Positions 1 to 30,145 of a stretch of 30,145 nucleotides of DNA are shown piece after piece. The DNA is from a virus, in the IMG/VR virus record IMGVR_UViG_3300025138_000215, positions 1-30,145 of that record; one strand, written 5' to 3'. Below the pieces are notes generated by a model. The model worked only from the letters and a program-made list of their open reading frames with translations. It ran no database searches and was not told the DNA's origin. Position numbers and translations under genes: made by a program. Position 1 is the stretch's first letter. The number at the start of each line of letters is the position of its first letter.

Positions 1-1
1 T

Positions 2-166
2 GCATCTGCCGCTGGCTTCATTGCGTACGCAGACGTGACAGAAGCCAACGCAATAGCATGGGCGCAAGGTGCGCTAGACAAAGATAGTATCGAAGCAAAC
101 ATCAAAGTCGATGTGGACAATCAAAAAGCTCCAACCTCTGCCTCTGGTCAGCCGTGGGCAGCTTAA
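2..166 (+). CDS. C-terminal end of a small phage protein (5' truncated by window)
   Basis: An open frame runs from the window edge to TAA at 164-166 and gives 54 residues. It is Ala-rich, with an acidic helix-like part (ADVTEANAIAWAQGAL) and an ending of the type SGQPWAA. I recall short unknown proteins with this pattern and a terminal G-x-PW motif beside lysis genes of marine podoviruses, possibly a DUF7936-type family, but this is from memory. The next gene follows after 18 nt with a good Shine-Dalgarno (AGAAAGGAAA), so it is the first visible member of the rightward lysis block. The start and full length are outside the window and the function is unknown. Confidence 0.7.
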   Translation, partial: ASAAGFIAYADVTEANAIAWAQGALDKDSIEANIKVDVDNQKAPTSASGQPWAA

Positions 167-184
167 CTTAGAAAGGAAATCAAC

Positions 185-400
185 ATGGTTGAAGATAAAA
201 AGACCATCACGATTAACGAAATAGAATACACTGAAGATCAATTAGATGATCGTCAAAAGACTGTGATTAATCATATTAATTCTTTGGAGCAAAAGATTAA
301 ATCAACACAGTTTAATTTAGATCAACTTCAAGTTGGTCGGCAAGCGTTCTTAAATATGTTAGGTGAATCTCTCAGCCTTTCAGAAGAAGTTGTAAATTAA
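185..400 (+). CDS. Small DUF6447-like phage protein
   Basis: This 71-residue soluble protein starts with a short beta-like segment (TITINEIEYT) and continues with a helical, probably coiled-coil part: residues 20-60 are rich in Gln, Leu and Asn, with no membrane segment or cysteine. The pattern ITINxxxYTxxQL followed by a long helix is what I remember of DUF6447 proteins, common in marine phages and of unknown function. The start is supported by AGGAAA about 5 nt upstream of ATG. It lies between the truncated first gene and a small membrane protein in a compact rightward operon, so it may be expressed late with the lysis genes. Family assignment is moderate and no function is assigned. Confidence 0.75.
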   Translation: MVEDKKTITINEIEYTEDQLDDRQKTVINHINSLEQKIKSTQFNLDQLQVGRQAFLNMLGESLSLSEEVVN

Positions 401-411
401 CGGACTATAAC

Positions 412-603
412 ATGGATAAGAGAACAGTGAGCAATGCTCATGATCGGATTGATGGATTGGAAAAACAAATCATAGCTATACAAACTGAGATGGATATTCA
501 GTTTCGTGATTTGTTTAATCGAGTTAAAAGATTGGAAGCAATATTAATTGGATGCAGTGCATTTATCATTGTTCTTTTATTGCGCTTGTTAACTATGGGG
601 TAA
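412..603 (+). CDS. Small coiled-coil plus single-membrane-segment protein
   Basis: The 63-residue product has an amphipathic, charged N-terminal helix (about residues 5-42, coiled-coil-like) followed by one hydrophobic segment (about 43-60, AILIGCSAFIIVLLL). This architecture suits a protein anchored in the inner membrane by its C-terminal end. It sits in the lysis block three nt before the next gene. Small proteins of this shape occur beside holins in marine phages, but there is no recognisable signature and an auxiliary holin, pinholin or regulator role is only a guess. The Shine-Dalgarno is weak. An opposite-strand reading frame over the same bases looks like a shadow. Confidence 0.7.
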   Translation: MDKRTVSNAHDRIDGLEKQIIAIQTEMDIQFRDLFNRVKRLEAILIGCSAFIIVLLLRLLTMG

Positions 604-606
604 TTA

Positions 607-864
607 ATGATTGATCCTGTATCTACTATAGCTATAGCTACCTCTGCTTTTTCTGCGCTGAAGAAAGGTATGCAAGTAGGTAAAGATTTGCAAGACATGG
701 GTAATCAGCTTTCTCAATGGGCTGGTGCTATGAGTGATTTGGATTACGCAGATAAGCAAACTCAGAAACCTAGTGTTTTTCAGATATTAGGTGGTGGTAT
801 AGAACAACAAGCAATGGAAGTGTTTAGTGCTAAAAAAAAAGAGATGCGATGCGCGCTGAATTAA
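607..864 (+). CDS. Phage membrane-associated protein, N-terminal part (0 frame of a probable frameshift pair)
   Basis: The 85-residue reading starts MIDPVSTIAIATSAF and continues with a helical segment ending FSAKKKEMRCALN. I remember a marine-phage family of about 150 residues with this N-terminus and a continuation of the type AKKKxxxMRxELK. Here that continuation lies in the -1 frame, in the next feature. The switch point is nine A at 832-840, where the two 0-frame codons AAA AAA form an A AAA AAA slippery heptamer. The last seven residues after the A run are therefore probably either a short alternative ending or an artefact. The gene starts 3 nt after its neighbour's stop. Function is unknown; by position it belongs to the lysis block. 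Confidence 0.7.
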   Translation: MIDPVSTIAIATSAFSALKKGMQVGKDLQDMGNQLSQWAGAMSDLDYADKQTQKPSVFQILGGGIEQQAMEVFSAKKKEMRCALN

Positions 865-1073
865 AGGATTACATATCAGTTATGTATGGGCCTAGCCATT
901 GGGAGGAGTTGCTATCTATAGAAGCTGATATGCGCCAGCAAAAAAGAGAGAATGAATACGCTAGGATTGAATTGAAACAAAAGATAACAGAGTGGACAGC
1001 TGGCATTGCGCTGTTTGTTATTCTTATTGGTGCTTTATTTGGTTTCATTTGGTTAGCAAGTATGGAGAATTAA
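849..1073 (+). CDS. C-terminal membrane part of the split protein (-1 frame)
   Basis: The 74 residues contain a helical, charged section with YGPSHWEELLSIEADMRQQ and then one strong membrane segment (about 46-71) ending at TAA just before the next ATG. If ribosomes slip back by one base in the A run at 832-840, the joined product reads AKKKRDAMRAELKDY and is about 155 residues, which matches the family as I remember it. Independent initiation at ATG 849 is also possible, since GAG lies just upstream and the frames overlap by 16 nt. The protein would be an inner-membrane protein with a cytoplasmic coiled N-terminal part. The alternative explanation is a one-base assembly error in the homopolymer. 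Confidence 0.7.
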   Translation: MRAELKDYISVMYGPSHWEELLSIEADMRQQKRENEYARIELKQKITEWTAGIALFVILIGALFGFIWLASMEN

Positions 1074-1292
1074 ATGGCAAGTACAATTATAGATGAATAT
1101 AAAATATTTCCCAGAGTCATGATGTTTGTAGTTACAATACTTACTTATCAATCTGTTCATTGGTTTATGTCTATTGAAGCACCGACTCCTTCTCAAGCTG
1201 GTTTAGTATCTGTATGCATGGGGGCATTGACAGGTTGCTTCGGAATATGGATGAATAAAGAAGCTAAGACTGACAGGGGAAATGTTAAATGA
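1074..1292 (+). CDS. Holin-like protein with two membrane segments
   Basis: This 72-residue protein has two hydrophobic segments, about residues 15-34 (VMMFVVTILTYQSVHWFMSI) and 42-60 (AGLVSVCMGALTGCFGIWM), joined by a short Pro-rich turn (EAPTPS), and a charged C-terminal tail. Size, topology and location before the endolysin agree with a class II-type holin, which would form membrane lesions that release or activate the endolysin. I recall near-identical short proteins in marine phages annotated as holin-like. Its ATG follows the previous stop directly, and its TGA overlaps the next ATG as ATGA. A separate three-segment holin candidate lies 230 nt downstream, so one of the two may be an antiholin or a regulator. 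Confidence 0.65.
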   Translation: MASTIIDEYKIFPRVMMFVVTILTYQSVHWFMSIEAPTPSQAGLVSVCMGALTGCFGIWMNKEAKTDRGNVK

Positions 1293-1515
1293 AATGGTTC
1301 TCGCCTTTATTTTGGTGGTCTACATTGATGGGCTACCTCACGAAACAGGAGGAGTCCCAGCCTTCCGTTCCATCTTATCTTGTGGGGAATACGCCCGATG
1401 GATCGAAGAAACCGGCAACGAAACGTGGACGTCCAAAAGGGTCTACCACCAAAACAAAATCCAAGCGTGGTGCGTCCCGAAATTCGTCCCGAAAAAAACC
1501 CAGTTCTGGGATTAA
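1282..1515 (+). CDS. Overprinted small protein, frame A, with hydrophobic N-terminus and two cysteines
   Basis: This frame gives 77 residues, or 73 from the internal ATG at 1294. It has a hydrophobic start (MVLAFILVVYIDG, residues 5-17), then a polar domain with C34 and C64 and an ending IQAWCVPKFVPKKTQFWD. The pattern hydrophobic start, Cys-x-x-Tyr, and A-[YW]-C-x-P-x-x-V-x-x-KK resembles small marine-phage proteins I have seen. It overlaps the 1289-1522 gene in a different frame over almost its whole length. C-rich third positions, unlike the A/T-rich neighbours, fit two-frame constraint. The hydrophobic N-terminus could be a signal or anchor and the two Cys could be disulphide-bonded outside the cytoplasm. 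No function is assigned. Confidence 0.5.
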   Translation: MLNEMVLAFILVVYIDGLPHETGGVPAFRSILSCGEYARWIEETGNETWTSKRVYHQNKIQAWCVPKFVPKKTQFWD

Positions 1516-1522
1516 AAAATGA
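1289..1522 (+). CDS. Small basic protein with AT-hook-like motif, frame B of overprinted pair
   Basis: The 77-residue product starts MKWFSPLFWWSTLMG, a Trp-rich amphipathic or membrane-interacting segment, and ends in a Lys/Arg/Ser/Thr-rich tail. The tail includes KRGRPKGST (about residues 45-53), which resembles an AT-hook minor-groove DNA-binding motif. Its ATG overlaps the holin stop as ATGA and lies at a normal distance from AGGGGA (1275-1280), so this frame has the best initiation signal of the two overlapping frames. Its TGA overlaps the next gene start as ATGA. Proteins beginning MKW-x-SPLFWW are familiar from marine phages. Its role is unknown: DNA or RNA binding is an inference from composition, and the site in the lysis cassette is unusual for that. 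Confidence 0.6.
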   Translation: MKWFSPLFWWSTLMGYLTKQEESQPSVPSYLVGNTPDGSKKPATKRGRPKGSTTKTKSKRGASRNSSRKKPSSGIKK

Positions 1523-1911
1523 TTCAAGCATTGATAGGCCCGATAGCAGAGTTAGCAGGGGGTTGGCTAAAAGGTAAAGCTGCCAATCAAGCAGCGTCTG
1601 CAAACCTCAAGCTAGTCGAGGCAGAAGCTAAAGCTACTATTATGAAGTCAGCTGCAACATCTGAAGCTGAGTGGGAAAGGATCATGGCAACAGGTTCACA
1701 AAACTCTTTGAAAGATGAGTATCTAGTTGGCTTGTTTAGCATACCTTTAATACTGGCATTCCTTCCATTTGAGTGGGCAGAGCAAGCTGTAGAGAATGGG
1801 TTTGCTGCGTTAGAAACAATGCCTGAGTGGTATCAGTACACTCTTGGTGTAATTGTAGCGAGTAGCTTTGCAGTGAGGTCAGCAACTAAATTCTTTGGAG
1901 GTAAAAAATGA
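1519..1911 (+). CDS. Holin, GTA_holin_3TM-like
   Basis: The 130-residue protein has an amphipathic N-terminal part (ALIGPIAELAGGWLKGKAANQ), a helical middle with AEWERIMATGSQNSLKDEYLVGLFSIP, and two clear membrane segments (about residues 67-84 and 106-124). The motif AEWERxMAxGSxxSxKDEY followed by hydrophobic helices and an ending FFGGKK matches the three-segment holin family first named from gene transfer agents (PF11351) as I remember it. Holins permeabilise the inner membrane at lysis. It overlaps both neighbours by 4 nt, and the endolysin follows immediately, which supports the role. With the two-segment protein at 1074-1292, this gives two holin candidates. Confidence 0.75.
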   Translation: MIQALIGPIAELAGGWLKGKAANQAASANLKLVEAEAKATIMKSAATSEAEWERIMATGSQNSLKDEYLVGLFSIPLILAFLPFEWAEQAVENGFAALETMPEWYQYTLGVIVASSFAVRSATKFFGGKK

Positions 1912-2531
1912 GCGACTCAATGCAAAATATTCAAGCTAAGATAGGTGTTGATGCTGATGGTAAGTTCGGCCCTAACACTGCTCGTGCAATAGCAACACAC
2001 TATGGCTTGTCCCCCGAAAGAGGTGCTCACTTGCTAGGACAGGCTGCACATGAAAGCGGTGAGTTCAAACGCTCTAAGGAAAATCTAAACTACAGCTGGA
2101 AAGGGTTGATGGCTACATGGCCAAGTCGGTTTACGACTGAGGCAGAGGCCCGTGAGTATCACAGACAGCCAAGCAAAATAGCTAGAAAAGTCTATCTGCG
2201 CACGTCGCTCGGCAATGAGACTGAAAACGACGCAGAGCTTTTTATTGGCAGAGGCTGGTTACAGTTAACTGGCAAATCAAACTACCAATCTTTTGCGTCT
2301 GACATGGGTGTGCCCGAAGTAATGACTGATCCTAGCTTGGTTGAAAACGAGTATGCGTTTGAAACTGCGCAGTGGTTTTTCAGCAAGAACGGACTGTTTA
2401 AAATAGCAGATCAGGGTGTGAACGAGGATGTAATACAGAAGATTACAAAGCATGTAAACGGTGGATATCACGGACTTGATGATAGAATAAACAAGACCAA
2501 AAAAATACACAGATGGCTAATGGATTTATAA
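1908..2531 (+). CDS. Endolysin, GH19 chitinase-like muramidase with N-terminal binding-type segment
   Basis: The 207-residue enzyme should cleave peptidoglycan at lysis. Residues 6-33 look like the helical half of a peptidoglycan-binding domain (IGVDADGKFGPNTARAIA). The catalytic region has the GH19 signatures: GQAAHESGEF with probable catalytic E49, ENLNYSWKGL with probable second acid E58, GRGWLQLTGKSNY at 114-126, and VNGGYHGLDDR near the C-terminus. There is no signal peptide, so export would need one of the upstream holins. The start overlaps the holin gene by 4 nt. It ends the rightward lysis block and is convergent with the leftward gene at 2540, with only 8 nt between stops and no hairpin terminator, so the transcripts probably overlap. 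Confidence 0.9.
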   Translation: MSDSMQNIQAKIGVDADGKFGPNTARAIATHYGLSPERGAHLLGQAAHESGEFKRSKENLNYSWKGLMATWPSRFTTEAEAREYHRQPSKIARKVYLRTSLGNETENDAELFIGRGWLQLTGKSNYQSFASDMGVPEVMTDPSLVENEYAFETAQWFFSKNGLFKIADQGVNEDVIQKITKHVNGGYHGLDDRINKTKKIHRWLMDL

Positions 2532-2539
2532 CTAATAGT

Positions 2540-2917
2540 TCATTCATCTTTTGAAGCCGCGCTGTAAATCCAACCACCTAAGAAGGTTTCTTTTTGCGTA
2601 TAGTGGCAGTAACCTCGCTTTTGTAATTCATCCTTGGTAACAAACTTTTTCATGCTAAGGCTATTGCAGCTTGCAGCAATTTGTCCCACGGTCATGTCGA
2701 TGTGCTCAGCAAGTTCAGCAGCCGTACTAGGGCCAAGCTTGCGCAATAATCTTAAGACTTCAAACGCTCTCACTGGCAAATCTGAGTTATACACTTTTTC
2801 CAGATCAATCGGCAGAGGGCTCTTGCGCTCCCCGTTTTTATAATCTTCGCGTTCATACTCTATCATCGCTACGCCAAGCATTTGCTCCGAGTCGTAACCT
2901 TTCAGCATACTATTCAT
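2540..2917 (-). CDS. Winged-helix-like DNA-binding protein
   Basis: The 125-residue soluble protein contains a probable winged-helix domain at about residues 52-95: AFEVLRLLRKLGPSTAAELAEHIDMTVGQIAASCNSLSMKKFVTKDE, where the STAAELAEHIDMTVGQIAASCNSL part fits helix-turn-helix geometry. The C-terminal part (RGYCHYTQKETFLGGWIY) could be the wing. The N-terminus (GYDSEQMLGVAMIEYER) is helical. It is the last gene of the leftward block, 3 nt after its neighbour, and lies tail to tail with the endolysin. It is probably a phage transcription regulator or a DNA-binding accessory protein; no specific family is recognised. Confidence 0.7.
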   Translation of the reverse strand: MNSMLKGYDSEQMLGVAMIEYEREDYKNGERKSPLPIDLEKVYNSDLPVRAFEVLRLLRKLGPSTAAELAEHIDMTVGQIAASCNSLSMKKFVTKDELQKRGYCHYTQKETFLGGWIYSAASKDE

Positions 2918-2920
2918 TGA

Positions 2921-3136
2921 TCATCTCTTTGGTTTGCTCCTTGGCCTCATTGCTTTTGATATAGTGTTTGTTCTTTTACACTGCCCAATACTACTTTTAT
3001 CAAACTTATAAATGGTAGGATAAACATGCTCCAATGCATCTCCACATTCTTTTGCGGAAGGATATAATATTTTTGACTGTAAGAGTTCGCCTTGGATTGT
3101 GTAGGTAAGGATCATTACTGTGTAGTAAGTAATCAT
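2921..3136 (-). CDS. Small unknown phage protein
   Basis: This 71-residue protein has a hydrophobic, beta-like N-terminus (YYTVMILTYTIQGELLQS), two cysteines (in KECGDAL and GQCKRT) and a basic tail ending PRSKPKR. The pattern YTIQG, YPS-x-x-x-CGDAL-x-x-Y, and a second Cys near the end is familiar from small marine-phage proteins of unknown function. The first ATG overlaps the neighbour's stop; a second ATG eight codons in is a possible alternative start. The N-terminus could act as a weak membrane or signal segment, but it is short and polar at intervals. It belongs to a leftward series of tightly joined genes. Confidence 0.65.
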   Translation of the reverse strand: MITYYTVMILTYTIQGELLQSKILYPSAKECGDALEHVYPTIYKFDKSSIGQCKRTNTISKAMRPRSKPKR

Positions 3137-3324
3137 TATTTTTTTCCTTGCCGTTTGACAGGCCAGTGTATTTGATTTCTGTGTATAAAATTATTTAAGC
3201 AATGAAGGCTAACATTTAATACCTTTGATGCTTGCGTCTGAGTGTAACGAGATTGAGCCAGTGATTTTACTAGCTCAATTCGCTCACGCTTGTGACGCTG
3301 GGTCATTTCGCGCCACTTTTCCAT
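3136..3324 (-). CDS. Small helix-turn-helix protein
   Basis: The 62 residues are almost one DNA-binding domain. After a basic lead (WREMTQRHKRERIELVKSLA), the segment YTQTQASKVLNVSLHCLNNFIHRNQI (about 27-52) has the helix, turn and recognition-helix spacing of a Fis/NtrC-like or homeodomain-like HTH, followed by a basic end (WPVKRQGKK). It probably binds DNA as a phage regulator. It overlaps each neighbour by one base, so translation is likely coupled to the SSB-like gene upstream. I recognise this type of short HTH protein from marine podoviruses but cannot name its target. Confidence 0.75.
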   Translation of the reverse strand: MEKWREMTQRHKRERIELVKSLAQSRYTQTQASKVLNVSLHCLNNFIHRNQIHWPVKRQGKK

Positions 3325-3689
3325 TAGAAAGGAATCTTATCATCTTTGATTGGTGATTCTTTAGATTGCCTTGCGCTGAGTGTCATTGACATATAGTTGC
3401 CACCATCTTTTTCACGTTTCCAAGCTGCAATCTGTTCAACTTGTCCCTTTGCATAGTCCTCAAGAGGGCCACTAAAGTGCGGTGCTTTTTCATTGTCACT
3501 TTGATTTTCAAACAAGACACCCATCTTTTGATAGACCTCAATGATCTTCATTCCATTCTTGGTTTCGTCTGCAACTAGAACAACCTTTCTATCATTGCCT
3601 TCCATGTTGACTTTGCCTTGCAGTATCATTCTCATTGTATCGAATGGTTTGAATGCTGCGCCTGTATTCGTGTTGTCATATTCTGCCAT
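3324..3689 (-). CDS. SSB-like phage protein
   Basis: The 121-residue protein has a beta-rich pattern (MILQGKVNMEGNDRKVVLVADETKNGMKIIEVYQKMGVLFEN) suitable for an OB-type or related fold, and a disordered polar end finishing in DDKIPF. An acidic tail ending in I/L-P-F is the partner-docking tip of bacterial single-stranded DNA-binding proteins. It lies directly downstream of the annealing protein and the exonuclease, the usual place for an SSB in a phage recombination module. I infer that it binds single-stranded DNA and recruits recombination or host replication partners. A formal SSB domain is not certain from sequence alone. Confidence 0.65.
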   Translation of the reverse strand: MAEYDNTNTGAAFKPFDTMRMILQGKVNMEGNDRKVVLVADETKNGMKIIEVYQKMGVLFENQSDNEKAPHFSGPLEDYAKGQVEQIAAWKREKDGGNYMSMTLSARQSKESPIKDDKIPF

Positions 3690-3707
3690 GCTTCTGGCTC
3701 CTTTTTA

Positions 3708-4151
3708 TTACCAGCTACTCTTATTACCGCTATCTGCGGCATATTTATTGCCATCCATTTCCCCTAAGAAAACGTCAGCGTTACACCCTATGTGTGATAG
3801 GGCTTTCGTTAGGCCATCAGTGATAGCCATCTTTGGTGCATCCTCTGCCATTCTACCCTTTGCTGCGTCAAAGAACTTACGGCAGCCTGTGAATGGCCCA
3901 AAGGAATTAGAGTGGGATGTATGCCAAACAGTTACATTGGCCACTACAGCGCTGTCTCCGTTGCTCACAGGCACAAACTCTGTACTGTTGTGCCATCCCC
4001 AACCCTCACCTATTGCTCCAAACTGTTCAGTCATCATTCTAACTTGATACTGAGGGTCAATTGCTGTGAAGCTGCGCGATCCAAAGCTAACCTTCTTTAG
4101 ATACTTGGGGTCTGACTTAGATAGATTATTCCATATGTCTAAGTTGCTCAT
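3708..4151 (-). CDS. Single-strand annealing protein, Rad52/Sak-like
   Basis: The 147-residue product begins NLDIWNNLSKSDPKYLKKV and contains FTAIDPQYQVRMMTEQFGAIGEGWGW, then two beta strands, and a C-terminal helix with ITDGLTKALSHIGCNADVFLGEMDGNKY. This matches the compact core of Rad52-like phage annealing proteins: a hot region AI[DK]P-x-x-x-x-x-MTE-x-FG-x-x-G-x-GWG and a conserved A-x-TDGL-x-x-AL-x-x-[IL]G-x-x-ADV segment. It would anneal complementary single strands made by the adjacent exonuclease. The start overlaps the exonuclease stop by one base, so the two are likely made together. The assignment is from remembered motifs. Confidence 0.65.
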   Translation of the reverse strand: MSNLDIWNNLSKSDPKYLKKVSFGSRSFTAIDPQYQVRMMTEQFGAIGEGWGWHNSTEFVPVSNGDSAVVANVTVWHTSHSNSFGPFTGCRKFFDAAKGRMAEDAPKMAITDGLTKALSHIGCNADVFLGEMDGNKYAADSGNKSSW

Positions 4152-4924
4152 TACTTTTCCTTCCTTGTGTTTATTCTAAGTGATCCACGTTTATCTCTGC
4201 GTATAGATATTTGATCGCAGTATACTTCACGCTCATTATCTGCGACCATTTCTTTGAGGCTTTTCTTAGCGTTTTCAAATACAACATTGTGCTGCTGGTA
4301 TTGTGTGTAGGTAATGGCAGCATCCATAAACTCGTTGTCAAGGCTGGCATCACGGCGAACCATGTCATCAACAAGTATTTTATCTATGCTTACTTGCAAA
4401 GGAATGTCGTAGTTAACTGGCTCTTCATCACGCTTAACATATCCCCAAAATTCTTTAATAGAATCAAGCATTGTTGCTATGTAAGAGTCATTGTAGCTAA
4501 TATAAGAACATTGCCATTTGTTATTACCAAACAAAACAGAAAGATAACAACCATCTGCTTGTGCTAGATAACAATAGAATTGTATTTGAGCCATGTAGTA
4601 ATCAATAACTGACTCCATATTGTTGCCGCTATAAGTATGCTTGGCTTCAATAATTGCATTAGTACCTTTAACCATGCCATCTATTGTACCCTTGAGAAAT
4701 GCTTTTCTTTTAATCTCAAGTTGATGATGGTGTACTAGCTTATCGTACTCATGCTCAAACCAAGCAAGATTAAAATCTTCAGTAAGCACACCCATTTGCA
4801 CAGCTAGGTTGCGAGATAAATCATCTGACTCAACGCGACCTGTTTTTATTTTCCAAAGCTGATACCAATCACCAGCCATAATCTTAACGGCATCACTGCC
4901 ACCTATGAATCCCTTACGGTTCAT
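4151..4924 (-). CDS. YqaJ-type viral recombinase (PD-(D/E)XK exonuclease)
   Basis: This 257-residue nuclease carries the YqaJ/lambda-exonuclease core: an N-terminal IGGSDAVKI motif, E49 in VLTEDFNLAWFE, D82 in GTIDGMV, E93 and K95 in IIEAKHT, and a later glutamine helix MAQIQFYCYLAQ. These are the metal-binding and catalytic residues of the PD-(D/E)XK fold. It should resect double-stranded DNA ends to leave single strands for the downstream Rad52-like protein. Candidate leftward promoter sequence with -10 TATAGT and a strong AGGAG lie just upstream, separated from the start by a short leader. The C-terminal part (after 190) is helical and basic and less recognisable. Confidence 0.85.
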   Translation of the reverse strand: MNRKGFIGGSDAVKIMAGDWYQLWKIKTGRVESDDLSRNLAVQMGVLTEDFNLAWFEHEYDKLVHHHQLEIKRKAFLKGTIDGMVKGTNAIIEAKHTYSGNNMESVIDYYMAQIQFYCYLAQADGCYLSVLFGNNKWQCSYISYNDSYIATMLDSIKEFWGYVKRDEEPVNYDIPLQVSIDKILVDDMVRRDASLDNEFMDAAITYTQYQQHNVVFENAKKSLKEMVADNEREVYCDQISIRRDKRGSLRINTRKEK

Positions 4925-4935
4925 TGTTAACTCCT

Positions 4936-4949
4936 ACTATAGTGTCCAC
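4936..4949 (-). promoter_or_regulatory. Candidate leftward promoter/operator element upstream of the exonuclease
   Basis: On the minus strand the sequence reads GTGGACACTATAGTAGGAG before ATG 4924, with a -10-like TATAGT at 4941-4936 and the Shine-Dalgarno AGGAG following closely. The 11 bases ATAGTGTCCAC (plus strand 4939-4949) recur exactly at 6148-6158, also just upstream of a leftward gene, with similar T-rich flanks. A convincing -35 is lacking here (TGTAGT at 17 bp). GTGTCCAC is an imperfect dyad (GTG..CAC), so it may be an operator rather than, or as well as, a promoter. Confidence 0.45.
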
Positions 4950-4959
4950 GTTTTGTTTA

Positions 4960-5445
4960 CTACACTCTGTGTTCCGGTGCAAGATATTTATTAAAGTCTT
5001 GTGGAGTTATTCCAGTTTCCTCCATGATTACAATACGATAGGGGGAATCTTCTACAAGAATATAATCAGGTATAGGATCACCATTACGAATCTTCTTGGC
5101 TATAATTTGTAAGTCTGTAGCTACATCATTAGTAGTCACACTAGGTATAGCAATGTGGCGCGAGTGAGTATCAACAGCTTTTTTAGTAGACTCAATAAAC
5201 GTCTTGACAGAAGGCCACGTTCTTGGGCCATGGGTTGCCCGAACGTGTCCGTCAGTCTTGATAAGTACAGATGAAATATCTATAGCATCAAACTGTGTAG
5301 GTATATTTTTATTAACATCTTCTACAATGAAGTTCAGTTCTTCACGAAGGGTGTTATCATCCATGCCTGATGGTGGCGTATAGCGACGGAGGACGTTCGT
5401 AAGCCACGTTCCGATAACTCTGGTACGATCCTCATAGATTCCCAT
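4960..5445 (-). CDS. Unknown protein next to the replication initiator
   Basis: This 161-residue protein starts MGIYEDRTRVIGTWLTNVLRRYTPPSGMDD and is probably mostly helical, with an internal RTWPSVKTFIESTKKA motif. I recall related proteins with N-terminal W-[IL]-x-NVLRRYTPPSGM and a later R-x-WP-x-x-K-x-F beside phage replication genes, and they could act as a helicase loader or replication accessory protein, but no Walker motif is visible. One base separates its start from the initiator stop, which suggests coexpression and a related role. Function remains unknown. Confidence 0.7.
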   Translation of the reverse strand: MGIYEDRTRVIGTWLTNVLRRYTPPSGMDDNTLREELNFIVEDVNKNIPTQFDAIDISSVLIKTDGHVRATHGPRTWPSVKTFIESTKKAVDTHSRHIAIPSVTTNDVATDLQIIAKKIRNGDPIPDYILVEDSPYRIVIMEETGITPQDFNKYLAPEHRV

Positions 5446-5446
5446 G

Positions 5447-6115
5447 TTAGCCTATCTCCTTCTTGATTACAGTAAGGTTGTTGAGTTGCTGCATTGGATT
5501 GAAATCCAAGATGTCATTGAGCCTGTCGGTATTAGATTGATTTGCTATGTCATCAACTTCATCATCCCATCTCTCAGCGTTAAGCCAAGTGGTTGGATGA
5601 GGTATGTACTTCTTCTCAGTACATTTAGATATACGAGCAAAGGTAGCTGCTGCTTCAATCAAGATGTCAGCATCTACTAACTTAAGAGATTTAACAAATG
5701 CAATACGAGCATGACCCTTGCTTACCTTGCGAGGATACACTTTCCAAAACTCATCGAATTTTGAAAGTGCCAATTTGTCACTCGAAGTTTTATTACCCAT
5801 TACTAATCTAACTATATTACTCTTATCTTCGTGTGCCATTTTGTCACCTTCATCTATTAAGCATGTGAATTGATAGACATTTGAATGCCCTATGTTACCA
5901 CGTTTCTTAGTTAAGAAACCTGTTTTGATGAGATAGTTTACTGCTCTAATCACTGAACGTTTAGAAAGCTCAGTGTCTAAGCTTAACCTATCAATGCTGG
6001 GGAAGCATACGCCTTCGGCGTCTGTGTATTTAGCAATACATATAAGAACATATTTAGCTGTATGATTTTTTACTTGCCAACTAATAACTTCTCTGATTAG
6101 TATGTCAGCATACAT
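5447..6115 (-). CDS. Replication initiator, lambda-O-like, with winged-helix N-terminus
   Basis: The 222-residue protein has an N-terminal winged helix of the helix_turn_helix_36 type (about residues 10-75, with CFPSIDRLSLDTELSKRSV and LIKTGFLTKKRG). A linker (85-118) leads to a C-terminal region starting FDEFWKVYPRKVSKGHARIAF and including HPTTWLNAERWDDE. That FW-x-x-YP ... P-x-TWLN-x-x-RW arrangement is common in phage replisome organisers that recruit host helicase. The Shine-Dalgarno GGAAGGAA and a candidate promoter lie upstream. Two 15-bp iteron-like repeats occur inside the linker-coding DNA, as in lambda O, so the gene may contain its own origin. Confidence 0.75.
   Translation of the reverse strand: MYADILIREVISWQVKNHTAKYVLICIAKYTDAEGVCFPSIDRLSLDTELSKRSVIRAVNYLIKTGFLTKKRGNIGHSNVYQFTCLIDEGDKMAHEDKSNIVRLVMGNKTSSDKLALSKFDEFWKVYPRKVSKGHARIAFVKSLKLVDADILIEAAATFARISKCTEKKYIPHPTTWLNAERWDDEVDDIANQSNTDRLNDILDFNPMQQLNNLTVIKKEIG
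5767..5847. repeat. Two iteron-like 15-bp repeats flanking AT-rich DNA; candidate replication origin
   Basis: GTGCCAATTTGTCAC (5767-5781) and GTGCCATTTTGTCAC (5833-5847) are 14/15 identical, in the same direction, and 66 bp apart. Each is an imperfect dyad, GTGxCA-N3-TGxCAC, as expected for a dimeric or winged-helix initiator site. The 51 bp between them are strongly A/T-rich. They lie in the linker-coding region of the initiator gene, encoding GDKMAH and SDKLAL, which parallels the lambda origin inside O. The repeats are in the same codon phase, so a protein repeat could also explain part of the similarity. Only two copies were found. Confidence 0.45.
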
Positions 6116-6144
6116 TGTATTCCTTCCCTAGCAATGTTTGGTTT

Positions 6145-6172
6145 AGAATAGTGTCCACTATTTGTCTCTCAA
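6145..6172 (-). promoter_or_regulatory. Candidate sigma-70-type promoter for the replication initiator
   Basis: On the minus strand: -35 TTGAGA (6172-6167), a 16-bp spacer, and -10 TATTCT (6150-6145), with the start of transcription expected about 20 nt before ATG 6115 and GGAAGGAA in the leader. The spacer contains GTGGACAC, part of the 11-base ATAGTGTCCAC element shared with 4939-4949. The -35 is 2 nt from the foot of a hairpin terminator facing the other way. Confidence 0.5.
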
Positions 6173-6174
6173 CT

Positions 6175-6212
6175 GCCCCTGATAGTTAACTCCTGCTATC
6201 GGGGGCTTTTTT
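6175..6212 (+). terminator. Intrinsic terminator in plus orientation, no plus-strand gene upstream
   Basis: GCCCCTGATAG (6175-6185) pairs with CTATCGGGGGC (6196-6206) in an 11-bp stem with one G-T wobble and a 10-nt loop, followed by six T (6207-6212). On the minus strand one pair is lost and no U-run follows, so the plus orientation is favoured. The stop of the leftward gene 6186-6398 lies in the loop. All genes for 3.6 kb on its left are leftward, so it would end antisense or read-through transcription from the lysis block, or an unannotated plus-strand RNA. Confidence 0.7.
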
Positions 6213-6398
6213 ATATTGCGCGATTCTCTTTCCGTTATCAAGTAAAATCATTTCTTTTTCTATGGCAAAGCCAGATGATTTTAAGTCAAAAATCCTAGAC
6301 GCTAATCGAAAGCATTTAAACCATTCTAATGCCTGATAAGCAGTAATAGTATTGCCTCTATCAAGCCACTTTCTAATTAATATTGTCTGTGCTTCCAT
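6186..6398 (-). CDS. Small HTH protein (HTH_39-like)
   Basis: The 70-residue protein matches the compact fold with TQTILIRKWLDRGNTITAYQALEWFKCFRLASRIFDLKSSGFAIEKE: a helix, a short linker with ITAYQAL, and a recognition helix with FRLASRI-x-DLK-x-x-G. This is the pattern of PF14090 (HTH_39), common in phages next to recombination genes. It probably binds DNA, as an accessory regulator. Its start overlaps the nuclease gene by 26 nt, so it is likely translated from the same message. Its last codons form one arm of the hairpin terminator that faces the other way. Confidence 0.75.
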   Translation of the reverse strand: MEAQTILIRKWLDRGNTITAYQALEWFKCFRLASRIFDLKSSGFAIEKEMILLDNGKRIAQYKKAPDSRS

Positions 6399-6717
6399 TG
6401 TTTTTAACTCCTAATAAATCTGCAAACAATTCACCATCCATAATGACAAGTGTTTGCGGCTTGCCAGTACGTCTCTTGTAAAAAGCTATGTCCCGATTGT
6501 CTAACACCTTGAAAGGACTAGGAAAATTAGACTTGTCTCTGTACTTTACCTCACCTACCAAATGCCGTCCGTCCAGTGTGAGGTGAATATCTCCGCTCCA
6601 TTCTCCTCCGAGTGATCCTGAGAGCGGTACTTTTTTTGCTTTGATTCCGATTTCGTTGAGCCATTTGACAAACCAGTTTTCGTGGTAAGTTCCTTTTGAC
6701 TTATTCTTGTTTGCCAT
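6373..6717 (-). CDS. Holliday-junction-resolvase-like PD-(D/E)XK nuclease
   Basis: The 114-residue protein has the Hjc-type order: basic N-terminus with E13 in GTYHENWFVKWLNE, a beta segment with D43 in SGDIHL, then E56 and K58 in VGEVKYR. The short length and the spacing of E, D and E-x-K match archaeal-type Holliday junction resolvases and small phage nucleases. A role in resolving recombination or replication junctions before packaging fits the nearby exonuclease and annealing protein. The start is supported by AAGGAAC about 9 nt upstream. The beginning of this gene overlaps, in another frame, the C-terminal part of a possible zinc-ribbon protein. Confidence 0.7.
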   Translation of the reverse strand: MANKNKSKGTYHENWFVKWLNEIGIKAKKVPLSGSLGGEWSGDIHLTLDGRHLVGEVKYRDKSNFPSPFKVLDNRDIAFYKRRTGKPQTLVIMDGELFADLLGVKNNGSTDNIN

Positions 6718-6881
6718 GTGTCATCCTCATAACAATTTATACATATCATGTGATACCTAGCTGGCTTGAAGCTGGCTAAGATTGCAACAAAATATCTTGT
6801 AATTGTATTGCAGCTATCACACTTCGCAGTGCCTTTTTTAATCTTTGTACCCGCAGACTTTGATCTTAACGCCAAGTGCAT
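6555..6881 (-). CDS. Possible zinc-ribbon protein overlapping the nuclease gene
   Basis: The frame gives 108 residues. The N-terminal half contains C21-x-x-C24 and C47-x-x-C50 around a hydrophobic core (RYFVAILASFKPARYHMICINC), a plausible zinc ribbon, and it fills DNA (6718-6837) that otherwise has no gene. The C-terminal 54 residues are encoded in a different frame from the nuclease start and look low in information (TKTGLSNGSTKSESKQKK). The start overlaps the XRE gene by 44 nt. Either the whole frame is real, or the ancestral gene ended near 6718 and lost its stop. Confidence in the N-terminal half is higher than in the tail. Confidence 0.4.
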   Translation of the reverse strand: MHLALRSKSAGTKIKKGTAKCDSCNTITRYFVAILASFKPARYHMICINCYEDDTWQTRISQKELTTKTGLSNGSTKSESKQKKYRSQDHSEENGAEIFTSHWTDGIW

Positions 6882-7086
6882 CCAGCCAGCACGTTAACAT
6901 AAACCCAGAAGGCACACGTTTGTACTGTTCCCATTTGTGGATAAGTGAATTGGTACATCCTATCTCCGCAGCTAGTTCTTCTTGTGACCAGCCTTTATCA
7001 TGTCGTCTAGCTACAAGCTGGTCAATAAGATCAACATAGGAATCAGTAGCGTCAGTAATCTTTTGATAGTTTTGTAGCTGTGGCAT
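6838..7086 (-). CDS. XRE/Cro-type transcriptional regulator
   Basis: The 82-residue protein carries a classical Cro/C1 helix-turn-helix at about residues 23-60: LVARRHDKGWSQEELAAEIG with CTNSLIHKWEQYKRVPS as the recognition helix and turn. It should bind operators as a dimer. It is preceded by a perfect TTGACA (minus strand 7123-7118) and a GCATATATGC palindrome (7109-7100), a possible autoregulatory operator. No Shine-Dalgarno is seen before the ATG (TTGTTTTGCG), so the message may be leaderless. It could control the early block or a lysogeny-like choice, but no integrase is visible. Confidence 0.8.
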   Translation of the reverse strand: MPQLQNYQKITDATDSYVDLIDQLVARRHDKGWSQEELAAEIGCTNSLIHKWEQYKRVPSGFMLTCWLDALGVKIKVCGYKD

Positions 7087-7094
7087 CGCAAAAC

Positions 7095-7123
7095 AAATTG
7101 CATATATGCCACAAGCCTGTCAA
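7095..7123 (-). promoter_or_regulatory. Candidate promoter and palindromic operator for the XRE gene
   Basis: Minus strand: TTGACA (7123-7118) is a perfect -35. At 17 bp spacing the -10 would be CAATTT (7100-7095), which is poor, while TATATG lies 11 bp away, too close. Between them is the perfect 10-bp palindrome GCATATATGC (7109-7100), a typical place for autorepression. The predicted start of transcription is within a few bases of ATG 7086, giving no room for a leader. Confidence 0.4.
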
Positions 7124-7125
7124 GT

Positions 7126-7215
7126 TTACCAGTTTTTACCTAATACTTTAGCAAACACTTCGTTTAGCATTTGCTCTAACTCTATATCAACCGTGATCTT
7201 TGCGCCCTGTTTCAT
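7126..7215 (-). CDS. Very small ORF, 29 residues
   Basis: Read on the minus strand, ATG at 7215-7213 opens MKQGAKITVDIELEQMLNEV and runs to TAA at 7128-7126, 29 residues in all. It overlaps the end of the upstream gene (7187-7414) by 29 nt and fills most of the otherwise empty 7087-7186 interval. It is acidic in the middle and would form a short amphipathic helix ending FAKVLGKNW. The Shine-Dalgarno is weak. It is similar in style to tiny marine-phage ORFs but I recognise no family. Confidence 0.35.
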   Translation of the reverse strand: MKQGAKITVDIELEQMLNEVFAKVLGKNW

Positions 7216-7414
7216 TGTTGTATGACTCCATGTATATATCTATTTGAGATTGAAGCATATCGCATTGCTCAACACGAATGCCTATGCCAGTACCTTCTGG
7301 CCACCAATGAGGATCAGACTCTCTCCAGTAAAAAGCATCAGCACTACCTCTATCTGCTGGTGAGCCGTGATTATTTTCTAATTCATCCATCATGTATGAT
7401 TTAACTTTGCCCAT
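7187..7414 (-). CDS. Unknown phage protein with SPADRG motif
   Basis: The 75-residue protein contains NHGSPADRGSADAFYWRESDPHWWPEGTG, a Trp- and Gly-rich central block I recall from small marine-phage proteins (pattern SPADRG-x-AD-x-[FY][YW]-x-R-x-x-DPHW-x-PEGT). The N-terminus GKVKSYMMDELE and the C-terminus are helical. There is no membrane segment or known catalytic motif. It overlaps its upstream neighbour by one base and is part of a leftward run of small early genes. Function is unknown. Confidence 0.7.
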   Translation of the reverse strand: MGKVKSYMMDELENNHGSPADRGSADAFYWRESDPHWWPEGTGIGIRVEQCDMLQSQIDIYMESYNNETGRKDHG

Positions 7415-7653
7415 TATCTTACAATACTCCCTGTTCTTTTGATTAATTCATCAACACCAATAGAAATCCAATCATTTATTATTTGACCAAGATGAAAGTA
7501 ACTACGAATCTTTATGCTTTCCATACCTACTAACTGCTCACCTTGTTTCTTTGTAGTGTCTAAAATTCCTATTTCAGCATCTTCATCGTACCACTGAGAA
7601 ATAGAAATAATATACTTCTCATCAAGTGGAATTGTAATTATGTTTGGTTCCAT
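7414..7653 (-). CDS. Unknown small protein
   Basis: This 79-residue protein is acidic, with an N-terminal beta-rich part (NIITIPLDEKYIISISQWYDEDAEIGIL) and a C-terminal helix (YFHLGQIINDWISIGVDELIKR). It begins two bases after the stop of the gene at 7656-7889 and has GGAG close upstream (TAGGAGATAAGA). The soluble composition and location suggest an early host-interaction or regulatory protein, but no family is recognised. Confidence 0.6.
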   Translation of the reverse strand: MEPNIITIPLDEKYIISISQWYDEDAEIGILDTTKKQGEQLVGMESIKIRSYFHLGQIINDWISIGVDELIKRTGSIVR

Positions 7654-7655
7654 TC

Positions 7656-7889
7656 TTATCTCCTATAAAGAATATTGTGAATAAAAGCTGGTTTGCTTTT
7701 ATCTAATTTAAAATCAGGAGTATAATATGCGTGTATTTTACGACCTTTTAAAACTACAATTTCAGATACATTCCTATCACCAAATATTTTGCGATGATTT
7801 AAATATCTAAATCGTAAATCATTAATAGTACGTGCAGAACTACCTAAGAGAGTTGTTCCGTCTGTAGTGTAAGCTTGATATGAATACAT
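7656..7889 (-). CDS. Unknown small protein, basic
   Basis: The 77-residue product starts MYSYQAYTTDGTTLLGSSARTINDLRF and is basic and Tyr-rich, without membrane segments. Short strands (SYQAYTTDGTTLLG, EIVVLKGRKIHAYY) suggest a small beta-rich fold. The ATG is preceded by AGGGGCAATAA, a usable Shine-Dalgarno. It sits in the middle of the leftward early genes with short gaps on both sides. No family recognised. Confidence 0.6.
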   Translation of the reverse strand: MYSYQAYTTDGTTLLGSSARTINDLRFRYLNHRKIFGDRNVSEIVVLKGRKIHAYYTPDFKLDKSKPAFIHNILYRR

Positions 7890-7898
7890 TTATTGCCC

Positions 7899-8087
7899 CT
7901 AGTATGGTATTTCATCATTGAAATCTATTTCTGGTTGAGCATCTTCCCATGCCTTGGTTGTTCTAGCTAGAAACTTATCTCTATTAAAGTTGGGGATATC
8001 TTTTTCTAACTCATCAGCTATTGCATTAAAGTGAGTAGGCCAAAGCATTGGCGCTACCTTCTTGATTAGAATCTCTTCTATCTTCAT
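7899..8087 (-). CDS. Unknown small acidic protein
   Basis: I place the start at 8087, not at the upstream ATG 8102, because GGGAAG lies 7 nt upstream of 8087, giving 62 residues beginning MKIEEILIKKVAPM. The longer version would overlap the DUF932 gene by 19 nt. The protein is helical and acidic, ends EIDFNDEIPY, and has a conserved-looking WPTHFNAIADELEKDIPNFNRDKF middle. The ending DxxxDEIPY resembles an acidic docking tail, but no family is recognised. Confidence 0.6.
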   Translation of the reverse strand: MKIEEILIKKVAPMLWPTHFNAIADELEKDIPNFNRDKFLARTTKAWEDAQPEIDFNDEIPY

Positions 8088-8956
8088 TGTATTTCTTCCC
8101 ATTGGTTAGATTTAAGAGCCTTGATTAACTGACCCTCACGAATGCGACGAGTATTCTCTGGTGATACTGCGCCATCACAATGCGTAGACCAGTAAGTCAT
8201 AGCGTTGTATAATGCCCATTGATTTCGACCAAGCTGTGCGCTTTCATTATCAAAGTTACCAAGCAATGCTTGCAACTGTCGATCATTAAACTTAAGTGCG
8301 CTACCTTTAGTCTGTGTCTTGCAAAGTGTAGACTTGAAGAAACTTTCTGCATCTTCTGTAGTTACAGGAGTAGAACGATAACCATCAAACAGTTGCTTGT
8401 TGTTTTTAAATATGTCCAAGCCATTAAGTATTTTTTGACCTGATCCTTCTACGTTTACCTTAGTGGTATGCTTTGCCCAAGTCTTAGCTATTGAATCGGG
8501 AGTAGTGCATCCATTCAAGCACCAAAGTCTAAGTGCATCAGTTGATTGTTGAAATGCCCATGAACCATCATATGAATTATAGAATTGAACTCTAAATTCT
8601 ATGTGATCATTAACTTCTGGATCGACAATACGTTCATTGGGAAAGCGTATTTCACCTCTAAGTTTGCGACCATTTTCAATTACAAAAAACTTTGCATTGT
8701 AATCTGTACCAAGCTGATTGTGTTTTGATTTGATTGCATCCATCACGCTATTAACTACATCGTCATGCTTAATAATCTGGTACTTAGAACCATGAACACC
8801 AAGTGAATCGCCTGTGTCTGTGCGTATAACGTGCTGACTCCGAGGTATTTCATTACCTACAGAGTCAAACACTGGCTGCATTTCAACTGGAAAATCCCAG
8901 TCAGTATTACTGTAAGCTCCAAGAGAGCTATCGAATTGTGATAGTGTATCTAACAT
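8084..8956 (-). CDS. DUF932 family protein
   Basis: The 290-residue protein fits DUF932 (PF06067), a family in phages and plasmids with no firm function. Typical features are VHGSKYQIIKHDDVVNSVMDAI near residue 53, then a beta-rich domain with EIRFPNERIVDPEVNDHIEFRVQFYNSYDGSWAFQ and LRLWCLNGCTT near 147, and a helical C-terminal domain with LGRNQWALYNAMTYWSTH. The Shine-Dalgarno GGAGG is embedded in the last codons of the tiny upstream gene, so translation is probably coupled. It is the largest gene of this early sub-block. Confidence 0.8.
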   Translation of the reverse strand: MLDTLSQFDSSLGAYSNTDWDFPVEMQPVFDSVGNEIPRSQHVIRTDTGDSLGVHGSKYQIIKHDDVVNSVMDAIKSKHNQLGTDYNAKFFVIENGRKLRGEIRFPNERIVDPEVNDHIEFRVQFYNSYDGSWAFQQSTDALRLWCLNGCTTPDSIAKTWAKHTTKVNVEGSGQKILNGLDIFKNNKQLFDGYRSTPVTTEDAESFFKSTLCKTQTKGSALKFNDRQLQALLGNFDNESAQLGRNQWALYNAMTYWSTHCDGAVSPENTRRIREGQLIKALKSNQWEEIQ

Positions 8957-9082
8957 TTACATTCCTCCGAATGATAAGATTACGTAAGCTATTATAATCA
9001 ACAATAATATTCCAAGCATATCGATTAAAAATAGAACTGGATTGTCTGCGTACTGCCTCAGTACTTTTGCTATTAATTGCAT
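8957..9082 (-). CDS. Tiny membrane protein, 41 residues
   Basis: On the minus strand ATG 9082-9080 opens MQLIAKVLRQYADNPVLFLI and ends in SFGGM before TAA at 8959-8957. Residues about 16-37 (VLFLIDMLGILLLIIIAYVIL) form one strong membrane segment preceded by a positively charged amphipathic start. The gene lies one nt after the stop of the upstream tiny gene, and its last codons carry the GGAGG that serves the DUF932 start 3 nt later. This coupling, and the lack of another use for the interval, argue that it is real. Confidence 0.6.
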   Translation of the reverse strand: MQLIAKVLRQYADNPVLFLIDMLGILLLIIIAYVILSFGGM

Positions 9083-9083
9083 T

Positions 9084-9224
9084 TCAGATATTTCTTCTAA
9101 TCGTTTCTTTTTGGTGAAGAATTTTATCAAGTGCAATATAAAGTTGGTCTCCTAAACCACCATCTTCATAGCTGAACCAGTCAGCACAGAATTTAATCGT
9201 AAACTTCTTTAATGCTTCATGCAT
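9084..9224 (-). CDS. Tiny unknown protein, 46 residues
   Basis: On the minus strand ATG 9224-9222, preceded by a strong AAAGGAGAT 5 nt away, opens MHEALKKFTIKFCADWFSYE and ends DKILHQKETIRRNI at TGA 9086-9084. It is a soluble, helical protein with a single Cys. The good ribosome binding site and tight junction with the membrane protein downstream support it as a gene. No family recognised; a second ATG two codons on is out of frame. Confidence 0.6.
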   Translation of the reverse strand: MHEALKKFTIKFCADWFSYEDGGLGDQLYIALDKILHQKETIRRNI

Positions 9225-9250
9225 GTGGTATCTCCTTTGTGTTAAATGTT

Positions 9251-9274
9251 AAGAGGCGACCGAAGCCGCCCCTT
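9251..9274 (-). terminator. UUCG-loop hairpin after the 9288-9698 gene
   Basis: Minus-strand transcript: AAGGGGCGGC pairs with GTCGCCTCTT around a TTCG loop closed by C-G, a 10-bp stem with two G-T wobbles and the very stable cUUCGg tetraloop. It lies 14 nt after the stop codon. The following sequence AACATTTAAC has only a weak U content, so termination may be partial, or the hairpin may stabilise the 3' end of the message. The plus-strand version has mismatches, so the minus orientation is favoured. Confidence 0.6.
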
Positions 9275-9287
9275 GGGCTGTGGGTTC

Positions 9288-9698
9288 CTACGCCACCTTT
9301 GCCTTGAGTGCTGCTAGGCGATCATTGGCAATACGCATTGGCGCGCGCTTCTTAGAAGCTGCTTCCCATTTTGTGCCATTGATCTGTTCGTAGACGCTAA
9401 GGTCTGCATCGTGACGCTCAATGAGGAGTGTAAGCTCGTACTCCATCTGGTCTATTACATTAATGATCGTGTCAGCCTTGGCATCTTGATTGCGTTCAAC
9501 TGCTGCTTCATAGTCGCAAAGCTTGTCTGCAATCTGTTTCTTTTTGTAGCTGACTGAGTTGTTTGATACATAGCATTCGTCTCTAGCTATACCGATGATG
9601 AATCTTTCATTAGGCTCTACGTCCATTGTATTTTGGTAAAATGAAAGTACCGCCAATTTAAGTTCGATAAGTGTAGGTTGTTTAGTAGCTTTAGCCAT
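9288..9698 (-). CDS. Unknown helical protein, first gene of leftward block
   Basis: The 136-residue soluble protein is mostly helical. Its N-terminus is KQPTLIELKLAVLSFYQNTMD, and a coiled-coil-like middle (KKKQIADKLCDYEAAVERNQDAKADTIINVIDQMEYELTLLIERHDADLSVYEQ) precedes a basic end (SKKRAPMRIANDRLAALKAKVA). No family recognised. As the gene nearest the divergent region, it is the likely first-expressed gene of the leftward operon. Its Shine-Dalgarno GGAG (9709-9706) can be paired in a hairpin with an upstream segment, so its translation may be regulated (see 9704-9737). It is followed by a UUCG-loop hairpin. Confidence 0.65.
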   Translation of the reverse strand: MAKATKQPTLIELKLAVLSFYQNTMDVEPNERFIIGIARDECYVSNNSVSYKKKQIADKLCDYEAAVERNQDAKADTIINVIDQMEYELTLLIERHDADLSVYEQINGTKWEAASKKRAPMRIANDRLAALKAKVA

Positions 9699-9703
9699 CT
9701 CTA

Positions 9704-9737
9704 GTCTCCAAGTTGTAAGTCACGGAGACCATCTCCG
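9704..9737 (-). promoter_or_regulatory. Mutually exclusive hairpins covering a Shine-Dalgarno
   Basis: On the minus strand three segments occur in order: CGGAGA (9737-9732), GTCTCCG (9729-9723) and GGAGAC (9709-9704). The second can pair with the first (6-bp stem, loop TGG) or with the third (6-bp stem, 14-nt loop). The third includes GGAG, the ribosome binding site 7 nt before ATG 9698. The first structure would leave it free and the second would occlude it. This geometry is typical of translational switches, but no ligand or partner is evident. Confidence 0.5.
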
Positions 9738-9792
9738 CAACGACGACTTCATGCAGGGAGGCAAATCCGAGCGAACAGCGAGGCTTGCAGTA

Positions 9793-9884
9793 CGCAAGTT
9801 GCTTCCCCACAAGGAGGACAGGGAGCCGCAAGACCACATCACCACATACACAGAGGTCAGAACCTTACAAGGAAGCTGCTTGCG
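9793..9884. other. Long-range imperfect stem enclosing 64 nt; candidate structured RNA
   Basis: CGCAAGTTGCTTCC (9793-9806) is nearly the reverse complement of GGAAGCTGCTTGCG (9871-9884): 12 Watson-Crick pairs, one wobble and one T-T mismatch. The enclosed 64 nt contain GACC (9830-9833)/GGTC and AAGG/CCTT pairing possibilities. The left arm also competes with a local hairpin CTTGC-AGTAC-GCAAG (9784-9798). The element could act as leader RNA of the leftward block, as a small RNA, or as a DNA cruciform. Confidence 0.45.
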
Positions 9885-10025
9885 AACTGATTTGACCCAT
9901 GCAATGAACAAAGACGTGCGGATATGGACGTAGAGGCACAGCTTGGTGACGCCAGAGATGCTAAACTACAAACACCACCGAAGCGCAGAGAACTTAAATT
10001 GGGGGTACAACCCTTGTAGTATGTT

Positions 10026-10061
10026 TTGTGCGTTGACAGCCTGTTTATAGAAGGTTTAGCA
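10026..10061 (+). promoter_or_regulatory. Candidate late promoter 1, upstream of TerS
   Basis: TTGTGCGTTG (10026-10035) runs into TTGACA (10033-10038), a perfect -35, with TTAGCA (10056-10061) at 17 bp as a weak -10. The same 10-base sequence occurs at three other places, each ahead of a structural gene. A purine tract follows immediately, and TerS starts 42 nt downstream. The longer GTTTTGTGCGTTGA is shared exactly with the copy at 28706. Confidence 0.6.
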
Positions 10062-10063
10062 AT

Positions 10064-10086
10064 GGGGGGAGAGAGGGAGAGGGGGG
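10064..10086 (+). other. 23-nt homopurine tract upstream of TerS
   Basis: The plus strand has only G and A from 10064 to 10086 (G6, AGAGA, G3, AGA, G6). In an AT-rich phage this is a striking local feature. It is almost a mirror repeat and has several G runs, so H-DNA or G-quadruplex formation is possible. It lies 17 nt before the TerS start, a position where packaging-initiation sites can occur in other phages. Confidence 0.6.
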
Positions 10087-10103
10087 CTACCATAGGAGAG
10101 TAG

Positions 10104-10481
10104 ATGAGCAATATAGAACAAAGAAAGCTAACCCAAAGACAAACAGCATTAGTAGATACGCTCGTAGCAAATGGTTGTACGATAAAAGTAGCTGCCGCAG
10201 AAGCCGGATACTCAGCTGGTGAAGCTGGAAGAGTGAGTGCTTCCAAGGCCTTACGTCAACCACATGTACAGCAATACATGATGCAGAGAGTGAGTGAGCA
10301 GTTAGGATTGAACGCTACAACTGCTGCAGTGCGAGTAATGAACCTAGCAACAGGGGCTAGATCAGAGTATGTACAGCTAGAAGCAGCGAAGGATATTCTT
10401 GATAGGGCTGGCTACAAGCCTATAGATCGTAGTCAAGTGCAAGTAGCTGGGGATATTCGCGTTAGTATAGACTTAGGCTAG
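10104..10481 (+). CDS. Terminase small subunit
   Basis: The 125-residue protein starts with the typical TerS pattern LTQRQTALVDTLVANGCTIKVAAAEAGYSAGEAGRVSASKALRQPHVQQYM (about 9-59), a helix-turn-helix that binds packaging-site DNA, followed by a helical oligomerisation part with SEYVQLEAAKDILDRAGYKP and a beta tail (VQVAGDIRVSIDLG). It would mark the viral DNA for TerL. A promoter-like motif and a purine tract lie just upstream. It is separated from TerL by seven small genes, an arrangement that I recall in marine podoviruses but not in T7 itself. Start: GGAGAGTAG before ATG. Confidence 0.85.
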   Translation: MSNIEQRKLTQRQTALVDTLVANGCTIKVAAAEAGYSAGEAGRVSASKALRQPHVQQYMMQRVSEQLGLNATTAAVRVMNLATGARSEYVQLEAAKDILDRAGYKPIDRSQVQVAGDIRVSIDLG

Positions 10482-10603
10482 CGGTAGGGGCCTCCAAAAC
10501 TTGGCCATAGTTACTAGCGAGTAGTCCCAAACAGACATTATTGTTAAAAAAGGTTCGCCTAAAAATATTTATCTGATATATGGTTTATTGAAGGAGATTT
10601 GAG
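10482..10603. other. Short non-coding interval between TerS and the first small basic gene
   Basis: These 122 nt are A/T-rich at the 3' side (about 10540-10585) and include a short GGCC-based inverted repeat (10490-10506) but no clear terminator. TTGTTA and TATTTA could be taken for promoter boxes, but the spacing is 19 bp, so I do not call a promoter. AAGGAGATTTGAG before ATG 10604 is a good Shine-Dalgarno. Confidence 0.4.
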
Positions 10604-10888
10604 ATGAGCACGCCAGCTTGGACTAGGAAAGAGGGTAAGAACCCTAAAGGTGGTTTGAATGCCAAGGGTCGTGCTGGCACTGGTATGAAGGCTCCTGTTA
10701 AGAGTGGTGATAATCCTAGACGTGCTAGTTTTTTAGCGAGGATGGGTAACATGAGGGGGCCTGAGAGGGATTCTAAAGGCAAGCCTACTAGACTTCTTCT
10801 TAGTTTGAAGGTGTGGGGTGCGAGTTCAAAGGCTGATGCTAGAGCGAAAGCTAGGGCAATTAGCAAGCGCAACAAGGCGAAAGCATAA
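10604..10888 (+). CDS. Basic protein, DUF6321-like
   Basis: The 94-residue protein is very basic and carries PAWTRKEGKNPKGGLNAKGRAGTG near the N-terminus, SGDNPRRASFLARMGNMRGPE in the middle and KPTRLLLSLKVWGASSKADARAKARAISKRNKAKA at the end. I remember this arrangement as DUF6321, seen in phages, function unknown. Its composition is compatible with nucleic-acid binding. It is the first of six small basic products placed between TerS and TerL, joined by 1-4 nt overlaps or very short gaps. The next gene starts in its stop codon (TAATG). Confidence 0.75.
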   Translation: MSTPAWTRKEGKNPKGGLNAKGRAGTGMKAPVKSGDNPRRASFLARMGNMRGPERDSKGKPTRLLLSLKVWGASSKADARAKARAISKRNKAKA

Positions 10889-11058
10889 TGGCTGTTAATG
10901 CATCTGGTAATTATACTAAACCTAAGATGAGAAAGAATTTATTTAACAGGATTAAGGCTTCTAGTGTTCAAGGTACTGCTGCTGGTCAGTGGTCGGCTAG
11001 AAAGGCACAGTTATTAGCAAAGCGGTATAAGGCTGCTGGTGGTGGGTATAAGTCATGA
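10888..11058 (+). CDS. Small basic protein with QWSARKAQLLAK motif
   Basis: Read directly from ATG 10888, which shares an A with the preceding stop, this gives 56 residues beginning MAVNASGNYTKPKMRKNLFN and containing GTAAGQWSARKAQLLAKRYKAAGGGYKS. The GQWSARKAQ-[LM]-[LV]-A-x-x-Y-x-x-x-GGGY ending is familiar from several marine-phage proteins. It is strongly basic, with no membrane segment, and likely binds nucleic acid or a virion component. The TGA at 11056-11058 overlaps the next start as ATGA. Confidence 0.7.
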   Translation: MAVNASGNYTKPKMRKNLFNRIKASSVQGTAAGQWSARKAQLLAKRYKAAGGGYKS

Positions 11059-11198
11059 GTTTAACAAAGCGTCAACAAATGAAGAAACATTCAGAACATC
11101 ATAGCAAGAGTCACATGGCAATGATGCGTAGGTTAATGAATAAGGGCGTTTCTTTTTCTTCTGCGCATAAGAAGGCTCAAAAAGAGGTAGGGAAATGA
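11055..11198 (+). CDS. Very small basic His/Met-rich protein, 47 residues
   Basis: ATG 11055 opens MSLTKRQQMKKHSEHHSKSH and continues MAMMRRLMNKGVSFSSAHKKAQKEVGK to TGA 11198. The pattern LTKRQ-x-x-x-x-KHS-x-HH-x-x-KHM-x-x-M at the start is one I recall from phage genes near terminase. It would form an amphipathic basic helix. Translation is coupled to both neighbours by 4-nt overlaps. A regulatory, capsid-associated or nucleic-acid-binding role is possible but not shown. Confidence 0.65.
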   Translation: MSLTKRQQMKKHSEHHSKSHMAMMRRLMNKGVSFSSAHKKAQKEVGK

Positions 11199-11434
11199 AA
11201 AAGCCCCAGAAGTCTTTATTAAATTGGGGAAAACAGAAGTGGCGAACTAAGAGTGGTAAACGTAGTTCTGACACTGGTGAGAGGTATTTACCTACTAAGG
11301 CTATTGCTGCTCTTAGCGATGCTGAATACCGATCTACCACTAGAGCAAAAAGAAAAGGCAAGGCGTCAGGCAAGCAGCATGTGGCTCAACCTAAGAAAAT
11401 CGCAACCAAAGTAAGGAAGTATAGAAATGCCTAA
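11195..11434 (+). CDS. Small basic protein with GERYLPTKAIAAL motif
   Basis: The 79-residue protein starts MKKPQKSLLNWGKQKWRTKSGKRSSDTGERYLPTKAIAALSDAEYRSTTRAKRKGKASGKQ-type sequence and ends QPKKIATKVRKYRNA. The pattern W-x-x-x-KW-T-x-SGK-x-S-x-TGERYLP-x-KAI-x-AL-[ST]-x-x-EYAATT is familiar to me in marine phages, but I do not assign a DUF number. Strongly basic and polar. Starts inside the previous gene by 4 nt and overlaps the next by 8 nt. Confidence 0.7.
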   Translation: MKKPQKSLLNWGKQKWRTKSGKRSSDTGERYLPTKAIAALSDAEYRSTTRAKRKGKASGKQHVAQPKKIATKVRKYRNA

Positions 11435-11552
11435 TGTTATGGGAAAGAAATATCCGTACACTGCCAAGGGAATAAAAGCTTCTAAGGCAGCTACTACTAA
11501 AGATATGCCCAAGAAAAAGAAGAAGGGTAAATCTCTTCTTGGGAGATACTAA
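11427..11552 (+). CDS. Tiny Lys-rich protein, 41 residues
   Basis: ATG 11427 opens MPNVMGKKYPYTAKGIKASK and ends in a KKKKKGKSLLGRY tail at TAA 11552. Proteins beginning MP-x-V-x-GKK-[YF]-PYTAKG are familiar as short phage products near terminase. Over a third of the residues are basic. It overlaps the preceding gene by 8 nt. Its function is unknown; DNA-binding is the simplest inference from composition. Confidence 0.65.
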   Translation: MPNVMGKKYPYTAKGIKASKAATTKDMPKKKKKGKSLLGRY

Positions 11553-11554
11553 GT

Positions 11555-11788
11555 ATGGCTTGGTATTATCCTAGTGGTGAGTTGTATGTGGGTGATGTTC
11601 ATAAAATTGCAAATATAACGTACTCAGGCACTAATCATATGTCTGATTCACGTAGATTAGTAGAGGGGCCAGAGCCAGAACGTGCCAGAAGCTCCACAGG
11701 TAGGTTAAAAGCAGATGATCCCTCTACACCTGAGATCAATGAAGCCTATCAAAAGCCGAAGCCTAGAAGAAAGGCTAAGAAGAAGTGA
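11555..11788 (+). CDS. Small phage protein with basic C-terminal tail
   Basis: The 77-residue product starts MAWYYPSGELYVGDVHKIANITYSG, a compact beta-rich part, and ends with disordered, acidic then basic segments (STGRLKADDPSTPEINEAYQKPKPRRKAKKK). The YYP-x-G-x-x-Y-x-G-x-x-H start followed by a [LR]-K-x-DDPSTPE-x-NEAY tail occurs in marine phages as I recall. Its ATG follows the previous stop by 2 nt, and its stop overlaps a GTG start. Function unknown. Confidence 0.65.
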   Translation: MAWYYPSGELYVGDVHKIANITYSGTNHMSDSRRLVEGPEPERARSSTGRLKADDPSTPEINEAYQKPKPRRKAKKK

Positions 11789-11985
11789 GTTTTATAGGTT
11801 CTATTCCCCAGCAAGACCTAGTGATGTTGCGAGGAATTGTAAGAAAAGTACATTTTGCTCACGTTGAAGCCAAGTATGGTAAGAATCTTATTACAGATCA
11901 TGAGTGTGACAAGTTGATTGATAGTATTGCACCAGAGGTTGTGCAGAATATGATTAGATTTGGTGTGGATAAGGGACTTAGGTAG
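11785..11985 (+). CDS. Small unknown protein before TerL
   Basis: The 66-residue protein starts at GTG 11785 (GTGA overlap with the preceding stop) and runs to TAG 11983-11985, which overlaps the GTG of TerL. It contains MLRGIVRKVHFAHVEAKYGKNLITDHECDKLIDSIAPEVVQNMIRFGVDKG, a helical pattern with ITDHECDKLID-x-[IL]-x-PEV that I recall from marine-phage proteins placed beside TerL. It is less basic than the preceding genes. Function unknown; a packaging accessory role follows only from its position. Confidence 0.65.
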   Translation: MSFIGSIPQQDLVMLRGIVRKVHFAHVEAKYGKNLITDHECDKLIDSIAPEVVQNMIRFGVDKGLR

Positions 11986-13514
11986 TGGTTGATTTTAAGT
12001 ACAAGCCTGATGGTGATGTACTCAAGTCGTTTATGAAAGATAATACTTTCCTTCGCGCCATTCGTGGGCCTGTTGGCTCTGGTAAGTCTGTTGGCTGTTG
12101 CATTGAAGTGTTTCGTCGCTCTCTCGGTCAGGATAAAAACGCTGCTGGAATAAGAAGAAGTAGATGGGCCATCATTCGGAATACTAACCCACAGCTTAGA
12201 ACGACTACTATTAAGACTTGGCTTGATTGGTTTCCAGAAAGTGATTGGGGTAAGTTTACTTGGTCTGTTCCGTATACTCATCACATTAAAAAGGGTGATA
12301 TAGACCTAGAGGTCCTTTTCTTGGCACTTGATAGGCCCGAAGATGTTAAGAAACTTCTATCATTGGAACTTACTGGCATCTGGATTAATGAGGCAAGAGA
12401 GATTCCCAAGTCTATTATTGACGCTTGCACCATGCGTGTTGGTAGATTCCCCTCTATGCGAGAGGGAGGCCCGACTTGGACAGGAGTTATAGCTGATACA
12501 AATGCGCCAGAAGAAGATCACTGGTGGCCTATTATGTCTGGTGAGGTTCCTGTTCCAGATCATATACCAAGAGAGCAAGCGAAGATGCTTGTTAAGCCTG
12601 ATAACTGGAAGTTCTTTACTCAACCCTCTGGGATGAAGGAAGTGCTGTCAGAAGAGGGCGAAATACTTAGTTACCAGCCTAATAAAGATGCTGAAAACTG
12701 CAAGAATATGATGAAAAGTTACTATCCAAATCTAATTCAAGGTAAAACAAAGAGTTGGATTGATGTCTATGTTATGAATAGACTTGGCATTATACAAGAT
12801 GGAAAGCCTGTGTATCCGATGTTTGCATATGAAACGCATGTTGCTAAAGAAGAAATACCTGTTGGGGCTGGCTTACCTTTATACATTGGAATTGACTTTG
12901 GTCTTACCCCTGCTGCTGTAATTGGTCAGAAGATTAGAGGAAGATGGCTTATTCAGTCTGAAGTTGTGGCCTTTGACATGGGCATTGTTAGGTTTGCAGA
13001 GGTGTTAAGGAATGAGATTGCTACTAGATATTCTCAAGTTTCCGATGTCTATATTTATGGTGATCCAGCAGGGGATTTTAGGGCGCAAACGGACGAATCT
13101 ACCCCTTTCCACATACTTAGAGGTGCTGGCCTACGCGCATTTCCCGCTCCGTCTAATTCCGTTGATCTCCGTTTGGAATCGGTTACGACTCAGCTTAATA
13201 AAATGGTGGAGGGGAAGCCAGCATTCCTAGTTGATCGACGCTGTTCTCAGCTTATTAAGGGATTTGATGGAGGATATGGCTATAAACGCATGGAAGTTAG
13301 TGGCGAAAGATACGCAGACAAGCCTGATAAGAATATGTTTTCCCACATTCATGATGCATTGCAGTATTTATTACTAGGTGCTGGTGAGGGTAGGGCATTA
13401 ATGTCTAATCAAAAGCCTTCTCAAGTAATTAATGCAAGAAAAGACTTTGATGTATTTACCAGAAAACCAAAGGTTGGTGTAAAAAAACCTAGTGTGTGGT
13501 CACTTGTGCGTTGA
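11985..13514 (+). CDS. Terminase large subunit
   Basis: This 509-residue ATPase/nuclease packages DNA. The ATPase half has Walker A GPVGSGKS (28-35) and Walker B LTGIWINE (129-136) with catalytic E136. The nuclease half is RNase-H-like: D304 in YIGIDFGLTP, D360 in IYGDPAG and D457 in HDALQYLL fit its acidic triad. The start is GTG, overlapping the previous TAG by one base; there is no closer ATG. The final codons (CTT GTG CGT TGA) contain a copy of the TTGTGCGTTG promoter-like motif. Length is normal for the podovirus TerL family. Confidence 0.95.
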   Translation: MVDFKYKPDGDVLKSFMKDNTFLRAIRGPVGSGKSVGCCIEVFRRSLGQDKNAAGIRRSRWAIIRNTNPQLRTTTIKTWLDWFPESDWGKFTWSVPYTHHIKKGDIDLEVLFLALDRPEDVKKLLSLELTGIWINEAREIPKSIIDACTMRVGRFPSMREGGPTWTGVIADTNAPEEDHWWPIMSGEVPVPDHIPREQAKMLVKPDNWKFFTQPSGMKEVLSEEGEILSYQPNKDAENCKNMMKSYYPNLIQGKTKSWIDVYVMNRLGIIQDGKPVYPMFAYETHVAKEEIPVGAGLPLYIGIDFGLTPAAVIGQKIRGRWLIQSEVVAFDMGIVRFAEVLRNEIATRYSQVSDVYIYGDPAGDFRAQTDESTPFHILRGAGLRAFPAPSNSVDLRLESVTTQLNKMVEGKPAFLVDRRCSQLIKGFDGGYGYKRMEVSGERYADKPDKNMFSHIHDALQYLLLGAGEGRALMSNQKPSQVINARKDFDVFTRKPKVGVKKPSVWSLVR

Positions 13515-13539
13515 GTTTTGTTAGGACTTGTGTTTAGCA
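13504..13539 (+). promoter_or_regulatory. Candidate late promoter 2, at the end of TerL
   Basis: TTGTGCGTTG (13504-13513) leads into TTGAGT (13511-13516) and, at 17 bp, TTAGCA (13534-13539), the same two boxes as at 10033 and 10056. The motif uses the last codons of TerL, so coding constraint explains some but not all of it. The next gene starts 21 nt further on, with AGGAG in the leader. Confidence 0.5.
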
Positions 13540-13559
13540 GAGATAACTAGGAGATCATT

Positions 13560-14456
13560 ATGTGTCTAACTGACAAAAAGCAAAGTAGCTCTAGGACAAC
13601 TGCGGCTACTGATACAGATACAAGTAAGCCTTTGACTATAGTAGAAACTGTTCCTAGAACAACAGTAAGAGGCGCTTTTGGGACAAGAAAAGATAAAGCT
13701 TCTTATGTAGTTTTATCAGACGGTAGCAAAGTATATTCTGAAACTGGTTCTAAACTAAACACAAGTGAAGAAGTTGAACAGGCAACATCAAGAGCAAATG
13801 AAATTATAGCATCAAGAAATACTCTAATAGATGCAAAAAGTTCACTTGTTTCTAATACTTTTGTTGATACTTCTGCCGCTGATGCCGCCGCTGATGCCGC
13901 TGCTGCTACCGCTAAAGCAACTCAAGATGCAATAGATGCTGCCTCAAAAGCAAATGCAGATAAGATTAAAAAGCTTGAAGATGATTTAGCTGCTAGTATA
14001 CTTTCTGGTGAAAAAAGCTCTGCCTTGGGTACTGAGAAAATACAGTCTCTTGAAACGCAAATAGTAGATTTAAAAAAAGCAACTGCTGAAACTGTAGGTC
14101 AATATACTGCTGCCGCTGCTGCTGGAATTGGTAATACTGGTGTAACTGTAGATCAAATTGTTGAAACTAAGCCTGACGCTGCAATGTTAGAGCAAGAGCG
14201 TCTTGCCGCTGCTGAATTGCGGAAGCAAAGAATAGAACGTGCTAGGTCTAAGCAGTCATTACTTAAAAGGCGCGAAGAAAGAATACAGGAAGTAGGTTCT
14301 GGTCGTAAAGTATTAAGTGGCGAAGAGATGGATTTAGGGCTTAAATATAGAGACTCACTTATTTCTGCCTCTACTGGCAAGCGAATGGGGTCTGGTCGTC
14401 GCTCTCTCCTTACTGGTTCTACTGGTGGAATCGGTTATTATAGTAGGTTCGTATAA
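13560..14456 (+). CDS. Ala-rich coiled-coil protein before the portal
   Basis: The 298-residue protein has a polar Ser/Thr-rich N-terminus, an Ala-rich middle (about 102-130), a coiled-coil part (KIKKLEDDLAASIL and LETQIVDLKKAT, roughly 135-175) and a basic C-terminal section with RKQRIERARSKQSLLKRREERIQE and an ending GSGRRSLLTGSTGGIGYYSRF. I recall proteins with the GRRSLLTG-x-x-GGIG ending next to portal genes of marine podoviruses; they are unassigned. Placement between TerL and portal suggests a virion or assembly protein. TAATG couples it to the portal gene. Confidence 0.6.
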   Translation: MCLTDKKQSSSRTTAATDTDTSKPLTIVETVPRTTVRGAFGTRKDKASYVVLSDGSKVYSETGSKLNTSEEVEQATSRANEIIASRNTLIDAKSSLVSNTFVDTSAADAAADAAAATAKATQDAIDAASKANADKIKKLEDDLAASILSGEKSSALGTEKIQSLETQIVDLKKATAETVGQYTAAAAAGIGNTGVTVDQIVETKPDAAMLEQERLAAAELRKQRIERARSKQSLLKRREERIQEVGSGRKVLSGEEMDLGLKYRDSLISASTGKRMGSGRRSLLTGSTGGIGYYSRFV

Positions 14457-16006
14457 TGATGAATGATCCAAAAAAATACATGGAGCGATACGAAAAAGCA
14501 AAGGCCCATAGACAAAACTTTGTTGATTTGTTTGAGGAATGTTATGAGTACGCTCTCCCTCAACGCGAATCTTTTTTCTTTGAAAGTGCAGGGCAGCGCA
14601 GAGATGATAAGATCTTTGACGAAACTGCCGTTGTTGGTGTTCAAGAGTTTGCATCTCGCTTGCAGTCTGGGCTTGTTCCTAACTTTGCGCGATGGGCAGA
14701 CCTTACTTCTGGTTCTGAAATACCGCCCGAAGATAAAGATGCAGTAGACAATGATCTTGATGAAGTAACTGAGTATGTCTTTGAAATATTACAGAACTCT
14801 AACTTTTCTCAAGAAGTACACGAATCCTTTATGGACTTAGCGGTAGGCACTGGCATTCTTTGCATTGAAGAAGGTGATGCTATTAACCCAATTACATTCT
14901 CAGCTGTTCCTTTGCCTCATGTGGTATTGGATACTGGTGCTGACGATAAGATTGACCATGTGTTTCGTGAGCGAAAGGGCATAAGAAACTCAGAGCTACC
15001 TATTATTTATCCAGAAAAAGGGTTTGATAAGAGGGTTTCTGATAGAATTATGCGTGATCCAGAGGGTAAGTGTACGGTACTAGAGGTGGTTTGTAAGGAT
15101 TACTCTAAGAAAAACCAAGAAGCTTATATGCATTATGTAATTGATATGGCTACTAAGACTAATCTTACAGAGAATAACTTTAGCGGCGTAGGCTCTAACC
15201 CATATGTTTGCTTTCGTTGGACTAAATGTGCTGGTGAGGTCTATGGTAGAGGCCCACTGATTAATGCCTTGTCAGCAATTAAGACTACTAACCTTACTAT
15301 TCAGCTAATACTTGAGAATGCACAAATGGCTATCTCTGGTATTTATCAAATGGATGATGATGGCATTATAAATCCAGATACAATTAACTTAGTCCCCGGC
15401 ACAATCATTCCTAAATCCCCACAATCGGGTGGATTGCAAGCTATTCAATCGGCTGGACGCTTCGATGTTGCCGATCTTGTGCTAAGTGATATGCGCCAGA
15501 ATATTAAACGTGCGCTTTACAGCGAAATGCTAGGAAACCCAGATAGAACCCCTGCATCTGCTACAGAAGTTGCCGAGCGTATGGCTGATTTATCTCGTAG
15601 AATAGGCTCTGCGTTTGGAAGATTGCAAGCTGAGTTAGTACAACCAGTATTGCAGCGTGTAGTACACATACTTCGTAAGCAAGGTCGCATTGATTTACCT
15701 ACAGTTAATGGAAGAGAAGTTAAGATTCGCTCTGTTTCTCCGCTTGCACAGGCGCAATCAAATCAAGACATATCTTCTGTTGCGCGTTTTCTTGAAATGA
15801 TTCAAGCATACTTTGGTGGTGATGTAATTAACATTTTAATTAACTCAGAAGAAACGGCTATTTATTTAGCAAAACAATTCGGTGTTCCTGACAGCTTGAT
15901 TCGTGATGCAAATGAGCGTAAGGAATTAGTCGCAATGATGCAGCAAATGGCTCAAGCTCAACAGGCTGCGCCAGTAAGAACGGAACAACAGATTGCCGCA
16001 GAGTAA
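14456..16006 (+). CDS. Portal (head-tail connector) protein
   Basis: The 516-residue protein matches the T7-type connector family (PF12236): N-terminal YEKAKAHRQNFVDLFEECYEYALP, then DDKIFDETAVVGVQEFASRLQSGLVP, a middle with VCFRWTKCAGEVYGRGPLINAL and ALYSEMLGNPDRTPASATEVAERMADLSRRIGSAFGRLQAELVQPVLQRVVHIL, and a Gln/Ala-rich C-terminus. It forms the dodecameric channel at one capsid vertex through which TerL drives DNA. It shares TAATG with the upstream gene. A second ATG lies directly after the first. Confidence 0.92.
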   Translation: MMNDPKKYMERYEKAKAHRQNFVDLFEECYEYALPQRESFFFESAGQRRDDKIFDETAVVGVQEFASRLQSGLVPNFARWADLTSGSEIPPEDKDAVDNDLDEVTEYVFEILQNSNFSQEVHESFMDLAVGTGILCIEEGDAINPITFSAVPLPHVVLDTGADDKIDHVFRERKGIRNSELPIIYPEKGFDKRVSDRIMRDPEGKCTVLEVVCKDYSKKNQEAYMHYVIDMATKTNLTENNFSGVGSNPYVCFRWTKCAGEVYGRGPLINALSAIKTTNLTIQLILENAQMAISGIYQMDDDGIINPDTINLVPGTIIPKSPQSGGLQAIQSAGRFDVADLVLSDMRQNIKRALYSEMLGNPDRTPASATEVAERMADLSRRIGSAFGRLQAELVQPVLQRVVHILRKQGRIDLPTVNGREVKIRSVSPLAQAQSNQDISSVARFLEMIQAYFGGDVINILINSEETAIYLAKQFGVPDSLIRDANERKELVAMMQQMAQAQQAAPVRTEQQIAAE

Positions 16007-16253
16007 CCACATTGGTTTAGATGGACTAGCAAGAACAACTGCAGAAGAAGATAAGTTAAGTTTGAATATTGGAACTGTCTTTGCAACCCCATCAGGTAGC
16101 GAGGTTCTTCGCTATCTACGCAGTATTACAATAGAAATGGTAAGTGGCCCAAACATAACTACTGACGAGTTGCGCCATTTAGAAGGCCAGCGTTACCTTG
16201 TTGGCCTTATTGAGCGTCACTCCCAACGAGCACATAAGGTAAAAAACAAATGA
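15993..16253 (+). CDS. Bbp19-like phage protein
   Basis: The 86-residue protein contains FATPSGSEVLRYLRSITIEMVSGPNITTDELRHLEGQRYLVGLIERHSQRAHK, the pattern [FT]-x-T-x-x-G-x-x-VL-x-YL and LRHLEGQRYLVGLIER of the Bbp19-type family (PF25181 from memory). Such proteins are common between portal and scaffold in podoviruses and have unclear roles, probably in capsid assembly. It overlaps the end of the portal gene by 14 nt in another frame and its stop overlaps the scaffold ATG. Confidence 0.75.
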   Translation: MPQSNHIGLDGLARTTAEEDKLSLNIGTVFATPSGSEVLRYLRSITIEMVSGPNITTDELRHLEGQRYLVGLIERHSQRAHKVKNK

Positions 16254-16966
16254 GTGAAGAAACAGTAGAAACAGCAACAGAAGAAAAAGACTTTGTTGTA
16301 GCAGAAGATTCTCAACCAGAGCGCCCTGAGTGGTTGCCAGAAAAATATAACACTGGTGAGGATTTGGCAAAAGCATACACTGAGTTATCAAGCAAGTTAG
16401 GTCAAAAGGAAGATGATTTTCGCAGCAAGTTTCATGAAGAACTACAAGCGGAAGCATTTAAAGACAGGCCCGAAACATCTGGCGGTTATGAAATACCGGA
16501 AGGCATAGACGAAGAATCAACACTTGATAGCGATTTATTAAAGTGGTGGTCTGAACATTCCTTTGAGAATGGGTTTAGTCAGGATGAGTTTAATAAAGGC
16601 TTGGAGATGTACACCAGCGCTATAAGTGCGAATGAGCCTGACTTAGATGCCGAAGCAAAAAAGCTTGGTGATAATTCTAATGCAAGAATAGAAGCGGCTG
16701 GCTTGTTTGCAAATCAATTCTTTGGTGAAGAGCATATGCCAGCCATAGAGCGCCTTGCTGAAACTGCTGATGGTATTGTTGCTTTAGAATTTATAATGGA
16801 AAAAATGAAAACGCCTTCTGTGAATAGTGATTCTGTTTCTGCAAGTAAAGTTACTGAAGAAAACCTTAGGGAAATGATGAAAGATGAGCGTTATTGGAAT
16901 CCAACTAGGCGTAGCAATGACTTTGTAAAGGAAGTTGATAGTGGATTTAAAACCATTTACGGATGA
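16250..16966 (+). CDS. Scaffolding (capsid assembly) protein
   Basis: The 238-residue protein is highly acidic with a disordered N-terminus, PEWLPEKYNTGEDLAKAYTELSSKLGQKEDDF (about residues 26-57), a helical middle and a basic C-terminal part (RYWNPTRRSNDFVKEVDSGFKTIYG). PE-x-[LF]-x-x-KY-x-[ST]-x-EDL-x-KAY-x-EL-x-x-K is the hallmark of T7 gp9-type scaffolds, which shape the procapsid and then leave. It precedes the capsid gene as expected. The end of its gene overlaps the next gene by 26-32 nt. Confidence 0.88.
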   Translation: MSEETVETATEEKDFVVAEDSQPERPEWLPEKYNTGEDLAKAYTELSSKLGQKEDDFRSKFHEELQAEAFKDRPETSGGYEIPEGIDEESTLDSDLLKWWSEHSFENGFSQDEFNKGLEMYTSAISANEPDLDAEAKKLGDNSNARIEAAGLFANQFFGEEHMPAIERLAETADGIVALEFIMEKMKTPSVNSDSVSASKVTEENLREMMKDERYWNPTRRSNDFVKEVDSGFKTIYG

Positions 16967-17477
16967 ACCTAAGATAATTTCTAGGGGTGGGTCTTATCTT
17001 ACCCTTATGACTGAAGGTCATATTGATGAACTTGTAAATATTCTAGCAATTGAGAATGTTAAAGAGCTTGCTATGTCTGGAAGAACTGACATTAAAAAAG
17101 CTTTAGAAGAAATGCACTCTACTTGTGAAATGTATGTAGTGCGAGGCAAGAGAGGAGACCTTCTTTGCGTAGGTGGCTTGTCATATAGTGATGATTGGCC
17201 TCAATTATTTGCAATGTTTTCTACAACTATGAAAGATAACTTTCATCTAATGGCTAGAGGATCAAAGATGCTTGTTAATTTTTTAGATAAAACTCAAGAG
17301 GGTATGACTATGACAATACTTTCAGAGCACACTCCTATGATTAATTGGGCTACATGGTTGGGTTTTGAACCAATTGGTATCAGTGAGGATAAAAATAACA
17401 AGTATGTTGAATTTGTGCGTTGCAATCCAAATAAAAACAATGTTTACAATTCTGCATCGCGGCCCGTAACGCATTGA
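16941..17477 (+). CDS. GNAT-fold-like protein between scaffold and capsid
   Basis: I choose GTG 16941, since GGAA is at a proper distance (TTG 16935 is possible and adds two residues), giving 178 residues beginning MDLKPFTDEPK. Strands and helices are arranged as in the acetyltransferase fold: an N-terminal strand, EGHIDELVNILAIENVKEL, MYVVRGKRGDLLCVGGLSYSDDWPQLFAMFSTTM, and a C-terminal TPMINWATWLGFEPIG of the kind seen near the GNAT end. The acetyl-CoA motif is weak. In T7-like phages, proteins of this kind (DUF2833, gp13-like) can be internal virion proteins. The last 20 codons include a promoter-like motif for the capsid gene. Confidence 0.65.
   Translation: MDLKPFTDEPKIISRGGSYLTLMTEGHIDELVNILAIENVKELAMSGRTDIKKALEEMHSTCEMYVVRGKRGDLLCVGGLSYSDDWPQLFAMFSTTMKDNFHLMARGSKMLVNFLDKTQEGMTMTILSEHTPMINWATWLGFEPIGISEDKNNKYVEFVRCNPNKNNVYNSASRPVTH
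17413..17448 (+). promoter_or_regulatory. Candidate late promoter 3, upstream of the capsid gene
   Basis: TTGTGCGTTG (17413-17422) is followed by TTGCAA (17420-17425) and TTTACA (17443-17448) at 17 bp. It lies in the last codons of the GNAT-like gene, about 110 nt before the capsid start, and its transcript would begin with the structured leader at 17498. The boxes match less well than copies 1 and 2. Confidence 0.45.
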
Positions 17478-17497
17478 TCGGCCCCTTTTGGGATACC

Positions 17498-17540
17498 TGA
17501 GTTGATATGAGAGTGCGGATACCCGTAGCACCGAAACTCA
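17498..17540 (+). promoter_or_regulatory. Structured leader of the major capsid gene
   Basis: TGAGTT (17498-17503) pairs with AACTCA (17535-17540) and encloses GTGC-GG-atac-CC-gta-GCAC (17513-17531), a nested stem with a four-base loop and a 3-nt bulge. It ends 16 nt before ATG 17557, with AGGA between. It could protect the most abundant virion message or tune its translation. The interval 17478-17556 has no ORF. Confidence 0.45.
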
Positions 17541-17556
17541 ACTTAGGACTATTGAA

Positions 17557-18366
17557 ATGGCTAATACAATTGATACAGCCTTTATCAAGCAGTTTGAGAC
17601 AGAGGTTCACATGGCATATCAGCGTATGGGTTCCAAGCTACGGAACACAGTACGTTCAACCAATGTGACAGGCTCAACAGCTAGATTCCAAAAAATAGGC
17701 ACTGGCACTGCCTCAACCAAATCACGCAATGGTAATGTTACTCCTATGGAGTTAGCGCATACCACTGTTGAAGTCACGATGGCTGATTTCTACGCAGCGG
17801 AATATATTGATAAACTTGACGAATTGAAAACAAACATCAATGAGCGTCAAGCTGTAACTCAATCTGCTGCTGCTGCATTAGGTCGTAAAACTGATGAACT
17901 AATTACAACGGCATTAGATGCTGGCGCAAATAGCACACAGATTCACGATGCTAGTTCTGCATTAGAAAAAGCTGATTTACTTTCATTGTTTCAAACATTT
18001 GGCAATGCAAGTATTCCAGAGGACGGACAGCGTTATCTTGCTATGTCTCCTTCTGGTTTTGCTGACTTGTTCTTGATTACTGAGTTTGCTTCTTCTGACT
18101 TTGTTGGCCCGCAAAACTTACCTTTTGCTGGTGGTATGACAATGAAAGAGTTCTTAGGATTTAAGATATTCTCAACGTCTGCTGTAGCTGGTGGTAAGAA
18201 CTTTGCTTATCATACAACTGCTGTTGGCATGGGTGTAAACTCTGATGTTTCCACTGAAGTAAACTATGTAGCCGAGAAAGTTTCTCACCTTGCAACCTCA
18301 ATGATGTCCATGGGCGCTGTCGTTATCGATGATAACGGTGTCTATGAAGTCCTTGACAATAACTAG
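17557..18366 (+). CDS. Major capsid protein
   Basis: The 269-residue protein has the order expected of the HK97-fold phage capsid group represented by PF19821: N-terminal FIKQFETEVHMAYQRMGSKLRNTVRSTNVTG, a beta-rich section, ADFYAAEYIDKLDELKTNINERQAVTQSAAAALGRKTDELI (long spine helix), RYLAMSPSGFADLF and GPQNLPFAGGMTMKEFLGFKIF, and a C-terminal strand region VGMGVNSDVSTEVNYVAEKVSHLATSMMSMGAVVIDDNGVYEV. It is the main shell subunit. A candidate promoter and structured leader precede it, and a terminator follows its partner gene, so this pair seems to be a separately controlled, high-expression unit. Confidence 0.92.
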   Translation: MANTIDTAFIKQFETEVHMAYQRMGSKLRNTVRSTNVTGSTARFQKIGTGTASTKSRNGNVTPMELAHTTVEVTMADFYAAEYIDKLDELKTNINERQAVTQSAAAALGRKTDELITTALDAGANSTQIHDASSALEKADLLSLFQTFGNASIPEDGQRYLAMSPSGFADLFLITEFASSDFVGPQNLPFAGGMTMKEFLGFKIFSTSAVAGGKNFAYHTTAVGMGVNSDVSTEVNYVAEKVSHLATSMMSMGAVVIDDNGVYEVLDNN

Positions 18367-18377
18367 GAGGCTTTAAT

Positions 18378-18641
18378 ATGGCTTATGCATCAAGTGGACT
18401 CTCCAGATTAAGCGGAGATTCTAACGGTAGTCTTTGGCAATACTCAACGGTTGATACTATTGCGACTGTAAATAGTGCAAACTATTTTAATTCAGCTGCA
18501 AATATGTTGAAAGTCCGTGACGTTATTATTGTTAAAGATACTAACGCTCCAACAACTAGCTTTGTTACTGTTCTTTCAAATAATGGTTCGGCTGTTGATG
18601 TATCTGATGGTACTGCAATAGTAGAAACAGATAGTGACTAA
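18378..18641 (+). CDS. Small head-associated protein
   Basis: The 87-residue protein contains GLSRLSGDSNGSLWQYSTVDTIATVNSANYFNSAANMLKVRDVIIVKDTN and an Asp-rich, beta-type ending. I recall the pattern LWQY-x-[ST]-x-D-x-[IA]-A-x-V-x-x-x-x-YF-x-x-A-x-x-ML-x-x-x-D in proteins immediately after capsid genes of marine podoviruses. It may be a decoration or head-fibre-related protein. It starts 11 nt after the capsid stop (AGGAGG leader) and is followed by a strong hairpin terminator. Confidence 0.75.
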   Translation: MAYASSGLSRLSGDSNGSLWQYSTVDTIATVNSANYFNSAANMLKVRDVIIVKDTNAPTTSFVTVLSNNGSAVDVSDGTAIVETDSD

Positions 18642-18646
18642 ATACT

Positions 18647-18664
18647 TGGGGGCTTCGGCCCCCA
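18647..18664 (+). terminator. Strong intrinsic terminator-type hairpin after the capsid operon
   Basis: TGGGGGC (18647-18653) pairs perfectly with GCCCCCA (18658-18664) around TTCG, a 7-bp GC stem with the stable cUUCGg loop, followed by CTTTACTT. It lies 6 nt after the stop of the small head protein. The U-run is short, so read-through to the tail genes is likely and would reduce tail expression relative to capsid. Confidence 0.75.
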
Positions 18665-18682
18665 CTTTACTTAGGATAAATC

Positions 18683-19273
18683 ATGGCACTTAGTTCACCA
18701 GCGAATAGCGCGATTGATATATGTAGCCGCGCTTTAATCTTGATCGGCGCAGAGCCAATTACGTCTTTTGACGATGATACAACTGAAGCTTTGATTTGTG
18801 GTAATATGTATGAAGATATTGCTAGAGCTAATTTAGTATCTACACGATGGCGTTTTGCAAGTAATCAAGCTGTACTTGCTAGGCTTAGTGATGCGCCTAC
18901 TGGTAGGTTTGATGCTGCTTATCAACTGCCTTCTGATCTTCTTTTTACTCACGCAGTTACTCTTAATGGTCATTCAATTGAGTACACTATATACGGCAGT
19001 AAGATATTTTGTGATGCCTCTTCTCAAGATGAATTAATATTGGATTACACTTTTAGGGCCGAAGAAGTTAATTGGCCTTCTTATTTTTCTATTACTGTAG
19101 AGTATGCAATGGCTATTGTTTTATCTACAGCATTGGCTAGAGATCAAAGCTTGGCTCAGTTAATGCAATTTCAATACAATCAACTTACTGCAAAAGCTCG
19201 CTCTATTGATTCTCAGCAGCAAACTACACGTAAGCTAACAACATCTAGGTTTCTTACTCAAAGGCGCACTTAA
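18683..19273 (+). CDS. Tail tubular protein A (T7 gp11-like)
   Basis: The 196-residue protein fits the T7 gp11-type tail-tube family: N-terminal AIDICSRALILIGAEPITSFDDDTTEALICGNMYEDIARANLVSTRWRFASNQAVLARL, then AAYQLPSDLLFTHAVTLNG and LDYTFRAEEVNWPSYFSITVEYAMAIVLSTALARDQSLAQ. It joins the portal to the nozzle. AGGA precedes the ATG. It follows the hairpin terminator after the capsid pair and its stop shares TAATG with the next gene. Confidence 0.9.
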   Translation: MALSSPANSAIDICSRALILIGAEPITSFDDDTTEALICGNMYEDIARANLVSTRWRFASNQAVLARLSDAPTGRFDAAYQLPSDLLFTHAVTLNGHSIEYTIYGSKIFCDASSQDELILDYTFRAEEVNWPSYFSITVEYAMAIVLSTALARDQSLAQLMQFQYNQLTAKARSIDSQQQTTRKLTTSRFLTQRRT

Positions 19274-21543
19274 TGCAAAAAGCTAGAGTAGCACTTACAA
19301 ACTTTCAATATGGTGAAATTAGTCCGTCTTTAATATCAAGAACGGATTCTGCTATATATCAATCTTCGGCTCAGAGTTTAAAAAATTTATTTATCAGGTC
19401 TGAGGGTGGTGCTATGAAGCGTGGTGGTTTTCAAGCTATCCATGACTTTACTGGTGTTACGGTAAACACAGATAAAAGGCAGCAAGTAAGAATTATTCCT
19501 TTTATCTTTTCTGATGACGAGCAGTATGTAATTGCCTTGTCTGAAGGTAAGATGGAGGTATTCTTTATTAACCCTACTACTGGTGTATTGGCATTAGCAA
19601 CGACTGTAACTACTGATGTAAATAGCGCTACTGTTCCTTGGACTGCTGAGTATTTACATGAGATTACTTACGCTCAAGGTGGTGATATTGTATTTCTTGC
19701 TCATAATACATTCCCCACTCAACAGCTTGTTCGTACTGGACTTAGTAGCTTTCAAGTAGAGCCATTTACATTTAGTTTGCAAGCTGGTGGGGCAAGAACA
19801 TATCAGCCTTACAATTCATTTCAAGGATCAGGAATTACTTTAAATCCTTCTGCAACAAGCGGTAGTGGAATAACTGTTGTTACAAGTGGTGCTTATTTTG
19901 ATGTTACTGGTTCTCAGTCAGGTGGCAATTACGCAAACTCAAAACATGTAGGCCAGAGTTTACTTTACCATGATTCTGAGCTTTATATAACTTCTGTGCA
20001 ATCTGCTACATCTGTGACTGCAAATGTTATTGATGAGCTATTTGTTTCTCTTGATGCTAATTCTTTAAGAACTGTAGATGGATCAACAACGGTAGAAGTT
20101 ACTCATTTGCGTCATGGTATGGTTGCTAATGATGCGTTTACAATTAGAAATGCAACTGCTGTTGGTGGAATTGCAGCAAGTAATATTAATGGCAATGAAA
20201 CAGTTGCAAAGGTTTTAGACGAAAATAGATATACTTTTGTAGCTGGTGGCTCTGCCAATGCTTCCGAAGATGGTGGAGGTATAGTTCAGATTGTAACTCA
20301 TGCCCCTACTACAGATTGGTATGAGCAATCTTATTCTGCATTAAGAGGCTATCCTGCTGCTGTTGGATTTCACGAAAATCGTTTATGGTTTGGCGGTACT
20401 GTTGCAGAGCCAGATAGTATTTGGGCTAGTAAGAGTGGACTTTATTATAACTTTGATCTTGGCACTGCTGCTGATGATGATTCTATACAGCTTATTGCGA
20501 GTATTGGAGAGATAGCTAGTATACGGCATTTTGTATCTAATCGTGATATACATATCTTTACTGCTGGTTCTGAATTTTTTATTCCTACATTTCAGAATCA
20601 ACCAATAACTCCAACTAATGCTAGAATTAAACGTCAGACTTCATTCGGTTCTTCTTTTATTAGACCTCAGCCTTTTTATGGCGCTACTATATTTGGTCAA
20701 GTTGGTGGTAAGATGGTTCGCCAGTTTATTTTTGACGACGGTGAGCAAGCTTATAAGGCTGATCCGATTTCATTGCTTTCTTCGCACTTGATTTCTGACC
20801 CTGTTCAAATGTGTGTAATCAGTGGCGCGGTAAATACTGCGGAATCTTTTGTCTTTGTTCAAAATTTTACTGGTGACATTGCTGTATATAATCTTAATAA
20901 AGTTGTGGGTGTAGCTGGCTGGACTAACTTTGAAACTGATGGCTCTTTTCACTCAATTACCTCCATTGAGAATAGGGTGTTTGCTGTAATCAAATACGAT
21001 TTAGGTTCTGGTACTCCTAGTTTTGTTCTTTGTGAGTTAAATGCTAACATGAATATAGACTGTGCCAATAACTATACTGGTTCTGCTGGTGTATTTACTG
21101 TATCTAATTTCTTTGAAAACGGCGCTGTAGTTGATGTTATAAGTGCTACAGACTATTTAGGTCAGTTTACTGTTGCTGCTGGTAAAGTTGATGTATCGGC
21201 TGTAGATGGCGCTCTTACAGCCTGTCAGGTAGGATTTGGCTTTGATGTAGAGATTAAGACAAACCCTATAGACTTGTCACTGTCTGGTGGCCCTTTAACT
21301 GGTGAGCCTAGAACATTATCTAAAGTAATTCTAGATTTAAATTCTACGTTGTCTGTGTCTGTAAATGATAAGAAGTTAATTATGCGTAAGGTTAATAGTG
21401 ATATGAGCCAAGCTAGGGCTGCTGTTACTGGTAAAAAAGAGTTTTACTTATTGGGTTATAGTCGTGATCCACAAGTAACAATAACACAAACTGCTCCCTT
21501 GTTTTTACAAGTTAATGGGATTGTTGCGGAGGTATCTTTCTAA
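19273..21543 (+). CDS. Tail tubular protein B (T7 gp12-like nozzle)
   Basis: The 756-residue protein opens with RVALTNFQYGEISPSLISRTDSAIYQSSAQSLKNLFIRSEGGAMKRGGFQAI, the recognised start of the nozzle/stabilisation protein group of T7-like tails. It is beta-rich, with FSDDEQYVIALSEGKMEVF and GFHENRLWFGGTVAEPDSIWASKSGLYYNFDLGTAADDDSIQLIAS typical of its propeller-like parts. It would form the distal tail tube that contacts the host. Length is normal. It is translated by coupling to tube A and overlaps the next ATG by one base. Confidence 0.9.
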   Translation: MQKARVALTNFQYGEISPSLISRTDSAIYQSSAQSLKNLFIRSEGGAMKRGGFQAIHDFTGVTVNTDKRQQVRIIPFIFSDDEQYVIALSEGKMEVFFINPTTGVLALATTVTTDVNSATVPWTAEYLHEITYAQGGDIVFLAHNTFPTQQLVRTGLSSFQVEPFTFSLQAGGARTYQPYNSFQGSGITLNPSATSGSGITVVTSGAYFDVTGSQSGGNYANSKHVGQSLLYHDSELYITSVQSATSVTANVIDELFVSLDANSLRTVDGSTTVEVTHLRHGMVANDAFTIRNATAVGGIAASNINGNETVAKVLDENRYTFVAGGSANASEDGGGIVQIVTHAPTTDWYEQSYSALRGYPAAVGFHENRLWFGGTVAEPDSIWASKSGLYYNFDLGTAADDDSIQLIASIGEIASIRHFVSNRDIHIFTAGSEFFIPTFQNQPITPTNARIKRQTSFGSSFIRPQPFYGATIFGQVGGKMVRQFIFDDGEQAYKADPISLLSSHLISDPVQMCVISGAVNTAESFVFVQNFTGDIAVYNLNKVVGVAGWTNFETDGSFHSITSIENRVFAVIKYDLGSGTPSFVLCELNANMNIDCANNYTGSAGVFTVSNFFENGAVVDVISATDYLGQFTVAAGKVDVSAVDGALTACQVGFGFDVEIKTNPIDLSLSGGPLTGEPRTLSKVILDLNSTLSVSVNDKKLIMRKVNSDMSQARAAVTGKKEFYLLGYSRDPQVTITQTAPLFLQVNGIVAEVSF

Positions 21544-22079
21544 TGTGTGATCCATTTCAGGCAAGTGTTCAGGCTGCTCAACTAGCTCTTGCTAAAAAGC
21601 AATACGATGCTTCTGTGGCTGCGGCTAAAGCAGCTAAAGAAACTGGTGAGCTACAAGCTAGGCAGTATGCTTCTGATATGTTCCTTATGCAATCTCAGGC
21701 AATTTCCAAATCAAACGATCGTATAGAAGAAATGAACCGCGCTGAGTCACAAAACATAGCTTATTTTTATTCTAAGTTAGAAAGAGATGATAGATCTGTT
21801 GATGCTTTTCTTAAGAACAATAGAGAACTTGCTAGTAAAGATATTGCTAATATAGAAACAGCTAAGAATTTAGAAACAGCTAAATATAGAACGCAAGCAA
21901 GTATGTCCTATGTTTATGGGCAAAATGCTGCTGCTGGAATTAGAGCCAATGGAAGTATCAACTTGCTTTCTAATCTTACAGAGTTTGCTAAAGCTATTGT
22001 TCCCAGCACTTCTTCTACTTCTGGTCCAGTAATTACACAGCAAGTTACAAATAAAATGAACTCCGACAATAATATCTAA
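21543..22079 (+). CDS. Internal virion protein (T7 gp14-like)
   Basis: The 178-residue protein is Ala/Gln-rich and mostly one long helix: AALAKKQYDASVAAAKAAKETGELQARQYASDMFLMQSQA-type sequence, then SKSNDRIEEMNRAESQNIAYFYSKLERDDRSVDAFLKNNRELASKDIANIE and YGQNAAAGIRANGSINLLSNLTEFAK. Position, size and composition match the smallest core protein of T7-like virions, which is ejected into the outer membrane at infection. It begins in the last codon of the nozzle gene and ends 11 nt before the next. Confidence 0.75.
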   Translation: MCDPFQASVQAAQLALAKKQYDASVAAAKAAKETGELQARQYASDMFLMQSQAISKSNDRIEEMNRAESQNIAYFYSKLERDDRSVDAFLKNNRELASKDIANIETAKNLETAKYRTQASMSYVYGQNAAAGIRANGSINLLSNLTEFAKAIVPSTSSTSGPVITQQVTNKMNSDNNI

Positions 22080-22090
22080 AAGGTTAAACT

Positions 22091-25000
22091 ATGCCAGTTC
22101 TTCGTGAAAGACGACAATATCAAAGCGCTGGGCCTGTTGGGGTGCTTAGAGTAAACACTGGCGAACAGGAAAAGTATCAAACTATTTCCAATTCGGTTGA
22201 TAAACTTAGTAAGATAGCACTTGGTGAAATGAGTCGTTCAGCTAAAAAAGCTGGTGCGGAAAGAGCGCAACAAGTCTCTGATGTAATGACCATTGACCCA
22301 AAGACAGGAAAACCACAGGCTTTAAACTTTTCAGAGCAGAGGCAATTCTTTGGTAGAGATGCAGCAGATGCTTATCAGCGTGTAATTACTGAAAGATTCC
22401 AACAAGAAATAGATGTTGAGATTAGAGAAAAAGCTACTCAGCTTGCCATTGAGCATGAGAATGATCCTTACTCTGTAGAAAAATACGAAGATAAAATGAA
22501 TGCGTACTTAGCTGCTATGGCTGAGACTAATTCTGTTGATGGTAAAGAAACTGCATATACTAACTACATTATGTCTCAGGGTTCAGAGTATATCTCTAAG
22601 ACTACTCTAGCTATGCAAGCAGAAAGAAAGCGTAGAGAGGATGCTAAGACTGCGGCTAGGCTTCAAGAAGTTATTAGAGATAGAGACAATGCATTATATG
22701 AAGCTGGTTTAATTGGAAACTTTGAAAGAGCTTCTGACATTATTGTTGCTAATGAATCAACATCTAATGATGCTGAAAGTTCAAATTTATTTAAAGCTGG
22801 ATCAACTCCTTCTGTAGTTAGATCAAGTATGAGTGCTTTTGCAAAAGGCTCTATTGAAAAACTTTACAACCAAACGACATCTATAGATGAAAGAGATGCT
22901 ATTAAATTTGCTATTAGAACTAATGGCAAAGAAATGTCTACTCTTAGCGATGATTTAATTAATCAAGTAAAACGAATTTTACCTTATATTACCAATGAAA
23001 CTAGGCAGTCTATTCTTTCTAATTCACAAGCTTACTCTGCTAACATGAGCAAACTTGAAGCTGTTAAAACGGCTCAATTAACTGAGATGGTACAACGAGA
23101 TTTAAGAGAAACACTGTTTGAATATGATTTTGATAACACAAGAGCATCTGCTGCCTTATTTAGTAAATTAAGCAATGCAAAAAATGATGATGATTTTTAT
23201 GCATACATTACTGAGTATCATAAACAAAGTAATGTTGATCAGAGAAAAATTAAATCACAATATTTAGACGGACAAATTTCAGAAGAAAAATATAATTCCT
23301 TAATAAAAGATGAAAGGCGTTCTGTTTTAAATTCTGTAATAGCTGCTGCTGCATTAGATGGAAATATAGAAGCGTTTAAAGACGCTATTGGTAGCAATGA
23401 TCCAAAAGTTATTCGTAATTTAACTAGAAAACAAAAAGTTATTGTAGCAACATTAAATCAAGAAATGCCTGTTTCATTTTTTAACAAAGAAGATGATTTG
23501 GCTCATGTTCAATCTATACTCTCAGGCTCTAAGAACGAACAAGCTGAAAGATTAGAGTTATTTGAATTAGACCAAGATTTTAAGACTCGTTCTAATGTTA
23601 TTTTTAAGTCACTTAGAGAAGGTGACTTTAGTCCAGATGGATTAGATAAGTTTAAATCAGATGTTATTAACAGTAATATATCAAATCCGAAAAAAGATGA
23701 GTATTTAACAAAAATAAATACTAATCAGGTTATTGGTTTAATAAATAATATTTCTGATATTAACTCTATAGGTATGAATAGAGTTGGTGCTTATGTAAGA
23801 AGTAATGGTAAAACAGATTTAGGTTTAACCCCAGAACTTAAAGCAAACGCTGATGAAATACTTAGTTATATTACAGAAGAAAATAAAGAAAAAATTCAAA
23901 GAGCATTAACTGGTAGAGAGTCAGACCTTAAGCAAGAAGAAACTTCTACAAGAGAAAAATTGGAAAAAGAAACCTTAAAGATAGAGCTTAGAAAGGAAGC
24001 TGTAGGTCTTGGCAGTATAAGCGGTACTGAAAAGAATAAACTTATTAGAGAAGAGATGTCTAAGTTAATAATAGAAAATGGCATTGATATATTTAGTGTA
24101 GATTCTCAAGCAGAAGAATTTTATGCAGCAGCTAGAACAACTATGCCTCAACATTTGATTGAAGCTTTTAGACAAGTGGCTTCTGGAACGTCTGATATTG
24201 AAGGTAGTGATATTATTTTAAATCATTTTGTTAGACTTTCAAATGACCCAGATGGAAGAGGAGAATTTGTAAATAGGATTGGAAGCCTTTTAAGCAATGA
24301 AGATTCCGCAATATTAAAAGACGCTCATGAAATTAGAACTGCTCTTGGTAATCAGTTTAAAACTGGTAGTCAAATTATTCTTGATTTAAAAAATAAAACA
24401 AAAACTGACCTTGCACAAATAAACTATGAAGCTGTGTTTGGTGATAAAAGTCCTGCTCAATTTGTTGGTGAGCAATATGACAATGATCCTATGATTGTAT
24501 CTGAGTTAGATGCAACAGCTGAATACTTAGCGAGAACAAATAGGAATAAAGAAGACATTATAAAGTTATTAGATGATATTGTTGATGGTCATTATGAAAA
24601 ATCTGAATATGTTGTTGATCCTAATTTACCTTTAGGAACTCCTTTTAGATCAAGAATGTCTTTAAAGGCTGTTTTTCCTGATCCTGATGAAAGGCAAGAA
24701 TTTATTAAAAGAGTAAATTTAAAACTTCCAAATGGATATTCCCTTGGACAATCAAGTGGCCCAGAATTAACTCCATTAGAAATGCAAAGAAAACAATTTG
24801 GCAGTCAGACAATTCCTAAATCTGATCAAGTTTTATCTATTGAAAGTGGAGTTTCTGAGGTTAAAGAAGAAACTCAAGTGTATTTAATGCCATATGGCAG
24901 TACTCAAGAATACCAATATTATGCTTACTATAAAGAAAAATCATCAGGAGAATTAAGGCATCTTGTTCTTATAGCTGATGAAGATATTAAAGATGATAAA

Positions 25001-25192
25001 GGGTCTCTTGTAGTAAGAGAAGGCCAACCTTATTGGCCTATGTTTGATAAAGACACTATGTATAATTATAGAGATATGATTAGACAAAAAGATATAGATG
25101 CTGAACTTAAGAAATTACAATCAAGAACAAGTACAGAAGACTTTTCAAAAGCATCTGCATTAGCAAGTCAATATCAGCTAAGGTTAAGATAA
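22091..25192 (+). CDS. Internal virion core protein (T7 gp15-like)
   Basis: This 1033-residue protein is helical and rich in Glu, Lys and Asn, with heptad-like stretches, and has no clear enzyme motif. It stands where T7-like phages encode gp15, between a gp14-like and a gp16-like gene, and its size is comparable but larger than T7's. Its N-terminus, VLRERRQYQSAGPVGVLRVNTGEQEKYQTISNSVDKLSKIA, resembles that of marine podovirus core proteins I remember. It likely forms part of the ejectosome across the periplasm. The stop overlaps the next ATG (TAATG). Codons here are the most A/T-rich in the window. Confidence 0.75.
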   Translation: MPVLRERRQYQSAGPVGVLRVNTGEQEKYQTISNSVDKLSKIALGEMSRSAKKAGAERAQQVSDVMTIDPKTGKPQALNFSEQRQFFGRDAADAYQRVITERFQQEIDVEIREKATQLAIEHENDPYSVEKYEDKMNAYLAAMAETNSVDGKETAYTNYIMSQGSEYISKTTLAMQAERKRREDAKTAARLQEVIRDRDNALYEAGLIGNFERASDIIVANESTSNDAESSNLFKAGSTPSVVRSSMSAFAKGSIEKLYNQTTSIDERDAIKFAIRTNGKEMSTLSDDLINQVKRILPYITNETRQSILSNSQAYSANMSKLEAVKTAQLTEMVQRDLRETLFEYDFDNTRASAALFSKLSNAKNDDDFYAYITEYHKQSNVDQRKIKSQYLDGQISEEKYNSLIKDERRSVLNSVIAAAALDGNIEAFKDAIGSNDPKVIRNLTRKQKVIVATLNQEMPVSFFNKEDDLAHVQSILSGSKNEQAERLELFELDQDFKTRSNVIFKSLREGDFSPDGLDKFKSDVINSNISNPKKDEYLTKINTNQVIGLINNISDINSIGMNRVGAYVRSNGKTDLGLTPELKANADEILSYITEENKEKIQRALTGRESDLKQEETSTREKLEKETLKIELRKEAVGLGSISGTEKNKLIREEMSKLIIENGIDIFSVDSQAEEFYAAARTTMPQHLIEAFRQVASGTSDIEGSDIILNHFVRLSNDPDGRGEFVNRIGSLLSNEDSAILKDAHEIRTALGNQFKTGSQIILDLKNKTKTDLAQINYEAVFGDKSPAQFVGEQYDNDPMIVSELDATAEYLARTNRNKEDIIKLLDDIVDGHYEKSEYVVDPNLPLGTPFRSRMSLKAVFPDPDERQEFIKRVNLKLPNGYSLGQSSGPELTPLEMQRKQFGSQTIPKSDQVLSIESGVSEVKEETQVYLMPYGSTQEYQYYAYYKEKSSGELRHLVLIADEDIKDDKGSLVVREGQPYWPMFDKDTMYNYRDMIRQKDIDAELKKLQSRTSTEDFSKASALASQYQLRLR

Positions 25193-28100
25193 TGAAGAAT
25201 GGCCTTACTGCAGTACAAGACATTCAAAATAGATTAAGTCCTGAACTCTCAGCGGACTCTCCTACATTTGCCGAAACTGTTAGCGCAACACTTTCACATA
25301 GATATATGCCGTTAATAGATTATGCTAGAGAGGTAAATCAATTTGGTTACGACTATGAGCCAGAAGAAGGTTATGCTGCTGTAAATAATATCCCAAAAGA
25401 TTTAGAGCAATACACTACTTCATTGCTTCGTGCTAATAATCAAAAACATATGGATTCTTTATCTACGTCTTTAAGAAAAAGGTTAGATGTAAGAGAAACA
25501 TTAGACAACTCAGGTCTTGGTTCTTTGTTTCTTTCAGAAGTTTTTGATCCTATTAATTGGGTTGGGTTTCCTTTAGCGAGAGGTTTAAGTGCTGGTCGTG
25601 CTGCTTTGCGTGTTGGTACTGGCACTAGCGCTATAGTTGCTGCTCAAGAATCAATTAGGTATCCATTTGATCCCCTTGCAACAAAAGGAGAGGTAGCTGC
25701 TAATGTAGGTACTGCTTTTGCATTTGGTTCTATGCTCGGTGGTTTGTCTAGGATTGGTAATACTAGAAAAGTAGTAGCAATAAGAGATGCTGAAATAGAA
25801 ATAGGAGAGTTGCAAAAGGCGATTGATCCTGATGATCTTTCTATAGCACCTAATTTATTTACTGATTCTTGGTTATACAAATCTGTAACAACTCCAATGA
25901 AAAGGATTTTACAAGATAAAGACCTTCCTGATAGTGTTAAATTAACTACATTAGAAATAGCTAATGACGCTGGTATTTTATTAGCTGCTAACAAAGCTGG
26001 TAGGGCCTTAAAGCCATCTGTATTTCAAAATGCAAAATTATTAGAAGGTGAGTGGGTACAATCTTATGATGAGCTAGTAAAAATATGGGGAAATTCCACT
26101 AAGCAAGGCGTTACTAATCCTATGGATTATCTTTATAAACGCTCTGATTTTGAAGATTGGGTAGAGTCTGTAGATCAAAAAGCAATACAAGGTATAAAGC
26201 CAGCCGATGATTTTGAATCTAATGCTATGTCAATTATTAATAACTATTACGATAAATGGGAAACAAGATTAACTAAGCAAGGTATGATTGGCAACGATAC
26301 TTTCTACGCAAAAAACATATTAAAAAGACAGGAAGAAATAACTCTTCTTAAACAAAAGTTAGATAAAGCTAAGAGCGCAGATTACATTGATACATTAAAG
26401 ACTTCTATTGCTAGACATGAGGTAGAAATCAAACATCATGAAGCTATGCTTGGTAAAACCATGCCTAAAGGAGAGAATCTTTTTCGTCCTAGATATTGGG
26501 ACAGGGATGTAATTAGAGCAAATAGAGAAGAATTTGAAGAAGTTTTATTTAATTGGTTTAGGGACAACCCTGCAACTATAGCTAAGACTAAAAATGGTTC
26601 TATAGAAGAAATACAGCTATCAAGAGACCCTGTTGATATTCAGTCAAGAGTTATAAGGATGACTGATGATCTTCTTGGTGATGGTGATCCTATTGACTTT
26701 GACGCTGGCTATTTTGGCATGGGCAAGTCAAAGCACATGAAGCATAGAGTTGTTGATATACCCAATGATCGTGTTCTTAAGTTTATAAATACAAATCCAA
26801 TTCAAGTAATGAAGGCTTATGCAACTCGCGTAGGTTCTCGTTATGAATTTTCTAGGCAGTTTGATGGCAAAACTATTGATGAATTAATGGATGCTAAAAA
26901 AATAGAAATGCTTGAATCTGGTATATCTGTAGATAAAGCTCACGCTCACATGAAAGATATGCGTCATTTATACGAGCGTGTAGCTGGAAGCGTTATTAGA
27001 AATACTAATACAATTGACTTTAAAACTGCTCAAATTCTGCGCGATCTTGCTCAGTTAAATTATCTTGGTTCGGCTGGTATATCTACAATTACAGAGCCAG
27101 CTAAAATTCTTATGGAGCATGGGCTTGGCCCTACGTTTCGTGGGTTGTTTAATGTTTTGTCTGACAGCCAATTAAAAATGGGAGCCAAGGAACTTCGCAT
27201 TGCTGGTGAGGCATTAGAGATATTGCAAGGTAGCTCTCATATGCGCCTTGTTGATGATGTTAATAATAATCCTCTTAAATCTACAGTATTTGATAGAGCT
27301 AAGAATTACTTTTATTTAGCTAACGGACTTGCCCCAATAACTAGAATATTTAAAGACTTTGACGGAATGATGCGAAGTCATACGCTTATTGATTATTCTG
27401 TAAGATTAACTGATGGCAAGGCAACTCGTATGGAAATGGAGTATCTAGCTCGTTATGGTATAGATGCTGAAGTTGCAAAGAAGATTGCTGGTGCGCCTTG
27501 GCAGCGTGGTAAATCTGGTTTGTATCTTGCTAACACTGAAGCTTGGTCTGATACTATAGAGTTTCCTTCTACAAAGGCTGAGATTGTAAGTGGTCCAACA
27601 AATACTTACGCGCCTGATGGCAGATATAAACCAGCATTTTATACTCATAAACAAAAGAAAATATCTATAGATGAAGAATATATTCATGATGTTATGTGGG
27701 ATGCTGAAGGATGGAAGAATCCCAGAATGGAAGGCGTTAAGCCTATAGAAGATGGAATTATAAACTCTCCAAATGATTTAGTTTCTTTTGTTAAGATGCA
27801 CGAAATCATGCATTCACTTAATAGACCAGAGGATTTAGATTTATTTGTCGATGGTGTTAAGATAAAAAAATATGATGGCAGAAAAAAATCTCATGTTGCT
27901 GCATACGAAAATGCAATTAATGATTTAGCTGTAATTGAGATTAAAAAACAGCCTAGAGTAGAGGAAGATACTGTTAGAAGGTTTCGCACTGCTTTATCTT
28001 CTGGTGTTGCAAATACAATTTTAATGGGAACTCCTGCTGATAAACCTATAATTACAGATGGAATTGCTTACATTCCTATGCGAGTTGCCAAACAATTTGG

Positions 28101-28698
28101 AATGAAAGAAGATTCTAAATATCAAGGTTATGCTAGAGTAGAGAATGGATTACTTGGATTACCATTTCAGTTCTACAGCTATAGTTTAGCGGCAGTAAAT
28201 AAAATTACGGCTGCTCATGCTCATGGTCAATTAAAGAATCAGTTTGTTGGAATCGCATTATCAATGGGCTTGGGTTACATGGTGCTTGATTATAAAACAC
28301 CAGACTTTGTTGATCTTAGTTTTCAAGACAAGTTTGCTAGATCATTTGATTACTCAGGAACAGCGGCGTTATATACTGATTTAATGTATACTGGCATGAC
28401 TACTTCTTTAGCTCTTGGTGGCCCTAATATTACAAACGGATTTTTACAACCTAGATACCCACAACAAAAAGATAACATAGATGCTGCTACTGGTATTCTT
28501 GGTGCTGGCCCTTCTATAGCTGATGATTACATTAGAGGTATGCACGATTTAGTTACTGGCAATGTTGGAGAGGGTACTAAAGAAATAGCTAGAAGTTTGC
28601 CTTTTGCTAGAATGTGGTTTTGGAAAGGTAAGATGAATGAGCTTACTAGAATGTTAGAAACTGAAATAGATGAACCTTCAGGATTTGGACGTTACTAA
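25192..28698 (+). CDS. Large internal virion protein (T7 gp16-like) with a metallopeptidase-like insert
   Basis: The 1168-residue protein is the last and largest core protein, by position and by the C-terminal part: TALSSGVANTILMGTPADKPIITDGIAYIPMRVAKQFGM, LPFQFYSYSLAAVNKITAAHAHGQLKN and a final membrane-active-looking segment. Residues about 785-928 form an insertion between NTEAW and this core, containing H870-E871-I-M-H874 and E906 in AAYENAINDLA, the HExxH plus downstream Glu arrangement of gluzincin metallopeptidases. No lysozyme-type transglycosylase motif was seen at the N-terminus. It may degrade host envelope protein during DNA entry. The tail-fibre promoter motif follows after 7 nt. 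Confidence 0.8.
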   Translation: MKNGLTAVQDIQNRLSPELSADSPTFAETVSATLSHRYMPLIDYAREVNQFGYDYEPEEGYAAVNNIPKDLEQYTTSLLRANNQKHMDSLSTSLRKRLDVRETLDNSGLGSLFLSEVFDPINWVGFPLARGLSAGRAALRVGTGTSAIVAAQESIRYPFDPLATKGEVAANVGTAFAFGSMLGGLSRIGNTRKVVAIRDAEIEIGELQKAIDPDDLSIAPNLFTDSWLYKSVTTPMKRILQDKDLPDSVKLTTLEIANDAGILLAANKAGRALKPSVFQNAKLLEGEWVQSYDELVKIWGNSTKQGVTNPMDYLYKRSDFEDWVESVDQKAIQGIKPADDFESNAMSIINNYYDKWETRLTKQGMIGNDTFYAKNILKRQEEITLLKQKLDKAKSADYIDTLKTSIARHEVEIKHHEAMLGKTMPKGENLFRPRYWDRDVIRANREEFEEVLFNWFRDNPATIAKTKNGSIEEIQLSRDPVDIQSRVIRMTDDLLGDGDPIDFDAGYFGMGKSKHMKHRVVDIPNDRVLKFINTNPIQVMKAYATRVGSRYEFSRQFDGKTIDELMDAKKIEMLESGISVDKAHAHMKDMRHLYERVAGSVIRNTNTIDFKTAQILRDLAQLNYLGSAGISTITEPAKILMEHGLGPTFRGLFNVLSDSQLKMGAKELRIAGEALEILQGSSHMRLVDDVNNNPLKSTVFDRAKNYFYLANGLAPITRIFKDFDGMMRSHTLIDYSVRLTDGKATRMEMEYLARYGIDAEVAKKIAGAPWQRGKSGLYLANTEAWSDTIEFPSTKAEIVSGPTNTYAPDGRYKPAFYTHKQKKISIDEEYIHDVMWDAEGWKNPRMEGVKPIEDGIINSPNDLVSFVKMHEIMHSLNRPEDLDLFVDGVKIKKYDGRKKSHVAAYENAINDLAVIEIKKQPRVEEDTVRRFRTALSSGVANTILMGTPADKPIITDGIAYIPMRVAKQFGMKEDSKYQGYARVENGLLGLPFQFYSYSLAAVNKITAAHAHGQLKNQFVGIALSMGLGYMVLDYKTPDFVDLSFQDKFARSFDYSGTAALYTDLMYTGMTTSLALGGPNITNGFLQPRYPQQKDNIDAATGILGAGPSIADDYIRGMHDLVTGNVGEGTKEIARSLPFARMWFWKGKMNELTRMLETEIDEPSGFGRY

Positions 28699-28705
28699 GT
28701 ACGTT

Positions 28706-28741
28706 TTGTGCGTTGATGCATTTTAGTTCTGTTTGTAGGTT
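28706..28741 (+). promoter_or_regulatory. Candidate late promoter 4, upstream of the tail fibre
   Basis: GTTTTGTGCGTTGA (28703-28716) repeats the TerS upstream element exactly over 14 bases. TTGATG (28713-28718) and TAGGTT (28736-28741) are 17 bp apart. The site lies in the 62-nt gap between the internal virion protein and the tail fibre, which has no coding content, so coding constraint does not explain it. Confidence 0.6.
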
Positions 28742-28760
28742 GCGTTTAAAGGAGTGACCT

Positions 28761-30145
28761 ATGACAATTAACATTGCTGACAATTCGCCTCGCATATCTT
28801 ATTCAGTATCCCAAGGTGCTACGACAACTAGCTTTGCTGTACCCTTTGAGTTTTTTAATGACGCAGACCTTAATGTGTACATTGATGGTACTAAGAAAAC
28901 TATTACTACGCATTACTCTGTATCAGGTGGAGATGGCTCTACTGGTACTGTTGCTATGTCGGTTACTGGTGCAAGTGGTGGTAGCACTGTAGTTATAACT
29001 AGGGACATTGCTCTTGAAAGAACAACTGACTTTCCTACATCTGGCGCATTTAACATTGTATCGCTTAACACTGAGTTAGATCGTTTTGTTGCTATTGCTG
29101 CTGACCTTGAGGATCAGGTTAGTAGAGCGCTTCAGCTTACAGATTTTGATGTAGCTGCTTCTTTAGTTCTTCCTACAGTTGATAACCGTAAGGGTAAAAC
29201 TCTTGCTTTCAATGCATCTTCTGGCGCTGTTGAAGCTGGCCCTACTATTAGCGATGTACAAGCTGTATCTACTGCATCTGCTGACATTCAAACGCTTGCT
29301 CATATTCAAGATGGAACAACAGCAACAAATGCAATTACAATTGTAGCTGCAAATAATTCAAACGTATCAACTGTTGCTGGTGTAAGCTCAAGTGTTTCAA
29401 CAGTGGCTGGGATAGCATCTAATGTGACTGCTGTTGCTGGTGATGCGACTGACATTGGAGCGGTTGCTGGTAAGGCTACTGAAATTGGTAGGCTTGGTAC
29501 TTCTGCTGCTGTTGCTGATTTAGCTATATTGGGAACAAGTGACGCTGTATCTGATATGAATACTCTTGCAGCTATTTCTTCTAATATTACTAGCGTTGCA
29601 GGGGTAGCTAGTTTAATAACCTCTGATTTTGTAACTGATATAAATTTGTTAGCTACAAGTGATGTTGTTAGTGATTTAAATACATTAGCAACAAGCGATA
29701 TTGTTTCAGATATAAATACTTTAGCTACAAGCGATATTGTATCTGATCTTAATACACTAGCTACGAGTGATATTGTATCCGACTTAAACAAGCTTGCTAC
29801 TGATGACATTGTTTCGGATTTAAATACATTAGCTACTACAGACATTGTATCTGACCTCAATACATTAGCCACTACAGACATTGTTACAGATTTAAATCTA
29901 CTCGCAACGAGCGCAATTGTTACAGACCTTAATCTACTGGCAACATCCTCTGTTATTGCTGATATGGCAGCACTTGCTGGATCAGGTGCAAACCCTAACA
30001 TTACTACCCTGACTGCCAGTGGCGAGATTGCGGCTGCTTCTTTGGATATTTCTGGCAACATTGATGTAGACGGTACAACAAACCTAGACGTTGTGGACAT
30101 TGATGGTGCTGTGAACATGGCAACGACTGCGCTAGTAACAGGCGT
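28761..30145 (+). CDS. Tail fibre protein, N-terminal part (3' truncated by window)
   Basis: Starting at ATG 28761 with AAGGAGTG upstream, 461 residues are visible and the frame is open at the window end. The N-terminus has the T7 gp17-type attachment domain: NSPRISYSVSQGATTTSFAVPFEFFNDADLNVYIDGTKK, then a segment SVSGGDGSTGTVAMSVTG and ALERTTDFPTSGAFNIVSLNTELDRFVAIAADLEDQVSRAL. Residues about 288-407 are ten 12-residue repeats of the SDIVSDLNTLAT type, probably a trimeric shaft. The receptor-binding tip is beyond the window. A promoter-like motif lies upstream. Confidence 0.9.
   Translation, partial: MTINIADNSPRISYSVSQGATTTSFAVPFEFFNDADLNVYIDGTKKTITTHYSVSGGDGSTGTVAMSVTGASGGSTVVITRDIALERTTDFPTSGAFNIVSLNTELDRFVAIAADLEDQVSRALQLTDFDVAASLVLPTVDNRKGKTLAFNASSGAVEAGPTISDVQAVSTASADIQTLAHIQDGTTATNAITIVAANNSNVSTVAGVSSSVSTVAGIASNVTAVAGDATDIGAVAGKATEIGRLGTSAAVADLAILGTSDAVSDMNTLAAISSNITSVAGVASLITSDFVTDINLLATSDVVSDLNTLATSDIVSDINTLATSDIVSDLNTLATSDIVSDLNKLATDDIVSDLNTLATTDIVSDLNTLATTDIVTDLNLLATSAIVTDLNLLATSSVIADMAALAGSGANPNITTLTASGEIAAASLDISGNIDVDGTTNLDVVDIDGAVNMATTALVTG
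29502..29981 (+). repeat. 36-nt tandem repeats encoding 12-residue fibre repeats
   Basis: Ten units run without gap from 29622 to 29981, the consensus being SDIVSDLNTLAT, with variants such as TDIVTDLNLLAT and SAIVTDLNLLAT. Two diverged units lie before them at 29502-29573, separated by 48 nt. The DNA units are clearly similar in the centre (units 3-7) and decay at the ends, as expected for expansion by recombination. Confidence 0.9.

Follow-up and report, generated by a model that had tools for sequence, protein, structure and literature searches.

Two overlapping small genes in a phage lysis block, each also found singly in related phages

The window analysed here is the whole 30,145-nt stretch of the viral record IMGVR_UViG_3300025138_000215, and the locus of interest lies in its lysis block, where an earlier note had pointed to two small reading frames overlapping over almost their full length. 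The open reading frames given there (1282-1515, frame A, and 1289-1522, frame B) were confirmed on the + strand at 77 codons each, with the start of frame A corrected to 1294. In the relative L001 a TGA lies in the A frame between the equivalent of 1282 and 1294, and in L002 the A frame is devoid of any start upstream of the equivalent of 1294, so that the conserved A start is 1294 rather than 1282. The features of the locus, 5' to 3', are:

1074..1292, + strand: small hydrophobic gene 5' of the pair; matches phrog_10198, of unknown function; putatively holin-like
1274..1280, + strand: Shine-Dalgarno-like CAGGGGA, 8 nt from the B start and 13 nt from the A start; duplex energy -6.5 kcal/mol
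1289..1297, + strand: double start ATGAAATGG, with the B ATG at 1289 and the A ATG at 1294
1289..1522, + strand: frame B, 77 aa; TGA at 1520-1522
1294..1515, + strand: frame A from its conserved start, 73 codons, 73 aa; assigned to the HMO-2011 gp62 family
1418..1447, + strand: frame B core TKRGRPKGST (AT-hook-like), reading NETWTSKRVYH in frame A
1519..1911, + strand: membrane-protein gene 3' of the pair; matches phrog_2524, of unknown function; putatively holin-like
1908..2531, + strand: endolysin gene of the lysis block (phrog_181 endolysin, 4e-48)

Frame B joins its neighbours through an ATGA at both ends, its ATG sharing bases with the TGA of gene 1074-1292 and its TGA with the ATG of gene 1519-1911; the latter overlap is kept in the window, L001, L002 and L003 despite unequal spacer length. 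The GC-rich third positions previously described for the region are borne out by a GC3 of 0.60 for A versus 0.17-0.44 for ten other genes of the window. Taken alone, the overlap in the window is mildly unusual and makes a weak case: nested ORFs of at least 60 aa on a common strand occur six times in the window, and when A is recoded at random with synonymous codons, B stays open in 5-6% of cases. A permutation of A's own codons was set aside, stops being already avoided by its codon choice. The significance of the overlap thus comes from comparison with relatives and not from the window alone.

Relatives of A were collected by profile searches of viral contigs (31, then 224 matches; 80 kept), and with the exceptions of HMO-2011 and one MAG contig they are metagenomic viral contigs. 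Frame B is free of stops in 18 of the 88 distinct A-carrying loci, one of the 18 being truncated, and is interrupted 1-9 times in each of the remaining 70. In all 17 full-length overprinted loci, whose A proteins can be as little as 32% identical to one another, both frames are open, and in an unrooted tree of A these 17 sequences form one side of a 100/100 branch. Overprinted and non-overprinted A nevertheless align over their full length (hhalign: 98.4%, E 4.6e-15, 72 columns), and C30, A34, C60 and P62 are invariant in 67 sequences. The non-overprinted A family includes HMO-2011 gp62 (AFV50593.1), which resembles frame A in its F..I..C...A and A[YWH]C.P motifs and its similar length and differs from the window in its stopped frame B and its identity to A of about 28%; by sequence comparison, the A of the window is a member of this gp62 family. 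The predicted fold of A is a small beta-alpha-beta (mean pLDDT 79), in which the hydrophobic start forms a predicted beta strand and not a signal or membrane segment. A fold search with this model yielded no solved relative (best E 2.8), the matches otherwise being to small uncharacterised phage proteins alone (best E 0.004, TM 0.66-0.74). Searches of Pfam and PHROG gave no family for A and none for B, and HMO-2011 was the single match among annotated phages searched with A, at E=8. The earlier note had attributed both protein types to marine phages, which holds for A through gp62; B had zero matches in 50,697 annotated phage records.

The B protein is basic, with an aromatic N-terminus (MKWF..WW..LMG) and a KRGRPKGST tail. 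First searches with B returned the overprinted set plus three loci with B alone (L172-L174), and later ones many standalone B genes, of which more than a dozen are distinct, 38-56 residues long (e.g. MKWLLASYWWMLLTGKKAPSKRGRPKGSKNKPKKRTYKTKPK) and preceded by their own Shine-Dalgarno element at 7-nt spacing. At these genes the A frame is broken or too short for A. They sit in lysis blocks, 3' of a holin (phrog_3427), and the gene on their own 3' side looks like an M15-type endolysin. The flanking genes of L161 and L162, where A lies over B, are those of the B-alone loci L248-L257, with the MENDIE.. gene downstream. An R/K-G-R-P core in basic context is invariant in two alignments (A5 and A9), and in L011 and its kin B gains a second hook-like motif, KRRRGRPPKK. 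With its KRGRPKGS core, lysine flanks and the second RRGRPPKK of L011, B is like AT-hook proteins, which have an R-G-R-P core, and it is unlike them in being a short lysis-block phage protein with an aromatic N-terminus, for which DNA binding is putative; its AT-hook-like tail may bind AT-rich DNA.

Several further observations concern B. In L168, L169 and L170 the central RGRP is altered or lost (RGQP, SVGLQ) and a basic C-terminal tail is present. In L011 (3220-3271), L179 and L168-L170, B extends 49-88 nt beyond the A stop and thereby enters the following gene (MSKEEEADRLRK...); through this further overlap it gains basic or hook-like residues. Shortly 3' of standalone B lies a family of 54-56 residues (MWVLVWMQ...C...AC; L248 1306-1470, L262 3129-3299, L285 3117-3287) that resembles A in outline, with a hydrophobic start and two cysteines; profile comparison lent no support to homology between this two-Cys gene (alignment A10) and A, with hhalign probabilities of 0.2-5%. 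A scan with a 14-base DNA pattern was dropped as too unspecific.

Three states are thereby found among related phages: A alone, A over B, and B alone. The earlier note had held that loci with one frame stopped and the other intact would speak against overprinting; such loci do occur, for both frames, but in separate lineages, which shows that either gene can exist without the other and leaves dual coding at the overprinted loci unrefuted. As relatives keep either gene by itself, and as homologues could be collected for each of the two frames, we regard it as very probable that both are real, selected protein genes.

A full-length overlap of two unrelated genes cannot arise by fusion, so one frame must have been printed on the other, the partner later being lost in some lineages. 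The order in which A came first and B opened up later in its +1 frame is favoured by the ordered predicted fold of A, its larger family and the occurrence of A without B at the locus that the pair has in the window. In L014, L015, L019 and L022, A alone is followed by a homologue of window gene 1519-1911 (MIQALIPAIA..GGWLKGKA). We lean, by a modest degree, towards a history in which B was born de novo by overprinting A, with a shared double start, and outlived it, the freed B having shrunk in some marine phages to the aromatic segment and the AT-hook. Codon usage gives no sign that A is the older frame (in the window, -0.50 for A and -0.32 for B), and in most overlaps that of B is as good as that of A or better; because each frame dictates the third position of the other, we read this as indecisive or slightly in favour of B. 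Some standalone B genes retain a significant trace of A (L257, P=0.0005) and others do not; as the common descent of B could by itself give rise to such a trace, it was left out of account in judging the direction. The reverse order, with both genes real but B older, A overprinted onto it and the A-alone phages having later lost B, draws on that same codon usage and on standalone B being widespread as well; we judge it unlikely, at perhaps one chance in a few, given the ordered fold and larger family of A (224 matches), the A-alone genes of L014, L019 and L022, which sit where the pair sits in the window, and a B that is short and basic, as a younger member would be. An origin of B on A would parallel viral genes known to be born by overprinting (PMC8227390, PMC3744397) in that the frame is confined to a single clade within a wider family, and would depart from them in that the probable newcomer also persists by itself where its partner has been lost.

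Within the overprinted clade, the contribution of each frame was assessed by conditional similarity tests. With the A proteins fixed and the codons redrawn, B-B similarity exceeds the null in 12 of 14 sequence pairs, which are not independent of one another (z 2.3-5.8), L181 being a member of both pairs without an excess; when B is held fixed instead, A proteins are more alike than the null in every one of the 14 (z 6.8-10.9). L181 has lost the central hook; in its place it has TKRGRPKGSKNK at and past the A stop codon, with KRGRPKGSKNK after that stop, and changes at the third positions of its A have reached saturation, making it a natural control in which the hook is shifted outside A. Elsewhere, A fourfold sites differ by 0.36-0.47 in overprinted pairs versus 0.71 in non-overprinted ones (30-70% A identity). 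Their variability in the overprinted clade is roughly half of that outside it, L181 excepted. That A is the sole gene, with B open by chance and conserved in appearance through A, would agree with the chance of about 5% that B is open given A in the window alone, and with the chance nested ORFs elsewhere in the window. It is nonetheless very improbable, as B-B similarity lies far beyond that forced by A, the hook lies outside A in L181, and the compact standalone B with its own 7-nt-spaced Shine-Dalgarno element contradicts it. The opposite proposal, in which B alone is functional in the overprinted clade and A is a decaying relic, could appeal to the better placed B start (8 nt versus 13 nt from the Shine-Dalgarno-like element) and to a B codon usage no worse than that of A, yet it too is hard to credit: A is open and similar far past what B forces (z 7-11, with a probability of 1-7% that A is open given B), C30, C60, A34 and P62 are retained, and A differs between the window and L002 by 14 synonymous versus 5 non-synonymous codons.

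A further alternative places the conservation at the nucleotide level and not in dual coding, the stretch being either an RNA element or a cassette that was exchanged recently. The 3' two thirds are nearly identical in the window, L001, L002 and L003, with differing flanks, and this near-identity may in part reflect recent exchange. Against an explanation of the whole pattern in these terms, which we hold to be most improbable, both protein frames are constrained at deeper divergence (L011, L161, L167), and A and B are each found singly as proteins. Between the window and L011 the bases encoding TKRGRPKGST and NETWTSKRVYH have hardly changed, with A there 66% identical. Overall, homologues of both frames, low synonymous variation and the reciprocal similarity tests uphold the suggestion that overprinting is conserved here between holin-like genes and the endolysin.

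A spanin system nested as in lambda Rz/Rz1, the established model for embedded genes (PMC6139136) and the comparison drawn by the earlier note, would suit the lysis-block position, the two frames nested on one strand and the cysteines of A, but is the least probable reading and did not withstand scrutiny: B has no Cys for the lipidation of an o-spanin lipobox, A has no conserved lipobox (the residues ahead of its first Cys vary, with LSC, HRC, NEC and DDC), a transmembrane-length segment is absent (the hydrophobic segment of B spans about 13 residues by inspection), A opens with a predicted beta strand in place of the N-terminal transmembrane and periplasmic helix of an i-spanin, the PHROG search gave no spanin match, and, unlike in lambda, the two starts nearly coincide and the members also occur singly. 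Judged by its sequence features, the pair would operate in the manner of other embedded phage genes and is not a spanin pair; a literature search found no published description of it.

All overprinted loci share the double start, ATGAARTGG, which in L181 reads ATGAGTTGG. The B ATG is invariant, and the A start 5 nt later is ATG, GTG or TTG among relatives. In 15 of the 17 full-length loci a single Shine-Dalgarno-like element, weak in some cases, precedes the B start by 4-9 nt and the A start by 9-14 nt and could serve both, the exceptions being L161 and L162, where it is poor. Two starts five bases apart appear to be served by one ribosome-binding site. In the expression model that we propose, ribosomes would arrive at AUGAARUGG partly via coupling to the upstream gene, and the shared ribosome-binding site would serve both starts, initiation at the first AUG giving B and initiation 5 nt downstream giving A. 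The A product is a small two-cysteine protein widespread among phages, and the B product a small, basic protein whose tail would bind AT-rich DNA and whose N-terminus would contact the inner membrane late in infection; this picture of B as a DNA-binding protein touching the membrane is our best guess and a tentative one. E. coli AUGUG sites have been shown to initiate ambiguously between neighbouring start codons, and a shared initiation site, AUGGAUG, has been described for Thermus rnpA-rpmH (PMC9841429). The Thermus genes likewise overlap, with starts a few bases apart behind one Shine-Dalgarno element, but belong to a bacterium and encode housekeeping products, whereas the present pair is from a phage, starts 5 nt apart and encodes small proteins of unknown function. 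In two A-alone loci, L202 and L195 (both 2996-3225), an ATG lies exactly 5 nt 5' of A and frame B has one or two stops late in its course; A-alone genes of this type may show the ease with which frame B can be opened.

Overlapping genes are usually argued from a single lineage. Here, a phage stretch of 230 bases very probably carries two complete genes in two frames, and it offers a natural experiment in overlapping-gene evolution, in which all three states occur in related phages together with internal controls (the moved motif of L181, and B alone with A broken). These states allow a direct test of gene birth inside an older gene, of conflict resolution and of gene escape, and if B was indeed born on A and outlived it, every stage in the life of such an overprinted gene would still be represented today. 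To our knowledge, very few gene pairs are started from codons five bases apart, and the present locus adds a phage case. The analysis also names a previously unannotated AT-hook-like family in phage lysis blocks.

Two observations concern the surroundings of the pair. A minus-strand ORF at 1307-1603 was rejected, the same frame being stopped in L001 and L003. Upstream, a gene that is whole in L003 (1266-1727) and L012 (2094-2564) is in two pieces in the window (607-864 and 849-1073) and in L001 (2326-2583 and 2568-2792), with the break at an A-run, GCTAAAAAAAAAGAG; the second half is shifted to the -1 frame and has an ATG of its own, which could reflect a programmed frameshift or a shared split.
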